Shown piece after piece: positions 1 to 64,000 of a DNA stretch of 64,000 nt. Each line of letters opens with the position of its first letter. The first letter of the stretch is position 1. The notes below the pieces were generated by a model. It worked only from the letters and a program-made list of their open reading frames with translations. It was not told where the DNA came from and did not search any database. Position numbers and translations under genes: made by a program. The stretch covers positions 1-64,000 of the forward strand of contig NZ_CP011868.1 of NCBI RefSeq assembly GCF_001294645.1, read 5' to 3'. This DNA comes from Pseudonocardia sp. HH130629-09 (GTDB taxonomy: Bacteria > Actinomycetota > Actinomycetes > Mycobacteriales > Pseudonocardiaceae).

Positions 1-2
1 AG

Positions 3-353
3 CAGCTCCCGGCCGGGACCCGGGCGGTCGCGGTCGTCGAGGTCGCCGGACCGGAGGAGGAGCAGGAGCTCCCCGGCGCCGAGGTGCACTGGGTGCACCG
101 CGGCGCGGGCACCCTGCTCGACGCGGTGCGCGCGGTGGAGCTCCCGGCGACCGCGGCGGAGCCGGTGTTCGCCTGGGTCGCCGGTGAGGCGTCGGCGGTG
201 CGGGCGGTCCGCCGCCACCTGGTCGGCGAGCGCGGGCTCGACAAGGCCCGGGTCGCGTTCACCGGGTACTGGCGGCGCGACCTGACCCAGGACGACGCGC
301 CGACCGAACAGGACATGGCGGACGTGGCCGAGCAGATGCCCGTCACCTCCTGA
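3..353 (+). CDS. Siderophore-interacting protein, C-terminal part (5' end outside window)
   Basis: This is the C-terminal ~116 residues of an FAD/NAD(P)H-dependent ferric-siderophore reductase of the SIP family. The frame is open from the window edge to the TGA at 351. The visible part contains FAWVAGEASAVRAVRRHL, the typical nucleotide-binding helix of the SIP C-terminal domain, followed by RVAFTGYWRRD, the conserved tail motif of the family. SIP proteins reduce imported ferric siderophores in the cytoplasm to release iron. The N-terminal FAD domain is not in the window. The stop overlaps the tail of the opposing nickel/cobalt permease remnant. Confidence 0.8.
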   Translation, partial: QLPAGTRAVAVVEVAGPEEEQELPGAEVHWVHRGAGTLLDAVRAVELPATAAEPVFAWVAGEASAVRAVRRHLVGERGLDKARVAFTGYWRRDLTQDDAPTEQDMADVAEQMPVTS

Positions 354-1108
354 CGGCCTCCGTCGGGCCCTCCGTGGGCGTGGCGGCCCACCGCTGCTCG
401 ACCCGGCCGAACCGCCAGACCGGAGCGCCACCAGCCAGGCGACGACGAAGAGGCCGACGATTCGTAGCCGGCGTCGTCGAGGGGGATGTCGGCGACCGCG
501 ACCAGCGGCGCGGACGTGGTCCCGGTCTCCTGCACCAGCACGCTCACGAGCTCGATGGTGCCGATGACCAGCGCGACGGCGACGGACAGCGCCGTGATGG
601 TGATGTTGTAGTAGACCTTGCGCACCGGCCGGGCGAAGGCCCAGCCGTAGGCGACGTTCATGAAGACGCCGTCGACGGTGTGGAGCAGGCTCATCCCGGC
701 CGCGAACAGCACCGGCAGCACGAGGATCGCGTAGAACGGCAGGGCGAACGCGGCGGCGCCGCCCGGCCAGCACGAGCAGCGTCACCTCGGTCGCGGTGTC
801 GAAGCCGAGCCCGAACAGGAAGCCGATCGGGTAGATGTGCCATGGCTTGCGCACCGACCGGGCCAGCCCACCGAGGAAGCGGTTCATCAGGCCCCGCTCG
901 GCGAGGTGCTCCTCCAGCTCGGCCTCGCTGTACTCGCCGCGCCGCATCCGCCGGAACACCCCGACGATCCCGACCAGCACGACCAGGTTGAGCAGCCCGA
1001 TGATCCACAGGAACACCCCGGACACCGACGACCCGAAGATCCCGGTGACGGCGTGCAGGGTCGAATCGTCGTCGCCGACCTGTCCGGAGAGTGCCCGGAA
1101 GATCCCTC
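343..1108 (-). pseudogene. Decayed nickel/cobalt permease (NiCoT/HoxN family)
   Basis: Read on the minus strand, this region encodes NiCoT segments in three frames. They include VSGVFLWIIGLLNLVVLVG, the family signature FGLGFDTATEVTLLVLAG, then FAAGMSLLHTVDGVFMNVA and RKVYYNITITALSVAVA. The frame changes near 758-768, again near 460-466 and again near 421. The tail ends at a TGA at 343-345. The N-terminal third is absent: recognisable protein begins at ALSGQVGDDDST near 1108, so the helix with the metal-binding H-A-x(n)-D-H motif is missing. An intact homologue would import Ni2+ or Co2+ across the membrane. The single-base breaks could be sequence errors, but the missing N-terminus cannot be explained that way. 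Confidence 0.8.
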
Positions 1109-1139
1109 ACCTTGCGGGTAGGTCGGCCTGAACGCATGA

Positions 1140-1171
1140 GCGGACGGACCGACGTCGGCCGGTCCGTCCGC
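1140..1171. terminator. Strong hairpin downstream of nrdB
   Basis: A perfect 12-bp inverted repeat (GCGGACGGACCG / CGGTCCGTCCGC) with an 8-nt loop begins 8 nt beyond the nrdB stop. There is no T-run, as is usual for terminators at this GC content. It probably ends the nrdAB transcript before the permease remnant. Confidence 0.65.
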
Positions 1172-1178
1172 TACACCG

Positions 1179-2267
1179 TCAGTCCCAGTCCAGTGAGCCC
1201 CCGGTGCGGTACTCGGTCACCCGCGTCTCGAAGAAGTTCTTCTCCTTGCGCAGGTCCATCGCCTCGCTCATCCACGGGAACGGGTTCTCCGGCTCCCCGA
1301 ACAGCGGGGCGAGCCCGATCTGCTCGGCCCGCCGGTCGGTGATGAACCGCAGGTACCGCTCGCAGGACTCGGCGGTGAGCCCGAGCATCCCGCGGGGCAT
1401 GGTGTCGCGGGCGTAGGCGACCTCCAGCTCGCAGGCCTCCCACAGCATCGTCCGGATCTCCGCGACGAAGCCCGCGGTCCACAGGTGCGGGTTCTCGATC
1501 TTGATCTGGTTGATGCAGTCGATGCCGAAGTTCAGGTGGATCGACTCGTCGCGCAGGATGTACTGGTACTGCTCGGCGATGCCCACCATCTTGTTGCGCC
1601 GGCCGAGCGCGAGGATCTGGGCGAACCCGGTGTAGAACCACATGCCCTCGAACACCACGTAGAAGGCGACCAGATCGCGCAGGAACGCGCGGTCGTTCTC
1701 CGGGGTGCCGGTGCGGAAGTCCGGGTCGGACAGCGCCTGGGTGTAGCGCAGCGCCCAGGCGTCCTTTTCCGTGATCGACGGGACGGTCCGGTAGGCGTTG
1801 AACAGCTCGCCCTCGTCGAGCCCGAGCGACTCGCACACGTACTGGAACGTGTGGGTGTGCACCGCCTCCTCGAACGACTGCCGCAGCAGGTACTGCCGGC
1901 ACTCGGGGTTGGTGAGGTGGCGGTAGACGGCGAGCACGATGTTGTTCGCGACCAGCGACTCGGCGGTGGCGAAGAAGCCGAGGTTGCGGGTGAGCATCAG
2001 GCGCTCGTCGTCGGTGAGGCCGCCGGGGGAGCGCCACAGTGCGATGTCGGCCTGCATGGCGACCTCGGTCGGCATCCAGTGGTTGGCGCAGCCGGCCAGG
2101 TACTTCTCCCAGGCCCAGGTGTACTTGAGCGGCAGGAGCTGGTTGACGTCGGCCCGCGCGTTGATCATGCGCTTGTCGTCGGCGTCGATCGGGGCGGCGC
2201 CGCGGGCGATCTCGCCGAGCCCGCTGGTGTCGGCGCCCGTGTGCCGGTCGGTGGTCGGGGTGCTCAC
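1179..2267 (-). CDS. nrdB: Ribonucleotide reductase small subunit, class Ic type (Phe at the radical site)
   Basis: This 362-residue R2 protein houses the dinuclear metal centre that starts nucleotide reduction in NrdA. Visible metal ligands are E103 (TAESLVANN), E134 and H137 ([10 protein letters not shown]), E207 (VVFEGMWFY) and E241/H244 (RDESIHLNF). The residue four after H137, where class Ia enzymes have the radical Tyr, is F141. The first ligand is Glu rather than Asp. Both features mark the chlamydial-type class Ic enzymes, which use a Mn/Fe cofactor instead of a tyrosyl radical; the metal itself cannot be seen in sequence. The GTG start overlaps the nrdA stop by 4 nt (GTGA), so the two are translationally coupled. 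The C-terminus GGSLDWD is the probable R1-docking tail. Confidence 0.93.
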
Positions 2268-5148
2268 TGGCAGGCCTCGCAGTCGGGGTCGTCGACCGAG
2301 CAGGCGGCGCCCGGGTCGAGATCGGGGGCGGTGACGGGGACCGCGGGCACGGTCGCCGCGGGCGACGGCGCCGGGGCCGCCGAGGCCGGGGCGGCCGCGG
2401 GGGTGCTGGGCACGCCGGTCAGTCGGCCGTCGGTGCCGGTGAGGGTGGACTTCTCGACGGCCGTCGCCGCGCGGGTGCGCAGGTAGTAGGTGGTCTTGAG
2501 GCCCGAACGCCAGGCCAGGCGGTAGAGCTCGTCCAGGGCGCGGCCGCTGGGGAGGCCAGGTAGAGGTTCAGCGACTGGGCCTGGTCGAGCCACTTCTGCC
2601 GGCGCGACGCCGCGGCCACGAGCCGGCTCGGCTCGATCTCGAACGCGGTCGCGTAGAGCTCCTTCAGGTCGGCGGGGACCCGGTCGATCTCGGCCAGCGA
2701 CCCGTCGAAGTACTTCAGGTCGGCGACCATCACCTCGTCCCACAGCCCGCGCTCCTTGAGGTCGCGGACCAGGTGCGGGTTGATCACGGTGAAGTCGCCG
2801 GACATGTTGGACTTCACGTACAGGTTGAGGTGGATCGGCTCGATCGACTGCCCGACCCCGCAGATGTTCGAGATCGTCGCCGTCGGGGCGATCGCGAGCA
2901 CGTTGGAGTTGCGCATCCCCTGGGTGCGGACCTTCTCCCGCAGCGTGTCCCAGTCCAGCGTGGACGACCGGTCGATATCGAGCTCGCCCTCGCCGCGGGC
3001 CGCGGCCAGCAGGTCGAGCGAGTCCAGCGGCAGGATCCCGCGGCTCCACAGCGACCCGTCGAAGCTGGCGTAGCGGCCGCGCTCGGCCGCCAGGTCCGAC
3101 GACGCGGTGATCGCGTGGAAGCTCAGGAGCTCGGCCGAGGTGTCGGCGAACTCGACGGCCGCGCCGCTCGCGGGGGCGATGCGCTGGACGAACAGCGCGT
3201 CGGAGAAGCCCATCATGCCCAGGCCGACCGGGCGGTGGCGCAGGTTGGACCGGCGGGCCTCGGGGATCGTGTAGAAGTTGATGTCCACGACGTTGTCGAG
3301 CATCCGCACCGCGGTCGTCACCGTGCGGCGGAGCTTGTCCGCGTCGAGCCCGTCGCGCGTGACGTGCGCGGCGAGGTTCACCGAGCCGAGGTTGCAGACA
3401 GCGACCTCGCCCTCGTCGCCGGCGCGGGTGTTGAGGGTGATCTCGGTGCACAGGTTCGACGAGTGCACCACCCCCGCGTGCTGCTGCGGGCTGCGCAGGT
3501 TGCACGGGTCCTTGAACGTGATCCACGGGTGCCCGGTCTCGAACAGCATGGTCAGCATCCGCCGCCACAGCTCGACCGCGCGCACCGTGCGGTGCACCCG
3601 GATCTCGCCGCGTGCCGCGGCCGCCTCGTACTCGCGGTACCGCTGCGCGAACGCGGTGCCGTAGAGGTCGTGCAGGTCGGGCACCTCGTCCGGGGAGAAC
3701 AGGGTCCACTCGGCGTCGGCCTGCACGCGGCGCAGGAACTCGTCGGGCACCCAGTTCGCGGTGTTCATGTCGTGGGTCCGGCGACGGTCGTCGCCGGTGT
3801 TCTTGCGCAGGTCGAGGAACTCCTCGATGTCGACGTGCCAGGTCTCCAGATAGGCACACGCCGCGCCCTTGCGCTTGCCGCCCTGGTTCACCGCGACGGC
3901 CGTGTCCCCGGCGATCTTGAGGAACGGCACCACCCCCTGGGAGACGCCGTTGGTGCCGCGGATGTGCGCGCCGAGGCCGCGGACCGGGGTCCAGTCGTTG
4001 CCGAGCCCGCCGGAGTACTTGGCCAGCAGCGCGTTGTTCCGGTAGCCGCCGAAGATCGACTCCAGGTCGTCGTCGACGGTGGTGAGGAAGCACGACGACA
4101 GCTGCGGCCGGGTGGTGCCGGAGTTGAACAGCGTCGGGGTCGAGGCCATGAAGTCGAAGCTCGACAGGACCTCGTAGAACTCGATCGCCCGGGCCTCGCG
4201 GTCGATCTCGCGCACCGCCAGTCCCATCGCGACCCGCAGGAAGAACGCCTGCGGCAGCTCGAAGCGCACGCCGCGCTCGTGCAGGAAGTAGCGGTCGTAG
4301 AGGGTCTGCATGCCGAGGAAGCCGATCTGCAGGTCACGGTCCGGGCGGATGGCGGCGGTGACCCGGTCCAGGTCGAAGGTCGCGAGCTCGGGGTCGACCA
4401 GGCCGATCGCGATGGCGTGGCGCAGGTAGTCCTTCGTGTAGGGCGCGTACCGCTCGGTCATCGTCGCGTGGTCCGGGGTCTCCCGGGTGCCCGCCAGGCG
4501 CGAGACGGCTTCGGCGCGGAGCCGGTCCAGCAGCAGCCGGGACGCCACCAGGGAGTACGCGGGCTCGCGCTCCACCAGGGTGCGGGCGGCCAGGACCAGG
4601 GCCTGGGCCAGCTCGTCGGCGGTGATGCCGTCGTAGACGGTGCGGTCCAGCTCGGCGAGCACCGGCTCCGGCGCGACGTCGGCGATGCCGTCGCACGCCT
4701 CGCCGAGCACCGCGGCGACCCGGTCACGGTCCAGCGGGGTCCGGCTGCCGTCGGGCCCGGTGACGTGCACGACCGGTGCGTCCGACGCGCGGTCCCCGCC
4801 GTCGCGTTCCCGGGCCCGTGCCTGCTGCTCGCGGTAGAGCACGTAGGAACGGGCGACCTTGTGGTGGCCGCCGCGCATCAGGGCGAGCTCGACCTGGTCC
4901 TGGATCTGCTCGACGTGCACGGCGTGCGCCGGGTGCCGGGTCAGCGCCGCGACGACCTGGTCGGTCAGCCCGGCCACGAGGTGGTGCAGCCGCGATGACG
5001 TCGCGCCCGAGTCCCCCTCGACCGCCAGGAACGCCTTGGTCGTCGCCACCGAGATCTTCGTGGCGTCGAACCCGGTCTCGGAGCCGTCGCGCCGGATGAC
5101 GCGCAGGGTCGGGGGTGCTGTTGCCGGTGCAGCGGTGGAAGCCGTCAC
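2264..5148 (-). CDS. nrdA: Ribonucleotide reductase large subunit, reading frame broken by 1 nt
   Basis: This is the catalytic R1 subunit. Two ATP-cone domains come first (starting at [14 protein letters not shown] and [12 protein letters not shown]). The barrel follows, with [16 protein letters not shown] (first redox Cys), [14 protein letters not shown] (thiyl-radical Cys), [11 protein letters not shown] (second redox Cys) and [21 protein letters not shown]. The C-terminal shuttle cysteines are in [12 protein letters not shown]. The frame is lost near 2550-2556: after SLNLYLAS the proper continuation [17 protein letters not shown] lies in another frame, which implies one missing base. The start chosen is the GTG at 5148, with AGGAGA just upstream. 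A further upstream in-frame ATG would start inside the riboswitch. The 2,885-nt span is one short of a multiple of three. The break may be a sequencing error or a real mutation. Confidence 0.88.
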
Positions 5149-5286
5149 GGGCTCTCTCCTCGCGAGTCGCCGTCGCCTCCGGGGCGGGCGCGGTGCGAGG
5201 AGGCGGCGGGTCGGCGTGTCGTCGGCGGCCCACCGCACCCTGGCGCCGTCCCACGAGGCCCCGGAGCAGCGCGCACCGGTCGGTAC

Positions 5287-5472
5287 GCGCACCGGTGGCA
5301 GGTCTTCGGACTCACGGGCGCACTGCTCACACCTACTGGCTGTCGCTTCCCGGGATCACTCCCAGTGCTGTTGACGGCGGTCGTTCCCGTTCACCGCTGC
5401 GGGGCAGTCCCGGATTCCCACCGGGTTCCCTCTTGCCTCACCGGCCCGTGCGGGCCGGTGAACCACCAGCGC
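5287..5472 (-). promoter_or_regulatory. Cobalamin riboswitch in the nrdA leader
   Basis: Read on the minus strand, the leader contains GAGGGAACCCGGTGGGAATC, then GACTGCCCCGCAGCGGTGAA, and ends with a CAGCCAGTAGG element and GAAGACCTGCC. This is the conserved core of the AdoCbl-binding RNA. The closing P1 stem can be drawn between GCGCTGGTGG (5463-5472) and CCACCGGTGCGC (5287-5298). It ends about 140 nt before the nrdA GTG. B12 riboswitches upstream of class I nrd genes are known in Streptomyces, where B12 shuts off the aerobic enzyme in favour of the B12-dependent class II enzyme. The same logic is inferred here; no class II gene is in the window. Confidence 0.93.
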
Positions 5473-5477
5473 TCCGG

Positions 5478-5493
5478 ACACTACATCTGGTGC
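5478..5493 (-). promoter_or_regulatory. Candidate NrdR box in the nrdAB promoter
   Basis: ACACTACATCTGGTGC resembles the NrdR box (acaCwAtATaTwGtGt) and sits directly upstream of the riboswitch. On the minus strand it overlaps TAGTGT, a plausible -10 element. NrdR usually binds a pair of boxes; I see no convincing second copy at the usual ~31-nt spacing. Confidence 0.5.
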
Positions 5494-5651
5494 TTCAGTG
5501 CACGCGAGCCCCCTATCGGTTCCGGATTCGGCGCTCGCCGGGTCACGCACGGTGAACATCGCCGGGTCACCGGCCCGGCGGTCCCTTCCGCCCACCGGGC
5601 CACCCCGATACCGTCGGCCATACTGTTGCCATAGATGTGCAGGAGAGTGCG

Positions 5652-6398
5652 ATGACCTTCGGAGCCGACCTCGACGCCGCGCACTGGCTGCGCCGGTGGG
5701 ACGCCCAGCAGGAGCGCTACGTCCCCGACCGCGAGGAGCTGTTCGCGCTGGCGCTCGACGTCGTGGCCCGGCTCGCCGGCACGCCCGGACGGGTGCTCGA
5801 CCTGGCCTGCGGGCCCGGGTCGTTCGCGGCCCGCGCGGCGGCGCGCTGGAGCGGGGCCGAGGTGGTCGGCGTCGACGTCGACCCGGTCATGCTGGAGCTG
5901 GCCCGGCGGACCACCGGTGAGCGCGTCCACTGGGTCGACGCCGACCTGTCGGGTCCGGGGTGGGTCGCGGCCGTCGGCGGGCCGTTCGACGCGGCCGTGT
6001 CGGCGACGGCGCTGCACTGGCTGCCGGAGACCGCGCTGCCCGACCTCGCGGCCCGGCTCGCCTCGGTGCTGCGCCCCGGCGGGGTGTTCGTCGACGTCGA
6101 CACCCTGCTCGCCGATCCGGCCGCACCCCGGCTCGCCGCGCTCACCCTGGAGCTGCGGCACGAACGGACCGACCGCGGCCTGGTGACCGGCGAGGACTTC
6201 CGCACCTGGTGGGACGCCCTGGCGGACGAGCCCGGGCTGGACGGGCTGTTCGCCGAGCGCGCGCGGCGCTTCGCGGACCGGCCCACCGGTGGCTCGTCGC
6301 TGCGGGCCTGGGAGGACGCGCTGCGGGGCGCCGGGTTCGTCGAGGTGGCGACCCTGACCCAGGTGTTCGACCGGCGGACGCTGGTCGCGATCCGCTGA
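5652..6398 (+). CDS. Class I SAM-dependent methyltransferase
   Basis: This 248-residue soluble protein has a Rossmann methyltransferase fold. Motif I is VLDLACGPGSFAARAAARW, the acidic residue after strand 2 is in VVGVDVDPVML, and SATALHWLPE and LRPGGVFVDVD are the post-motifs of the Methyltransf_11/25 group. The ATG at 5652 is preferred over the in-frame GTG at 5637 because AGGAG lies 7 nt before it. It is divergent from nrdAB, and its last codon lies 3 nt from the end of the opposing ferredoxin-like gene. The substrate cannot be read from the sequence. Confidence 0.85.
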   Translation: MTFGADLDAAHWLRRWDAQQERYVPDREELFALALDVVARLAGTPGRVLDLACGPGSFAARAAARWSGAEVVGVDVDPVMLELARRTTGERVHWVDADLSGPGWVAAVGGPFDAAVSATALHWLPETALPDLAARLASVLRPGGVFVDVDTLLADPAAPRLAALTLELRHERTDRGLVTGEDFRTWWDALADEPGLDGLFAERARRFADRPTGGSSLRAWEDALRGAGFVEVATLTQVFDRRTLVAIR

Positions 6399-6401
6399 CG
6401 C

Positions 6402-6788
6402 TCAACCGGCCGCGCGGCCCTCCTCGGAGGCGCGCAGCCCGGGGACGAACACGTGCGGGTCGAGGGCCGGTGGCCGCGGTGCAGCACCCGGCCCGCCCGC
6501 GCGGACCCATGCGGCGACGGCGTCGGTGGCCGTCGCGTCGAGCACGGCGCGCAGCCATACCGGCCGCGCCCCGGCGCGGCGGGCGCCCGGTGCCGGCGCC
6601 ACCACCACGACGTCGGAGTCCGCGCACGGGCCCAGGCACTCGCTCGTCCGGAACCGGGCGTGCCCCGCCGCGCCGCCGGCGAGCCGGTCGAGCAGTGCGT
6701 CGTGGTGGGCGCGTTCGAGGTCCGGGTGCTTGCGGCCGGAGCCGCAGCAGCAGCCCCGGCAGACGGTGACGGCGGGGAGCGCGGACAT
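6402..6788 (-). CDS. (2Fe-2S) ferredoxin-like protein, thioredoxin fold
   Basis: This 128-residue protein has cysteines in VCRGCCCGSGRKH near the N-terminus and SECLGPCADSDVV in the middle. This matches the thioredoxin-like [2Fe-2S] ferredoxin family, which ligates the cluster with two N-terminal and two central cysteines. It lies 100 nt downstream of the ABC ATPase on the same strand, so it may be the last gene of that operon. A role as an electron donor for reducing the imported ligand is possible but inferred. The C-terminal ~30 residues are Pro/Ala-rich and unremarkable. Confidence 0.75.
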   Translation of the reverse strand: MSALPAVTVCRGCCCGSGRKHPDLERAHHDALLDRLAGGAAGHARFRTSECLGPCADSDVVVVAPAPGARRAGARPVWLRAVLDATATDAVAAWVRAGGPGAAPRPPALDPHVFVPGLRASEEGRAAG

Positions 6789-6890
6789 GGCCCGACCCTA
6801 CGTCACGACTGACGGACTGTTCAGGTGTCGGGGATGTCCGCGGCGACGACGAGGTACCCGGCGTTCGGTCGTACCGCCTCCCCGCGTCGC

Positions 6891-8351
6891 TCACCCCGTC
6901 GCGACCGGATCGGGTGTCGGGAGGACCCGGCCGTCGGCGACGGTCACCACCCGGTCCGCCGCGGACACCGCCACCGGATCGTGGCTCACGAGCACGACGG
7001 CGAGCCCGTCGCCGCACGCCCGGCGCAGCTCGGCCAGCACCAGCGCGCGGTGCTCGGCGTCGAGCGCCGAGGTCGCCTCGTCGGCGACCAGCACGGCGGG
7101 CCGCGCCAGCAGCGCCCGCGCCACCGACGCCCGCTGCAGCTGCCCGCCCGACAGCCCGCCCGGCCGCCGCGCCGCGACGTCCCGGGCCACCCCGAGCCGT
7201 GCCAGCAGGGCGGCGGCGTCGGCGTGCGCGCCGGCGCGGGACCGGCCGTGCAGCAGCACCCCCGGCCGCGCGACCTGGTCCAGCACCGGGCGGTGGTCGA
7301 GGAACGCCGACCGGCAGTCCTGGTGGACGTACTGCACCGGACGCCGGGTGCCGGCGCCGTCGACCCGCACCGTGCCCGCGGACGGCACCAGCCCGGCCAG
7401 CGCGCGCCCGAGCGTCGTCTTGCCCGCCCCGGACGGCCCGACGACGGCGACGAGCTCACCCGCGGCGACGTCCAGGTCCACCCCGGTCAGCAGGTCGACC
7501 CCGCCCGCGGTCCGCACGCCCAGTCCGCGCACCGCGAGACGGGCCGGTGCCCCCTCGGCGTCCCCGCGCGTGTCCGGCCCCGCCGCCGTCGCGGGGAGGT
7601 CGGCCGCGTCCCCGCGGGCGGTGACCCGGCCGCGGTCGAGGGCCACGAACCCGACCGGCGCGCGGTCGCCGAGTGCGTCGTCGAGGCGGCGCACGGAGTC
7701 GAGGTCGTGGGTCAGCAGCACCAGCGCCGTACCCCCGGCGGCGAGCGTCGCGAGCCGGTCGACCACCGCGCGGGTCGTGGCCGGGTCGAGGCCGGTCGTC
7801 GGCTCGTCCAGCACGATCACGGCCGGCGCGGTGACCAGGGTCAGGGCCAGCGCCATCCGCTGCTGCTGCCCACCGGAGAGCTGGTGCGGGAACCGCGTCG
7901 CGAGCTGCGGCTCGTCGCCGAGCCCGGCCCGGTCCAGCGCGTGCCGGACGGCGGCGGCCCGCGCGTCGCGGGCGGCCCGGCCACGGCCGTGCACGGTCGC
8001 GGCGAGCTCGTCGAGGACCGGGCCGGCCCGGCGCACCGGGTCCAGCACGATCCCCGGGTGCTGCGGCAGGTGCCCGACCCGCCCGGCCCGCGCCGCCCGG
8101 ACGGCCCGCGGATCCGGCCCGACGAGCTCGGTGCCCGCAACGCGCACCGAGCCCGTGGGGCGCACCCCGGTGGCGGCCTCGCCCAGCAGGGCCAGGCCGA
8201 GCGTCGACTTCCCCGCCCCGGACGGTCCGACCACCGCGAGCACCCGGCCCGCGTCCAGCGCCAGGTCCACGCCGTCGAGCAGCACGGCCCCGTCGGCGGT
8301 GGTGGCGCCCAGCCCGCGGACCTCGAGCACCGGCGCGTCCCCGCCGCTCAC
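6891..8351 (-). CDS. ABC transporter ATPase, two nucleotide-binding domains fused (Dpp/Opp/Nik type)
   Basis: This 486-residue protein carries two complete ABC ATPase domains in tandem. The first has Walker A VVGPSGAGKSTLGLALLG, signature LSGGQQQR and Walker B VIVLDEPTTGLD. The second has VVGPSGAGKTTLGRALAG, LSGGQLQR and VLVADEATSALD. It therefore replaces the separate DppD and DppF subunits and would energise the two permeases encoded next to it. The GTG at 8351 forms a GTGA overlap with the upstream permease stop. The long N-terminal extension possible in this frame overlaps the permease and is not coding. Confidence 0.9.
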   Translation of the reverse strand: MSGGDAPVLEVRGLGATTADGAVLLDGVDLALDAGRVLAVVGPSGAGKSTLGLALLGEAATGVRPTGSVRVAGTELVGPDPRAVRAARAGRVGHLPQHPGIVLDPVRRAGPVLDELAATVHGRGRAARDARAAAVRHALDRAGLGDEPQLATRFPHQLSGGQQQRMALALTLVTAPAVIVLDEPTTGLDPATTRAVVDRLATLAAGGTALVLLTHDLDSVRRLDDALGDRAPVGFVALDRGRVTARGDAADLPATAAGPDTRGDAEGAPARLAVRGLGVRTAGGVDLLTGVDLDVAAGELVAVVGPSGAGKTTLGRALAGLVPSAGTVRVDGAGTRRPVQYVHQDCRSAFLDHRPVLDQVARPGVLLHGRSRAGAHADAAALLARLGVARDVAARRPGGLSGGQLQRASVARALLARPAVLVADEATSALDAEHRALVLAELRRACGDGLAVVLVSHDPVAVSAADRVVTVADGRVLPTPDPVATG

Positions 8352-9154
8352 ACCACCGCTCCCGTCCGGTCGGCGAGCCGGTCGACCAGCAGGTTCGCCC
8401 CGGCGGCCAGCGCGACCAGCAGCCCGGCGGGCACGAGCAGTGCGGCCGGCGCCAGGAACAGCGACGACGAGTTCTGTTCGATCACCACCGCCCAGTCCAC
8501 GGTGTCCGGCGGGAGCCCCACCCCGAGGAAGCTCGCGCTCGCCAGCAGGGTCAGCACCATGACGCCGCGAGTGCCGGCGTCCACGAGCACCGGGCCCGCC
8601 ACGAACCGGCCCGTCTCGACGACGTGGATGCGCCACCACGGCTCCCCGCTCTGCGCCATCGTCTCCAGCGCGACCCGCCGCGACGGTGCGCCGGCCGCGC
8701 TCCGCACGATCCGCACGATCGCCGGGAGCTGCAGCACCGCCGTCCCCGCGACGAGCCAGCCGACCCCGCGCCGCCCGGTCCCGGCGAGCACGAGCAGCAC
8801 CAGCAGCGACGGCAGCACCAGTAGCACGTCCAGCGCCCGCTGGGTGAGGTACGCGGTCGTCCGGCGGGTCGTCGCGGCCAGCACCAGCCCGACCGGGACC
8901 GCCACGACGTAGGACACCAGCAGCGCGCCCACCGTCAGCGCGACGACGGTCGTCCCACCGGTCAGGGCGAGCTGCAGGACGTCGCGGCCGAGCGCGTCGG
9001 TGCCGAGCGGGTGCCCGGGCCCGGCGGGCTGCAGGGCCCCGCTGCCCGCGGGTACCGGCAGCAGCGGCGCGAGAAGTGGCCCGACGACGGCGCAGGTCAG
9101 CGGCACCCCGACGAGCACGGCGGCGACGGTGGTGGTCACGGGGGAGCTGGTCAC
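8348..9154 (-). CDS. ABC transporter permease, DppC/NikC family
   Basis: This 268-residue inner-membrane permease has about six hydrophobic segments. The N-terminal motif GHPLGTDALGRDVLQLAL is diagnostic of the DppC/OppC/NikC side of the family. The cytoplasmic coupling (EAA) loop is ALETMAQSGEPWWRIHVVE, and SASFLGVGLPPDTVDWAVV is the usual C-terminal motif. The GTG start at 9154 overlaps the stop of the preceding permease gene by 4 nt. It pairs with the DppB-type protein encoded at 9151-10131. Confidence 0.88.
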   Translation of the reverse strand: MTSSPVTTTVAAVLVGVPLTCAVVGPLLAPLLPVPAGSGALQPAGPGHPLGTDALGRDVLQLALTGGTTVVALTVGALLVSYVVAVPVGLVLAATTRRTTAYLTQRALDVLLVLPSLLVLLVLAGTGRRGVGWLVAGTAVLQLPAIVRIVRSAAGAPSRRVALETMAQSGEPWWRIHVVETGRFVAGPVLVDAGTRGVMVLTLLASASFLGVGLPPDTVDWAVVIEQNSSSLFLAPAALLVPAGLLVALAAGANLLVDRLADRTGAVV

Positions 9155-10131
9155 CGGCCCTCCCCGCGAACGGGGGTGAGCCGGGCGGCGGCCACGTCGG
9201 CGGCGAGGTTCACCGCGATCGTGACGACGGCGGCGACCAGCACGTAGCCCTGGACCAGCGGCAGGTCCCGGTTCTGCACGGCGTCGACCAGCCCGGCGCC
9301 CATCCCGGGCAGTGCGAACAGCGACTCCACCACGACGACACCGCCGAGCGTCCCCTCGACGACGCGGGCGAGCTGCTGCACCGAGGGCGCGACGCCCCCC
9401 GGCAGCACATGCCGCAACAGCACGACGCGCTCGGGCAGCCCGAGGCGGCGCAGGTGGGTCACGTGCGGCGCGCGGTCGGCCTGCAGCACGCCCTGGCGCA
9501 CCTGCCGCGACAGCCAGCCCAGCTGCGCGGCCACCAGCACCGCCACCGGCAGCACCAGCACCTGCGGGGTGAGCAGCGAGCCGCCGCCGGCCGTCGCCGG
9601 GAACCAGCCGAGCTGCAGCGACAGCAGCCCCACCAGCAGCAGCCCGACGGCGAACTGCGGCGCGGCCTGCAGCGCGGAGACCACCGCCGTCGAGATCCGG
9701 TCGGCGGGCCCGCCCGGGCGGCGGCCCGCGGTCGCCCCGACGGCGACGGCCAGCGGTACGGCGATCGCGATCGAGAGCCCGCCGAGCAGCAGCGTGCCGC
9801 CCAGCCGGCCGGCGATCTCGCCGGTGACCGGGCGCCCGGTGACCAGCGAGGTCCCGAGATCGCCGGTGAGCAGGCCGCCCACCCAGTCGGCGTAGCGCTG
9901 CAGCGGCGGATCGCCGGTGCCGAGCTCCTCGCGCAGCCGCAGGACCTGCTCCGGCGTCGCGTCCGGGCCGAGCACGATCTCGGCCGCGTCCCCCGGCAGC
10001 GCCGTGGTCAGGACGAACACCAGGGTCACCGCGGCGGCGAGCTGCAGCGCGGCGACGCCGGCCCGGCGCCCGGCGGCGCGCCGGCGGCGCCGGGGCGGTG
10101 CGGGCGAGGCCGCCGGCGCGGCCGTGGTCAC
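9151..10131 (-). CDS. ABC transporter permease, DppB/NikB family
   Basis: This 326-residue permease has an N-terminal transmembrane helix (VAALQLAAAVTLVFVLTTA) followed by a periplasmic stretch with DLGTSLVTGRPVTGEI, typical of DppB/NikB. The EAA-like loop is HLRRLGLPERVVLLRHVLPG, and the C-terminal VVVVESLFALPGMGAGLVDA is the strong family motif. The GTG at 10131 overlaps the binding-protein stop, so the whole cassette (binding protein, B, C, ATPase) is read as a tight polycistron. Together with the C-type permease it forms the membrane channel. Confidence 0.88.
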   Translation of the reverse strand: MTTAAPAASPAPPRRRRRAAGRRAGVAALQLAAAVTLVFVLTTALPGDAAEIVLGPDATPEQVLRLREELGTGDPPLQRYADWVGGLLTGDLGTSLVTGRPVTGEIAGRLGGTLLLGGLSIAIAVPLAVAVGATAGRRPGGPADRISTAVVSALQAAPQFAVGLLLVGLLSLQLGWFPATAGGGSLLTPQVLVLPVAVLVAAQLGWLSRQVRQGVLQADRAPHVTHLRRLGLPERVVLLRHVLPGGVAPSVQQLARVVEGTLGGVVVVESLFALPGMGAGLVDAVQNRDLPLVQGYVLVAAVVTIAVNLAADVAAARLTPVRGEGR

Positions 10132-11645
10132 GGGGTCGCGGCCTTGTCGAAGCGGGCCCAGAGGTGGCTGTTCGGGCGGGCGGCCTCGATCCCGGTGGTG
10201 CCCGCGGCGACGCCGACGTTCCAGTTGCTCGTCGCCCACACCAGAGCGCCGGAGCGGTCGCGCAGCAGGGTCTGGACGCGCTCCAGGTTCGCGCCGCGGG
10301 CGGCCTCGTCCGGCTCGGCGACCGCCGCGGCGAACAGCCGGTCGATCTCCGGGGAGACGTAGCCGGTGTAGTTGCTGTTGCGCGAGGTGGTGAGCCGCCG
10401 GCGCCCGACGAGGTCGGGGATCGGCAGCGACCCGGTGCGGGTGAACGACGCCACCCCGGTCTCGCGGACGGTCGCGAAGTAGGTGGGGGCGTCGAGGGTG
10501 CGGGGCGTCGCGCGCAGCCCGATCTCGGCGAGCTGCTCGGCGACGAGGGTGGCGGCCGGGACGAAGTTCGGGTCGCTGGCCGAGGTCTGCAGCTCGACGG
10601 CCAGGTCCTGCGCGCCCGCCTCCCGCACGAGCGCCCGGGCGCGCTCGACGTCACGGGTGACCTGCGGGATCGCGGTCGGATAGTACTGCAGGTCGGGGCC
10701 GCCGAACAGGTCGTTGCCGACCTGGCCGGTGCCGAGCAGCACGATCCGGACCAGCGCCTCGCGGTCGATGCCGATCCGGACGGCCTCCAGCAGCCGTGGG
10801 TCGGAGAACGGTGCCCGGTCCACGCGCAGGTTGAGGAACTGGCTGGTGGACTGCGGCGCGGACAGCAGCGTCGCCCGCCCGGCCTGCTGCTCGATCTGCC
10901 GTGCCCCGGCGGGCCGCAGGTCGTGGGCGTAGCCGACCTGACCGGACAGCAGCGCGCCGAGGCGGGCCTGCTCGTCGTCGATGGGGACGAACTCCAGCTC
11001 CGGCGACGGCGGCGCGCCGTCCCAGTAGGCGTCGTTGCGGGCGTAGACCGCGGCCCCGCCCGGGGTGAACGAGACGTACCGGAACGGTCCGGTCCCCACC
11101 GGGGCGGTGAAGTCGGTGGTCCCGGCCTTGACGATCTCGGTGCCGGGTGCGCCGAGCCACAGTGGGAAGGCGAAGTCGGGGGCGGTGAGGACGATCTCGA
11201 CGTCGCGCCCGGTCACGCTGCTCGCGGTGTGGTCGACGCGGGCGAACAGCGACGCGGCCGACGCCGTCGTCGCCCCGTCGGTGATCCGGCGGAGCGTGTA
11301 GAGCACGTCCTCGCCGGTCAGCGGGCTGCCGTCGTGCCAGGTTGTCCCGCGCAGCCGGATCCGCCAGCGGGTGCCCGTCGGGTCGGGCTCGACGGCCTCG
11401 GCGAGCCGCATCTCGGCGGTCATCTCCTGGGTCCAGCCGGTGAGGGTGTCGAAGCACGCCTTCGCCCGGGCCTGGTCCACGAACTGCGGGGCGAGGTGCG
11501 GGTCGAGCGACTCGCGCGAGCCGCCCCCCGGAAAGGCGACGCGCAGCCGTTCCCCGCCCCCGGCCGACCCGCCGCAGGCGGCGAGGGCGGGGATCGCGGC
11601 GAGGGCGGCGGCGGTGCCGAGGAAGCGGCGACGGCTGATCTGCAC
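10128..11645 (-). CDS. Substrate-binding lipoprotein, Dpp/Nik (SBP family 5) type
   Basis: This 505-residue family-5 solute-binding protein has a Tat-like signal (SRRRFLG) followed by a hydrophobic stretch and the lipobox LAAC, so it should be an exported lipoprotein. WRIRLRGTTWHDGSPLTGEDV and AVRIGIDREALV are typical family-5 motifs. Family 5 covers peptides, nickel and metal-chelate complexes, and the ligand here is unknown. The GTG at 11645 lies 11 nt after the MFS stop. It is paralogous to the protein encoded at 12999-14579: both end in TGIE-ARP followed by WARF. It is the natural receptor for the adjacent permeases. Confidence 0.88.
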   Translation of the reverse strand: MQISRRRFLGTAAALAAIPALAACGGSAGGGERLRVAFPGGGSRESLDPHLAPQFVDQARAKACFDTLTGWTQEMTAEMRLAEAVEPDPTGTRWRIRLRGTTWHDGSPLTGEDVLYTLRRITDGATTASAASLFARVDHTASSVTGRDVEIVLTAPDFAFPLWLGAPGTEIVKAGTTDFTAPVGTGPFRYVSFTPGGAAVYARNDAYWDGAPPSPELEFVPIDDEQARLGALLSGQVGYAHDLRPAGARQIEQQAGRATLLSAPQSTSQFLNLRVDRAPFSDPRLLEAVRIGIDREALVRIVLLGTGQVGNDLFGGPDLQYYPTAIPQVTRDVERARALVREAGAQDLAVELQTSASDPNFVPAATLVAEQLAEIGLRATPRTLDAPTYFATVRETGVASFTRTGSLPIPDLVGRRRLTTSRNSNYTGYVSPEIDRLFAAAVAEPDEAARGANLERVQTLLRDRSGALVWATSNWNVGVAAGTTGIEAARPNSHLWARFDKAATP

Positions 11646-11656
11646 GGCGGGGTCCT

Positions 11657-12907
11657 TCACGGTGCGGTGACGGGTCGGGGGGCGAGCCGCCCGGTGCGCT
11701 GCATCCAGGCGATGACGGCACCGCCGGCGAGCCCGATGCCCAGCAGCACCGCGAACGGCAGCCAGCGGCCGGGGCCGTCGCCGAAGCGGTCGAACAGGGC
11801 GCCGACGGCGGGGGTGGTGACGGCGACGACGATCGCCGAGACCAGGTAGAACCAGCCGTAGTAGGTGCCGGCCAGGCGGGTGCTGCCGACGGTGGGCAGC
11901 AGCGACAGCGAGAACGGGTTGGTCATCGCCTGGCCCACCGCGAACACCACGGTCCCCAGCAGGACGGGGGTGACGGCGAGCAGCCCGTCCGCCGTCCACT
12001 GCCCGGGGGGCGCGGTCGCGACGAACGGGGCCGCGATGCCGATCGGGACGAAGCCCGCGCCCATCAGCACGAGCCCGACGGCCATCGACCGGCCCTCGCT
12101 CCAGTGCGCCCGGCACCACGCGGTGATCCGGACCTGGGCGGCGATACCGACGACGGTGGACACGACGAACACCGCGCTGACCGCTCCGGCGACGCCGGTG
12201 ACGCGCTGCGCCTCGACCGGGAAGGCCAGGTAGAGCTGGTTGAACAGGGAGAAGTAGCCGGCCCCGCCCAGGGCGAACAGCAGGAACCGCCGGTTCCCGA
12301 CGACCTCGCCCCAGCTCCCGATCAGGCCCCGCTCCTGCGGCTCGACCGGCCGCGCCGGGAGCGCGAACAGCTGGGCGACGGTGAGCAGCGTGAACACCGC
12401 GGCGGCGACGGCGGCGACCAGCCGGAAGTCGACGGCCAGCAGGGCCGCGCCCAGCAGCGGGCCGAGCAGTGCGCCGGCGTTGCCGAAGACGTTGAACACC
12501 GAGAACACCTCGGCGCGCCGGTCACCGGCCTCGTGCATCAGGTAGGCGCGCACCGCCGGGTTGAAGAACGCCCCGGCCAGGCCGGTCAGCACGGCCGCGG
12601 CGATCAGCCCGGGCAGCGAGTCCACGACGACGAACAGTCCGAACGCGACGATCCGCACGGCACACCCGAGGATGATCACCGGCCGGCACCCGATCCGGTC
12701 CGCGGCCGACCCGCCGATGAGGAACAGTCCCTGCTGGGACAGGTTCCGCAGGGCCAGTACGAGACCGATCGTCGCGGCGGCGTAGCCGAGGTCGCCCATG
12801 TACGTGGCCAGGAACGGCAGCACCAGGTAGAAGCCCAGGTTCACCCCGAACTGGTTCACCACGAGCAGCCTGCTCGGCACGGTCAGCTCGCCGAACGCGC
12901 GCAGCAC
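11657..12907 (-). CDS. MFS transporter, probable exporter
   Basis: This 416-residue protein has about twelve hydrophobic segments. The first loop GLVLALRNLSQQGLFLIGGSAADRIG is a degenerate MFS motif A of the multidrug-efflux (DHA1) kind. It heads the operon with the binding protein and the ABC importer. A DHA1 exporter co-operonic with a family-5 importer is the layout of opine-metallophore systems (CntE with CntABCDF). No opine synthase or nicotianamine-synthase-like gene is seen here, so a metallophore role is only a hypothesis. The GTG start is preceded by a purine-rich GAGGGGG at suitable spacing. Confidence 0.82.
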   Translation of the reverse strand: MLRAFGELTVPSRLLVVNQFGVNLGFYLVLPFLATYMGDLGYAAATIGLVLALRNLSQQGLFLIGGSAADRIGCRPVIILGCAVRIVAFGLFVVVDSLPGLIAAAVLTGLAGAFFNPAVRAYLMHEAGDRRAEVFSVFNVFGNAGALLGPLLGAALLAVDFRLVAAVAAAVFTLLTVAQLFALPARPVEPQERGLIGSWGEVVGNRRFLLFALGGAGYFSLFNQLYLAFPVEAQRVTGVAGAVSAVFVVSTVVGIAAQVRITAWCRAHWSEGRSMAVGLVLMGAGFVPIGIAAPFVATAPPGQWTADGLLAVTPVLLGTVVFAVGQAMTNPFSLSLLPTVGSTRLAGTYYGWFYLVSAIVVAVTTPAVGALFDRFGDGPGRWLPFAVLLGIGLAGGAVIAWMQRTGRLAPRPVTAP

Positions 12908-12920
12908 CCACGACCCCCTC

Positions 12921-12956
12921 TGTCATCTGAATGGCTGAACAGCATCACAGATGGCA
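12921..12956. promoter_or_regulatory. Inverted repeat in the MFS/ABC operon promoter region
   Basis: The 91-nt gap before the MFS gene is noticeably more AT-rich than its surroundings. It contains TGTCATCTG (12921-12929) and CAGATGGCA (12948-12956), an inverted repeat with one mismatch and an 18-nt spacer. This is a plausible operator for a metal or nutrient regulator; I cannot name the factor. Confidence 0.35.
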
Positions 12957-12998
12957 GTGGTTATCAAGAGCCCGTGATCACCCTGCCGTGAGCCGGTG

Positions 12999-14579
12999 TC
13001 ACCCCCAGCGGGCGCGGTGGAACCGGGCCCACGTCCCGGTGTCCGGGCGGGCGGGCTCGATCCCCGTGACGTCGGCCGAGATCCCGACGTGCTCGTCGCC
13101 GCTGGACCAGGCGGTGCCGCCGTCGCGGAGCAGGAGCTGGGCACGGCGCAGCGCGTCGGCCCGGCGGGCCCCGTCGGGCGACCGGGTGGCGGTGGCGAGC
13201 AGCGCCCGCACGTCGGCCCGTCCCGGGGGGATCGTGGACCCGGCCCCGTCCGGGGCCGTGCCGTCCCGGGTGGGGCTGTCGGGGGGCTGCGGGTCGGCGC
13301 CGGCGTCGAGTCCGGCGGCCGCGCGCAGGTACAGCGGGACGGGCTGGGCGACGGACCGCCGGAACCGGATGCCCGGCGTCGGCTCGACGTCCGGCGTGTC
13401 CGGCTCGCGCGGCTCGGCGCGCAGTCCGATCGCGCCCAGCTGCTCGACGACGAGGTCCGCCGCCGGGCGCGACATCGGGTCGAACGGGTCGAACAGCAGC
13501 GGCACCCGCAGCCCGTCCGCCCCCGCGGCGACGACGAGCTCCCGGGCCCGCGCCACGTCGCGCACCACCGGCGGCACGCCGTCGGGGTGGTGGGCCAGAC
13601 CCGGGCCGAACAGATCGTCGCCGGGGACGGCGAGGTCGAGCAGGATGTCGCGGACCAGCTCGTCGCGGTCGATGCCCAGCCGCACGGCCTCGCGCAGCCG
13701 GGGGTCGGCGAACGGCGAGGCGGGGTCCCCGGTGGACGGGGTCCGCGCGCCGGTCGGGCCGGACAGGTCCAGGAAGCGGGTCGCGGAGCCGGGGGCGGAC
13801 ACCACCGTCGTCCCGGTCCGGCCGAGCAGCCGCCGGGCGCTGTGCGGGAACAGGTCGTGGGCGTAGGCCACGTAGCCGTCGACGAGCGACTGGTAGCGCT
13901 CCTCCTCGTCGTCGTCCACCACGAACTCCACCGCAGGCGACGGCGGCCGCCCGAGCCAGTGGCCGTCGTGGCGGTAGAGCGCGTCCTGTGATCCGGGCAG
14001 GAAGCGGAACGCGCCGGTGCCGACGGGGCGGTCCCCGCGCCCGGCACGGACGATCCCGGTGCCGGGTGCCCCCAGGACCAGCGGGAACAGGAAGTCGGGG
14101 GTGGCGAGCACGAGCTCCAGCTCGGTGGCCGACAGCGCCCGGCTCGCGGTGGTGTCGAGGTTGGCGAGCAGTGGCCCTGCCGTCGCGGCGGTGTCCGGAT
14201 CGGCGACCCGGCGCAGCGACGCGAGCGCGTCCGCGGCGGTGATCGGCCGCCCGTCGTGCGCGACGGCCTCGCGCAGCCGGACCCGCCAGCGCGTCCCCGT
14301 CCGGTCCGGGCCGACCGACGCGGCCAGGTGCGGGCGCACCGTCATGTCCTGGTCCCACACCAGCAGGGTGTCGGCGACCGCGGCCGCACGGGCCCGGTCC
14401 ACCGGTCGCCACACCCGGTGCGGATCGGGCACCGGCAGCGGCCCGGTACCGGCGAAGGAGACCACCAGGCGCGGCGCATTCGCGTCGGCCGGGGCGCCGC
14501 ACGCGGCCAGCGCGGGCACCCCGGCCAGTGCGGCGGTCGCGCCGGCGACCCGCAGGAACGAACGACGGCTCAGCTGCAC
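12999..14579 (-). CDS. Second family-5 substrate-binding lipoprotein, paralogue
   Basis: This 526-residue exported binding protein has the Tat-like motif SRRSFLR and the lipobox LAAC. It shares its architecture with the binding protein encoded at 10128-11645: WRVRLREAVAHDGRPITAADA parallels WRIRLRGTTWHDGSPLTGEDV, and AVRLGIDRDELVRDILL parallels AVRIGIDREALVRIVLL. It has a Pro/Asp-rich insertion in its C-terminal third. It ends 91 nt before the MFS start and is separated from that operon by the putative promoter region, so it may be expressed on its own. It probably feeds the same permeases with a related ligand. Confidence 0.85.
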   Translation of the reverse strand: MQLSRRSFLRVAGATAALAGVPALAACGAPADANAPRLVVSFAGTGPLPVPDPHRVWRPVDRARAAAVADTLLVWDQDMTVRPHLAASVGPDRTGTRWRVRLREAVAHDGRPITAADALASLRRVADPDTAATAGPLLANLDTTASRALSATELELVLATPDFLFPLVLGAPGTGIVRAGRGDRPVGTGAFRFLPGSQDALYRHDGHWLGRPPSPAVEFVVDDDEEERYQSLVDGYVAYAHDLFPHSARRLLGRTGTTVVSAPGSATRFLDLSGPTGARTPSTGDPASPFADPRLREAVRLGIDRDELVRDILLDLAVPGDDLFGPGLAHHPDGVPPVVRDVARARELVVAAGADGLRVPLLFDPFDPMSRPAADLVVEQLGAIGLRAEPREPDTPDVEPTPGIRFRRSVAQPVPLYLRAAAGLDAGADPQPPDSPTRDGTAPDGAGSTIPPGRADVRALLATATRSPDGARRADALRRAQLLLRDGGTAWSSGDEHVGISADVTGIEPARPDTGTWARFHRARWG

Positions 14580-14660
14580 GACACCAGAGTGCCGGTTCCG
14601 GCGGCCGCCAGGGGGCCGGGACGGATCTTCTCGCGATCTCCGGCAGCCCGCCCGAGGCGG

Positions 14661-14795
14661 TCACCTGCCGGCGGGCTCGATCGAGTGCAGCGGGTCGTCC
14701 AGCGCCGGCGTGGTGACGACGGCGTCGTCGAACCCGACCCAGGTCCTCGGGTTCTGCACGTCGCTGGTGTCGGTGACGACGTGGACCGGGCAGGG
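14661..14795 (-). other. Open stretch continuing in frame after the DUF952-GNAT stop
   Basis: Directly beyond the TGA of the DUF952-GNAT gene the same frame stays open for 44 codons to a second TGA at 14661. It encodes VHVVTDTSDVQNPRTWVGF and PALDDPLHSIEPAG, which look like real protein in composition. There is no good start codon. It may be the tail of a lost gene or a former C-terminal extension. I do not recognise the fragment. The rest of the 14580-14795 gap shows nothing else. Confidence 0.3.
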
Positions 14796-15926
14796 TCAGG
14801 CCCGCCCCTCGTAGTGGGTGCCGACGACGGTGAACCCGCTGCGCAGGTACCAGTCGTGCGGCCGGTCGCCGGGGTCGGCGCCGAGGGCGAGGAGGTCGCA
14901 CCCGTGGTCGGCGGCCAGCCGGTGCGCCGCGGCCAGCAGCGCCCGGCCGTGTCCCCGGCCGCGGTGGGCGGGGTCGGTCTCGAGCCCGTCCAGCCACGCG
15001 GTCGCTCCGTCCCGGCGCAGTGTCAGCGCGGCGACGACCCGCCCGGCCGACCGGACGGCCAGCCGGTGCAGGGCGAGCCGGCGGTCGTCGCCGAGGTCGC
15101 GGTCCACCAGCTGGGCGAGCGCGTCGGGTGTCGCGCCGGGCAGGCCGCGGGCCCGCGAGGCGAGCCGGAAGTCCCGGACCGCCTCGTGGTCGAGCTCGTC
15201 GGCGGTCCCGCCCGTGCCGCCGGACGCCGGTGCACCGGCCCGGACCGGCGCGGTCATCGCCTCGTGCGCCCCGACCGACCAGCCCGCCGCGCGCAGCGCG
15301 CCGGCGAGCTCGGCCGCGACCGCTCCCCACAGCAGCGCCCCCGGGTGCAGGCCGTGCGCGGCCAGCGTCCGGTCGGCCTCGGCACGCAGGGCGTCCCGGC
15401 CGGTGAGGTCCGGCCGGTCGACCAGTAGCTGGTTGTGCATCCGTGACGCCGGGAACGTCAGGGTCCGCACGGCGACACCACCGACGACCGGCTCCTCCTC
15501 GTCCGCGCCGCGGCGCAGCATCGACGCCTCGAACCCCATCGCCCGGGTCGCCGCGGTCGGCCCGGGCACGTCGGGGTCGGCGAAACCGCCGGGGCCCGGC
15601 CGGTAGGGCGCGACGGCGAGCACCGCCGAGGCGGGCACCGGGCCGTAGGCGTGCGGGAAGCGCATCGACGCCGGGTCGGTCGGCACCCCCGGCTGCCACC
15701 GGACCTCGATCCCGGCCGCGTCGATCCGGGCCGGGTCCAGAACCAGCAGGACCAGGTCGGTCCGGCCGGCGAACAGGCGCTGCGCGGGGAGCGCCACCTG
15801 CTCGGGCGTCGACAGGTGCACGAAGCCGGCCTCGTCGAGCGAGGCCGGTGCCACCGCGCCGGTGTCGAGCCACCCCCGCCACTCACCGGGGGTGCACAGG
15901 TGCAGCAGGACCGTCCCGAGTGTCAT
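14796..15926 (-). CDS. DUF952 domain fused to a GNAT acetyltransferase
   Basis: This is a 376-residue two-domain protein. Residues ~1-105 are a DUF952 domain (LLHLCTPGEW at the start, DEAGFVHLSTPEQV, FPHAYGPVPASAVLAV), a small fold related to ADP-ribosyl-cyclase/PARP-like folds but with no assigned activity. Residues ~120-376 form a GNAT region whose acetyl-CoA loop is ETDPAHRGRGHGRALLAAA, followed by WYLRSGFTVVGTHYEGRA. A preceding half-domain (VGGVAVRTLTFPASRMHN) looks like an N-terminal acetyltransferase partner domain. The ATG at 15926 is chosen because DUF952 proteins begin close to this point and the upstream sequence in frame is promoter-like. The substrate is unknown. Confidence 0.8.
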   Translation of the reverse strand: MTLGTVLLHLCTPGEWRGWLDTGAVAPASLDEAGFVHLSTPEQVALPAQRLFAGRTDLVLLVLDPARIDAAGIEVRWQPGVPTDPASMRFPHAYGPVPASAVLAVAPYRPGPGGFADPDVPGPTAATRAMGFEASMLRRGADEEEPVVGGVAVRTLTFPASRMHNQLLVDRPDLTGRDALRAEADRTLAAHGLHPGALLWGAVAAELAGALRAAGWSVGAHEAMTAPVRAGAPASGGTGGTADELDHEAVRDFRLASRARGLPGATPDALAQLVDRDLGDDRRLALHRLAVRSAGRVVAALTLRRDGATAWLDGLETDPAHRGRGHGRALLAAAHRLAADHGCDLLALGADPGDRPHDWYLRSGFTVVGTHYEGRA

Positions 15927-15984
15927 CGGGACAGCGTGCCCTCCCGTCCGAACGGACGGGCGTGGACGTCGAGTATTGATTTCC

Positions 15985-15997
15985 GGCACCGGGTGCC
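15985..15997. promoter_or_regulatory. Palindrome upstream of mftA
   Basis: GGCACCGGGTGCC is a perfect 13-nt palindrome about 90 nt before mftA, preceded by TTGATT (15976-15981) and followed by CAATAG. It is a candidate promoter/operator for the mycofactocin genes. The usual TetR-type regulator gene mftR is not in the window. Confidence 0.3.
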
Positions 15998-16083
15998 AAT
16001 AGCGTCCGATCCGCTGCCACCGCCGGCCGGCGGGGCGGTTCACCACCTCTCTCGCCGAGAGTCGGATCCAGCGGAGGTTGCGC

Positions 16084-16170
16084 ATGAGTGAGCACCAGAA
16101 CGAGGACGCCCTGACCGAGGAGACCCTCGTCGAGGAGGTCTCCATCGACGGCATGTGCGGTGTCTACTAA
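16084..16170 (+). CDS. mftA: Mycofactocin precursor peptide
   Basis: This 28-residue peptide ends in SIDGMCGVY. The terminal Val-Tyr is the substrate that MftC decarboxylates and crosslinks, and MftE later releases the C-terminal dipeptide product. The acidic leader (EDALTEETLVEEV) is the part bound by MftB. The ATG has GGAGG 8 nt upstream. The gene is too short for most gene callers. The sequence fits the canonical IDGMCGVY ending. Confidence 0.96.
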   Translation: MSEHQNEDALTEETLVEEVSIDGMCGVY

Positions 16171-16471
16171 GCCTCTCGACACCACGGTTCCGGACGGTGC
16201 CGCGGGGGCGTTCGACCCCGCGGCACCGTACCGGCTCAGCGAGAGTGTCTCGCTGCGTCCGGAGCCCTTCGGCGCCCTGGTGTACGACTTCGTGACCCGC
16301 AAGCTGTCCTTCCTCAAGACGCCCCAGCTGGTCTCGGTCGTACGCGACCTGGAGAACCAGCCGGACGCCCGGTCGGCCGTCGTGGCCGCCGACGTCCCCG
16401 AGGCGCAGCACGACGCCTACCTGCGTGCCCTCGCCGGACTGCTGAAGTCCCGCACGATCGTCGCTCGCTAG
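16160..16471 (+). CDS. mftB: Mycofactocin precursor-binding chaperone (RRE protein)
   Basis: This 103-residue protein belongs to the PqqD-like RiPP recognition element family. It binds the MftA leader and hands the peptide to MftC. RLSESVSLRPEPFGALVYDF and RKLSFLKTPQLVSVV are the conserved segments that build the winged-helix fold. The GTG at 16160 lies inside the last codons of mftA, an 11-nt overlap that should couple translation of chaperone and substrate. It is followed 31 nt later by mftC. Confidence 0.94.
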   Translation: MSTKPLDTTVPDGAAGAFDPAAPYRLSESVSLRPEPFGALVYDFVTRKLSFLKTPQLVSVVRDLENQPDARSAVVAADVPEAQHDAYLRALAGLLKSRTIVAR

Positions 16472-16502
16472 TCCCGCCCGCCCCCGCGACCACCACAGTG
16501 AG

Positions 16503-17744
16503 GTGCCCGTGAAGCTGGTCGACCACTTCCAGTACGGCCTGAACTCGCCCATCTGCCTGACCTGGGAGCTCACCTACGCGTGCAATCTCGCGTGCGTGCA
16601 CTGCCTGTCCAGCTCGGGGCGGCGCGACCCGCGCGAGCTGAGCACCGCCGAGGCCAAGGCCGTCATCGACGAGCTGCAGCGCATGCAGGTCTTCTACATC
16701 AACATCGGTGGCGGCGAGCCGACCGTGCGCCCGGACTTCTGGGAGCTGCTGGACTACGCCATCGCCCACGACGTCGGCGTCAAGTTCTCCACCAACGGCG
16801 TCAAGCTCGACAAGGCCCGTGCCGCGCAGCTCGCCGCGACAGACTACGTCGACATCCAGATCTCTATGGACGGCGCGACGGCCGAGGTCAACGACTACGT
16901 GCGGGGCCCCGGCTCGTTCGACACCGCGATCACCGCGCTGGAGAACCTCGCCGAGGCGGGCTTCAAGCACCCCAAGATCTCGGTCGTGATGACCCGGGAG
17001 AACGTCGACCAGCTCGACGAGTTCAAGGCCATCGCCGACAAGTACGGCGCCCAGCTGCGGATCACCCGGCTCCGCCCGTCCGGCCGCGGTGCCGACGTCT
17101 GGGACGAGCTGCACCCGACCCAGGCCCAGCAGAAGCAGCTCTACGACTGGCTGGTCGCGAACGGCGACCAGGTCCTGACCGGTGACTCGTTCTTCCACCT
17201 GTCGGCCTACGGCGAGGCCCTGCCCGGGCTGAATCTGTGCGGCGCGGGCCGCGTGGTCTGCTTGATCGACCCGGTGGGCGACGTCTATGCCTGCCCGTTC
17301 GCGATCCACGAGAACTTCCTGGCGGGCAACGTCCGCGACGAGGGCGGCTTCAAGGAGGTCTGGGAGCACTCCGAGCTGTTCACCGAGCTGCGCCGGCCGC
17401 AGACCGGCGGGGCGTGTGCGTCGTGCTCGCACTACGACACCTGCCAGGGCGGGTGCATGGCCGCGAAGTTCTTCACCGGTCTGCCGCTCGACGGTCCGGA
17501 CCCGGAGTGCGTGCAGGGCTACGGCGAGGCGATGCTGGCCGCGCGCTCCTCCGACGCGGTGATCCCGAGGTCCGACGTGGACCACTCGCGCTCCGCGCCG
17601 CGCAACTCCCGCGCGCCGAAGCAACCGACGATGCTCTCGCTCGCCCCGCCACCGCGCCGGCCGGACCGGGCGTGCGACGAGAACCCGCTCGCCGGGTTCG
17701 CGCCGGACGCCGTGCCCGCGGCGCAGCCGGTAGCGACCCGCTGA
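16503..17744 (+). CDS. mftC: Mycofactocin radical SAM maturase
   Basis: This 413-residue radical SAM/SPASM enzyme decarboxylates the C-terminal Tyr of MftA and forms the Val-Tyr crosslink. The SAM cluster motif is C27-x3-C31-x2-C34 (YACNLACVHC), and the SAM-binding GGGEPTVRPDF follows. Auxiliary cluster cysteines are in LCGAGRVVCLIDPVGDVYAC and in CASCSHYDTCQGGCM, ending with PECVQGYG. The last ~50 residues (Pro/Arg/Ala-rich) extend beyond the catalytic core and overlap the possible start of the next gene. Start choice is between GTG 16503 and GTG 16509; the former is used. Confidence 0.95.
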   Translation: MPVKLVDHFQYGLNSPICLTWELTYACNLACVHCLSSSGRRDPRELSTAEAKAVIDELQRMQVFYINIGGGEPTVRPDFWELLDYAIAHDVGVKFSTNGVKLDKARAAQLAATDYVDIQISMDGATAEVNDYVRGPGSFDTAITALENLAEAGFKHPKISVVMTRENVDQLDEFKAIADKYGAQLRITRLRPSGRGADVWDELHPTQAQQKQLYDWLVANGDQVLTGDSFFHLSAYGEALPGLNLCGAGRVVCLIDPVGDVYACPFAIHENFLAGNVRDEGGFKEVWEHSELFTELRRPQTGGACASCSHYDTCQGGCMAAKFFTGLPLDGPDPECVQGYGEAMLAARSSDAVIPRSDVDHSRSAPRNSRAPKQPTMLSLAPPPRRPDRACDENPLAGFAPDAVPAAQPVATR

Positions 17745-20700
17745 CCACGGACCTGCTGCTGACGGGGCCCGTCGACCTGCGTGGTCGGCGGGCCCCCTCG
17801 CGTGTGCTGTTCGGGCCGCACGAGACCAACCTCGGGAACGCGGCCCGGGAGATCACCGACCGGCACGTCGCCTACTACGCCGCCCGGGCCGCGGGGGGCG
17901 CCGGGATCGTCGTGACCGAGCCGGCGTCGGTGCACGCCTCGGACCATCCCTACGCCTACGCCCCCGCCGCTTTCCCTGCCGCCGCGCCGCAGGGCCCTGC
18001 TGCACGGCCCGGCCCTGCTGCACGGCCCGGCTCTGCCGCGGCGGCGTGCGTCGAGATGCAGCTCAGCGGGAGTCGTGGATCTTTCGGGCCCGCTGAGCTG
18101 CATCTCGGCGACCGGGACGGCGCGCGGGTGCCCGCCGCTGCCGGGTGGGCGACGGTCGTCGCGGCGTGCCGGCCGTACGGGACGCTCGTGCTCGCCGGGC
18201 TCGCGCACGCCGGTGGGCAGGGCAGCTCCGCGCACTCCGGGCACCCGCTGTGGGCGCCGTCGCCGGTCCCCGACGTCGCGTCCCGCGAGGTCCCGGTCGC
18301 GATGGGGGCCGCGGAGATCGACGCGATGGTCCGCGGCTTCGCCGATGCGGCCCGCGCGGCTGCGGACAGCGGTGTGGACGGTGTGGAGATCTCCGCCGGA
18401 CAGCACTCGCTGCTTCGCCAGTTCTGCTCCGGCCTGACCAACCACCGCGACGACGCGTACGGCCGCGACCGTGCCCTGCTGCTGCGCGAGGTCCTCGACG
18501 CCGTGCGGGCCGCGATCGGACCGGACCCCCTGCTGGCGGTGCGGCTGTGCGTGGACGAGCTCGCACCCTGGGCCGGTGTCACCGGTGACGACGGCCTCGC
18601 CCTCGCCCGGGCCGTCGTCGAGCGGGTGGACCTGCTCGTCCCGGTCGTCGGGAGCGCGTTGTCGGTCGCCGCGACCCGGCCGGACCTGCACACGCCCGAG
18701 GCGTTCCTCCGGGACCGGTGCGGCGGGCTGCGGCGCGCCGTCGCCGGGGCGACGACGGTCGTCCTGGCCGGCAGCGTCGCCACCCCAGCCCTCGCTGAGG
18801 AGGCGCTGACCAGCGGCGACGCCGATATTATCGAGATGACGAGATCGCAGATCGCGGACCCGCGGCTCGTCGCGCTGGCCCGGGCCGGGACACCGGAGCG
18901 CATCCGGCAGTGCCTGCTCACCAACTCCCTCGCTGCGGCCCGTGACCCGCGCAACCCGGTGGTCGGCGACGAGCTGGAGCCCCGGTCGGGGCACGAACGG
19001 ACCGACCCGGACCCGGAGCCGCACACGGTCCCGCCGCGTTCCTCGGAACGCGCTCCTGAGGGTGTCGCCGGTCCTCGGGCGCGTTCCGCGGAACGCGGTT
19101 CGGAAGGGGGCACCGGGCTACCGGAGCGTTCCGCGGAACGGGGTCCGGATGCCCCGGGGGAACATCGCGGGGACACGGTCGCGGGCGGTGATCCGCGTTC
19201 CGCGGAACGCGGCACGGCACCCCGGCGGGCGGTGCTCATCGTCGGGGGAGGGCCCGCGGGGCTCGAAGCGGCCCGGACGGTGGCACTGCGCGGACATCCG
19301 GTCACGCTGCACGAGCGCGCCGACCGGCTCGGCGGCCTGCTGCCCGCGGCGGCGGTGCTGCCCGGCCGGGACCGGCTCGCGCTCGCGGCGCCGTGGTGGG
19401 CCGCGGAGCTCGACCGGCTCGGCGTCGACGTCCGGCTGGGGTCCGAGGTGGACGCCGCGACGCTCGCCGCCGCCCGGGAGCGGGGTGTGGCGGTGGTGCT
19501 CGCGACCGGGTCCCGGTCGTCGCCACCGGTGGTCGACGCGGACGTCCCGGTGCTCGCCGCGGCGGAGCTCTGCGCGGGGGTGGCGCGGTCAGCGGGTGTC
19601 GTCGCGGTGCTCGCCTCCGCGCGCGTTCCGCGGAACGCGCCGGTGCTCGTCGTCGACCCGCTCGGGGACTGGACCGGGCCGGGGGTCGCGGAGCTGCTCG
19701 CCGGGGCCGGGTACCGGGTGGTGCTGTCCACCCCGGACGCCGTCGCCGGGCACCAGCTCGGCCGCTGCGGGGACATGGCCGCGGCGAATGCGCGGCTGGA
19801 ACGGGCCGGTGTCCGGCGGGCGCTGTTCACCCGGCCGGGAGCGGTGCGCGGCGGCGTCGCGGAGCTGGTGGACGTCCACACCGCAGCCGTGACGACCGTG
19901 CCGTGCGCGGCTGTCGTCGACTGCGGACCGCGGCTGCCGCAGGACGCGCTCCCGGCGCTGCCCGGCTGTCACCTCGCGGGGGACCGGGTCGCGCCGCGGA
20001 CGCTCGCCGAGGCGGTGCGGGAGGGGCGGCGGTCCGCGTTCGCTCTCGTGGAGGCGGAGGTGGAGGTGGAGGCGGACGCGCCGGCGGGCGGCACGGCCCG
20101 CGCCGGGGCACGTGACACGACCGGGGCCGGTAGGACCGTGTCACCGCTCCCGGCCGACGCGTCCCCGGCCCCCGCGCTCCCGCAGCCTGCGTCCTCGCAG
20201 CTCGGGTCCCCGCCGACCGTGTCCCCAGAGCCCGTGTCCCCAGAGCCCGTGTCCCGAGAGCCCGTGTCCCCGGGGTCGGAGCTCCCGGAGTCAGCGCTCA
20301 CAGGGACCGGCGGAGTCGGGGCACCGCTTCCCGGGCCCGCCGGGGCCACGCCGCCGGAGTCCGCGGACGGGGAGCTCCCGCGGCCCCGGCTCGGCGATCC
20401 CCTGCGCCTCGGCCGCACCACGCTGCGCAACCGGATCGTCTTCACCGCCCACCTCACCGGCTTCGCCGAGGGCGGCATGCCGACCGACCGGCACACCGCC
20501 TACTACGCGGCCCGAGCCGCGGGCGGCGCCGGACTGGTGATCACCGAGGAGCACGCCGTCCACCCGTCCGACCGGCCGTACGAGCGGCTGATCCGCGGTC
20601 ACGACCCGGCCGTGCTGCCCGGCTACCGCGCCCTCACCGACGCGGTGCACGCCCACGGCGCGCTCGTGCTCGCCCAGCTCAACCACAACGGTGCGCAAGG

Positions 20701-22369
20701 GTCGGGGATGTACTCGCGTGCGGCCGTCGTCGGGCCGTCGGCGCTGCCCGACCCGATGTTCCGGGAGGTCCCCGCCGAGCTCGACACCGCCGGGATCGGG
20801 GAGATCGTCGCCGCGTTCGCCGACGTCGCCGCGCGCTGCGTCGCCGGCGGGTTCGACGGCGTCGAGCTCCAGTGCTCGCACGCCTCGCTGCTGCGGCTGT
20901 TCCTCTCCCCGGCCACCAACCACCGCACCGACGCCTGGGGTCGCGACCGGGCGAAGCTGGTGCTCGACGTCCTCGCCGCCGTCCGCGCCGCGATCGGCCC
21001 GGACCCGGTGCTGGGTCTGCGGATCGGCGTCGACGAGCGCATCGAGGGCGGCATCACCCCTGCCGACGGAGCCGACCTCGCCCGCCGGCTCTCCGCGACA
21101 GGGCAGGTCGACCACCTCAACACCTCGATCGGGGTCGCCACCTCGACGCTGCACCTCATCGAGCCCTCCATGCACACCCCGCCGGGCTACGCCGGGCACC
21201 TCGCCGCGAGCCTGCGCCGCACCGTCCGGGCCGCCGGGTCGGGCCTCCCGGTGATCGGGGTCGGCCGGTTCACCACACCCGAGCAGGCCGCCGCGGCCCT
21301 CGCGCGCGGCGAGTGCGACCTCGTCGGCGTCGCCCGCGGGCAGATCGCCGACCCCGGCTTCGCGACCAAGGCCCTCACCGGGCGCCCGGTGCGCCGCTGC
21401 GTCGGGTGCAACCAGGACTGCATCGGCCGGGTCGGGCTGAACCTGCCGCTGGGCTGCGCGGTCAACCCGGCCGCGGGACGCGAGCGGCTCGTCCCGCTCG
21501 CCCGGTCCGCCGACCCCGGACGGGGGCGGGTGCTCGTCGTCGGGGCCGGGCCCGCCGGGCTCGCCGCGGCTGCCTCCCTCGCCGGGCGTGGGCAACGGGT
21601 GCTGCTCGCCGAACGCGCGGGCACCCCCGGTGGGCGGCTCGCCCTCGCGGCGAGCGCGCCCGGGCGGGCCGAGCTCGGCCATGTCGTCGCCGACCTGCTG
21701 CGCGAGGTGCATGCGGCCGGGGTCGAGGTCCGGTACGGCACGACCGTCGACCGCGGTCTCGTCGACGAGCTGGACCCCGCTGCGGTCGTCGTCGCCACCG
21801 GGTCGGTGCCCGCCACCCCGCCGTGGGACCCCGAGCGGCTGACCGTCGCCGTGGACGATGTACTGGCCGGGGTGTGCCTGCCCGCGGGCCCGGTGCTCGT
21901 CGTCGACGAGCTCGGGTTCCACCAGGCCACCTCGGTCGCCGAGCTGCTCGCCGCCCGCGGGCACGCCGTCGAGATCGTCACCCCGGCGCTGGTCGTCGGG
22001 CAGGACCTCGGACTCACCCTGGACCGCGAGGGGTTCCGCCGCCGCGCGCACGCCGCCGGGATCCGCTGCAGCACCGACCGGGCCGTTCTCGGGGTGCTGC
22101 GCGGGGGTGAGCAGAGCGCAGGGGGGCCGGGCTGCACCGTGGAGCTGCTGCACCACCCGACCGGTCGCGCCGAGCGCCGCGAGGTCGGCGCCGTCGTCGC
22201 CGCGACGGCCGCCGTGCCCGCCACCCGCCTCTCGACCGCACTGGCCGACGGACCGTGGCCGGTGCACCGCATCGGCGACGCCCTGGCCCCGCGCCGGTTC
22301 GACGCCGCGATCCGCGAGGGGACGCTGCTCGACCTGCGTTCGGCCCCAGTCCCTGCTGTCGTGCCGTGA
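17672..22369 (+). CDS. Giant fusion of two mycofactocin-associated FadH/OYE-type oxidoreductases
   Basis: This continuous frame of ~1,565 codons holds two modules. Each is an old-yellow-enzyme FMN barrel plus a Rossmann flavin/NAD domain, as in 2,4-dienoyl-CoA reductase. Module 1 runs from SRVLFGPHETNLGN (~aa 45) to a Rossmann half with VLIVGGGPAGLEAARTV (~aa 520). Module 2 starts at RNRIVFTAHLTGF (~aa 910) and has VLVVGAGPAGLAAAASL (~aa 1286). Mycofactocin loci often carry two such proteins as separate genes (OYE_1 and OYE_2). Module 2 keeps the [4Fe-4S] cysteines (RCVGCNQDC then LGCAVNP). In module 1 the matching stretch is QCLLTNSLAAARD, with only the first Cys kept. The start is uncertain: GTG 17672 is in frame inside mftC, and a CTG at 17741 would be nearer the family start. 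GTGs in the linker could give an internal start. Confidence 0.85.
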   Translation: MRREPARRVRAGRRARGAAGSDPLTTDLLLTGPVDLRGRRAPSRVLFGPHETNLGNAAREITDRHVAYYAARAAGGAGIVVTEPASVHASDHPYAYAPAAFPAAAPQGPAARPGPAARPGSAAAACVEMQLSGSRGSFGPAELHLGDRDGARVPAAAGWATVVAACRPYGTLVLAGLAHAGGQGSSAHSGHPLWAPSPVPDVASREVPVAMGAAEIDAMVRGFADAARAAADSGVDGVEISAGQHSLLRQFCSGLTNHRDDAYGRDRALLLREVLDAVRAAIGPDPLLAVRLCVDELAPWAGVTGDDGLALARAVVERVDLLVPVVGSALSVAATRPDLHTPEAFLRDRCGGLRRAVAGATTVVLAGSVATPALAEEALTSGDADIIEMTRSQIADPRLVALARAGTPERIRQCLLTNSLAAARDPRNPVVGDELEPRSGHERTDPDPEPHTVPPRSSERAPEGVAGPRARSAERGSEGGTGLPERSAERGPDAPGEHRGDTVAGGDPRSAERGTAPRRAVLIVGGGPAGLEAARTVALRGHPVTLHERADRLGGLLPAAAVLPGRDRLALAAPWWAAELDRLGVDVRLGSEVDAATLAAARERGVAVVLATGSRSSPPVVDADVPVLAAAELCAGVARSAGVVAVLASARVPRNAPVLVVDPLGDWTGPGVAELLAGAGYRVVLSTPDAVAGHQLGRCGDMAAANARLERAGVRRALFTRPGAVRGGVAELVDVHTAAVTTVPCAAVVDCGPRLPQDALPALPGCHLAGDRVAPRTLAEAVREGRRSAFALVEAEVEVEADAPAGGTARAGARDTTGAGRTVSPLPADASPAPALPQPASSQLGSPPTVSPEPVSPEPVSREPVSPGSELPESALTGTGGVGAPLPGPAGATPPESADGELPRPRLGDPLRLGRTTLRNRIVFTAHLTGFAEGGMPTDRHTAYYAARAAGGAGLVITEEHAVHPSDRPYERLIRGHDPAVLPGYRALTDAVHAHGALVLAQLNHNGAQGSGMYSRAAVVGPSALPDPMFREVPAELDTAGIGEIVAAFADVAARCVAGGFDGVELQCSHASLLRLFLSPATNHRTDAWGRDRAKLVLDVLAAVRAAIGPDPVLGLRIGVDERIEGGITPADGADLARRLSATGQVDHLNTSIGVATSTLHLIEPSMHTPPGYAGHLAASLRRTVRAAGSGLPVIGVGRFTTPEQAAAALARGECDLVGVARGQIADPGFATKALTGRPVRRCVGCNQDCIGRVGLNLPLGCAVNPAAGRERLVPLARSADPGRGRVLVVGAGPAGLAAAASLAGRGQRVLLAERAGTPGGRLALAASAPGRAELGHVVADLLREVHAAGVEVRYGTTVDRGLVDELDPAAVVVATGSVPATPPWDPERLTVAVDDVLAGVCLPAGPVLVVDELGFHQATSVAELLAARGHAVEIVTPALVVGQDLGLTLDREGFRRRAHAAGIRCSTDRAVLGVLRGGEQSAGGPGCTVELLHHPTGRAERREVGAVVAATAAVPATRLSTALADGPWPVHRIGDALAPRRFDAAIREGTLLDLRSAPVPAVVP
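17995..18030 (+). repeat. 18-nt tandem duplication in the OYE fusion gene
   Basis: CCCTGCTGCACGGCCCGG occurs twice back to back, encoding GPAARPGPAARPG. It keeps the frame and sits where module 1 should have ordinary barrel sequence. Confidence 0.9.
18053..18106. repeat. 54-nt in-frame palindromic insertion in the OYE fusion gene
   Basis: GAGATGCAGCTCAGCGGG (18053-18070) and its exact reverse complement CCCGCTGAGCTGCATCTC (18089-18106) flank an 18-nt loop. The element is exactly 18 codons long, adds ~aa 128-145, and has no counterpart in module 2. I see no second copy in the window. Confidence 0.9.
19036..19638. repeat. Five copies of a 16-bp palindrome, GCGTTCCGCGGAACGC
   Basis: Copies lie at 19036 (one mismatch), 19081, 19126 (one mismatch), 19195 and 19623. 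The first four fall in the poorly conserved linker before the Rossmann domain of module 1 and encode RS(A/S)ER. The fifth is in the Rossmann domain and is read in another phase (RVPRNA). I found no further full copy elsewhere in the window. Confidence 0.9.
20219..20278 (+). repeat. 15-nt tandem repeat encoding VSPEP units
   Basis: Three near-identical units of GTGTCCCCAGAGCCC plus a decayed fourth encode VSPEP/VSREP. They lie in the Pro/Ser-rich linker joining the two oxidoreductase modules. Each unit begins with GTG, so each could in principle serve as a start. Confidence 0.85.
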
Positions 22370-22481
22370 CCACCGCCCCGGCGCGCCGGCCGAGCGGCCT
22401 TCGTGCTGCCGGGTGGCGTCGTCGTCCCCGTGGGTGAACCGCGCCGCACCGGACCGGGACCCGACCGGGCAGGCTGGGACC

Positions 22482-23204
22482 GTGCTGCTCGCGGATCTCA
22501 CCTGGCCCGACCTCGACCCGGCCGCGGCGTACACACTGCTCGTGCCGGTCGGCTCCACCGAGCAGCACGGCCCGCACCTGCCGCTGGGCACCGACACCGC
22601 CGTCGCCTCGGCGGTCGCCGCGGCGCTGCACGACGCCGACCCGGGACTGGTCCTCGCCCCCGCGCTGCCCTACGGCGCCGCCGGCGAGCACGAGGGCTTC
22701 CCCGGCACCGTGTCGATCGGGGAGGACGCACTGCGCACCGTGCTCGTCGAGTACGGCCGCTCGGCGTGCCGGTGGGCGTCGAGGCTGGTGCTGCTCAACG
22801 GGCACGGCGGCAACGTCGCGGCGTTGCGGTCCGCGGTGACCCTGCTGCGCCACGAGGGCCGCGACGTCGGCTGGCTGTCCTGCGTCGCCGACGTCCCCGG
22901 TGTACCGCTGGACGCCCACGCCGGGCGCTACGAGACCTCGCTGCTCACCCACCTGCATCCCGGGACGGTCCGCGCCGACCGCGCCGAGATGGGCGACACC
23001 CGGCCGCTGCGCGAGGTCATCGCGGAGCTGCGGGCCGAGGGGGTCGCCGCGGTCAGCCCGAACGGCGTGCTCGGCGACCCGGCCGGGGCGTCGGCAGAGG
23101 AGGGGCTGCGGCTGTTCGCGGCGATCACGGCGACGGCGTCGGCGGCGGTCGCCGCCTGGGACCCCGACCCCGGCACCGGGCGTCTCCGCCCGCCGCGGGT
23201 GTAG
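22482..23204 (+). CDS. mftE: Mycofactocin peptidase, creatininase family
   Basis: This 240-residue metallopeptidase releases the crosslinked Val-Tyr dipeptide (AHDP) from matured MftA. Metal-binding motifs of the creatininase fold are visible: PVGSTEQHGPHLPLGTDT (Glu, His, Asp ligands), LLNGHGGN, and HAGRYETS. The GTG at 22482 is used because the next residues (LLADLTWPDLD) match the family N-terminus; its ribosome site is weak. It follows the OYE fusion by 112 nt and is convergent with the LacI-type regulator. Confidence 0.93.
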   Translation: MLLADLTWPDLDPAAAYTLLVPVGSTEQHGPHLPLGTDTAVASAVAAALHDADPGLVLAPALPYGAAGEHEGFPGTVSIGEDALRTVLVEYGRSACRWASRLVLLNGHGGNVAALRSAVTLLRHEGRDVGWLSCVADVPGVPLDAHAGRYETSLLTHLHPGTVRADRAEMGDTRPLREVIAELRAEGVAAVSPNGVLGDPAGASAEEGLRLFAAITATASAAVAAWDPDPGTGRLRPPRV

Positions 23205-23267
23205 CGCGGGGTCACGCCGCCCGGTGAGACGGCGCCGGCGCTCCGCACACCACCCGGCGACCGGTGC

Positions 23268-24245
23268 TCAGTGGGGCGGGCCGGTACTGCGGCCGGGCAC
23301 GAGGTCCGTGCCGATCCGGGTGACGCCGGGCGGGGCGTGCGGCACCGCGGCCAGTGCGGCCGCAGCGGCCCGGCCGAGCTCCTCCAGCGGCACCCGGAGC
23401 GCGGTCAACAGCGGGTCCGAGCCGTCGTCGCCCCCGACCGCGGCCAGGTGGTCGACCGCTGCGACGCTCATCCGGCCCGGGACGTCGACACCCTGCTCGC
23501 GCAGCCCGATCAGCAGCCCGAGCGCGATGTAGCTCGAGTAGGCCACGACCGCGGTGACCTCGTCGGTAAACGGCCACCGGGCGGCCAGGCGGAGGCCGGT
23601 GTCCAGATCAGGGCTCTCCGAGCCGACCACGTCGAGCCGCCCGCCGACCGTCCGTACCCGGCGGGTCGCGGCGGCTACCCGCAGCCGGTCCAGCGACGAG
23701 CCGTGCGGGCCGCCGACGTAGCCGATGCGCCGGTGTCCGAGCCCGAGCAGGTGCTCGCTCAGCCGGCCGACCCCGCGTGGGGTGTCGGCGAGGAACGCGG
23801 GCAGTCCACGGACGGGTCGGTCGATCACGGCGAGCGGGATCCGGGACGCGAGCTCGCGCAACCCGTCCTCGGGGGCGCGGGGTGCGACCAGCAGTACACC
23901 GTCGGCGTGCCCGAGGAGTCCGCCCGCCAGCTCGATCTCCTGGTCGCCGTCGACGGCCGAGGAGATCAACGAGTGGCCGCCGGCCGTGGACAGCTCTCGC
24001 TGCGCCCCGGCCAGGATCGGGCCGAAGTAGGGGTTGGTGAGCGACGGGACGACCATCGCGATGGTCCCGGTACGCCCGGTGAACAGGGCCCGTGCCGCCG
24101 GGTTGAGGCTGAGCCCCATCTCCGTGGCGAGGCGCTGGACGCGTTCGCGGGTGCCCGCGGCGACGAGATCGGGCCGGCTGAGCGCGCGGGAGGCAGTGGA
24201 CTTCGAGACGCCGGCCGCACGGGCGACATCCTCGAGCCTGATCAC
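23268..24245 (-). CDS. LacI-family transcriptional repressor
   Basis: This 325-residue regulator has an N-terminal helix-turn-helix (RLEDVARAAGVSKSTASRAL) and the hinge helix LNPAARALFTGRTG. The periplasmic-binding-like sensor domain includes VVPSLTNPYFGPILAGA and RRIGYVGGPHGSSLDR. It is divergent from the ABC/purine operon, and a LacI-type operator lies in the shared promoter. It probably represses that operon until a purine-related ligand appears. The ligand is inferred from the neighbours only. Confidence 0.92.
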   Translation of the reverse strand: MIRLEDVARAAGVSKSTASRALSRPDLVAAGTRERVQRLATEMGLSLNPAARALFTGRTGTIAMVVPSLTNPYFGPILAGAQRELSTAGGHSLISSAVDGDQEIELAGGLLGHADGVLLVAPRAPEDGLRELASRIPLAVIDRPVRGLPAFLADTPRGVGRLSEHLLGLGHRRIGYVGGPHGSSLDRLRVAAATRRVRTVGGRLDVVGSESPDLDTGLRLAARWPFTDEVTAVVAYSSYIALGLLIGLREQGVDVPGRMSVAAVDHLAAVGGDDGSDPLLTALRVPLEELGRAAAAALAAVPHAPPGVTRIGTDLVPGRSTGPPH

Positions 24246-24336
24246 GCGTCGTTCCTCTCGTGCCGCGGTGTGTTTCGTCCTGATGAATCCGGGATGGATC
24301 GGATTGCGGCTCTCCCACGGCCAACTGTAGCGTCCG

Positions 24337-24352
24337 CTGCAACCGGTTGCAG
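24337..24352. promoter_or_regulatory. LacI-type operator
   Basis: CTGCAACCGGTTGCAG is a perfect 16-bp palindrome with the central CG expected for LacI/GalR repressors. It sits 23 nt before the first permease ATG and ~90 nt from the repressor start. A wider partial inverted repeat (CCAACTG at 24321, CAGTTGG at 24350) surrounds it. Confidence 0.8.
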
Positions 24353-24374
24353 TTGGTGAGCGAACGGAGACCCG

Positions 24375-25196
24375 ATGCGACGACTGGCGACCGCGGCGTT
24401 GGTGCTGCCCGCGGTGGTGCTGCTCGTCGTGGGCTTCGGCTATCCGTACGCGACGATGCTGCTGGCCACGGCCGCCGACCCCGACCCGGACGTACCCGGC
24501 GCGTTGCTCGCGGCGGTGACCGATCCCTACGTGATCGAGATCGTGGCCCGCACCGCCCGGGTGGCCGGGCTCGCGACCCTGGCCAGCGTGCTGTTCGGGT
24601 TCCCGGTGGCGTGGCTGATCAGTCGGGTCGCGCCGCGGTGGCGGGCGCTGCTGCTGCTCGCGGTCACGTTCCCCCTGCTGCTGGCCACCGTCGTGCGGAC
24701 CTTCGCCTGGATCGTGCTGCTCGGCGGGGAGGGGCTGGTCAGCCGTGCCCTGCAGGGCATCGGGCTGGCGTCGGGACCTGTCCAGCTGCTCTACACCGAG
24801 ACCGCGATGGTGCTCGGCCTCACCCAGCTGTTCATGCCGCTGCTGATCCTCACCGCCTACAGCTCGCTGGCCTCGGTCGACCCGGCCCTCGAGGACGCCG
24901 CCCGCGGCATGGGAGCCGGCAACGCGGCGGTGTTCACCCGGGTGGTGTTCCCGCTCGCCCTGCCCGGGACGGCCGTCGGCGCGATCCTCGTGTTCGCCGG
25001 CTCGGTCACCGCGTTCACCACGCCGTCGCTGCTGGGCGGCACCCGCAACCGGACCCTGGCCACCCTGCTCTACCAGGAGGCGAACACCTCGGTGAACTGG
25101 AGTGCCGCCAGCGCGGTCGCCATCATCATGACCGCGATCCTGCTGGTCGTGACGCTGGTGCTCGCCCGGGTCCCGGCGATCGGGGACCGCCGGTGA
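24375..25196 (+). CDS. ABC transporter permease, PotB-like
   Basis: This 273-residue inner-membrane protein with six predicted helices is of the spermidine/putrescine/Fe3+ (PotB/CysU-like) permease type. The coupling loop is LEDAARGMGAGNAAVFTRVV, and the C-terminal SVTAFTTPSLLGGTRN is typical for PotB. It is the first gene of a seven-cistron-like run downstream of the LacI operator. It overlaps the next gene by 4 nt. The transported compound is not evident from the permease; purines or nucleosides are suggested by the enzymes encoded downstream. Confidence 0.88.
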   Translation: MRRLATAALVLPAVVLLVVGFGYPYATMLLATAADPDPDVPGALLAAVTDPYVIEIVARTARVAGLATLASVLFGFPVAWLISRVAPRWRALLLLAVTFPLLLATVVRTFAWIVLLGGEGLVSRALQGIGLASGPVQLLYTETAMVLGLTQLFMPLLILTAYSSLASVDPALEDAARGMGAGNAAVFTRVVFPLALPGTAVGAILVFAGSVTAFTTPSLLGGTRNRTLATLLYQEANTSVNWSAASAVAIIMTAILLVVTLVLARVPAIGDRR

Positions 25197-25987
25197 CCCG
25201 TCGTCCCGTGCTGACCGTGCTCGCCGCGGTCGCCGTGTTCTTCCTGCTGTTCCCGATCGTCGTCGTCGTCGGCATCGCGGTCATGGCCGGGACGGCGCTG
25301 GCCTTCCCGCCGGAAGGGCTGTCGCTGCGATGGTTCACCGAGGCGGTGTCCTACGAGCCGTTCCGCTCGGCGCTCGGCACGAGCCTGGTCGTCGCGGTGT
25401 TCGCGACGGTGCTCGCGCTCGTCGTCGGCGTCCCGGCCACCTACGCGATCCACCGGCGCTCGCCGCGCGGGCGCACCCTGCTGCAGACGCTGTTCCTGTC
25501 GCCGCTGATCGTGCCCGAACTGGTCCTCAGCTTCGCGCTGTTCCAGTTCTTCGTCGTGCAGGCCGGGATCGACACGTTGTCCGCGCTGGTCGTCGGGCAC
25601 GCGGTGCTCCTGCTGCCCTACACGGTGCGCGTGACCGGCGCGTCGCTGCTCGCCGCCGACCCGGCGCTCGAGGAGGCCGCGACCGGGCTCGGTGCGGGCC
25701 CGCTGACCACGTTCTTCCGGATCACCCTCCCGGTGATCGCCCCCGGTGTGGTGGCCGCGTCGATCCTGTCGGTGCTCACCTCGTTCAACAACGTGCCGCT
25801 GTCGCTGATGCTCACCTCCCGACGCGTGGAGACGCTGCCGGTGGCGATGCTGTCCTACGTCCAGACGTCCTTCACCCCGATGGTCGCGGCCGCCAGCACC
25901 CTGTTGCTGGTGTTCGCGGTGGCCGTCGCGCTGGTGACCGAACGGCTGGTCGGATTCCAGAAGGTCTTCGGACGGAGTTCCTCATGA
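25193..25987 (+). CDS. ABC transporter permease, PotC-like
   Basis: This 264-residue partner permease begins with a long hydrophobic helix. FLSPLIVPELVLSFALFQFF and the coupling loop LEEAATGLGAGPLTTFFRIT are PotC-type motifs, and SFNNVPLSLMLTSR is the usual C-terminal region. The GTG at 25193 overlaps the stop of the first permease gene, and its own stop overlaps the ATPase ATG. It forms the channel heterodimer with the PotB-like subunit. Confidence 0.88.
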   Translation: MTRRPVLTVLAAVAVFFLLFPIVVVVGIAVMAGTALAFPPEGLSLRWFTEAVSYEPFRSALGTSLVVAVFATVLALVVGVPATYAIHRRSPRGRTLLQTLFLSPLIVPELVLSFALFQFFVVQAGIDTLSALVVGHAVLLLPYTVRVTGASLLAADPALEEAATGLGAGPLTTFFRITLPVIAPGVVAASILSVLTSFNNVPLSLMLTSRRVETLPVAMLSYVQTSFTPMVAAASTLLLVFAVAVALVTERLVGFQKVFGRSSS

Positions 25988-27051
25988 CGACCCCCGCCCC
26001 GGTGCGTCCCCCGACTGCCACCGACGACGACGTGGTGGGACTGTCCGGCGTCAGTCGCGACTTCGGAGCGGGCCCGGTCGTGGACGACCTCGACCTGTCG
26101 GTGCGACGGGGCGAGTTCCTGGCGCTGCTCGGACCCAGCGGCTGTGGCAAGACCACTCTGCTGCGCATGATCGCCGGCTACCTGGAGCCCACCGCGGGTC
26201 GGGTGACGATCAACGGTACGGACGCCACCCGGATGCCGGTCCGCCGTCGCAACATCGGCATGGTCTTCCAGTCCTACGCGCTGTTCCCGCACCTGAGCGT
26301 GGCGGAGAACGTCGCGTTCGGGCTGCGGATGCGCAAGGTCGGCCGCGTCGAACGGGACCGGCGGGTGCACGAGGCGCTGGACCTGGTCGGACTCGCGCAC
26401 CTCGGCGGGCGCCGCCCGGCCGAGCTGTCCGGTGGCCAGCAGCAGCGGGTCGCGCTCGCCCGCGCCGTCGTCGTGCGTCCGGACGTGCTGCTGCTCGACG
26501 AGCCGCTGTCCAACCTCGACGCGCGGCTGCGGGTGCAGCTTCGCGACGAGCTCGCCAGGGTGCAGCGCGAGACCGGCCTGACCACCGTGCTGGTCACGCA
26601 CGACCAGGAGGAGGCGCTGGCCGTCGCCGACCGCATCGTGCTGCTGGACCGCGGCCGGGTCGCGCAGGAGGGCACGCCACGGGAGGTCTTCGAGCGGCCC
26701 CGCACCCGGTTCGTAGCCGAGTTCCTCGGCTACCGCAACGTCCTCGACCTCCCCGGGCGCGGTCGCGTCGCGATCCGGCCCGAGCACGTGCGGGTGCACC
26801 CCGATGGCGGGGCCGCCGACGCGGCCCCCGGCGACGCCCGCGACGTCGTCGTCCTCGACGGGACGATGCGCTCGTCGACCTACCGCGGGACCTACAGCAC
26901 CGCCACCGCCGTCGTCCCGACGGACGGGGGCGAGGCCGAGGTGCAGGGCGTCACCGGCATGCCCGAACCGGCCCCCGGTGACCGGGTCCGGGTGGAGCTG
27001 CCGGTGTCCGCGATCGTGAGTCTGGAAGCCGACCCCGAGGAGGTCCTGTGA
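25984..27051 (+). CDS. ABC transporter ATPase, PotA-like
   Basis: This 355-residue protein has Walker A LLGPSGCGKTTLLRMIAG, the Q-loop NIGMVFQSYALFPHLSV, signature ELSGGQQQRVALARAVV, Walker B VLLLDEPLSNLDARLR and the H-loop VLVTHDQEEALAV. A C-terminal TOBE-like domain follows (RVAIRPEHVRVHPDGG). This is the layout of PotA/FbpC. It energises import through the two permeases. The ATG overlaps the upstream stop, and its own stop overlaps the binding-protein ATG. Confidence 0.92.
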   Translation: MTTPAPVRPPTATDDDVVGLSGVSRDFGAGPVVDDLDLSVRRGEFLALLGPSGCGKTTLLRMIAGYLEPTAGRVTINGTDATRMPVRRRNIGMVFQSYALFPHLSVAENVAFGLRMRKVGRVERDRRVHEALDLVGLAHLGGRRPAELSGGQQQRVALARAVVVRPDVLLLDEPLSNLDARLRVQLRDELARVQRETGLTTVLVTHDQEEALAVADRIVLLDRGRVAQEGTPREVFERPRTRFVAEFLGYRNVLDLPGRGRVAIRPEHVRVHPDGGAADAAPGDARDVVVLDGTMRSSTYRGTYSTATAVVPTDGGEAEVQGVTGMPEPAPGDRVRVELPVSAIVSLEADPEEVL

Positions 27052-28115
27052 TGGCCAGGCCCGTCATGAAGAGGAACGCCGTGTGGGTCTTCGCGGCCGT
27101 GACGGCGGTGTTGCTCGCCGGCTGCGGCGGACCCGGCGGCTCGGGCGGGGGTTCCGACGAGCTCGTCGTGTCCGGGTTCAGCTTCGGGGCGGAGGAGTTC
27201 GAGAAGACCGTCGTCGCCCCGTTCGAGGAGGAGACCGGCATCCAGGTCACCTTCGACCCGGGCTCGAACTCCGACCGGTACAACCGGCTGCTGGTCGACC
27301 GGGCCCGCCCGGACGTCGACGTCGTGCTGATCTCCGACCTGTTCGCCGCCGACGGGGAGCGGGAGGGGCTGTTCACCGACATCGACCCGGGGTCGGTGCC
27401 GAACCGCGCTGACACCGTCGAGTTCGCCCGGGACGCCCCGGGCCAGGGGATCCCGTACACCTTCACGCTACCGGGCGTCCTCTACTCGACCGACGCCTTC
27501 CCGGACGGGCCGCCGACGGTCGCGTCGCTCTGGGACCCGGAGCTGGCGGGCCGGATCGCGGTCCCCGACATCTCGGCGACGGCGGGGATCCCGTTTCTCA
27601 TCGCGGTCGCAGAGACCTTCGGCAGTGGGCCGCAGGACGTCGACACCGCGTTCGCGAAGCTGGCCGAGCTCAAGCCGAACGTGCTGCAGTTCTACTCGAG
27701 CACCACCGAGCTGCTCAGCCTGCTCGAGCGGGGCGAGGTCGTCGCCGCGCCGGGCCTGGACCTGTTCGCCTACGACGCCGTCGAGGCCGGCCGGCCGGTC
27801 GCCTGGGCCCCGTTCGACCGGGGACGAGTGCTGTCCTACAACAAGGCGGAGATCGTCGAGGGGGCCGCGAACACCGACGGCGCGCAGCGGTTCGTGAACT
27901 ACCTGCTGTCGCCGGAGGTGCAGACCCGCACCGCCACGGCGTTCTCCGACAAGCCGGTGAACCGGGCCGCGACCGTCCCGCCGATCATGACCGAGGTGGC
28001 CGGCGGCGCCGCGACCGACCCGGGTGCAGCCGGCTACGTCCCGCTGGACCTCGACTTCGTCGGCGCGAACCGCGGCGCGTGGATCGACCGGTTCGCCCGC
28101 GAGGTGTCGGGCTAG
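27051..28115 (+). CDS. Extracellular solute-binding lipoprotein, spermidine/iron-type family
   Basis: This 354-residue protein has the lipoprotein signal VFAAVTAVLLAGCGG with the lipid-bearing Cys at ~aa 25. The mature part is a family 1/8-like binding protein (FEEETGIQVTFDPGSNSD, VDVVLISDLFAADGER, GIPYTFTLPGVLYSTD). It delivers ligand to the permeases encoded just upstream. The start is ATG 27051, preceded by GAGGAGG. Ligand binding residues cannot be assigned by eye. Polyamine, thiamine-like or purine compounds are all compatible with the family; the operon context favours a purine or nucleoside. Confidence 0.87.
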   Translation: MARPVMKRNAVWVFAAVTAVLLAGCGGPGGSGGGSDELVVSGFSFGAEEFEKTVVAPFEEETGIQVTFDPGSNSDRYNRLLVDRARPDVDVVLISDLFAADGEREGLFTDIDPGSVPNRADTVEFARDAPGQGIPYTFTLPGVLYSTDAFPDGPPTVASLWDPELAGRIAVPDISATAGIPFLIAVAETFGSGPQDVDTAFAKLAELKPNVLQFYSSTTELLSLLERGEVVAAPGLDLFAYDAVEAGRPVAWAPFDRGRVLSYNKAEIVEGAANTDGAQRFVNYLLSPEVQTRTATAFSDKPVNRAATVPPIMTEVAGGAATDPGAAGYVPLDLDFVGANRGAWIDRFAREVSG

Positions 28116-29008
28116 TGCCGGAGCCGACACCGCCGCTCCCGGTCGTGATCGACACCGATCCCGGGGTCGACGACGCGATTGCGCTGCTCCTGGCTCTGGG
28201 CTCCTCCGCACTGCGGGTGGCCGGGGTGACGACGGTGGCGGGCAACGCAGGGATCGAGCAGGTGACGGCCAACGCCACCGCCGTGCTGGACCTGGCCGGT
28301 GCACCGGCGGACCTGCCGGTCGCGATGGGGGCGGCCGGGCCGCTCGCCGGTGGCCCCCGGGTGCCCGACGAGCCGGTGCACGGCCCGGGCGCCCTCGGCG
28401 GGGTCGTCCTGCCGCCGGGCACCCGCTTGGTAGCCGGCACGCCCGCTACCGGGGGCCACGGCCCGGACGGCCGTGCCGACGGGACGGCCGCGGTCGACCT
28501 GATCGCCCGCGTGGCCCGGACGCACCCGGGCGAGCTCGTGCTGCTCGCGCTCGGACCGCTGACGAACGTGGCCCGGCTCCTCGAGCGCGACCCCGAGGCG
28601 GCAGGCATGCTCGCCGGCGTCGTCCACATGGGAGGCGCCGCGTTCGCCCCGGGCAACGTCACCCCCGCCGCGGAGTTCAACACCTACTGCGACCCGGAGG
28701 CGACCCGGGTGGTGCTCACCAGCGGTCTGCCCGTCCGGCTGGTGCCACTCGACGTGACCCGCCGGCACGGGGTCCGCGAGTGCCGGGTGCACGACGCGAC
28801 GGCCGTCGTCGCGCTGCTCGATCCGGAACGGTTCTGCTGGCGGCGCCACCCCGTCGACGTCGAGTGCGTCGGCGAGCTCACCCGGGGGGCGCTGGTGACC
28901 GACGTGTACGGCCGCACCGGGCGGCCCGCCACGGTCGAGCTCGCCCTGGACCTCGACCCGGACCCCGTCCGTCACCGCCTGCTCGCCGTCCTGGAGGACG
29001 CCCGATGA
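28115..29008 (+). CDS. Nucleoside hydrolase (IUNH family)
   Basis: This 297-residue enzyme has the calcium-binding signature VIDTDPGVDDAIALLLAL at the N-terminus and the middle motifs LLALGPLTNVARLLE and HMGGAAFAPGNVTPAAEFN. These enzymes hydrolyse ribonucleosides to base and ribose in the cytoplasm. The GTG at 28115 shares one base with the TAG of the binding-protein gene. The following adenine deaminase would take the released base, so the pair reads as a short purine-salvage or catabolic route fed by the ABC importer. Confidence 0.92.
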   Translation: MPEPTPPLPVVIDTDPGVDDAIALLLALGSSALRVAGVTTVAGNAGIEQVTANATAVLDLAGAPADLPVAMGAAGPLAGGPRVPDEPVHGPGALGGVVLPPGTRLVAGTPATGGHGPDGRADGTAAVDLIARVARTHPGELVLLALGPLTNVARLLERDPEAAGMLAGVVHMGGAAFAPGNVTPAAEFNTYCDPEATRVVLTSGLPVRLVPLDVTRRHGVRECRVHDATAVVALLDPERFCWRRHPVDVECVGELTRGALVTDVYGRTGRPATVELALDLDPDPVRHRLLAVLEDAR

Positions 29009-30696
29009 CGCGTGCGATCACCGGAACACTGCTGCTGCGCGGCGGATCCGTCGTCTCCGTCCACACCGGCGAGACGTTCCGCGCGGACGTGCTGGTAGAG
29101 GGGGACCGGATCCGAGCCGTGCTCGCCCCGGACCGGGCGGAGCTGACCGCCGCCGAAGAGCTGGACGTGACCGGGCGGCTCGTCGTGCCCGGCTACATCG
29201 ACGCGCACATGCACGTGGAGAGCTCGCTGGTGCCGCCGGCCGAGTTCGAGGCGCTCACCCTGCACCGGGGCACGACGACCGTGCTGGCCGACCCGCACGA
29301 GATCGTCAACGTCGCCGGTCGCGAGGGCATGGCCTGGATGGTCGAGCAGGGCCGTGGCCTGCGACAGGACATCCGGTGGGCGGTGCCGTCCTGCGTGCCG
29401 TCGCTGCACGGGTTCGAGACCGCCGGGGCCGACCTCGACGCCGACGACATCGCCGAGATGCTCGGCTGGGGCGGCGTCACGACGCTCGGCGAGGTCATGG
29501 ACTACCGGGCCGTGATCGGCGGGGACCCACGGACCCTGGCGATCATCGACGCGGCGCGCCGGGCCGGGGTGCGCCTGGACGGTCACTGCCCGCACATCAG
29601 CGGGGCAGACCTGAACGAGTACCTGTGGGCGGGCGTCGACTCCGACCACACGAAGAACTCGCCCGAGGTCACCGTGGAGAAGGCCCGGCTCGGGATGGTC
29701 ATGATGCTGCAGGAGAAGTGCCTGCGGCCCGAGCTCGTCGAGGCGTTGCTCGCGCTACCGGTTCTGCCGGACTTCTGCCTGGTCAGCGACGACGTCGCCC
29801 CAGACGCGGCGGTCGACCACGGGCATCTCGACCACCTGGCGGGCGTCGCCCTGGACTGCGGGCTCCCGGCCCTGGCGGCTCTGCGCGCGCTGACCCTGCA
29901 CCCGGCACGCCGGCTCGGCCTCGACGACCGCGGCGTCGTCGCCCCCGGCCGGCGGGCGGACCTCATCGTGCTGCGCGACCTGACCTCCTTCGTCCCCGAG
30001 CACGTGGTGTGCGGTGGTGTGCCGGTCGGTGAGCCCACCCCGCGCCCGACGCCGTCGCACCCGTTCGGCGGGACGGTCCGGCTGCCCGAGGCCCCGGACG
30101 GACGGTGGCGGACCGACCTGCCCGACGGCGAGTACCCGTTCCGCGCGTTGCGGGTCAACCCGGTCGACACCTACACCGAGCCGGACGAGATCGTCCTGCC
30201 GGTGCGCGACGGTGTCGTCGAGTGGGAGGGCCGCTGCGCAGTGGTGACGGTGGTCGAACGGCACACCGGGGCCGCGTCGCGGCAGACTGCACCGGTGCTG
30301 GGGTTCGCCCCCACGCCCGGAGCCTTCGCGACGACCTACGCACACGACAGTCACAACCTCACCGTCGTCGCCACGTCCGCCGGGGCACTCGCCGAGGCCG
30401 CCGGCCGGGTGCGTGCGGCCGGCGGCGGGATCGCCCTGGTGCGAGAGGACTCCGCGCCGGTGGAGCTGAAGCTGCCGATCGGGGGCGTCATGTCCGACCT
30501 CCCCGCGGACGAGGTCGCCGCGGCGGCCCGGGAGATCCGCTCCGCGGTGCGTGCCTGGGGCTGGGACCACGCCAATCCGTTCATGAGCCTAACGACCATG
30601 ACCCTGCCGGTCTCGCCGCAGGTGAAGATCACCGACCGGGGGCTGGTGCGGGTCGTCGAGCGGGACTGGGAACCGGCGGTGCGCGCGGGCGAGTGA
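29005..30696 (+). CDS. ade: Adenine deaminase
   Basis: This 563-residue amidohydrolase converts adenine to hypoxanthine and ammonia. The metal-binding motif YIDAHMHVESSLV, then LADPHEIVNVAGREGM, LDGHCPHISG and FCLVSDDVAPDA match the Ade family. The C-terminal domain has FAPTPGAFATTYAHDSHNLTV and ELKLPIGGVMSDLP, which distinguish it from cytosine deaminase or dihydroorotase. The length is normal for the family. The ATG overlaps the nucleoside hydrolase stop by 4 nt. It is the last gene of the purine operon and ends 12 nt before an opposing gene. Confidence 0.93.
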   Translation: MTRAITGTLLLRGGSVVSVHTGETFRADVLVEGDRIRAVLAPDRAELTAAEELDVTGRLVVPGYIDAHMHVESSLVPPAEFEALTLHRGTTTVLADPHEIVNVAGREGMAWMVEQGRGLRQDIRWAVPSCVPSLHGFETAGADLDADDIAEMLGWGGVTTLGEVMDYRAVIGGDPRTLAIIDAARRAGVRLDGHCPHISGADLNEYLWAGVDSDHTKNSPEVTVEKARLGMVMMLQEKCLRPELVEALLALPVLPDFCLVSDDVAPDAAVDHGHLDHLAGVALDCGLPALAALRALTLHPARRLGLDDRGVVAPGRRADLIVLRDLTSFVPEHVVCGGVPVGEPTPRPTPSHPFGGTVRLPEAPDGRWRTDLPDGEYPFRALRVNPVDTYTEPDEIVLPVRDGVVEWEGRCAVVTVVERHTGAASRQTAPVLGFAPTPGAFATTYAHDSHNLTVVATSAGALAEAAGRVRAAGGGIALVREDSAPVELKLPIGGVMSDLPADEVAAAAREIRSAVRAWGWDHANPFMSLTTMTLPVSPQVKITDRGLVRVVERDWEPAVRAGE

Positions 30697-30708
30697 GCGC
30701 GGTGCCGC

Positions 30709-31827
30709 TCAGCTCGCGTGGGAGAGCAGGGGCACGAGCTGCTCGGCGGTGGTGAACGAGCCGTGCTGGCCGGGGAACGTCGACAGGAACGGCTCGGCCT
30801 CGGTCCGGACCACCGCGGCCGTCCCGTGCATCGCGACGACGATGTCGCCGATCCGGTCGGCGACCGGGCCGAACCAGCCCCGGGCCACCGCCTCCTCCCG
30901 GGTGACGACGGACGCGTCGTCGCCGAGCACGGCCCGCCAGGCGGCGAGCACATCGGCCGTCGCACCGGGTGCGGTGTAGACGTGCCGGGCGCGCGGGTCC
31001 CCGCCGAGCAGCGCCACGCCGTCGGTCAGCGCCGGGGTCGTGTCGGCGTCGACGGTCCGGTCGACGGTGACCATGCCGTGGTCGCCGGTGACGGCCAGCA
31101 GCGTGCCCGCAGGCAGCTCGGCCAGGAGCATCCCGAGCAGCGCGTCGACCTGGCGCAGCTGCCAGCGCCACGCCGGCGTCCCCGGGCCGTACAGGTGGCC
31201 GACCTTGTCGAGGTCGGCGTGGTAGCCGTAGACCAGCCGGGGCCCCGGCCCCTCGACGCCGGCGAGGATCTCGACGGCCAGGTCGCCCAGCGCGGCGACC
31301 CCGCGGTACTCGCCGCCGCGCAGCCCGGACCGGGTCAGCCCGGACGTCCGGAACTCCAGCGGTGACACCGACCGCACCGCGACGCCAGCCGCCGCGGCGC
31401 GCTCCAGCACCGTCGGCTCCGGCTGCACCCGCTCCGGGACGAGCGTCGTCCGCAGGTCCCGGCGACCCGAGGACCAGCCCAGCGCGTCGAGCAGCTCCCC
31501 GTCGACGCGGAACCGCAGGCCCAGGGTGCCGTGCGCGCCCGGGGGCAGCCCGGTGCCGAGCGAGGTCAGGCTGATCGGCGTCGTCGAGGGGAAGCCGACG
31601 GTCAGGGGCCCGGCATCGGCGAGTCCGGCCAGCACCGGCGCGTCATCGGCGTGGGCGTGCAGCAGCTCGTGGCCGAGGCCGTCGACCAGCAGCAGCACCG
31701 CCGCCCCGGCCTGCGGCAGCGCGAACGCGGGCGGCCGCTCGTCGAGCGGGGCGCCGATCGCGTGCGTCAGGGCGGGCAGGACGTCGGCCAGCGTCGCCGA
31801 GCCGTAGCGGGGGAGGACCTCGGACAT
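30709..31827 (-). CDS. Alkaline phosphatase-fold nucleotide pyrophosphatase/phosphodiesterase
   Basis: This 372-residue soluble protein belongs to the type I phosphodiesterase/nucleotide pyrophosphatase group. LLLVDGLGHELLHAH gives the first metal Asp, VGFPSTTPISLTSLGTGLPP carries the nucleophile Thr, YGYHADLDKVGHLYGPGT supplies Asp/His ligands, and LAVTGDHGMVTV the final Asp-His pair. It is usually annotated alkaline phosphatase family protein. The ATG at 31827 is used. It is convergent with adenine deaminase and divergent from mftF. A link to nucleotide breakdown is plausible from its neighbour but unproven. Confidence 0.85.
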   Translation of the reverse strand: MSEVLPRYGSATLADVLPALTHAIGAPLDERPPAFALPQAGAAVLLLVDGLGHELLHAHADDAPVLAGLADAGPLTVGFPSTTPISLTSLGTGLPPGAHGTLGLRFRVDGELLDALGWSSGRRDLRTTLVPERVQPEPTVLERAAAAGVAVRSVSPLEFRTSGLTRSGLRGGEYRGVAALGDLAVEILAGVEGPGPRLVYGYHADLDKVGHLYGPGTPAWRWQLRQVDALLGMLLAELPAGTLLAVTGDHGMVTVDRTVDADTTPALTDGVALLGGDPRARHVYTAPGATADVLAAWRAVLGDDASVVTREEAVARGWFGPVADRIGDIVVAMHGTAAVVRTEAEPFLSTFPGQHGSFTTAEQLVPLLSHAS

Positions 31828-31924
31828 GCCCGGGAGTCTGCCCCGGCCGGGCCCGGGCGGACCACGCCGATCGGGCAGGTGCGGGTGTCGACCGGCCCGG
31901 GCCGGGGATGGAAGGCTCCCGCAG

Positions 31925-33418
31925 GTGACCGTCGCCCGGACCGACCCCGACCGCCCGTCCACCGGGGAACCGGCCGGCCCGGCGGACCGCAGGCTCCCGG
32001 ACGGCTTCCGGGTCGTGCTCGACCGGCGCACCCGACGGCTCGACGGTGGGACGGCCCTGCTCGGCGGCGCCCCGCCCCGGCTGGTGCACCTGTCCGCGCG
32101 GGCCCGCGCGCTGCTGCCCGCCCCCGGGCGCCCGCTGGTCGTCACCGGCCCCACCGAGCGGTCCCTGGCCCGCACCCTGCTCGACGCCGGGCTCGCCCAC
32201 CCCCTCCCCGCCGCACCGGCCGGGGTCACCCCGGCCGAGGTCACCGTCGTCGTCCCGGTGAAGGACCGCCCGCTGGACCGGCTCCTCGCCGCGCTGGCCG
32301 GGACCGGGGTGGCTGGCCCGATCGTCGTCGACGACGGGTCCGCCGCCCCGGCACCGCTGCGCCGCGCCGTCGAGCGGGCCGGAGGGACCGTCCTGCGGCA
32401 CGCCACCCCGCGCGGTCCGGCAGCCGCCCGCAACGCCGGTCTGGCTGCCGCGACCACCCCGTACGTGGTGTTCCTCGACTCCGACGTCGTCCCCGAACCC
32501 GGCTGGCTCCCCCCGCTGCTCGCCCACCTCGCCGACCCCGCGGTCGGCCTCGTCGCACCGCGGATCGTGGCGTTGGACCCGGAGCGGGGCGGTGGGCTGC
32601 GCGGGGCTGTGGGGCGCTACGAGGCGGTGCGGTCGTCGCTGGACCTGGGCCCCGACCCGGCGCCGGTCGTGCCGCGGTCGCGGGTCGCCTACGTGCCGAG
32701 CGCGGCGATGCTCGTCCGGGTGTCGGCGGTCGGCCCGGTCGCGTTCGACCCGCGGATGCACGTCGCCGAGGACGTCGACCTCGTCCTGCGCCTGCACGAC
32801 GCCGGCTGGGCCATGCGCTTCGAGCCCGTCTCCCGCGTCGCCCACGACCACCGCACGCACCCCGGGGAGTGGTTGCGGCGCAAGGCGTTCTACGGCACCG
32901 GGGCGGCGCCGCTGGCGCGCAGGCACCCCGGCGCGGTCCCGCCGGTGATCCTCTCGCCGTGGACGGCGGCGGTCTGCCTGCTCCTGCTCCTCCAGCGACG
33001 GGGGGCGACGGCGCTCGCCGCCGTCGTCACCGGCGTCGCGACCGAACGGCTGTCCCGCGCGCTGCCCCGGCTCGCGCGGCCGCGGCGCGGTGCGGCGCTG
33101 CTCACCGCGCTCGGCCTGTCCGGGGCGCTGTGGCAGACGGCGTCGGCGCTGACGCGGCACTTCTGGCCGGTCGCCGCCCTCGGCTGCCTGGTGTCGCGCC
33201 GGGCCCGCCGCGCGGTCGTCGTGGCGGCGCTGGCGGAGGGGCTGGCCGACTGGTGGCGTCACCGCGACCGTGACCCGCGGATCCGCACCGGACCGCTGCT
33301 GCACCTGCTGGCGCACCGGCTCGACGACCTCGCCTACGGGGCGGGTCTGTGGTGGGGGGCGGTCGAGCACCGGACCGCCGCCCCGCTGCGTCCGGCCGGC
33401 CCTGCCGCCCGACGCTGA
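31925..33418 (+). CDS. mftF: Mycofactocin glycosyltransferase
   Basis: This 497-residue family-2 glycosyltransferase in mycobacteria adds the oligoglucose tail to premycofactocin. The N-terminal region (LPDGFRVVLDRRTRRLDGG, LLGGAPPRLVHLS) is the MftF-specific domain. The GT-A core follows: VTVVVPVKDRP, IVVDDGS, PYVVFLDSDVVPEPGW with the DSD metal motif, and MHVAEDVDLVLRLHDAGW. The last ~150 residues contain hydrophobic stretches that suggest membrane association. The GTG at 31925 gives the family-typical start. It is separated from mftE by 8.7 kb of purine genes, so it must have its own promoter. Confidence 0.93.
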   Translation: MTVARTDPDRPSTGEPAGPADRRLPDGFRVVLDRRTRRLDGGTALLGGAPPRLVHLSARARALLPAPGRPLVVTGPTERSLARTLLDAGLAHPLPAAPAGVTPAEVTVVVPVKDRPLDRLLAALAGTGVAGPIVVDDGSAAPAPLRRAVERAGGTVLRHATPRGPAAARNAGLAAATTPYVVFLDSDVVPEPGWLPPLLAHLADPAVGLVAPRIVALDPERGGGLRGAVGRYEAVRSSLDLGPDPAPVVPRSRVAYVPSAAMLVRVSAVGPVAFDPRMHVAEDVDLVLRLHDAGWAMRFEPVSRVAHDHRTHPGEWLRRKAFYGTGAAPLARRHPGAVPPVILSPWTAAVCLLLLLQRRGATALAAVVTGVATERLSRALPRLARPRRGAALLTALGLSGALWQTASALTRHFWPVAALGCLVSRRARRAVVVAALAEGLADWWRHRDRDPRIRTGPLLHLLAHRLDDLAYGAGLWWGAVEHRTAAPLRPAGPAARR

Positions 33419-33444
33419 CGCAGGTTAGGCTTTCCTGACCTGCG
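33419..33444. promoter_or_regulatory. Hairpin overlapping a DtxR/IdeR-like iron box
   Basis: CGCAGGTTAGG / CCTGACCTGCG with a CTTT loop is fully paired if one U-G wobble is allowed. It begins right after the mftF stop, so it may be the mftF terminator. The same bases contain AGGTTAGGCTTTCCTGA, which matches 14 of 17 aligned positions of the IdeR consensus TTAGGTTAGGCTAACCTAA. Either or both roles are possible. Confidence 0.5.
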
Positions 33445-33801
33445 ACGTGGAACCACTCCGTCCGGGCTGGTCTGAACGGGTGATTCGTGTTGCGTCACGG
33501 ATCCGTTTCTGCGGGCGGCTCTCGCCTGCGCTCTCCGCGCCTGCGGTTGCGCACGACAGGCTGTCGCCGTGACGTCGGCGACACGCCATCCGACCTCCGC
33601 TCCACCCGCTCCGGGCTCCTTGCACCCCAGGAAGATCGGGAGTGTGATGTGGGCGCCGCCACACGAGACGTGCGGCAACTTTCCGGGCGCGCCGGCGTGG
33701 TCGCGAGTCAGGCGACGGCGAACGGCGCTCCTCGGACGGAGTCCCCGGTCAGACCTCCGCGCAATCGGGCGTGCGTGGTCGCGTACGAGGAGTGAGAGTT
33801 C
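33445..33801 (+). other. Long leader upstream of coxS, no gene seen
   Basis: This 357-nt stretch between mftF and coxS has lower coding character than its flanks. Its open frames have Arg/Ser-rich, non-protein-like composition. It presumably holds the cox promoter and a long 5' leader; I could not define -35/-10 elements or a riboswitch. Its last bases, GAGGAGTGAGAGTTC, supply the coxS ribosome site. Confidence 0.4.
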
Positions 33802-34320
33802 ATGACAGAGGTCCGGGTCACCGTCGACGGCGTGAACTACGCCGACGACGTCGAGCCCCGCATGTTGCTCGCGCAGTACTTGAGGGAGACGCTGGGCAAG
33901 ACGGGGACGCTGATCGGCTGCGACACCAGCAACTGCGGTGCCTGCACGGTTCATCTCAACGGACAGAGTGTGAAGTCCTGTTCGGTGCTCGCGGTCCAGG
34001 CCGACGGCGCCGAGGTCACCACCATCGAGGGCCTCGCCCGCGACGGTCAGCTGCACCCGGTGCAGGAGGCCTTCCGCGAGTGCCACGGCCTGCAGTGCGG
34101 GTACTGCACGCCGGGAATGATCATGGCTGCGGTCGACCTGCTCGGGGACAACCCCGACCCGTCCGAGCAGGAGGTCCGCGAGGGTATCGAGGGCAACCTC
34201 TGTCGCTGCACGGGCTACCAGAACATCGTGCGCGCCGTGCAGACCGCGGCGAAGAACATGAAGCCCGGAGTCGCCGCTGCGCCCTCCGGCCAGGCCGCCC
34301 CGGTCGCGGGAGGTAACTGA
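33802..34320 (+). CDS. coxS: Molybdenum hydroxylase (CO dehydrogenase form II-like) small subunit, 2x[2Fe-2S]
   Basis: This 172-residue iron-sulfur subunit has the plant-type [2Fe-2S] motif [16 protein letters not shown] with its distal Cys in SCSVLA. The C-terminal [2Fe-2S] motifs are [10 protein letters not shown] and [12 protein letters not shown]. It passes electrons from the Mo site in CoxL to FAD in CoxM. The gene order small-large-medium is characteristic of form II enzymes; form I is medium-small-large. The ATG is preceded by GAGGAG. A short Ala/Pro-rich tail follows the last cluster. Confidence 0.93.
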
Positions 34321-34321
34321 C

Positions 34322-36805
34322 GTGACGACGACCGCCGAACCCACCACGACCGGCGAGATCGGCAAGGCCCGGGTCCGCAAGGAGGACCAGCGCCTCATCA
34401 CCGGCCGGTCCCGCTACACCGACTCCATCACCCCGCCGGGCACCGTCCACATCGCCGTCGTCCGGTCGACGATCGCGCGGGCGACCATCACCTCGATCGA
34501 CAAGTCCGAGGCCGAGAAGGCCCCGGGTGTGTTCGGCGTCTACACCGCGGCCGACCTCGGTGCGGAGGAGGTCGGCATGCCCTGCGCGTGGCCGATCACC
34601 CCGGATCAGAAGGCCCCGCAGCGCCCGGTGCTCGCCGTCGGCCGCGTCAACTTCTCCGGTGAGGGCGTCGCCGTCGTCGTCGCCCGGTCGGCCGCCGCCG
34701 CGCGCGACGCCGCCGAGCTCGTCGAGGTCGACTACGAGCCGCTCGAGCCGGTCCTCGACATGGAGGCCGCCGCGCAGGACGGCGCCGAGCTGGTCCACCC
34801 GGACCTCGGCACCAACGTCTCCGCGACCTGGGTGTTCGACTCCGCCGCGGTCGGCACCGGTGCCGACGTGGCCGAGGCCGTCAAGGTCGCCGAGGCCGAC
34901 AGCGACTCGGTCGTCGTCCGTCGCCGCTTCCGTCAGCAGCGCCTGATCCCCGCGTTCATGGAGCCCCGCTCCTGCGTTGTGGACCCGACCGGCGAGCAGC
35001 TGACGATCTGGGCCGCGACCCAGGTGCCGCACATCCTGCGCACCATGACCACGGTGACCCTCGGGGTGCCGGAGTCCAAGCTGCGCGTCATCGCCCCCGA
35101 CGTGGGCGGCGGTTTCGGCGGCAAGATCGGTGTGCTGCCCGAGGAGATGCTCTGCGTCCTGCTGGCGCAGAAGCTGGGCAAGCCGGTCAAGTGGACCGAG
35201 ACCCGCAGCGAGTGCATGCTCACCGCGCACCACGCCCGGGACCAGATCCAGGACCTCGTGATGACCGCCAAGAAGGACGGCACCATCACCGGGTTCGACG
35301 TCCACCTCTACGCCGACATGGGCGCCTACCTGGGCCTGGTCGGGCCGGGTGTGCCGATCCTCGGCGCGTTCATGTTCAACGCCATCTACAAGATCCCCGC
35401 GCTGAAGTTCACCTGCTCCAACGTCTTCACCAACAAGACGCTGACCGACGCCTACCGCGGTGCCGGCCGTCCCGAGGCGACCTTCGCCGTCGAGCGCATG
35501 CTCGACGAGCTGGCCGTCGAGCTCGGCCGCGACCCGATGGAGCTGCGCGAGCAGAACTGGATCAAACACGAGGAGTTCCCGTTCACGACGGTCGTGGGCC
35601 TGACCTACGACACCGGCAACTACGAGCAGGCCACCCAGCGCGCGATGGAGCTGTTCGACTACGCCGGTCTGCGCCGTGAGCAGGAGGAGCGCCGGAAGAA
35701 CAACGACCCGGTCCAGCTGGGCATCGGCATCTCGACCTTCACCGAGATGTGCGGTCTCGCCCCGTCCCGGGTGCTCGGCTCGCTGGACTACGGCGCCGGC
35801 GGCTGGGAGGCCGCGAGCATCCGGATGCTCGCCACCGGCAAGGTCGAGGTCACCACCGGTGCCTCCGCCCACGGCCAGGGCCACGAGACCGCGTTCTCGC
35901 AGATCGTCGCGGACAAGCTGGGCGTCGCGTTCGATGACGTCGAGATCCTGCACGGCGACACCCAGGTGGCGCCGAAGGGCCTCGACACCTACGGCTCGCG
36001 CTCGCTGGTCGTCGGCGGTGTCGCGATCGTCAACGCCGCGGACAAGGTCGTCGAGAAGGCGAAGAAGATCGCCGCGCACCTGCTCGAGGCCTCCGAGGAC
36101 GACCTGGAGTTCGCGAACGGCCAGTTCACGGTCAAGGGCACCGACAAGGGCAAGGCCATCCAGGAGATCGCGTTCGCCGCGTTCATGGCGCACGACTACC
36201 CGGAGGGCATGGAGCCGTCGCTGGACTCCGACGCCGTGTTCGACCCGGAGAACTTCTCCTACCCACACGGCACGCACCTGGCCGCCATCGAGGTCGACAC
36301 CGACACCGGCCGGGTCACGCTGCGCAAGTACGTCTGCGTCGACGACATCGGCAACGTCATCAACCCGCTGATCGTCGAGGGGCAGGTGCACGGCGGTCTC
36401 GCCCAGGGCATCGCGCAGGCCCTGTTCGAGGAGGCGAACTACGACGACCAGGGCACCCTGGTCAACGCCACGTTCGTCGACTACACGATCCCGTCCGCGG
36501 CGGACCTGCCGAGCTTCACCACCGAGACGGTCTCCACCCCGGCGACGTCCAACCCGCTCGGTGTGAAGGGCGTCGGCGAGGCGGGCACCATCGCCTCGAC
36601 CCCGGCCGTCCTCAACGGTGTGCTGGACGCGGTGCGCCACCTCGGCGTCGACGAGATCGAGATGCCGACCACCTCGCAGCGCGTGTGGCGCGCCCTGCAG
36701 GTCGCCAAGGGGAGGAACCCGCAGGAGACCCCGAGCGACGTCCACGCCCCCGGCGCCGGCCTCGGCTCCATCGACCCGAACAACCCCAAGGGAGAGGTCC
36801 AGTGA
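34322..36805 (+). CDS. coxL: Molybdenum hydroxylase (CO dehydrogenase form II-like) large subunit
   Basis: This 827-residue molybdopterin-cytosine-dinucleotide-binding catalytic subunit has GGGFGGKIGVLPEEM (Mo-cofactor contact) and LTDAYRGAGRPEA. AYRGAGR is the form II signature; true form I CO dehydrogenases have AYRCSFR. The catalytic Glu is in GVKGVGEAGTIAS near the C-terminus. Form II enzymes oxidise CO poorly or not at all and may act on other substrates, so the physiological substrate is open. The GTG start lies one base after the coxS stop, and its stop overlaps the coxM start by 4 nt. Confidence 0.93.
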   Translation: MTTTAEPTTTGEIGKARVRKEDQRLITGRSRYTDSITPPGTVHIAVVRSTIARATITSIDKSEAEKAPGVFGVYTAADLGAEEVGMPCAWPITPDQKAPQRPVLAVGRVNFSGEGVAVVVARSAAAARDAAELVEVDYEPLEPVLDMEAAAQDGAELVHPDLGTNVSATWVFDSAAVGTGADVAEAVKVAEADSDSVVVRRRFRQQRLIPAFMEPRSCVVDPTGEQLTIWAATQVPHILRTMTTVTLGVPESKLRVIAPDVGGGFGGKIGVLPEEMLCVLLAQKLGKPVKWTETRSECMLTAHHARDQIQDLVMTAKKDGTITGFDVHLYADMGAYLGLVGPGVPILGAFMFNAIYKIPALKFTCSNVFTNKTLTDAYRGAGRPEATFAVERMLDELAVELGRDPMELREQNWIKHEEFPFTTVVGLTYDTGNYEQATQRAMELFDYAGLRREQEERRKNNDPVQLGIGISTFTEMCGLAPSRVLGSLDYGAGGWEAASIRMLATGKVEVTTGASAHGQGHETAFSQIVADKLGVAFDDVEILHGDTQVAPKGLDTYGSRSLVVGGVAIVNAADKVVEKAKKIAAHLLEASEDDLEFANGQFTVKGTDKGKAIQEIAFAAFMAHDYPEGMEPSLDSDAVFDPENFSYPHGTHLAAIEVDTDTGRVTLRKYVCVDDIGNVINPLIVEGQVHGGLAQGIAQALFEEANYDDQGTLVNATFVDYTIPSAADLPSFTTETVSTPATSNPLGVKGVGEAGTIASTPAVLNGVLDAVRHLGVDEIEMPTTSQRVWRALQVAKGRNPQETPSDVHAPGAGLGSIDPNNPKGEVQ

Positions 36806-37653
36806 TCCCGGCGAAGTTCGACTACGTCCGGCCCTCCTCGGTCGAGGAGGCCGTGACGGCCCTGCAGTCGGCCGGTGAGGACGCCAAGATCCTCGCGGGC
36901 GGCCAGAGCCTGCTGCCGGTGCTGCGTCTGCGGATGGCCGCGCCGAGCACGATCATCGACCTCGGGGGCATCCCCGAGCTCAAGCGGGTCGGCGAGGACG
37001 ACCAGTACGTCATGGTCGGCGCGATGGCCACCCACCACGAGGTCATGCGCAACGACCTGGTGAACACCCACGTCGAGCTGATCGCCCGGGCCACCGAGAC
37101 CGTCGCGGACCCGCAGGTCCGCCACCGCGGCACGCTGGGCGGTGCGCTCGCGCACGCCGACCCGGCCGGTGACCTCGGTGCGGCCGCGCTGGCCCTGGAC
37201 GCCGAGTTCGTCATCCTCGGTTCCGGCGGGACCCGCCTGGTCACGGCGAAGGACTTCTTCCAGGACTACTTCACGACCGCCATCGGCGAGGGCGAGATCC
37301 TCACCATGATCCGGTTCCCGAAGTACACCGGCTGGAAGAGCCACTACGAGAAGTTCAACCGGGTCGCCCAGGCGTGGTCGATGGTGGCCGTCGCCGTCGC
37401 GCTCAAGGTGGACGGCGGGACCATCACCGAGGCCCGCGTCGGACTCACCAACATGGGCAGCACACCCATCCGGGCGACCGGTGTGGAGCAGGCCCTGGTG
37501 GGCAGGTCCGCCGGTCCGGACGTCGCGAAGGCCGCGGCGGAGCACGCCCTGGAGGGCACCTCCGCTCCGAGTGACGCCGACGCCGCCGCCGACTACCGTG
37601 AGCACCTGGCGAAGGTGCTCACCGGTCGTGCGGTGCTGGCCGCCGCCGGCTGA
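36802..37653 (+). CDS. coxM: Molybdenum hydroxylase FAD-binding medium subunit
   Basis: This 283-residue FAD subunit of the xanthine dehydrogenase/CO dehydrogenase superfamily has the FAD motifs KILAGGQSLLPVLRLRM and VRHRGTLGGALAHADPAGDL, both near canonical. It receives electrons from CoxS and passes them to a quinone or other acceptor. The GTG at 36802 gives the usual MIPAKFDYVRPSS start. It is followed by a strong hairpin and then coxG. Confidence 0.92.
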   Translation: MIPAKFDYVRPSSVEEAVTALQSAGEDAKILAGGQSLLPVLRLRMAAPSTIIDLGGIPELKRVGEDDQYVMVGAMATHHEVMRNDLVNTHVELIARATETVADPQVRHRGTLGGALAHADPAGDLGAAALALDAEFVILGSGGTRLVTAKDFFQDYFTTAIGEGEILTMIRFPKYTGWKSHYEKFNRVAQAWSMVAVAVALKVDGGTITEARVGLTNMGSTPIRATGVEQALVGRSAGPDVAKAAAEHALEGTSAPSDADAAADYREHLAKVLTGRAVLAAAG

Positions 37654-37674
37654 CGAACCAGAAGCACGCCGACG

Positions 37675-37710
37675 CCGGCGCCGGTTCCGGGGTTCCCGGA
37701 CCGGCGCCGG
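37675..37710 (+). terminator. Intercistronic hairpin between coxM and coxG
   Basis: CCGGCGCCGGTTCCGGG / CCCGGACCGGCGCCGG pairs over 16 bp with one bulged T and a 3-nt loop, 21 nt after the coxM stop. It could attenuate transcription or stabilise the upstream mRNA, giving less coxG than coxSLM. There is no T-run. Confidence 0.55.
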
Positions 37711-37738
37711 TGTTCGTTCGAGGAGGCTTGGAAGACAC

Positions 37739-38458
37739 ATGCAGCTGGAGAACAAGTTCACGATCGCCGCGCCGATCGAGGACGCCTGGAAGGCGCTCAA
37801 CGACCCGGAGCTCATCGCGCCGTGCTTCCCCGGGGCGACCCTCACCGAGTACGAGGGCGACTCGTTCCAGGGCACCGTCAAGGTCAAGCTCGGCCCGATC
37901 TCGCTCACCTACAAGGGCAAGGGCACCTACATCGAGCGGGACGACGCCAACCACAAGGTCGTCATCGACGCGTCCGGCCGCGACGCCCGCGGCAACGGCA
38001 CGGCCAAGGCCATCGTGACCGGCACGATGGTCGCCGACGGCCCGGACAAGACCTCGGTCACGATGGTCACCGACATGACCGTCACCGGTCGTCCGGCGCA
38101 GTTCGGCCGGGGTGTCATCTCCGACGTCGCCGACAAGATCATCGGCCAGTTCTCGAGCTGCGTCGCGGACAAGCTGACCGGGCCCGGCGGGGCGTCGTCC
38201 AACGGTGCCGGCCCGAAGCACGCGGCCGATGAGACCAGCCCGATCCCGGCGGTTCCGCCGGCTCCGGGTGAGCAGGCCGCTCCCACGCCGGTGAAGCGCA
38301 CCTACCAGCCGCAGAGCAGCCCGGTCGAGGCCATCGACCTGCTCGACTCGGCGGGTGCCCCGGTGCTCAAGCGCCTCGCGCCCGTGCTGGGCGGCATCGG
38401 TGCGCTCGTGCTGCTGTTCGTGCTGGTCAAGCGCCTGCGCGGCGACTCGAAGGGCTGA
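37739..38458 (+). CDS. coxG: CoxG-type SRPBCC protein with C-terminal membrane anchor
   Basis: This 239-residue protein begins with a CoxG/carbon monoxide dehydrogenase subunit G domain (~aa 1-145; MQLENKFTIAAPIEDAWKAL, IAPCFPGATLTEYEGD), a hydrophobic-ligand-binding SRPBCC fold. A Pro-rich linker and a single C-terminal helix (VLGGIGALVLLFVLVKRLRG) follow. In Oligotropha, CoxG anchors CO dehydrogenase at the membrane, and the tail here fits that role. The ATG at 37739 is preceded by GAGGAGG. Confidence 0.92.
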   Translation: MQLENKFTIAAPIEDAWKALNDPELIAPCFPGATLTEYEGDSFQGTVKVKLGPISLTYKGKGTYIERDDANHKVVIDASGRDARGNGTAKAIVTGTMVADGPDKTSVTMVTDMTVTGRPAQFGRGVISDVADKIIGQFSSCVADKLTGPGGASSNGAGPKHAADETSPIPAVPPAPGEQAAPTPVKRTYQPQSSPVEAIDLLDSAGAPVLKRLAPVLGGIGALVLLFVLVKRLRGDSKG

Positions 38459-38477
38459 GTCCTCCCACGTCGCGCCG

Positions 38478-38508
38478 GGCCGGTACCGCGTTCCGCGGTG
38501 CCGGCCCG
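38478..38508 (+). terminator. Hairpin terminator after coxG
   Basis: GGGCCGGTACCGCG / CGCGGTGCCGGCCC forms a 14-bp stem with one mismatch and a TTC loop, 19 nt after the coxG stop. It probably ends the cox operon. Confidence 0.65.
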
Positions 38509-38533
38509 TGGCGTTGCGGGGCAGGATGGTGCG

Positions 38534-39550
38534 GTGCGAGCGGGTGAGCGGAACGGGCTGACCGACGTCGAGGGCCTCCGGGTCGGGCACGCGGCGGTGA
38601 GCGGGCCGGGCGCCCGCAGCGGGACGACGGTGGTGCTGGCCCCGCCGGGCGGCGCCGTCGCCGGGGTCGACGTGCGCGGCGCCGCGCCAGGCACCCGGGA
38701 GACCGACCTGCTCGACCCGGTCGCGACGGTCCAGCGGGTGCACGCCGTCACCCTGTCCGGGGGCAGCGCGTTCGGTCTCGACGCGGCCTCCGGGGTGATG
38801 GCCCGGCTGGAGCGCGACGGCGAGGGCTTCCCCGTGCCCGGCGCCGTCGTGCCGATCGTGCCGGCCGCGGTGGTGTTCGACCTCGGCCGCGGTGGCGACG
38901 CCCGCGTCCGCCCGACCGCCGACACCGGCGCGTCCGCCTACGACGACGCGCACGCCGGGCCGGTCGTCCAGGGCGCGGTCGGGGCGGGCACCGGCGCGGT
39001 GTCCGGCGGGCTGCGCGGCGGCGTCGGCTCGGCGTCGGCGGTGCTGACCGAGGGCTCCGCCGCCGGGACGACGGTCGCGGCCCTGGTCGTGCTCAACTCG
39101 GGCGGTGCGGCCGCGGACCCGACCACCGGTGCGGTGTACGGAGCCCGGCACGGTCTTCCCGGCGAGTTCACCGTCGGGGTGGCTCCGGCCCTCGCCCCGC
39201 CGGAGCGGCTCGCGGAGCTGTACGCGGGGCACGTGAACCCGCTGGGGACGGCGACGACGTTGGTCGTCGTCGGCACCGACGCCGCCCTGGACAAGGTCGG
39301 CTGCACCCGGCTGGCCACGATGGCGCACGACGGCCTGGCCCGGTCGATCTCCCCGGTGCACACGATCCGCGACGGCGACTGCGCGTTCGCGCTGGCCACG
39401 GGAACGCGGTCCGCGCCGGACGCGACCGGGGTGTTCGCGTTGCAGGCGGCCGCGGCGGAGGTGACGGCGCGGGCCGTGGCGCACGCCCTGCTCGCGGCGG
39501 AGGCGGCGCCGGACCGGCCGTCGTACTCGTCGCTCGTGGAGGGTCGGTGA
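38534..39550 (+). CDS. P1-family peptidase (DmpA/S58-like)
   Basis: This 338-residue N-terminal nucleophile hydrolase of the DmpA family has NGLTDVEGLRVGHAAV at the start and TLSGGSAFGLDAASGVM in the first third. VVLNSGGAAADPTTG and GTATTLVVVGTDAALDKVGC precede the region where autocleavage creates the active Thr/Ser. Members are aminopeptidases or beta-peptidases, and the exact activity cannot be told. The GTG at 38534 is used. Its stop overlaps the start of the next small gene. Confidence 0.87.
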   Translation: MRAGERNGLTDVEGLRVGHAAVSGPGARSGTTVVLAPPGGAVAGVDVRGAAPGTRETDLLDPVATVQRVHAVTLSGGSAFGLDAASGVMARLERDGEGFPVPGAVVPIVPAAVVFDLGRGGDARVRPTADTGASAYDDAHAGPVVQGAVGAGTGAVSGGLRGGVGSASAVLTEGSAAGTTVAALVVLNSGGAAADPTTGAVYGARHGLPGEFTVGVAPALAPPERLAELYAGHVNPLGTATTLVVVGTDAALDKVGCTRLATMAHDGLARSISPVHTIRDGDCAFALATGTRSAPDATGVFALQAAAAEVTARAVAHALLAAEAAPDRPSYSSLVEGR

Positions 39551-39855
39551 GCGCGCCGAACCCGTGGCTGGGCCGCCCGCGTGCGCCGCGCCCGCCGCCC
39601 GCGCCGGACCCGGACGCCGTGCGTCTGGTGGGGCTGCCCCGGCGGCGGGCCGCGGCCCGGGCGGTGAACGACGTGGTGCGGGGCGTGGACGTGCGCGCGT
39701 TCGGCGACGGCTGGACCGTGTCGTTCCTCAGCGGCTACTACACGCTGTGCCACACCCTCGACGAGCTGCTCGACGCCGCCGCCCCGTCCGGGGAGCGGGA
39801 GCTGCTGCGGGCGACCGTGCTGGCCGCGGCCGACGGGAGCGCGGGCCGGGACTGA
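39547..39855 (+). CDS. Hypothetical protein, translationally coupled to the P1 peptidase
   Basis: This 102-residue protein has a Pro/Arg-rich N-terminal third and a more ordered remainder (NDVVRGVDVRAFGDGWTVSF, YYTLCHTLDELLDAAAP). I do not recognise the family. There is no signal peptide or membrane helix. The GTG overlaps the peptidase stop by 4 nt (GTGA), which supports it being a real gene. Confidence 0.6.
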   Translation: MSAPNPWLGRPRAPRPPPAPDPDAVRLVGLPRRRAAARAVNDVVRGVDVRAFGDGWTVSFLSGYYTLCHTLDELLDAAAPSGERELLRATVLAAADGSAGRD

Positions 39856-39932
39856 CCGGCCCGGCCGTCGGACGCCGCCACCCCGGCCGGCGGCGCGGTC
39901 GGGACGGCGGTCTCGCGCCGGGTGCGGCCGGG

Positions 39933-40418
39933 TCAGTCGTCGTCGCGGTGGTCGTCGGCCTGGTCGTCACGGTCGTGGTCGAGGACCTGGCCGGTGGCGG
40001 CGTCGATGTCGATGTCGTGCTCGATGGTGCCGTTCAGGACCTCGACCTCCCAGTGGTCCCGGTCGTCGTCGCCGGTGTCGCCGTCGTCGTCCCGGTCGTC
40101 CCGGTCGTCCCGGTCGTCGCTGTCGAACTCGACCTTCGTGACACGGCCCCCGCCCGCGGCGGACAGGGCGGCACGCTCGGCGGCGGCGCGGTCGACCGCG
40201 GGCGCGGCGGGCGCAGGAGCGGCGGTCGTCGGCGCGGTGGCGTCGGTGCGGGGGAGCTCCGGGGGCAGCAGGTCGGCGGTGCGCGCGATCGCGGCGCCGG
40301 TCGGGACGACGGCGAGCTCGTCGGGGGCACCGCCCGCCCCGAATGCGAGGGCGGTGCCCCCGCCGACGAGCAGGAGGCCGGTGGCGGCGACGGCGGCAAC
40401 GGTGAGCGGGGTACGCAC
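39933..40418 (-). CDS. Secreted PepSY-domain protein with Asp-rich tract
   Basis: This 161-residue protein has a signal peptide (VAAVAATGLLLVGGGTALA) and a Pro/Ala-rich segment. A PepSY-like half follows: AALSAAGGGRVTKVEFDSDD, HWEVEVLNGTIEHDIDIDAATGQVL. An Asp/Arg-rich tract interrupts the domain and is encoded by short CGGTCGTCC repeats; the tail is also Asp-rich. PepSY proteins often bind or inhibit peptidases, or lie next to two-component systems. Metal binding by the acidic tract is possible but inferred. Confidence 0.75.
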   Translation of the reverse strand: MRTPLTVAAVAATGLLLVGGGTALAFGAGGAPDELAVVPTGAAIARTADLLPPELPRTDATAPTTAAPAPAAPAVDRAAAERAALSAAGGGRVTKVEFDSDDRDDRDDRDDDGDTGDDDRDHWEVEVLNGTIEHDIDIDAATGQVLDHDRDDQADDHRDDD

Positions 40419-40564
40419 GATGATCTTCCTCCGGGCGTTTCGGCTGGTCCGGGTCGGTGCGACCCGGTGACGGTGGGAACTGTGCCGTCGTCGGCCCCAA
40501 GGTCGCGCTGCGTGAGCCCTAAGGCGGCGTTAGGGCCCGGAGCGGTCGAACTACAGTCGTCGGG

Positions 40565-42025
40565 GTGTCGACCATCAGCCCGGACGAGGGAGTGGCGCGC
40601 CGGCTGAAGGCCCTGGCCTGCACGGCGCCGCTGCACGACCTCGACGCCCGCAAGGGGCGGCTCGACTGGGACGCGACCGGCTACCAGATGGCGGAGATCG
40701 GGCTGCAGGCGATCGACCAGGTCACCCTGGCCATGGACTTCGACCACGGTGCGGACCACGCCGAGGTCGTCCGGCGGCTGCTGCCGTTCGTCGGCGCGCA
40801 GGTACCGGGGGCACCGCGGTCGGAGTACGTCCGCGTCGCACAGTGGGTGATCGACAACCTGATCAACGTGGGGTCGATCGACCGCGGGTTCGCCGTGGAG
40901 TACGGCACGACCGACGACAAGGGGCGCTACGTCCGTCGCCGGTTCGACTTCAAGCTGCTCGTCGAGGTCGCCGCCCCGGACGGCGGGATCTACCTGCGCG
41001 CCTCCGACGAGGCGATCAACGTGCTGGTCGGGGCACTGGACACCGACGTCGAGTCGGCCCAGGAGGCGGCCGAGACGAAGCTGGAGACGCTGATCGTCCG
41101 CGGCCGTCTCGGCGACGCCCGGCTGGCGGCCGAACAGGCCCGCTACCGGACCGTGCAGTACGCGGAGTCGTTGCGGCGCAAGCTGGAGGCCACCCGCCGC
41201 GACGTCCGGTCGGTGGACTGGCTGGACGCGGTCCCGCAGCTGCTCGACGAGGCACTGACCCACATCGAGGCCCGCTACCGTGCCGAGACGATGATCAAGG
41301 CGAACATCGCCGACGCCCGCGACGAGGCCACCGAGCCGGGGCGCCGCCGGCAGGCCGCGGAGCTGGTGACCGTCGTCGACGACTGCATCCAGCGGCACAC
41401 CCAGCTACAGGCGCGGTTGCAGGAGGCGGGGGCCGCGTTCCGCGCCGAGCAGGATCGCCAGCAGTTCTCCGGGAAGCCGAAGCGGGCCGCCGTCGACGTG
41501 TTCGGGCAGCTCCTGCGGCCGTCGCTGGCGCTGACCGTCGAGGCGGCGCACGACCCGGTGACCGGCTACTTCGCGGCCGGGGCCGGTGTGCGCAACCCGT
41601 CGGTGCCGAGCCTGGGCGGGCTGGTCGAGACGTTGCTGACGCCGCCGAGCGACCGGGACCCGTTCGGCGCCGAGGTGCCCGAACCGGAGCTCGCCCCGCA
41701 GCCGCGCGAGCGGTTCGGGGTGGAGACCTGGGCTGCCGCCGACGCCGTGCTGCCCGACGAGATCGAGCACCCGGTGCGGCTGTCCGCGGCGCTCGCGGCG
41801 GCCCGCGCCGCCGGGGCGGACCTGCCGCACCTGGTCGCGCTGCGGGCGGTGCACGCCGTCGGAACGGCGGTGGCCACGGCCCGGACCCAGGGCGACCCGT
41901 CGGTGCTGGTCGCCGTCGACGACGGGACGGTCCTCGACGACCCCGAGTTCGGCGGCGCCGACCTGCTGCTGGCGCGGGCCGGTGTCCAGGGTGGAGAGAC
42001 GAACCGACGGACGGCGCAGACATGA
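40565..42025 (+). CDS. jetA: Wadjet/Mks-like kleisin subunit (JetA/MksF-type)
   Basis: This 486-residue protein is the first gene of a four-gene SMC operon. It is predominantly helical: a winged-helix-like N-terminal region (DLDARKGRLDWDATGYQMAE, VIDNLINVGSIDRGFAVEY) is followed by long amphipathic helices (residues ~150-310). This suits the MukF/MksF kleisin that bridges the SMC heads. I recognise it by order and architecture, not by a sharp motif. The GTG at 40565 is the likely start. Its stop overlaps the jetB ATG by 4 nt. Confidence 0.72.
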   Translation: MSTISPDEGVARRLKALACTAPLHDLDARKGRLDWDATGYQMAEIGLQAIDQVTLAMDFDHGADHAEVVRRLLPFVGAQVPGAPRSEYVRVAQWVIDNLINVGSIDRGFAVEYGTTDDKGRYVRRRFDFKLLVEVAAPDGGIYLRASDEAINVLVGALDTDVESAQEAAETKLETLIVRGRLGDARLAAEQARYRTVQYAESLRRKLEATRRDVRSVDWLDAVPQLLDEALTHIEARYRAETMIKANIADARDEATEPGRRRQAAELVTVVDDCIQRHTQLQARLQEAGAAFRAEQDRQQFSGKPKRAAVDVFGQLLRPSLALTVEAAHDPVTGYFAAGAGVRNPSVPSLGGLVETLLTPPSDRDPFGAEVPEPELAPQPRERFGVETWAAADAVLPDEIEHPVRLSAALAAARAAGADLPHLVALRAVHAVGTAVATARTQGDPSVLVAVDDGTVLDDPEFGGADLLLARAGVQGGETNRRTAQT

Positions 42026-43128
42026 GTGACACCGAGACCGCGGCCCGCCTGGTCGGCTACGGCATGCGACCCAAGGCGCTGCCCGGACGCGACCCCGACT
42101 ACGCCGACCTGGTCCGCCGCTACCGGGAGGACGACGAGTTCCGCACGACCGTGCAGCGCGTCGCCTCCGGCCTCGGCCTGGTCGTGCTCGCCGTGGACAC
42201 CGGCCCGGGCATCGTCCTTGCCGCGACCGAGGGCTCGGTCTTCGAGATCCGGATGGACGAGTACGCCCGCCGCACCGCCCTGGCCAACCGCGGCGCGGAC
42301 AAGGTCCTGCACGGCATCGCGCACCTCGCCGTCGCCGCGTTGGCCTTCCCCCGCCCCGACGACCTCGGCGACGACTCCTACGTCGGCCGGGTCTCGGTGG
42401 AGCTCGTCGACGGTGCCGTCCGAGAGGCCTGCCGGGTACTGAACGAGCGTGCCGCGGGCCCCGCCGACCCCGAGTCCGACGCCCCGCAGCTCGAGGAGGT
42501 CTGGCGGGTCTGGCAGCGCCGTCCGGAGGCCACCGCGACCAAGGACGGCCGGGTAGGGGAGTCCACCACCCGTGGGATCGTCGGCAAGGCCCTGCGGTTC
42601 CTCGCCGACCAGGGCTTCCTCGTGCCGGTCGGGGCGGAGGGCGCCTACCGGACGACGCCGCGCTACCAGGTGCAGGTGCGGGAGCTCGCCGCCCAGCGGG
42701 CCTTCGACGAGCTGCTGGCCCTGAACGTCCTGCCCGCCGCGACCGCTGCGGGGACCCTGGTGACCGAGCACGACGGGGTGTTCGACCCGCCGGGCGCCGG
42801 TGCGGAGGGCGCGGCCGGGCCATCCGGGCCGGCGGAGTCCGCCGAACCGTCGCCCGCTGCCGGGGGTGGCGGCCCGGCCGGTCCCTTCGACGGCGACGGT
42901 GGCCCCGACGGCCTCGACGGAACGGGTGCCCCGCAGGAGATCGCCTACCGGGTAAGCGAACTCGGCCAGAAGGGTGCCGGGGGAGACGGCGTGGTGGCGG
43001 ATGGCGCACCGGTCGGGGACACGGATGCCGGCCCGACAGCGCAGCCCGGCGCGACGGACGAGCCCGGCCCGACGGATCGGGCGGACCCTCCGGCGACCGA
43101 CGAACCCACGGAGGAGCGCGATGTATGA
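42022..43128 (+). CDS. jetB: Wadjet/Mks-like KITE subunit (JetB/MksE-type)
   Basis: This 368-residue protein has an ordered N-terminal ~240 residues with winged-helix segments (DLVRRYREDDEFRTTVQRV, RGIVGKALRFLADQGFLV), matching the MukE/MksE/DUF4194-like KITE partner of the kleisin. The C-terminal ~130 residues are a Gly/Pro/Ala/Asp-rich tail not expected in the family and probably disordered. It overlaps jetC by 8 nt. The role is to join JetA and JetC in the loop-extruding complex. Confidence 0.72.
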   Translation: MSDTETAARLVGYGMRPKALPGRDPDYADLVRRYREDDEFRTTVQRVASGLGLVVLAVDTGPGIVLAATEGSVFEIRMDEYARRTALANRGADKVLHGIAHLAVAALAFPRPDDLGDDSYVGRVSVELVDGAVREACRVLNERAAGPADPESDAPQLEEVWRVWQRRPEATATKDGRVGESTTRGIVGKALRFLADQGFLVPVGAEGAYRTTPRYQVQVRELAAQRAFDELLALNVLPAATAAGTLVTEHDGVFDPPGAGAEGAAGPSGPAESAEPSPAAGGGGPAGPFDGDGGPDGLDGTGAPQEIAYRVSELGQKGAGGDGVVADGAPVGDTDAGPTAQPGATDEPGPTDRADPPATDEPTEERDV

Positions 43129-46100
43129 GCTGACCCGCGTCCGCCTGTTCTCCGTCGGGCCGACCGCCGCGCGCTACCAGGACGTCGCGCTCGACCTGCG
43201 GGGCGTCGGCGCCCCGGTGAAGGTCGCCGTGCAGGAGGACCTGTTTGCCCCGGACGCGCTGGACCGCACGACGCCGCGGCGGCCGTCGCCGGCGTCGGTG
43301 CTGTTCCTGGAGAACGGTGGCGGCAAGTCCGTCCTGCTCAAGCTGATCTTCTCGGTGCTGCTGCCGGGGCGGCGTCAGGTCGTCGGCACCACCAGCACCA
43401 CGGTGCTGGAGAACTTCGTGCTCGCCGAGGACGTGGCGCACGTCGTCTGCGAGTGGATGCACGTCGGCACCGGGCGGCTCCTGGTCACCGGGAAGGTGTC
43501 GGAGTGGCGCGGGCACGTCGCCTCCACCGATCCGGAGAAGCTGGCCGACGCGTGGTACTCCTTCCGGCCGGTTCCCGGGATGGGGCTCGACGACCTGCCG
43601 TTCACCCACGACGGCCGCCGAGTCACCCTGGCCGCGTTCCGGGAGCGTCTGCAGACCGCGCACCGCGAGCACCCCGACGCCGAGCTCGCCTGGGAGACCG
43701 GGCACCGGGACTGGACGCGCCACCTCGTCGACGTCGGGCTGGACCCGGAGCTGTTCCGCTACCAGCGCGCCATGAACGCCGGTGAGGGCGAGGCCGCCGA
43801 GGCGTTCTCGTTCTCCTCCGACGAGGGGTTCGTCGACTTCCTCCTGCGTGCGGTGCTCGACCCGGCGGAGCCGCAGAACGTCGCCGAGCTCGTCGCCGGG
43901 TACGCCGACCGGCTCGCCCAGCGCGAGGAGCTGGAGACCGAGCGGGAGTTCGTCGACGGCACGCTGTCCCGGCTGGAGCCGATGGTCGACGCCGAGGCCA
44001 CCGCGACCGCGGCCCGCGACACCGAGACCGCCGCGCGCGCCGAGCTGGCGGCGACCGCGTCGCGGATCGCGGCCCGCCGGGTCGCCGAGGAGGCCCGCTC
44101 GGTGACCGCCGCCGAGGAGGCCGCCGGCGCCGTCGAGGCCGAGCAGTCCGCGGCCCGTGCGGCGGAGCGGCTGCAGGACACCGTCGGCGAGCTGCGCAGA
44201 CTCACCGCGGTGCTCACCGTCGAGGCCGCGGAGCGGATCGCGGCCGAGGCGACCCGCGAGCGCGACGACGCGTCGGCCGTGTCGATGGCCCGTGACGCCG
44301 TCGAACCGGTGCTGGCGCACCGCGTCGCCGCCGCCGAGGCCGCGCGGCTGCGTGCCCGCGTCGAGGAGGAGGAGCAGAAGTCCCGGCCCGCACTCGCGGC
44401 CCGGCAGGACGCGGCCCGTGCCCTCGCCGCCGCGCTGGCCCGCGTCGCCGCGGAGGCCGACGCCGCCGCCGACGCCGCGGAGACCCGCCGCGCCGACGCC
44501 GAGGAGCGCGCGGCAGCCGCCCGTCGCGAGCAGGTCACCCGCACCGCCGACGCCGCCCGTGCCGAGAGCGCGGCCGGCGCCGCCCGCGAGGCCCTCGACG
44601 AGCTCGACACCCGGGTCGCGGCCGCCGTCGACGCGGGGCACCTGAAGGCGGGCTCGACCGCCGCCGACGTCGAGGACGAGGCGACGGCTGCCCGGATCGA
44701 CGCCGAGCGGTGCGCCGCCGCGCTCGCCGACGCCGACACCGCCGCCGCGGCGATCCGCGAGGAGCGCCGGGCCGCCGAGACCCGCCGCACCGCGGCGCAG
44801 GACGCGGCGGCCGCCGCCCGCGCCGACGCCGCGACCGCCGAGGCCGCACGATCCGCGGCGCAGGCCGACGCCGTCGCGCTCGCCGGGGAGACCCGGCCCG
44901 CGGAGCTGCTCGGGCTCGACGAGATCCGCCCGGACACCGACGCGGGCCTCGTCGTCGACACCCTGACCACCGCGATCCGCGGCGCCGAGCGGGAACGGAC
45001 GACCCTGCACGGCGACCAGCGCCGCGACGAACGCGCGCTCGCCGCGCTCGGCGACGGCGGCCTGCTGCCCGACCCGCCCGAGATCGAGGACGTCCTCGTG
45101 GTGCTGGAGTCCGCCGGGATCACGGCCTGGTCCGGGCGTCGCTACCTGGCGAAGCTGCCCGCCCCCGACCGGGAGACCGTGCTGGCGCGGCTGCCGCACC
45201 TGGCCGGCGGAGTACTGCTCAACGACGCGCGCGACGCCGAGCGGGCCCGCACCCGGCTGGACGCGGCGCGGCTGCTGCCGGCCTGCCTGGTCGCGGTCGG
45301 CACCACCGCCGCGCTGCGCGCCGACGCCGACCCGGCGCCCGGGATCGACTTCGTCGTGCCGCCCAACCCGGCCCTGCACGACGAGGAGGCCGCCGAGCAG
45401 GTCCGGGTCCGCCTCGTCGCCGAGACCACCGAGCGCGCCGCCCGGCTCGCCGAGCTGGAGACCGTCCTCGACGACGATCGCAGGCTGCGGGACCGGTTCG
45501 CCGCGCTGCGCGGCCGTCGCCCCACCCTCGCCGACCTCACCGAGGCCGCCGAGATCGCCGAGGCCGCACGGGCCGCGGCCGTCGCCGAGCACGAGGCGAC
45601 CCGCGCCGCGGTCGAGGATCTCGACGAGCGCGCCGACCGGCTCGCCGCCGACCGGCCCGGCCTGGAACGGACCGCCGGGGACACGCGTCGCCGGGCGGAC
45701 GCGCTGGCCGCGCTGCGCACCGAGCTCGCCCGCCGGGCGACGCACGAGGAGCGGATCCGCACCGGGGAGGCCGACGCCGCGCGGGCCCGTGAGGAGGCCG
45801 ACGCCGCCGGGACCACCGCCGACCGCGCCGCTCGCGAGGCCTCCGACGCCCAGCAGACCCGCGATCGGCAGCGCGGCATCGGCACCACCCTGCGCGACGA
45901 GGCCGCGGCCCTCCCGGTCTCCCCCGAGGAGATCGGCGACCCGGACGCGGAGCCGGACGGGACCCCCGAGGGTTCGCTGGCCGAGCTGCGCGAGGAGTTC
46001 CAGCGGGCCCGCGACGCCTACGCCTTGGCCGCCGTCGACACCGACCTGCACGGTGCGCTGGAGCGGGCCGAGGCCGACGCGCGGGAGCGCCGGATCGCCG

Positions 46101-47632
46101 TCGACGGGCTGCCGCGCACCGTCGTCGAGGCCGCGACCGCGTTCCTGCACACCCCCGACGGCGCCGACGCCGCCAGCCGTCGCGTCGCCGCGGAGCAGGC
46201 CAGGGCCGCCTACGACGAGGCCGAAAGCCGCCGCGCCGACGCCGCGACGGAGCTGGCCGTCGCCCGTCGCGAGCTGGAGCGGTTCACCGGCGGCGAGCGG
46301 CCGATCGACCACGGTGCCGAGGGGCGCTCCGCGGGCTGCGCGCCCTACGACGCTCCCCGCGACGCCGAGCACGGCCGTGAGCTGGTCGCCCGCGCCGCGG
46401 CGGACCTGGACGTGGCGGGCACGGAGCTGGAACGCCGTCGCCGGGCCCGGACCGCCGCCGAGGACGCCCACCGCACCGCCACCGACCTCGCCCGCGGGTT
46501 CGGGCTGGTCGTGTCCTCGTTGGACGAGACGCCCGAGCCGTCCGGGGTGCCGTTCGACGGCGACGTCGAAGCCGCCCAGGCCGCGCTCAAGCGCCACCAG
46601 AACGCCGTCCGGGACGCGGCGGGGGAGCGGACGCGCGCCGAGAAGAAGGTCCGCGAAGGGGTCGACGCCGTCGCCCGCTTCGCACAGGACCCGCGGTTCG
46701 CGACCCTCACCTCCCCGGTGCACCGCCACATCGCCGGCGTCGACCGGTCGGAGATGCCGGGCCTCGCCGTGGAGTGGATCGCGGCGCTGCGCCCGCGGCT
46801 GCGTTCCCTCGACGACGACCTCGGCAACATCGAGCGGCACCGCTCCGGGATCGTCACCCGGCTGTCCGGGATGGTCGGCGAGGCGCTGCGCACCGTGCGC
46901 CTCGCCCAGCGGCTGTCCCAGCTGCCCGAGGGCCTCGGCGACTGGTCGGGCCAGCAGTTCCTGCGGATCCGGTTCGAGGAGCTGCCCGACGCGGCGTTGC
47001 GCCACGAGCTCGGCGCCGTCGTCGACCGCACCGCGACCGGGATGGCGGGCGGCAAGGCCAAGGACCGGCGCGACGGCATGTCCATGCTGCTGCGCGGGGT
47101 CAGGGCGGCGATGCCGAAGGGCGTCCGGGTCGAGATGCTCAAACCCGACGCCGTGCTGCGCACCGAGCGGCTGCGCGTCTCCGCGATCAAGGACGTGTTC
47201 TCCGGCGGGCAGCAGCTGACCGCGGCGATCGTCCTGTACTGCACGATGGCGGCGCTGCGGGCACACCAGCGCGGGCAGGGCAGGCGGGCGCACGCGGGCG
47301 TGCTGTTCCTCGACAACCCGATCGGACGCGCGTCGGCGGGCTACCTGCTGGAGCTGCAGTTCGGCGTCGCGCAGGCCCTCGGCGTGCAGCTGATCTACAC
47401 GACAGGGCTGTTCGACGCGGGCGCGCTGTCGTCGTTCCCGCTGCTCGTGCGGCTGCGCAACGACGCCGACCTGCGCGCCGGACGCAAGTACCTGTCGGTC
47501 GACGAGCGGGTCACCCGGTCGGTGCCCGACGCCGACGCCCCCGGCGGCCGGATCACCGCGGCGCGGGTCTACCGGCGCCCCGAGGCCGCGGTGCCCGCCG
47601 GCGCAGGCGACGGCGCGGGATCGGCAGGATGA
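43121..47632 (+). CDS. jetC: Wadjet/Mks-like SMC ATPase (JetC/MksB-type)
   Basis: This 1,503-residue SMC-like ATPase has Walker A near aa 65 (LFLENGGGKSVLLKLIFSV). Two long Ala/Glu/Arg-rich coiled-coil arms (roughly aa 270-620 and 780-1150) flank a middle hinge-like region. The C-terminal head has the ABC signature DVFSGGQQLTAAIVLYCT and Walker B AGVLFLDNPIGRAS. This is the MukB/MksB/JetC layout, in which a dimer extrudes DNA loops. The ATG at 43121 lies inside the jetB 3' end. The length and coiled-coil order argue against RecN or SbcC. Confidence 0.88.
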   Translation: MYELTRVRLFSVGPTAARYQDVALDLRGVGAPVKVAVQEDLFAPDALDRTTPRRPSPASVLFLENGGGKSVLLKLIFSVLLPGRRQVVGTTSTTVLENFVLAEDVAHVVCEWMHVGTGRLLVTGKVSEWRGHVASTDPEKLADAWYSFRPVPGMGLDDLPFTHDGRRVTLAAFRERLQTAHREHPDAELAWETGHRDWTRHLVDVGLDPELFRYQRAMNAGEGEAAEAFSFSSDEGFVDFLLRAVLDPAEPQNVAELVAGYADRLAQREELETEREFVDGTLSRLEPMVDAEATATAARDTETAARAELAATASRIAARRVAEEARSVTAAEEAAGAVEAEQSAARAAERLQDTVGELRRLTAVLTVEAAERIAAEATRERDDASAVSMARDAVEPVLAHRVAAAEAARLRARVEEEEQKSRPALAARQDAARALAAALARVAAEADAAADAAETRRADAEERAAAARREQVTRTADAARAESAAGAAREALDELDTRVAAAVDAGHLKAGSTAADVEDEATAARIDAERCAAALADADTAAAAIREERRAAETRRTAAQDAAAAARADAATAEAARSAAQADAVALAGETRPAELLGLDEIRPDTDAGLVVDTLTTAIRGAERERTTLHGDQRRDERALAALGDGGLLPDPPEIEDVLVVLESAGITAWSGRRYLAKLPAPDRETVLARLPHLAGGVLLNDARDAERARTRLDAARLLPACLVAVGTTAALRADADPAPGIDFVVPPNPALHDEEAAEQVRVRLVAETTERAARLAELETVLDDDRRLRDRFAALRGRRPTLADLTEAAEIAEAARAAAVAEHEATRAAVEDLDERADRLAADRPGLERTAGDTRRRADALAALRTELARRATHEERIRTGEADAARAREEADAAGTTADRAAREASDAQQTRDRQRGIGTTLRDEAAALPVSPEEIGDPDAEPDGTPEGSLAELREEFQRARDAYALAAVDTDLHGALERAEADARERRIAVDGLPRTVVEAATAFLHTPDGADAASRRVAAEQARAAYDEAESRRADAATELAVARRELERFTGGERPIDHGAEGRSAGCAPYDAPRDAEHGRELVARAAADLDVAGTELERRRRARTAAEDAHRTATDLARGFGLVVSSLDETPEPSGVPFDGDVEAAQAALKRHQNAVRDAAGERTRAEKKVREGVDAVARFAQDPRFATLTSPVHRHIAGVDRSEMPGLAVEWIAALRPRLRSLDDDLGNIERHRSGIVTRLSGMVGEALRTVRLAQRLSQLPEGLGDWSGQQFLRIRFEELPDAALRHELGAVVDRTATGMAGGKAKDRRDGMSMLLRGVRAAMPKGVRVEMLKPDAVLRTERLRVSAIKDVFSGGQQLTAAIVLYCTMAALRAHQRGQGRRAHAGVLFLDNPIGRASAGYLLELQFGVAQALGVQLIYTTGLFDAGALSSFPLLVRLRNDADLRAGRKYLSVDERVTRSVPDADAPGGRITAARVYRRPEAAVPAGAGDGAGSAG

Positions 47633-48675
47633 CCGTGCCCGGCGACGCAGGGCGCGGGCAGCGCTGTCGTGCCGGTGCGCCCGGGCCGGTCGCGGAACGG
47701 CTCGCGGAGCTGCTGCGGGCCTCCGGGCGGACCCGGATCCCGCGCTCGGCGGTACGCGCGGCCTTCCTGCGGGCCGACCCCACGATGGTCGGCAGCGTCG
47801 ACGCCCGGCGGAACCTGGCCGCGGTCCTGGCGGAGCTGACCGCCGCCGGGGTGATCGAGCCGACCGACCGCGCCGACGACGGCAGCCCGCCGCTGCCGAA
47901 CTCGGTCCGGCTGCTGCGTGCCGCCCCGGCCCCGGCGCCGCAGGACCGCACCCCGTGGCACGCCGAGCTGTCCTGGGCGGCGGGCCTGTCCCGGCCGTCG
48001 CCGACGCTGCTGCAGGTCAACGAGTGGCTGTTCCGGCACGCGGCGCGGGCGGTCGAGGTCCCGTTGCGGGAGCGCGCACTGGAGATCACCGGCGACGAGA
48101 AGGCGTTCGACGGCCGCCTGCCCGGCGAGCTCTCCCTGGCGACCCTGCGGGCGCGCCGGGTCGTCCCGCCGCTGCACCGCGAGCCGCTGCCCGGGGGCGG
48201 GCCGGTGCTGCTCGTCGTCGAGAACGCCGACACCATGGACTCGCTGCTCCGGGCGCTGCGACCCGAGCCGGGGGCGGTCGGCGGAGTCGCCTGGGGCGCC
48301 GGGAACGCGTTCACCGCGTCGGTGCTCACGCTGCGGGAGGCCCCGCCGTCGGAGGTCCGGTACTCCGCGATCCGGTACTTCGGCGACCTCGACGCGGCGG
48401 GGCTGCGGATCCCGCGCCGCGCGGGTGAGCTGGCCGTCGCCGAGGGGCTGCCGCCGGTGCGGCCCGCGACCGGGCTGTACCGGGCCTTGCTGGAGCACGG
48501 CCGTCCGGCGGCCGCGTCGAGCGTCGACCACGCCGACGTCGAGTGGCTCGATCCCGCGCTGCGCGGCCCCGTCCGCGACCTGTTCGCGTCAGGGGCACGC
48601 CTCGCCCAGGAAGCCATCGGCGCCACACACCTGGCCGACGACCCGACCTGGCGCGCCGGGCTCGCCCCCGACTGA
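47629..48675 (+). CDS. jetD: Wadjet/Mks-like Toprim nuclease subunit (JetD/MksG-type)
   Basis: This 348-residue protein has an N-terminal winged-helix-like arm (RIPRSAVRAAFLRADPTMVG, LLQVNEWLFRHAARAVEVP). The C-terminal Toprim-like nuclease half has VLLVVENADTMDSLL (Toprim Glu), GVAWGAGNAFTASVL and YFGDLDAAGLRIP (the D-x-D of JetD proteins). JetD cleaves closed circular DNA once JetABC has extruded it, giving plasmid restriction. The ATG overlaps the jetC stop by 4 nt. Assignment to a named Wadjet type is left open. Confidence 0.82.
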   Translation: MTVPGDAGRGQRCRAGAPGPVAERLAELLRASGRTRIPRSAVRAAFLRADPTMVGSVDARRNLAAVLAELTAAGVIEPTDRADDGSPPLPNSVRLLRAAPAPAPQDRTPWHAELSWAAGLSRPSPTLLQVNEWLFRHAARAVEVPLRERALEITGDEKAFDGRLPGELSLATLRARRVVPPLHREPLPGGGPVLLVVENADTMDSLLRALRPEPGAVGGVAWGAGNAFTASVLTLREAPPSEVRYSAIRYFGDLDAAGLRIPRRAGELAVAEGLPPVRPATGLYRALLEHGRPAAASSVDHADVEWLDPALRGPVRDLFASGARLAQEAIGATHLADDPTWRAGLAPD

Positions 48676-48699
48676 GCGCTCCCACACGGGTTCCGATGT

Positions 48700-48723
48700 C
48701 CCACACGGGAGACCCCCTGTGGG
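48700..48723. terminator. Hairpin between jetD and the opposing histidine kinase gene
   Basis: CCCACACGGG-AGA-CCCCCTGTGGG folds into a stem with a small internal loop. A direct copy of TCCCACACGGG lies just before it (48680). It sits between two convergent genes and could terminate both. Confidence 0.5.
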
Positions 48724-48740
48724 GGCGGGTGGCTTCGTCG

Positions 48741-50018
48741 TCAGGGGGGTGGGGCGAGGGTCAGGTCTACTCGGAGGCCGTGGGTGGGGGGTGAGGTGAC
48801 GGTCAGGGATCCGCCGGCCTGCTCGGCGGTGCGTCGGGCGATGTCGAGGCCCAGGCCCGTCGAGCCGCCGCCGCTGACCCCGCGGGAGGTCGGGTCGGTG
48901 CCCGGTGGCAGACCGGGGCCGTCGTCGTGCACGACGATCCGGGCGCCCCCGCCCGAGCGGGCCGTCAGCTCCACGCCGAAGGCCGTCCCGTCCTGGGTGT
49001 GCGCGAACACGTTGCCCAGCAGCGCGTCCACGCACGCCTCCAGGTCACCCGGCGCGCAGGCCACGGGCAGCGGGCCGTCGGCGAGGTGCAGGGTCACCGA
49101 GCGGTCGGTGTCCTCGGCCAGCACCCGCCAGAACTCCACCCGCTCCCGGACGACGGCCGCCGCGTCCGTGCTGCGGGTCGTGCCGCCGCCGCGTCGCCGG
49201 GCCTGCTCGATCGCGCCGGTGACCGCCCGCGCGACGCCGTCGACCCCGGCCGAGATGCGGGCGACGTCGTCCGGGTCGCGCAGGGCCTCGGCGTCCAGAC
49301 GCAGCGCGCTGAGTGGGGTGCGGACCCGGTGCGCGAGGTCCGCGACGTTCTCCCGCTCCTCGCGCAGCAGCTCCGAGATCCGCCCGGCCAGCCCGTTCAA
49401 CGCCCCCGCGACGACGCCGAGCTCGGCCGGGGCACCGGGGTCGGCGCGCGCGGACAGGTCCCCGGCCGCGAGCCGCTCCGACACTCCGGACAGGTCGGTG
49501 GCGGCGTCGACGAGGGTGCGGGCCAGCCGGTCCGCGACCAGCAGCCCGCCGGCGAGCAGCACCAGCGAGAGCCCGCCCAGCAGCAGCCAGGAGCGGGCCA
49601 CACCGCGGGTGAGCTCGGTGTCGGGGACGAACACCCGGATCGCGGCGTTGCCGCCGGCGGCGCCGGTCACCGCGAACACCAGCTCGCGCCCGCCGGGCGC
49701 CTCGGTCGACGCGCTCGTCCCGAGCAGCCCCAGCCGGACCACCGGGCTGCGTGGTGCGGGCGCGCCGAGGACGGTGCCGTCGGGCAGGAACACCGAGACC
49801 TCGGAGGCGTCGCGGCCGTCGGCGTTCTGGACGGCGGGGGCCAGCACCGACCGGTCACCGCCCGCGACGGCCGGGGTCAGCACCTGGGCCTGGACGGTCG
49901 CGGCGGACACCGCCGAGCTCTCCGCGACCGAGCGGATCAGCGTCGCGAGCGGGATCGCGAAGGCGACCAGCACCAGCAGCACGGTCGCCCCGACGAGGAC
50001 GAGGATGCGCCGCCGCAT
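48741..50018 (-). CDS. Two-component sensor histidine kinase
   Basis: This 425-residue membrane kinase has two transmembrane helices (VLVGATVLLVLVAFAIPLA and LLLGGLSLVLLAGGLLVADR) enclosing a ~110-residue extracytoplasmic sensor. A HAMP segment precedes the phosphoacceptor helix NVADLAHRVRTPLSALRLDA (His in AHR). The ATPase N and G boxes are DALLGNVFAHTQ, VHDDGPGLPPG and STGLGLDIARRTAE. The stimulus is not evident. The ATG overlaps the stop of the response regulator gene by one base, so the pair is co-expressed. Confidence 0.93.
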   Translation of the reverse strand: MRRRILVLVGATVLLVLVAFAIPLATLIRSVAESSAVSAATVQAQVLTPAVAGGDRSVLAPAVQNADGRDASEVSVFLPDGTVLGAPAPRSPVVRLGLLGTSASTEAPGGRELVFAVTGAAGGNAAIRVFVPDTELTRGVARSWLLLGGLSLVLLAGGLLVADRLARTLVDAATDLSGVSERLAAGDLSARADPGAPAELGVVAGALNGLAGRISELLREERENVADLAHRVRTPLSALRLDAEALRDPDDVARISAGVDGVARAVTGAIEQARRRGGGTTRSTDAAAVVRERVEFWRVLAEDTDRSVTLHLADGPLPVACAPGDLEACVDALLGNVFAHTQDGTAFGVELTARSGGGARIVVHDDGPGLPPGTDPTSRGVSGGGSTGLGLDIARRTAEQAGGSLTVTSPPTHGLRVDLTLAPPP

Positions 50019-50719
50019 CAGGCGGTGCCCGGTCCGGTTCCCGACGGCGCGGACAGCCGGATCCCGACGCCGCGCACCGAGTGCAGGTAGCGCGGGTCCT
50101 GCGCGGTCTCACCGAGCTTGCGGCGCAGCCACGACAGGTGCACGTCGACGGTCTTGTCGGCGCCGCCGTAGGGCTGCTGCCACACCTCGGTCATCAGCTC
50201 ACGCTTGCCGACGACCTGGTCGGCGCGGGCGGCGAGGTGGTGCAGCAGGTCGAACTCGCGCGGGGTCAGCTCCAGCTCGGTGCCGTCGAGCACCGCGCGC
50301 CGCGACCGCGGGTCCACCGACAGCCCGCCGACGACGACCGTCGGGTCGCCGGCCCCGTCGCCGAGCCGGCGCAGCACCGCCCGGATCCGGGCATCGAGCT
50401 GGGCGGCGGCGAACGGCTTGACCAGGTAGTCATCGGCGCCTGCGTCGAGCACGGAGACGATCTCGGTCTCGTCGTCTCGGGCGGTCGCGACGATCACCGG
50501 CACCGTGCTGGCGCCGCGCAGCATGCGCAGCATGGTTGTGCCGTCCATGTCGGGCAGACCGAGGTCGAGCACCACGAGGTCGGGCCGCTTCCCGACGGCG
50601 TGCTCCAGCCCCGCCATCGCGGTCGGCGCGGAGTCGACGGCGTGCCCCCGCTCGGTCAGCCCGCGGATGAGGGCACCGCGGATGCCGGGGTCGTCCTCGA
50701 CGATCAGGATCTGGGCCAC
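50018..50719 (-). CDS. OmpR/PhoB-family response regulator
   Basis: This 233-residue regulator has a receiver domain with acidic pocket ILIVEDDPG, phosphoacceptor Asp in LVVLDLGLPDMDG, Thr/Ala in VIVATARDD and Lys in DDYLVKPFAAAQL. The C-terminal winged helix has LTPREFDLLHHLAARADQVV and VDVHLSWLRRKLGE. It is the partner of the kinase encoded immediately downstream. The GTG at 50719 starts the conserved AQILIVEDD; the ribosome site is weak. The target genes are unknown. Confidence 0.94.
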   Translation of the reverse strand: MAQILIVEDDPGIRGALIRGLTERGHAVDSAPTAMAGLEHAVGKRPDLVVLDLGLPDMDGTTMLRMLRGASTVPVIVATARDDETEIVSVLDAGADDYLVKPFAAAQLDARIRAVLRRLGDGAGDPTVVVGGLSVDPRSRRAVLDGTELELTPREFDLLHHLAARADQVVGKRELMTEVWQQPYGGADKTVDVHLSWLRRKLGETAQDPRYLHSVRGVGIRLSAPSGTGPGTA

Positions 50720-50817
50720 GGGGGGAGAACCTAGCCGCCGTGACCGCGCCCGCGGTGGGTCCCAGCCGTCGCTTGTGTCCCGTTTAGGGATCCGTTAACC
50801 GGGGTCCGAGGCATGCT

Positions 50818-51300
50818 GTGCGCGTGGAACGACCGACGCGCCCCGTGCTGCAGATCGCGCTCTGGACCGCCGCGGCCGCCGGCGCCCTGCTCCTGGGCCT
50901 GACGGCGGTCGGGAGCATCGGCAGCGACCTCGCCGGCACCCAGACACAGCCGCTGAGCGCCGAGCAGGTGGACGCCCGGCTGGCCCAGCACTCCGCCGCA
51001 GCCACCCCCACCGCCCCTGCCGCACCGGCCCCCGCACCGGCACCGACATCGGTGCCGGTGGCCGCCCCACCCGCGGTGGTGCAGGCCGGGGCCGCGGGGA
51101 ACGTCCTGGCCCGCTGTGAGGGCGCGAACCCGCGGATCGTCTCGGTCAACCCCGCGCAGGGCTGGGAGCGCGATGACGACAAGGACATCGGCCCGGCCGA
51201 GGTCGTCTTCGACGGCGACGACGTACCGGACGTCCGGGTCACCCTGAGCTGTGCCGGCGGGGTGCCGACCGGCCGCGTCACTGCCGTCCCCGAGGACTGA
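50818..51300 (+). CDS. Exported or membrane-anchored hypothetical protein
   Basis: This 160-residue protein has an uncleaved-looking N-terminal hydrophobic segment (IALWTAAAAGALLLGLTAVG) and a Pro/Ala-rich spacer (~aa 60-85). The small C-terminal domain has two Cys (ARCEGANPRIVSVNP, VTLSCAGGVPTGRV) that could form a disulphide. I do not recognise the family. It is divergent from the two-component operon with ~100 nt between, so it may be a target or sensor partner. GTG 50818 or GTG 50824 may be the start. Confidence 0.65.
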   Translation: MRVERPTRPVLQIALWTAAAAGALLLGLTAVGSIGSDLAGTQTQPLSAEQVDARLAQHSAAATPTAPAAPAPAPAPTSVPVAAPPAVVQAGAAGNVLARCEGANPRIVSVNPAQGWERDDDKDIGPAEVVFDGDDVPDVRVTLSCAGGVPTGRVTAVPED

Positions 51301-51352
51301 GCGAGCCGGGGGACGCCACCGGGGAACCGAGACCCGCGGGCCGCGGCGGGGC

Positions 51353-51625
51353 TCAGCCGCCGGCGAACGGCGGGAGCACGTCGAGGGTGGCCGCCCCGCC
51401 CACCACGGTGGAGCGGTCGCGCACCGCCACCTCGTCGAGCAGGAAGCTGCAGCGCAGCAGGACCCGCTCCAGCTCCGGGCCGTGCGCGGTGCCGAGCGCG
51501 GCGACGGCGTCGGCCACCGTCGCGCAGGCGGGCAGTTCCACGGTCTCCTCGCCGGTCCCCGCGGCGGCCTTGGCCGCGGCGAAGTACCGGACGGTGAGGG
51601 TCCTGGTCTCCAGGGTCAGGGTCAT
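51353..51625 (-). CDS. moaD: Molybdopterin synthase sulfur carrier (MoaD/ThiS family)
   Basis: This ~90-residue beta-grasp protein ends in PPFAGG. The terminal Gly-Gly is thiocarboxylated and donates sulfur to molybdopterin. VRYFAAAKAAAGTGEETVEL and DEVAVRDRSTVVGGATLDVLPP-like segments match MoaD. The second ATG (51625) is preferred because GGAGG lies 6 nt before it, whereas the first ATG directly abuts GGAGG. It follows moaA with the coding regions almost touching. Confidence 0.88.
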   Translation of the reverse strand: MTLTLETRTLTVRYFAAAKAAAGTGEETVELPACATVADAVAALGTAHGPELERVLLRCSFLLDEVAVRDRSTVVGGAATLDVLPPFAGG

Positions 51626-51627
51626 GG

Positions 51628-52719
51628 TCATCCTCCGATCGCGCTCATCGGGCGCGCAGGCTGCAGGAATCCGGGGTCGTCGATGCCGTGGCCGGCCTTC
51701 TTGCCCCACATCGCGTCGCGCCAGACGTCGGCGATCTCGGCGTCGGTCGCGCCGCCGCGGAGCATGGCGCGCAGGTCGGTCTCGCCGGTGGCGAACAGGC
51801 AGGTGCGGACCTGGCCGTCGGCGGTGAGCCGGGTCCGGTCGCAGGCCCCGCAGAACGGGCGGGTCACCGAGGCGATCACACCGACGGTGGCCGGGCCCCC
51901 GGCGGTGCCGATGCTCGTTCCGTCCAGCCTGCTCTCGACCACGAACTTCTCGGCGGGCGCCCCGCCGCGGTCCTCGTCGGACGGGGTGAGCACGAAGCGC
52001 TCCTCGAGCCGCGCCAGGATCTCGTCGGCGGTGATCATCTCGGTGCGACGCCAGCCGTGCTGGGCGTCCAGCGGCATCTGCTCGATGAACCGCAGCTGGT
52101 AGCCGTGGGCCAGCGCGAACTCCAGAAGGTCCGCGGCCTCGTCGTCGTTGACGCCGCGCAGCAGCACCGCGTTGATCTTGACCGGGGCCAGGCCCGCGGC
52201 CTGCGCGGCGGCCATCCCGTCGATGACGTCCGACAGCCGGTCGCGCCGGGTGATCTGCGCGAACCGCTCCGGGCGCAGGGTGTCCATCGAGACGTTGAGC
52301 CGGTTCACCCCGGCCGCCGCGAGGGCCTCGGCGCGACGGGCGAGCCCGATGCCGTTGGTCGTCAGCGAGATGTCCGGGCGGGGCTCCAGCGCCGACGCGG
52401 CGGCGAAGATGTCCTCCAGTCCCTTGCGCAGCAGCGGCTCGCCGCCGGTGAACCGCAGCTCCTCGACACCGAGATCCCGCACGGCGAGCGCGATCAGCCG
52501 GTTCAGCTCCGCGTCGGTCAGCTGCTCGGAGCGCGGCATCCAGTCCAGGCCCTCGGCGGGCATGCAGTAGGTGCAGCGCAGGTTGCAGCGGTCGGTGAGC
52601 GAGATCCGCAGGTCGGTCGCGACCCGTCCGAACCCGTCGACGAGACGGGGGTCGGCCGGGCGGGACGGGTCCCGGGACGTGCCGCCCCGCAGCGACGGCA
52701 GGCCGAGCTGGGTGGTCAT
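51628..52719 (-). CDS. moaA: GTP 3',8-cyclase, molybdenum cofactor biosynthesis
   Basis: This 363-residue radical SAM enzyme catalyses the first step of Moco synthesis with MoaC. The SAM cluster motif is RCNLRCTYCMP, with RFTGGEPLLRKGL behind it. The substrate-side [4Fe-4S] cysteines are in RPFCGACDRTRLTADGQVRTC, and the C-terminus ends in IGG, the conserved Gly-Gly. The length is normal. Together with moaD and modBC it supports the Mo hydroxylase encoded by coxSLM 15 kb away. Confidence 0.95.
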   Translation of the reverse strand: MTTQLGLPSLRGGTSRDPSRPADPRLVDGFGRVATDLRISLTDRCNLRCTYCMPAEGLDWMPRSEQLTDAELNRLIALAVRDLGVEELRFTGGEPLLRKGLEDIFAAASALEPRPDISLTTNGIGLARRAEALAAAGVNRLNVSMDTLRPERFAQITRRDRLSDVIDGMAAAQAAGLAPVKINAVLLRGVNDDEAADLLEFALAHGYQLRFIEQMPLDAQHGWRRTEMITADEILARLEERFVLTPSDEDRGGAPAEKFVVESRLDGTSIGTAGGPATVGVIASVTRPFCGACDRTRLTADGQVRTCLFATGETDLRAMLRGGATDAEIADVWRDAMWGKKAGHGIDDPGFLQPARPMSAIGG

Positions 52720-52783
52720 GGGCCGAGGCTAGCCGCCGACGGCGACGCTCGCCCAGGGCGGGTTTCCGCAGCTCAGACCGGTA

Positions 52784-52831
52784 TTCCGCACCCGCGGACG
52801 TGGATGCGGCCACGTTGTCGCAGGTGCGGAA
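52784..52831 (-). terminator. Compound hairpin between the acyl-CoA dehydrogenase gene and moaA
   Basis: TTCCGCACC (52784-52792) pairs with GGTGCGGAA (52823-52831). Inside lies a second stem, ACGTGG/CCACGT (52798-52815). It is downstream of the acyl-CoA dehydrogenase stop on the minus strand, so termination is plausible. It also lies in the moaA upstream region, where it could matter for regulation. Confidence 0.5.
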
Positions 52832-52866
52832 CTAGTCACCGTGTACCTAGTCGAAGAACTAGTCAC
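52829..52866. repeat. 11-nt direct repeats GAACTAGTCAC
   Basis: GAACTAGTCAC occurs at 52829-52839 and 52856-52866, with a third CCTAGTC between them. The patch is unusually AT-rich. It ends 4 nt before the acyl-CoA dehydrogenase stop. Function unknown; binding sites for a regulator are possible. Confidence 0.6.
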
Positions 52867-52870
52867 ACAG

Positions 52871-54091
52871 TTACGTCCGGTGGGCCTTCAGCTCCTGCCG
52901 GGCGACGGAGCGGACGTGCACCTCGTCCGGTCCGTCGGCGAAGCGCAGGGCACGCGCCCACGCGTAGAAGTAGGCCAGCGGGGTGTCGTCGCTCATCGCC
53001 GCGCCGCCGTGCACCTGCATCGCCCGGTCGATCACCGTGCAGGCCATCCGGGGCACCACGACCTTGATCGAGGCGATCTCGGTCGCCGCGCCCTTGGCGC
53101 CGTGCGCGTCGATCAGCCAGGCCGTCTTCAGGGTGAGCAGCCGGGCCTGCTCGATCTCCATCCGGGACAGCGCGATCTGCTCGCGCACCACGCCCTGGTC
53201 GGCCAGCGGCCCGCCGAAGGCCACCCGCGACCGTGCGCGCTCGGTCATCAGGTGCAGGGCACGCTCGGCCATGCCGATCAGCCGCATGCAGTGGTGGATC
53301 CGGCCGGGGCCCAGGCGGGCCTGGGCGATCGCGAAGCCGCCGCCCTCCTCGCCGAGCAGGTTCGACGTGGGCACCCGCACGCCGTCGAACCGCAGCTCGG
53401 AGTGCCCGTGCTGGTCCTGGTAGCCGAAGGTCGGCAGGTGCCGCTCGATGGTGAGGCCCGGGGTGTCGCGCGGGACCAGGATCATCGACTGGCGGCGGTG
53501 GTTCGACACGGTGTCGTCGTCGTCCGCGGCGGTCTTGCCCATGACGATGAAGATCCGGCAGCGCTCGTCGGCGGCCCCGGAGATCCACCACTTGCGGCCG
53601 TCGATGACGTAGTCGTCGCCGTCGCGCCGGATCCGGGTCTGGATGTTGGTGGCGTCGGAGGAGGCGACGTCCGGCTCGGTCATCGCGAACGCCGAGCGGA
53701 TCTCGCCCGCCAGCAGCGGTTCCAGCCACTCCTGCTTCTGCGCGGGGGTGCCGAACAGGTGCAGGGTCTCCATGTTCCCGGTGTCGGGGGCCTGGCAGTT
53801 GATGACCTCGGGGGCGATCACCGGAGACCAGCCGGACACCTCGGCGACCGCGGCGTAGTCCACGTTGGACAGGCCCGAGACGTCGGGCAGGAACAGGTTC
53901 CACAGGCCCCGCTCGCGGGCCTCGGTCTTCAGCTCCTCCACCACCGGTGGCAGGTCCCACTCCTGCGGCGTGCCGCGCCGCTGCGCACGGAATGCGTCGT
54001 AGGCGGCCTCGGACGGCAGGATGCGCTCGTCGAGGAAGGCGCGCATGCGCCCGGTGTAGTCGGCGGCCACGGCGCTGGGTGCGAAGTCCAC
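52871..54091 (-). CDS. Acyl-CoA dehydrogenase
   Basis: This 406-residue FAD enzyme of beta-oxidation type has the FAD/substrate motifs [20 protein letters not shown] and [18 protein letters not shown]. The C-terminal helix bundle has [29 protein letters not shown], and the conserved Arg loop is [16 protein letters not shown]. It is most like the ACAD10/11-type group that acts on longer or modified chains, but the substrate cannot be fixed. The start codon is GTG at 54091. It is divergent from the Mo regulator gene. Confidence 0.9.
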
Positions 54092-54186
54092 GCCGAGGAT
54101 CAGACCACACGCCGTCGTCGGGTGGCAGGTCGTGGGTCGACGGTCCGCCGTGGCCTCGCCGCAGGCGCGACCCTAGTATCGCGACC

Positions 54187-54591
54187 GTGCCGCACTTCAG
54201 GATCTCCGAGGCCGCCCGACTGCTCGGCGTCAGCGACGACACCGTCCGCCGCTGGGTGGACGCGGGGACGCTGCCGGTGCAGGCCGACGCGTCGAACCGC
54301 AAGGTCATCGACGGTGCCGCGCTCGCCGCGTTCGCCCGCGACCACGCTACCGCCCCGCCGGACCCCTCGGTGGTGCAGCGCTCGGCCCGCAACCGGATGG
54401 TCGGTCTGGTCACCTCGGTGCTGGCCGACACGGTGATGGCCCAGGTGGAGATGCAGTGCGGGCCGCACCGCGTGGTGTCGCTGATGAGCAGCGAGGCCGT
54501 GCGCGAGCTCGGTCTCGAGCCCGGTGCGCTCGCCGTGGCGGTGATCAAGTCGACGAACGTGGTGGTGGAGACGCCGGGCGGACACCTGTGA
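54187..54591 (+). CDS. Molybdenum-binding HTH-TOBE (Mop) protein
   Basis: This 134-residue protein has an excisionase/MerR-like helix-turn-helix at the N-terminus (RISEAARLLGVSDDTVRRWV) and a C-terminal TOBE/Mop domain (ARNRMVGLVTSVLADTVMAQ, VAVIKSTNVVVETPGG) that binds molybdate oxyanion. It is probably a molybdate-responsive regulator or store. Its stop overlaps the modB start by 4 nt, so it is the first gene of a mod operon. Such proteins commonly precede modABC in actinobacteria. Confidence 0.9.
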   Translation: MPHFRISEAARLLGVSDDTVRRWVDAGTLPVQADASNRKVIDGAALAAFARDHATAPPDPSVVQRSARNRMVGLVTSVLADTVMAQVEMQCGPHRVVSLMSSEAVRELGLEPGALAVAVIKSTNVVVETPGGHL

Positions 54592-55460
54592 TCCCGGGGG
54601 CCGGCACCGCCCCCGCGCCGGCCCCGACCCGGCGACGTGAGGGCGTGGCCGACCGCCACGGCACCGGCGTCGGCCTGCCGGTCTGGATGTGGGTCCCGGC
54701 CGGCATCGGCTTCGCCGTGATCGCGTTGCCCGTGCTCGGCCTGCTCTGGGAGGCCGACTGGGCCGAGACCCCCCGCCTGCTCACCAGCGAGGCCGCGCTG
54801 TCGGCGCTGCGCCTGTCGCTGCTGACCGCGGCGATCTCCACGACGCTGTGCCTGCTGTTGGGCGGGCCGCTCGCGGTGGTCCTGGCCCGCGGCCGGATTA
54901 ACCGGCTGCCCCGCCTGATGCGCGGGATCCGCTCGGTCGTGCTGCTCCCGCTGGTGTTGCCGCCGGTCGTCGGCGGACTCTCGCTGCTGTTCCTGCTCGG
55001 CGCCAACGGCCTGGTCGGACAGGGGCTGGACACCGCGTTCGGGATCTTCATCCCGTTCTCGACGGCGGCCGTGGTCCTGGCCCAGACCTTCGTCGCGATG
55101 CCGTTCCTGATCGTGTCGCTGGAGGGCGCGCTGCGGACCGCGGGGGAGCGCTACGAGGCGACGGCGGCCACCCTCGGCGCGTCGCCGGGGCTGGCGTTCC
55201 GCCGGGTCACCGTGCCGCTGGTGCTGCCCGGCCTGGCGTCCGGGCTGGTCCTGGCCTTCGCCCGCTGCATGGGTGAGTTCGGTGCGACGATCGCGTTCGC
55301 CGGCAGCCTGGAGGGCACCACCCGGACCCTGCCGCTGCTGGTCTACCTGCAGGGCGAGACCGACGTCGCGGGGGCCGTCGCGCTGTCGCTGCTGCTGGTG
55401 GTCGTGTCGCTGGTGGTGATCGTCGTCGGGCGACCGCGGGGTCTGGACGGCCGCGGATGA
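54588..55460 (+). CDS. modB: Molybdate ABC transporter permease
   Basis: This 290-residue permease has about five to six hydrophobic segments. The coupling loop is YEATAATLGASPGLAFRRVT, and FARCMGEFGATIAFAG is the strong ModB/CysW motif. The N-terminal ~30 residues are Pro/Ala/Arg-rich and cytoplasmic. The GTG overlaps the upstream stop. No modA binding-protein gene lies between it and the HTH-TOBE gene, where it would normally be. Confidence 0.9.
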   Translation: MIPGAGTAPAPAPTRRREGVADRHGTGVGLPVWMWVPAGIGFAVIALPVLGLLWEADWAETPRLLTSEAALSALRLSLLTAAISTTLCLLLGGPLAVVLARGRINRLPRLMRGIRSVVLLPLVLPPVVGGLSLLFLLGANGLVGQGLDTAFGIFIPFSTAAVVLAQTFVAMPFLIVSLEGALRTAGERYEATAATLGASPGLAFRRVTVPLVLPGLASGLVLAFARCMGEFGATIAFAGSLEGTTRTLPLLVYLQGETDVAGAVALSLLLVVVSLVVIVVGRPRGLDGRG

Positions 55461-56572
55461 GCAGCGGCGGCGACACGGTGGAGCTCGGTGTGGAGCTGCG
55501 GGCGAGGCTGGACCGGGACGGGTTCGCCCTGGACCTGGAGCTGTCGGTCGCCGCGGGCGAGGTGCTCGCGGTGCTCGGCCCGAACGGGGCGGGCAAGTCC
55601 ACGATGCTCGGCGTCCTGTCCGGGCTGCTGCGTCCGGACGCCGGGCACCTGCGCGTCGACGGCCGGACGCTGCTCGACACCGCCGATGGGACCTTCGTGC
55701 CGCCGCACCGGCGCGGCGTCGGGCTGCTGGCCCAGGAGCCGCTGCTGTTCCCACACCTGTCGGCGCTGGCGAACGTCGCGTTCGGGCCGCGGGCCCAGGG
55801 CACGCCCCGCGCCGCGGCCGAGTCCCGGGCCCGTGACCTGCTCGACGCCGTCGGTGTCGGCGGGCTCGCCGCCCGCCGCCCCGCGCAGCTCTCCGGCGGG
55901 CAGCAGCAGCGGGTCGCGCTGGCCCGCGCGCTGGCCCCCCGCCCGGGGCTGCTGCTGCTCGACGAGCCGCTCGCCGCTCTCGACGTCGACGCCACCCCCG
56001 CCATGCGCACCCTGCTGCGCCGGGTCATCGCCGACGGCAAGCAGACCGCCCTGCTGGTCACCCACGACGCGCTCGACGCGCTCGTGCTCGCCGACCGCGT
56101 CGTCGTGCTGGACCGGGGCCGGATCGTCGAGTCCGGTCCCGCCCGGGACGTCCTGGCCCGTCCACGGAGCGCGTTCTCCGCCCGGATCGCGGGTCTGGAC
56201 CTGGTACCGGGCACCGCCGAGGGCTCGGGGGTGCGCACCGCCGACGGGACCGAGATCCAGGGCCGCGCGGTCGAGGTCACCGCAGGCGAGCCCGCGGTCG
56301 CCGTGTTCCCGCCGTCGGCGGTGTCGGTGCACGGCAGCAGGCCCGGAGGCAGTCCGCGCAACGTCTTCCCGGTCCGGATCGCTGCGCTGGAGCCGCGCGG
56401 GGACACCGTGCGGCTGCGGGCCGCACCCGTCGCCGGGGGGCCGGACTGGGTGGCCGGGCTGGCCGCCGACGTCACCCCGGCCGCCGTCGCCGAACTGGGT
56501 GTCGAACCCGGTCACGAGGTGTGGTTCGCGGTGAAGGCGACCGAGGTCTCCGTGCACGGCCGGCACGCCTGA
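55457..56572 (+). CDS. modC: Molybdate ABC transporter ATPase
   Basis: This 371-residue ATPase has Walker A VLGPNGAGKSTMLGVLSG, Q-loop GVGLLAQEPLLFPHL, signature QLSGGQQQRVALARAL, Walker B LLLLDEPLAALDVD and H-loop ALLVTHDALDAL. A C-terminal TOBE domain follows (~aa 285-371; NVFPVRIAALEPRGDTVRL). This is the usual ModC layout. The ATG overlaps the modB stop by 4 nt. Confidence 0.92.
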   Translation: MSSGGDTVELGVELRARLDRDGFALDLELSVAAGEVLAVLGPNGAGKSTMLGVLSGLLRPDAGHLRVDGRTLLDTADGTFVPPHRRGVGLLAQEPLLFPHLSALANVAFGPRAQGTPRAAAESRARDLLDAVGVGGLAARRPAQLSGGQQQRVALARALAPRPGLLLLDEPLAALDVDATPAMRTLLRRVIADGKQTALLVTHDALDALVLADRVVVLDRGRIVESGPARDVLARPRSAFSARIAGLDLVPGTAEGSGVRTADGTEIQGRAVEVTAGEPAVAVFPPSAVSVHGSRPGGSPRNVFPVRIAALEPRGDTVRLRAAPVAGGPDWVAGLAADVTPAAVAELGVEPGHEVWFAVKATEVSVHGRHA

Positions 56573-56747
56573 GAGCAGCGACCGATCCGCTGATCGCGCA
56601 GCTCGGTGCCCTGCCGGACCCCGGTCGGCAGGCGTCCCCGCCACCCCCGGTGTCGAAACGCTCCGTCACCCGGGTGGTCCCATGTGTCACCCGGACCACC
56701 ATCGTGTCTCTCGCATCAGGCGTCACAGACGCATAGCGTCGCTGTCT

Positions 56748-57938
56748 GTGAGTCCCCTGCGTCCCAGCGCCGCCCGACTGATCACTGCCAGTGTCCTGGC
56801 GGTCGCGCTCGGTGTTCCTCTCGCGCCGACGGCGTCCGCCACCGAGACGGCGGCGTCGGCGCCTGCCGGATACCTGGTGCAGACGGCGACCGACGGACAG
56901 ACCCGGGCCGCCGCCGAGTCCGTCGGCGTCGAACCCACGGCCACCTTCGACAGCGTGGTGCACGGCTTCGCCGCGGACCTCACCCCCGCCCAGGCGACCG
57001 AGCTGCGCGACCGGCCCGGCGTCGTCGGGGTGGAGGAGGACCGCACGATCTCCCCGCTCGACCCGCAGGCCGTCCACCAGGACGCGCCGGTCGTCCCGCT
57101 CGCCACTGCCGAGCAGGCGCCGGGCAACTGGGGGCTCGACCGCATCGACCAGCCGAACCTGCCGTTGGACGGGCAGTACCGGCACACCGCGACCGGCGCC
57201 GGGGTGGACGTCTTCGTCCTCGACACCGGTGTCGACGCGAGCCACCCGCAGTTCGGCGGCCGGGCGAAGCTCGAGCTCAACACCATCGACCGGACCGACA
57301 CCGACTGCGACGGGCACGGCACGGTCGTCGCGGGGATCGCCGCGTCGACGGACTACGGCGTGGCACCGGGCGCGAACGTGCGCGCGGTGAAGGTACTCGA
57401 CTGCAACGGCACCGGGACGCTGTCGTCGCTGATCGCCGGTCTGGACTGGGTGTCGAAGAACAAGCGCGGCCCCGCGGTCGCGGTGACGTCGTGGAGCTAC
57501 GGCGGCTCGCCGATGCTCCAGCAGGCCGTCCAGCGCATGATCGACTCCGGGGTGTTCGCGGCGTCCTCGGCGGGCAACACCGGCGGCGACGACTGCACCG
57601 CGCTGCCCCGCGCGATCGACGACGTGCTGGTCGTCGCGAACTCGACGATCGACGACAAGCGCGCCTCGAACTCCTCGACCGGCCGCTGTGTCGCGCTCTA
57701 CGCGCCGGGCACCCGGATCGTCGCGCCGGTCCCCGGTGGCGGCACCGCCTCCTACAGCGGGACCTCGATGGCCGCGCCGTTCGCGGCCGGGGTCGCGGCA
57801 CTCTACAAGCAGGCCCGCGGGGACGCCCCGGCCACCACCGTCAAGAAGTGGATCGTCGACAACGCGGTGCCGGGGAAGATCGACGGCGGCGACACCGGCG
57901 GCACCCCGAACCGGCTGCTGCAGACCGGCGGGCTCTAG
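56748..57938 (+). CDS. Secreted subtilisin-like serine protease (S8) with I9 propeptide
   Basis: This 396-residue protease has a signal peptide (ASVLAVALGVPLAPTASA) and an inhibitor-I9 propeptide (YLVQTATDGQTRAAAESV, LRDRPGVVGVEEDRTISPL). The catalytic triad is Asp in VFVLDTGVDASHP, His in CDGHGTVVAGIAAS and Ser in YSGTSMAAPFAAGVAALY. NWGLDRIDQPNLPLDG is the typical proteinase K-like start of the mature enzyme. The GTG at 56748 places the signal peptide at the N-terminus. Its stop codon overlaps the stop of the convergent membrane-protein gene. Confidence 0.93.
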   Translation: MSPLRPSAARLITASVLAVALGVPLAPTASATETAASAPAGYLVQTATDGQTRAAAESVGVEPTATFDSVVHGFAADLTPAQATELRDRPGVVGVEEDRTISPLDPQAVHQDAPVVPLATAEQAPGNWGLDRIDQPNLPLDGQYRHTATGAGVDVFVLDTGVDASHPQFGGRAKLELNTIDRTDTDCDGHGTVVAGIAASTDYGVAPGANVRAVKVLDCNGTGTLSSLIAGLDWVSKNKRGPAVAVTSWSYGGSPMLQQAVQRMIDSGVFAASSAGNTGGDDCTALPRAIDDVLVVANSTIDDKRASNSSTGRCVALYAPGTRIVAPVPGGGTASYSGTSMAAPFAAGVAALYKQARGDAPATTVKKWIVDNAVPGKIDGGDTGGTPNRLLQTGGL

Positions 57939-58597
57939 CTCCGGGCCTCGTCGACCCACTCCCACAGCTCGTACGCGGGCTGGTCGAGCAGGTCGTTCAG
58001 CTCGGCCGGGTCGTACGACGGGGCCGCGACCCACACCGTCTGGTCGGTCCACAGCCAGGCGAGCCGCGGCCCGCCCGTACCGGGCAGGGCGGGCACGCCG
58101 TCCTCCGCCGGGTGGCGGTCCAGCAGCGCGTCCCAGCCGTCCGGTCCCGCCTCGTCGAGCGCGCCGAGCACGGTCCCGCTGGTCACCGGCTCGCCGTGGT
58201 CGGCGACCGATGCCGCGATCCGGTCCGGGTCCACCACCCCGTCCGGCAGCACCCCCGCCGCGACCAGCACGTCCAGCACCCGGTCCAGCCGCTCCCGGCC
58301 CTCCGCCGACAATGCGGGCACCACCCGCACCGCGTCCGGCAGCGTCGAGGTCGCACCGCCCGCGCCGGGCACCACGACCTCCGTCGCCGGCACCGCGGGC
58401 GCGAGCTCGGCCCGGCGCGCGAGCCGCCACGACCGCCGGGCCAGGAACCCGAACACCGCGACGGCCACCGCGGCCGCCACGAACGGGATCGCCCGACCGG
58501 TCTGCAGGCCGGCCACGACGAACCAGCCGCCGACCACCACCGCCCCCGCCACCGAGACTGCTGCGGAGACCCGGTCGACCGTGCCAGGGCGTGCCAT
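57935..58597 (-). CDS. Hypothetical membrane protein
   Basis: This 220-residue protein has two N-terminal transmembrane helices (AAVSVAGAVVVGGWFVVAGL and AIPFVAAAVAVAVFGFLARR) followed by a ~150-residue cytoplasmic part (LDRVLDVLVAAGVLPDGVVD, LAWLWTDQTVWVAAPSYDPA). I do not recognise the family. It is convergent with the protease gene, overlapping by 4 nt, and divergent from the phospholipase D-like gene. Confidence 0.7.
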   Translation of the reverse strand: MARPGTVDRVSAAVSVAGAVVVGGWFVVAGLQTGRAIPFVAAAVAVAVFGFLARRSWRLARRAELAPAVPATEVVVPGAGGATSTLPDAVRVVPALSAEGRERLDRVLDVLVAAGVLPDGVVDPDRIAASVADHGEPVTSGTVLGALDEAGPDGWDALLDRHPAEDGVPALPGTGGPRLAWLWTDQTVWVAAPSYDPAELNDLLDQPAYELWEWVDEARS

Positions 58598-58645
58598 GCC
58601 CGCAGGATAGGCGCGACCCCCGGTCACCCGGATAGCGTCCGGCGC

Positions 58646-60277
58646 ATGCCCGGCACACCCCCCGCCGACCTCGCGTCCCTCACCCGTCGCTACCTCGCCC
58701 CCGCCACCGCCGAGTGCCCCACGTTCGTCGAGGACACCGAGTGGGAGCCGATCATCGACGGCGTCGACTACTTCGCCCGGCTGCGGGACCTGTTCGACCG
58801 GGCGGGACCCGGCGACACGGTGCTGGTCACCGGCCTGAACCTCGAACCCGGCATGGACCTGCGTGGCCTGGCCCCCGACGAGGAGGGCTACGAGGCGCTC
58901 GCCGACCGCTTCGCGCGCCTCGTCGACGCCGGGGTCGACCTGCGCGTGCTGCTCACCGCGGCGGTGTTCTCCGGGTCGGTGCCCGGGGTGGCGATCGGGC
59001 CGTTCCGGGCGAACGCGTTCGCCGCGCTGGAGCTGCGCCGCCGCCCGCAGCTGGCTGGACGGGTGCTGCTCGACTGGTCGGGCTCCGGGATCGGCTGCCA
59101 CCACCAGAAGGTGGTGCTCACCCACGTCGGCGGCGAGCTGACGGCGTTCGTCGGCGGGCTGGACCTGTCCGCCAACCGGTTCGACGCCGAGCCGCACGAC
59201 CGGCTGTCCATCGGCGAGGAGCGCTGGGGCTGGCACGACGGTGCCGCCGCGCTGCGCGGGCCCGGTGCCGCCCGGGTGTGGGAGGTCTACCGCGGCCGGT
59301 GGACCGAGGCCGCCACGCTCCCGCCGCGCCGGTTCATGGTCGGCCCCACCGACTGGGAGCCGATGAACCCCGAGCCGTTCGTCGCCGACCTGCCGCCGTC
59401 GCCACCCGCCCCGCCGTACCCCTCCCCGGGCACCGCGGTGCAGGTCCTGCGCTCGCTGCGGCCGTGGAAGATCGACCACTTCGGGATGCTCTACCGGCGG
59501 CACTGGACGGTGCTCCCGCGGCACGGCGTGCAGGAGGTCTTCCACACGCTGGCCGCGGCGATCCGCGGCGCCCGGCGCTACGTCTACCTGGAGGACCAGT
59601 ACTTCTTCGAGGTCCCGGGCGGGCGACGGGCGTTCCGGCTCTACGGGCTGCTGCGCGACGCCGCCGCCCGCGGGGTGAAGGTCGTGCTCGTCTGCTCGGG
59701 ACGCAAGGAGCCGGTCGACGCCGGGGTGAACAAGTTCCGTCGCCGCGTCACCGGCGACGTCCAGCGCGGCGTGATCGACCAGCTCGCACCGGGCGACCGC
59801 GGCAACGTGATCATGCACCGGATCGAGGACCTCACCGTCCACACCAAGCTCGCGCTGGTCGACGACGTCTTCGCCTCCATCGGGTCGGCCAACTTCTTCT
59901 CCCGCTCGATGCGCGGCACCGACACCGAGCTGTCGACGGCGTTCGTCACCTCCGGCGACCAGGTGCGTGACCTGCGGGTACGGCTGTGGGCCGAGCACCT
60001 GCGCACCGAGCTGACCGACGAGCTCGCCCCCCGGCTGGCCGACCTGGACCTCGCCCTGGGCATGTGGCGGCCGGAGTGGCTGCCGCCGGACGCGCCGGCC
60101 GGGACCTGGCGGGTGCCCGGCTACCCCGCCGGGTTCGCCCCGGCCGAACGGGTGCTGGTGCCGGTCGGGCCCTGGCCCGAGCCCTCCCCGCGGCCGCTGC
60201 GCCGCGCGGCCCACGGGGCACGGCGCGGGGCGGCGAAGGTCGCCGAGTCCGGGAGGCGCCGCCTGTCCTCGTCGTGA
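58646..60277 (+). CDS. Phospholipase D-like protein
   Basis: This 543-residue protein has two HKD motifs: CHHQKVVLTHVGGELTAFVG in the first half, and VHTKLALVDDVFASIGSANF in the second, with the usual GS-x-N. These two halves form one active site in the PLD superfamily (phospholipase D, cardiolipin synthase and others). There is no signal peptide or clear membrane helix, which argues against cardiolipin synthase. YLEDQYFFEVPGGRRAF resembles eukaryotic-type PLD sequences. The C-terminus is Arg/Pro-rich. Confidence 0.87.
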   Translation: MPGTPPADLASLTRRYLAPATAECPTFVEDTEWEPIIDGVDYFARLRDLFDRAGPGDTVLVTGLNLEPGMDLRGLAPDEEGYEALADRFARLVDAGVDLRVLLTAAVFSGSVPGVAIGPFRANAFAALELRRRPQLAGRVLLDWSGSGIGCHHQKVVLTHVGGELTAFVGGLDLSANRFDAEPHDRLSIGEERWGWHDGAAALRGPGAARVWEVYRGRWTEAATLPPRRFMVGPTDWEPMNPEPFVADLPPSPPAPPYPSPGTAVQVLRSLRPWKIDHFGMLYRRHWTVLPRHGVQEVFHTLAAAIRGARRYVYLEDQYFFEVPGGRRAFRLYGLLRDAAARGVKVVLVCSGRKEPVDAGVNKFRRRVTGDVQRGVIDQLAPGDRGNVIMHRIEDLTVHTKLALVDDVFASIGSANFFSRSMRGTDTELSTAFVTSGDQVRDLRVRLWAEHLRTELTDELAPRLADLDLALGMWRPEWLPPDAPAGTWRVPGYPAGFAPAERVLVPVGPWPEPSPRPLRRAAHGARRGAAKVAESGRRRLSSS

Positions 60278-60328
60278 TGTCGCGTGATGCCGACGGGTGT
60301 TGGCAACCGCGTCGTCCGGAGTGAGGAT

Positions 60329-62029
<1,701 letters not shown>

Positions 62030-62134
62030 CCCCGGACGGGTTCCCAGGCGTACCATCGGTGACGGCGCGTCCGGGGAGCCCGGGCGCGTTTGTCGCGCAC
62101 GCAGCAACACAGCAAGCAGGAATCGAGGACGACG

Positions 62135-62521
62135 GTGCCCACCGGCAGGGTGAAGTGGTACGACGCGGAGAAGGGCTTCGGGTTCCTCTCCCAGGACGGC
62201 GGTGAGGACGTCTACGTGCGCAAGGCGGCGCTGCCGTCCGGCGTGGAGGCGCTCAAGTCCGGCCAGCGGGTCGAGTTCGGGATGGCCGAGGGCCGCCGTG
62301 GTCCGCAGGCGCTGTCCGTGCGCATCGTCGAGAAGCAGGCGTCCGCGGTGGAGAACACGCGCCGCCCGGCCGAGGAGCTGCACGGCCTCATCGAGGACAT
62401 GATGGGCCTGCTGGAGAACAAGATCCAGCCGGCGCTGCGGCACGGGCGCTACCCCGACCGCAAGACCTGCAAGCTGGCCGCCGAGGCCGTGCGGGCCGTG
62501 GCCCGCGACCTGGACGGCTGA
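62135..62521 (+). CDS. Cold-shock domain protein with C-terminal helical extension
   Basis: This 128-residue protein begins with an OB-fold cold-shock domain: [19 protein letters not shown] carries the RNP1-like KGFGF, and [10 protein letters not shown] replaces the usual DVFVH. Residues ~70-128 form an extra helical segment ([20 protein letters not shown]). This longer form is typical of actinobacterial CspB-like proteins and is not specific to cold. The GTG at 62135 gives the domain's normal start. Confidence 0.9.
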
Positions 62522-62529
62522 CCCACACG

Positions 62530-62550
62530 CCCCGCCGGGCCGCGGCGGGG
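62530..62550 (+). terminator. Hairpin after the cold-shock gene
   Basis: CCCCGCCG / CGGCGGGG with a 5-nt loop lies 8 nt after the stop, followed by a GGGGC-rich run. It is a likely terminator of the L-shaped type without a T-tract. Confidence 0.5.
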
Positions 62551-62597
62551 CGGGGCGGGGCGGAATGGTCGCGGGGGCGGGCGGTGTTGGGGCGGGT

Positions 62598-63533
62598 GTG
62601 CGCCTGTCGATGTTGGACCGCTCGCGGACGCGGGCCGGGGAGCCCGACGCCGCCGCGGTCCGCGGGACGGTGGCGCGCGCGGTGCGCGCCGAGCAGCTCG
62701 GCTACCACCGGTTCTGGGTGGCCGAGCACCACGCCGTGCCCGGGATCGCGTCGGGCAGCCCGCCGGTCCTGATGGCGGCGGTGGGCGCGGCGACGTCGCG
62801 GATCCGGGTCGGCTCGGGCGGGATCATGCTGCCCAACCACCAGCCGCTCGTCGTCGCGGAGCAGGTCGCGTTGCTGGAGGCGCTGCACCCCGGGCGGATC
62901 GACCTCGGGATCGGGCGCTCGCCCGGGTTCACCGAGCCGGTGCGCCGTGCCCTGCGTGCCGGGGCCGCGGACGACGCCGCGTTCCGCGCCGCCCTCGACG
63001 AGCTGCGCGCCTACCTCGACGGCAGCGGCCCGGTCACCGCCCGGCCGCGGCTGGAGCACGCCGTCCCGCTGTTCCTGCTCGCGACCGGGGCGGGCCTGGC
63101 CCTGGCCGGTGACCTGGGGCTGCCCGTCGTCGTCGGCGGCCCGGTGCTCGACGACCCGGCGACGCTGGCGGACTACCGCGAGCGGGCCGGGGACGCCGCG
63201 CACCTCGTGGTGTCCGTCGACGTGCTCGTCGGGGACCCGCAGCTGGCGCTGTCCGAGGCGTGGGCGCACGCCGCGGCCCGCACCACCGGCGAGTTCCCGC
63301 CGCTGGAACCGCCGGACCCGCGGCGGGTGACGACCCGGCGCCAGCGGGAGACCCTGGACCGGGCGCTGGCCCGCTCCGTCGTCGGCGACGAGGACACGGT
63401 CGCCGAGCGCCTCGACGACCTCGTGACCCGCACCGGCGCCGACGAGCTGCTGGTGTTCTCCTCGACCCACGACCGCGACGCGCAGGCCGACTCCGACGCC
63501 GCGTTGGCCCGGCTGCTCGGCGCGGGCCGCTGA
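62598..63533 (+). CDS. LLM-class (luciferase-like) flavin-dependent oxidoreductase
   Basis: This 311-residue protein has the bacterial luciferase-like barrel: RAEQLGYHRFWVAEHHAVPG, IRVGSGGIMLPNHQPLVVAE and LHPGRIDLGIGRSPG are typical of the MsnO8/YhbW-type group. FMN or F420 dependence cannot be told from these motifs. The GTG at 62598 (start of RLSMLDRSR) matches the usual N-terminus. It is convergent with the DUF2771 gene, with 61 nt between. Confidence 0.87.
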   Translation: MRLSMLDRSRTRAGEPDAAAVRGTVARAVRAEQLGYHRFWVAEHHAVPGIASGSPPVLMAAVGAATSRIRVGSGGIMLPNHQPLVVAEQVALLEALHPGRIDLGIGRSPGFTEPVRRALRAGAADDAAFRAALDELRAYLDGSGPVTARPRLEHAVPLFLLATGAGLALAGDLGLPVVVGGPVLDDPATLADYRERAGDAAHLVVSVDVLVGDPQLALSEAWAHAAARTTGEFPPLEPPDPRRVTTRRQRETLDRALARSVVGDEDTVAERLDDLVTRTGADELLVFSSTHDRDAQADSDAALARLLGAGR

Positions 63534-63594
63534 GATCCGGATCGGTGCCGCTGGGACCCGGGGCGGTGCCGCTGGGACCGGGGTCCGTGCCCGC

Positions 63595-64000
63595 TCAGCC
63601 CTGCTCGCCGACCAGGACCCAGGTCGCGCGGACCGGGAACTGGATGTCGGTGCTCTCCGGGTCGATCGACGGCGGCGCCCCGAACACCTGCACCTGCGCG
63701 GTGACGAGCCGGTCGCCCGGCTCGGGCAGGGACAGCGTGAAGTCGGTCCGGGTGCCCGGCGCGGCGATCGCGCTGCGCTGCTGGACCGGGGTCGGGTCGG
63801 TGCCGCGGGTGAACGCGTAGGCGACCTGCCAGGGCGCGGAGGACACCTCCTCGGGCACCGTGATGCGGACCTCCGTCCCGGGCGGGACCGGCGCGGTCAC
63901 CCGGGCGTTCGGGGCGTCCTGGCAGTTCTGCAGGCTGGTGTCGCAGAACTGGGTGGGCGCCGCGACCAGCGCGGTGCCGCCGACGTCGAACGTGACCGTC
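63595..64000 (-). CDS. DUF2771-family protein, C-terminal part (5' end outside window)
   Basis: The frame is open from the window edge to a TGA at 63595 and encodes ~134 residues. Paired cysteines in PTQFCDTSLQNCQDAPNARV and the strand-rich region APVPPGTEVRITVPEEVSSA and WQVAYAFTRGT fit DUF2771, an actinobacterial exported protein family of unknown role. The N-terminal signal or lipoprotein sequence lies outside the window. Confidence 0.7.
   Translation of the reverse strand, partial: TVTFDVGGTALVAAPTQFCDTSLQNCQDAPNARVTAPVPPGTEVRITVPEEVSSAPWQVAYAFTRGTDPTPVQQRSAIAAPGTRTDFTLSLPEPGDRLVTAQVQVFGAPPSIDPESTDIQFPVRATWVLVGEQG

Follow-up and report, generated by a model that had tools for sequence, protein, structure and literature searches.

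Wadjet type II is built to the same plan as the operon which we describe here. In C. glutamicum, the type I system MksBEFG is reported (PMC7083940) to target plasmids, with no role in organising the chromosome. With the type I systems of P. aeruginosa PA14 and E. coli GF4-3 it shares the architecture of our operon. C. glutamicum MksB has a length of 1,111 aa (according to an excerpt of PMC10123090), compared with 1,503 aa for the JetC examined here. The MksBEF/MukBEF condensins also have the kleisin, KITE and SMC core, and they are free of a nuclease, a trait which they share with the JetD-less relatives described below. Wadjet type names used below are those of PADLOC and of a review (PMC10586767).

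The operon lies in a stretch of 64,000 nucleotides (the window). As judged from its sequence, it is very probably a complete Wadjet of type III, and it occupies an accessory site in the Pseudonocardia-like chromosome of an actinobacterium. Gene order, subunit set and the profiles of JetA, JetC and JetD are those of Wadjet type III (JetA3/JetB3/JetC3/JetD3). It differs from that type in its JetB, to which the JetB3 models give no more than a faint match and which ends in a predicted disordered tail seen in one lineage.

Gene layout and Wadjet type

The window holds four overlapping open reading frames on the plus strand, jetA-jetB-jetC-jetD, and every start overlaps the end of the preceding gene (Table 1). 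In frames, order and overlaps this agrees with a sequence-only reading of positions 40565-48675. The Walker A, signature and Walker B motifs of JetC and the GDLDAAG motif of JetD named in it were likewise confirmed by direct motif reading. At the level of sequence comparison, the PADLOC matches and orthologues arranged in the same order in many genomes rule out chance reading frames.

Table 1. Coordinates of the operon and its features in the window.
Feature	Position	Strand	Basis
JetA, kleisin-position subunit, 486 aa, GTG start	40565..42025	+	PADLOC JetA3 PDLC00567, E 5.1e-201, residues 3-485 of 486
JetB, KITE-like subunit, 368 aa	42022..43128	+	PADLOC JetB3 PDLC00573, E 0.0012; AlphaFold model
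JetB Gly/Pro/Asp-rich C-terminal tail, about residues 246-368	42757..43125	+	pLDDT mostly <50
JetC, SMC/MukB-like ATPase, 1,503 aa	43121..47632	+	PADLOC JetC3 PDLC00588, E 0, residues 1-1495
JetC Walker A ENGGGKS, residues 64-70	43310..43330	+	read from translation as LFLENGGGKS
JetC ABC signature SGGQQ, residues 1361-1365	47201..47215	+	read from translation
JetC Walker B LFLDNP, residues 1395-1400	47303..47320	+	read from translation
JetD, Toprim nuclease (predicted), 348 aa	47629..48675	+	PADLOC JetD3 PDLC00594, E 7.9e-101, residues 23-344
JetD Toprim glutamate E198 (VVEN)	48220..48222	+	invariant, 15/15 aligned JetDs
JetD Toprim GDLDAAG (in YFGDLDAAG), residues 252-258	48382..48402	+	D253 and D255 invariant, 15/15 aligned JetDs

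Of the elements of a type III Wadjet, a JetA3, a JetC3 with the ABC ATPase motifs, a JetD3 with the Toprim glutamate and DxD, and A-B-C-D adjacency are present. The sequence-only reading had called for profile searches of the four proteins against the Wadjet models. With strong scores, the type III profiles of PADLOC extend over JetA, JetC and the greater part of JetD, whereas JetB matches PDLC00573 weakly. Subunit set and profiles bear out the complete four-gene SMC system of the Wadjet/Mks kind which had been proposed. The same reading considered the type unassigned and the operon a divergent or unlisted subtype, and this is contradicted by the type III matches of JetA, JetC and JetD. A new subtype outside types I-III is, in our view, very improbable: no subunit reaches the cut-off of any Pfam or NCBIfam family and JetB is nearly devoid of a profile match, yet the other three proteins match type III very strongly and relatives from other branches match the same models. 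The window operon is one more member of an already catalogued Wadjet type.

Type I does not fit, with JetC1 (E 0.048) and JetD1 (E 2.7e-4) scoring far below type III in PADLOC. With respect to type II, the window JetC has no NCBIfam match and so lacks TIGR02680; a profile search found no TIGR02680 in the window's own genome. TIGR02680 as a marker of type III was rejected, since PADLOC assigns a relative's TIGR02680 protein to JetC2 and hence to type II. The sequence-only reading was correct in stating that JetC does not resemble TIGR02680, but not in equating this family with type III; as TIGR02680 is type II, the dissimilarity is expected of a type III JetC. TIGR02680 also occurs in the window's genus, at other loci. 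From the nuclease-free MksBEF/MukBEF condensins the window operon is set apart by the presence of JetD.

An operon of an SbcC/RecN-like DNA repair ATPase, named beforehand as the contrary outcome, has a negligible probability. It would account for a long ABC-type ATPase and nothing more. JetC gives no Pfam and no NCBIfam family up to E 10, SbcC and RecN included; instead JetC3 matches it end to end, and JetA and JetD are its partners.

Subunit models and the JetB tail

The putative kleisin JetA is designated as such on the strength of its family match. When the AlphaFold model of JetB was compared with PDB, each of the 18 best matches was to an entry of MukE, MukEF, MukBEF or JetABC; the matching chains were taken as MukE/JetB by their length, and the best E-value is 2.4e-3, none being <=0.001. 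The modelled core thus resembles MukE/JetB despite the weak profile match. The JetD model has a pLDDT of 89, and its best PDB matches are MksG (8b7f), topoisomerase VI and JetD (7til). The models of JetB and JetD resemble subunits of type I systems. The Toprim-type JetD of the sequence-only reading is upheld by the JetD3 profile, the invariant glutamate and DxD, and the proximity of the model to MksG/JetD. A comparison of the JetC profile against PDB returned dynein matches exclusively (about 1e-3), which we took as coiled-coil chance. Searching PDB by sequence, we found no solved type III subunit, which makes the window operon of use.

The unusual Gly/Pro/Asp-rich tail of JetB does exist. Among 21 aligned JetBs it is seen in two, from the window and from one relative (L025); a third long JetB of 381 aa, as delimited by a simple gene finder, belongs to L064. 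The tail, which we saw solely in the window operon and in two of its close relatives, is by its model a predicted disordered extension of one small lineage, not a subtype feature.

Genomic site and selection

At the orthologous histidine kinase loci of 11 relatives (L177-L187), JetD is unmatched in all 11, and in 8 of them a PepSY gene adjoins the histidine kinase instead. In the comparison of the window with L025, dN/dS is below 1 for every gene (JetA 0.08, JetB 0.25, JetC 0.20, JetD 0.42). JetD has the highest value of the four genes in both window pairs (0.42 and 0.45), a pattern that either relaxed selection or rapid adaptation could produce. The window copy is presumably a working plasmid-cutting version, at a site which lacks JetD in 11 related genomes.

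Relatives with and without JetD

A different picture emerges away from the window. At 73 of the best 80 JetC loci in public genomes JetD was not seen beside JetC. For 40 of these 73 loci the genomes were searched for JetD anywhere; 37 gave no match, three matched elsewhere, and all three JetD-bearing control genomes were recovered (L065, L067 and L068 are the same genomes as G001, G010 and G011 of another genome set). Weak JetD matches in G003, G021 and G033 lie <=0.9 kb from TIGR02680 genes and were read as type II. In the genus of G119, which groups with Streptomyces, JetA matches occur in 98 of 101 genomes sampled as opposed to JetD in nine, each time adjoining a second, lower-scoring JetA. 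The majority of the close relatives examined appear to have retained the motor but not the nuclease.

One genus holds both JetD-bearing and JetD-less forms, and the two interleave on one tree. The groups of the JetD tree agree with those of the JetABC tree, and dN/dS indicates purifying selection on JetABC without JetD. For these reasons JetD was probably lost repeatedly in related actinobacteria, leaving a three-subunit SMC complex. As JetABC has probably lost JetD repeatedly and yet persists, we infer that the window operon is the complete form in a group which keeps the motor more widely than the nuclease.

It may be argued that the module is mainly a chromosomal condensin of the MksBEF/MukBEF kind which organises host DNA, with JetD as a dispensable, lineage-specific extra. 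The 73 JetD-less loci, the JetA and JetD counts in the Streptomyces-grouping genus and purifying selection on the JetD-less JetABC agree with this, as do the recurring neighbours in Streptomyces and in Amycolatopsis/Prauserella. However, the window JetD has all Toprim residues and a dN/dS <1, the corresponding site of 11 relatives shows no JetD, and C. glutamicum MksBEFG is the reportedly plasmid-acting system mentioned above. We consider such a primarily chromosomal role rather unlikely. Somewhat favoured is the reading that type III Wadjet was disarmed many times in actinobacteria, JetD being lost and JetABC kept, and that one three-subunit complex is now a near-universal, condensin-like chromosomal set of Streptomyces. 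In the open-access PMC literature, covered in part by the top of the result lists (e.g., the best 15 of 203), we recognised no paper which places a JetABC of type III without JetD among the core genes of Streptomyces.

If repeated disarming is true, the window operon and its kin would form a natural series on which to study the passage from a plasmid-cutting machine to one for chromosome maintenance or for sensing plasmids without cutting. Nuclease loss seems repeated in this group, and because the JetD-less form is present in nearly all of the 101 genomes sampled from the Streptomyces genus the question is directly testable in Streptomyces. Surveys which count complete four-gene systems alone presumably miss such forms.

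Because the sequence searches of PDB brought up no type III structure, a mechanism for the window operon is borrowed from type I. By analogy, the two motors would meet when the DNA is a small closed circle; the encounter would switch on JetD, which would then cut the plasmid, and linear DNA and the large chromosome would escape (PMC10586767, PMC10123090). Considering that most relatives examined are without JetD, plasmid cutting may not be the sole job of the module.

Gene neighbourhoods were clustered for 77 of the 80 loci (L089, L116 and L124 were left out, their JetC being unplaced by the gene finder). By inspection of the 40 largest clusters, no nuclease-like family emerged as a substitute fourth gene in JetD-less operons. 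Besides JetA, JetB and JetC, recurring neighbour families are shared within Streptomyces or within genera of Pseudonocardiaceae. One transporter family recurs near the operon, at differing places in two genera.

The window operon and its family

The operon (see table) is a real and complete Wadjet system of type III, i.e., of a kind which is already known. The sequence-only reading had claimed a complete four-gene Wadjet/Mks-like system and this holds: four overlapping frames are present, and the PADLOC models JetA3 (5.1e-201), JetC3 (E 0, residues 1-1495 covered) and JetD3 (7.9e-101) are strongly matched. These same matches remove its second proposal, an unassigned or divergent type. It had also equated TIGR02680 with type III. 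TIGR02680 matched nothing in the window's genome, and one relative's TIGR02680 protein scores as PADLOC JetC2 (E 0). Thus, the operon is assigned to type III, and the earlier type label given to TIGR02680 was mistaken. The proposed profile check of all four proteins was clear for JetA, JetC and JetD; JetB matches JetB3 only weakly (0.0012).

Coordinates of the operon and of other features in the window
Feature	Position	Strand	Remark
JetA	40565-42025	+	open frame
JetB	42022-43128	+	open frame, start overlaps JetA end
JetC	43121-47632	+	open frame, start overlaps JetB end
JetD	47629-48675	+	open frame, start overlaps JetC end
PepSY gene	39933-40418		
histidine kinase/response regulator pair	48741-50719		
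small protein gene, then radical SAM/SPASM enzyme	16280-17744		
ARAGORN tRNA call	31171-31263		undetermined type, four-base anticodon

The host has a G+C content of 70-81%, and its genome holds a single JetC and a single JetD match. Among the matches listed, the nearest JetC belongs to Pseudonocardia sp. ICBG1293, with 93% over its best segment. None of the four subunits reaches a Pfam cut-off: DUF6063 (JetB) and JetD_C and DUF2399 (JetD) remain below it, JetA and JetC match nothing. The single NCBIfam match, of JetA to an unrelated flagellar family, is far below cut-off. The JetB3 models barely match the window JetB and do not match that of a relative's locus, L038. Such systems may therefore be scored as incomplete by automated calls.

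Walker A, signature and Walker B motifs are all kept in JetC, and E198, D253 and D255 of JetD are invariant in 15/15 aligned sequences. A PDB sequence search with all four subunits found no solved type III subunit; the JetD profile touched JetD 7til at 0.032, JetB and JetC profiles hit unrelated chains only, JetA nothing. For JetB, a model built from 21 sequences has a mean pLDDT of 63, with block values of 84-97 over residues 1-70. In the PDB its top 18 hits are chains from MukE, MukEF, MukBEF and JetABC entries (E 2.4e-3 at best); judged by length we take these to be MukE/JetB chains, which makes the resemblance suggestive without being strong. For JetD, the model (15 sequences, pLDDT 89) matches MksG 8b7f (3.7e-4), topoisomerase VI (6.1e-4) and 7til (3.4e-3) with TM-scores so low, about 0.3-0.4, that it does not settle the domain arrangement.

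The Gly/Pro/Asp-rich tail of JetB, singled out earlier as unusual, is indeed so: among 21 aligned JetBs it is present in the window (368 aa) and in the relative's locus L025 (421 aa), the remainder having 234-272 aa. The L064 JetB has 381 aa according to our own gene finder. With a pLDDT mostly below 50 the tail is predicted to be a disordered, length-variable extension.

JetD among the relatives

JetB was matched in 24/60 genomes, own genome counted, and the JetD profile in 14 of these 24; in G003, G021 and G033 the JetD match is weak only and beside TIGR02680 genes. JetA, JetB and JetC occur together in ten genomes (G001, G003, G009, G010, G011, G012, G014, G021, G031, G033) in which a whole-genome profile search found no type III JetD. 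Of the nearest loci fetched, 13 in number (L025-L037), four have an adjacent JetD (L025, L026, L028, L037), eight lack it, and L029 is undecidable owing to its contig end. A second clade of seven loci has JetD in five, that of L039 being in pieces; L040 and L044 lack it.

A JetC-alignment scan of species genomes yielded at least 570 confirmed relatives, of which the best 80, not a random sample, were used. JetA was matched in 76 and JetB in 79; where a match is missing, the locus is truncated on its upstream side. An adjacent JetD occurs in 7/80 (L064, L066, L074, L088, L089, L116, L124); the other 73 showed none, and for one of these, L099, the sequence available downstream is <1.5 kb. A whole-genome JetD search in 40 of these 73 genomes gave 37 without and three with a match; controls were found in 3/3. 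A sample of 246 genomes spread evenly over the class, own counted, gave JetA matches in 33 and JetD matches in seven, with 6-8 candidates scored per genome such that weak matches may be missed. JetD is near the best JetA in the window's genome only, near a second JetA in G211 and G341, and far from the best JetA in G271, G281 and G342; G251 has a JetD match and no JetA match. The JetD-like matches lacking a nearby JetA match (G281:C1:1241428-1242396, G251:C749:650-1663) may be orphan nucleases, may lie beside a JetA so divergent that the profile misses it, or may reflect a contig end.

In the genus of G119, JetA was matched in 98/101 genomes (97/98 good ones) and JetD in 9/101, with 15-20 candidates scored per genome. 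We call this genus Streptomyces because best copies from it (G211, G351, G400, G430) nest among named Streptomyces in the 72-row tree; these four copies carry JetB and JetC and lack JetD. Each of the ten JetD matches (two in G429) is 5.3-5.6 kb away from a second JetA of lower score, and the best copy never has one beside it. The 101-genome count covers JetA and JetD; JetB and JetC were seen in the four genomes and in 49 JetD-less Streptomyces loci, selected by JetC from the best 80 of at least 570. JetB is present in 48 of the 49; a GntR-like regulator gene recurs among the neighbours in 42 and a putative large sensor-kinase gene in 36. JetD-less, type III-like JetABC (loci in L090-L143) seems to belong to the Streptomyces core genome. 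A survey of defence systems in actinobacteria (PMC10482375) reports Wadjet in 42% of Actinobacteria and >43% of Streptomyces Wadjets in chromosome arms; its main text lacks the word JetD. Contig 1 of G429 carries two equal-scoring JetA copies near both ends in opposite orientation, each with a JetD match, which would suit terminal inverted repeats; one of the two JetD matches is shorter.

Probable loss of JetD and its meaning

One neighbour block, presumably gap-pgk-tpi judging by its sequence, is common to 11/11 Amycolatopsis and 5/6 Prauserella loci. This block accompanies JetABCD in Tamaricihabitans (L074), whereas it accompanies JetABC alone in Amycolatopsis/Prauserella (in L069-L087, L119, L132). 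This is an in-place difference in JetD. A 72-row tree of JetA, JetB and JetC heads, drawn from 121 loci with the window counted and leaving out near-duplicates, truncated loci and most Streptomyces, requires at least eight changes of JetD state; it is a quick tree with a short search and long branches. A 27-row JetD tree has groups that agree with it: the window, L025, L026, L066 and L028; L037, L088 and L089; L074, L116, L124, L150 and L154; L151, L152, L153 and L159. Neither tree alone fixes the direction of change. Because the groups agree, shared descent with repeated loss of JetD is a better fit than repeated gain from elsewhere.

JetD-less proteins have the same ATPase motifs as their JetD-bearing kin. 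JetABC dN/dS values are also much alike: four JetD-less pairs gave 0.09-0.28 (JetA), 0.07-0.18 (JetB) and 0.19-0.38 (JetC), four JetD-bearing pairs 0.08-0.26, 0.14-0.25 and 0.20-0.35, with 0.23-0.48 for JetD. By analogy with type I, as described in PMC10586767 and PMC10123090, JetABC would extrude DNA loops; its motors would collide where the circle is small, and JetD would then cut. JetD-less forms most likely have a condensin-like role or handle plasmids without cutting, two options given in no order. The probable recurrent loss of JetD among relatives is the part which a specialist may not expect.

The genomic site and other window features

The neighbours of the operon are metabolic or regulatory: upstream a molybdopterin-dehydrogenase flavoprotein, CoxG, an S58 peptidase and a PepSY protein, downstream a histidine kinase, a response regulator and a MoaA-type protein. 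Pfam recognised no phage or transposon genes among ten window genes, eight of them neighbours. Among 20 loci (L025-L044) these neighbours are common to L025 and L026. The orthologous kinase locus was fetched from 13 relatives. JetD is beside the kinase in two (L175 of G026, L176 of G013) and unmatched in the other 11 (L177-L187) within about 1.5 kb to the left and right, a span that is shorter where a contig ends. A PepSY match is near the kinase in eight of these 11. Gene prediction in four placed a CoxG-like gene next in L178, L180 and L183, not in L177. In G001, kinase and JetABC are 2.5 Mb apart on the same contig. The simplest reading is that the operon was inserted at this site in the window's lineage; its loss there in the other relatives is the alternative, and not the simplest one.

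In the window, JetABCD parts the PepSY gene from the histidine kinase/response regulator pair. In L025, PepSY-like genes are found to either side. Elsewhere in the window, the pair formed by a small protein gene and the radical SAM/SPASM enzyme after it resembles a mycofactocin cluster, and the ARAGORN tRNA call, which falls within a gene predicted on that strand, is probably false.
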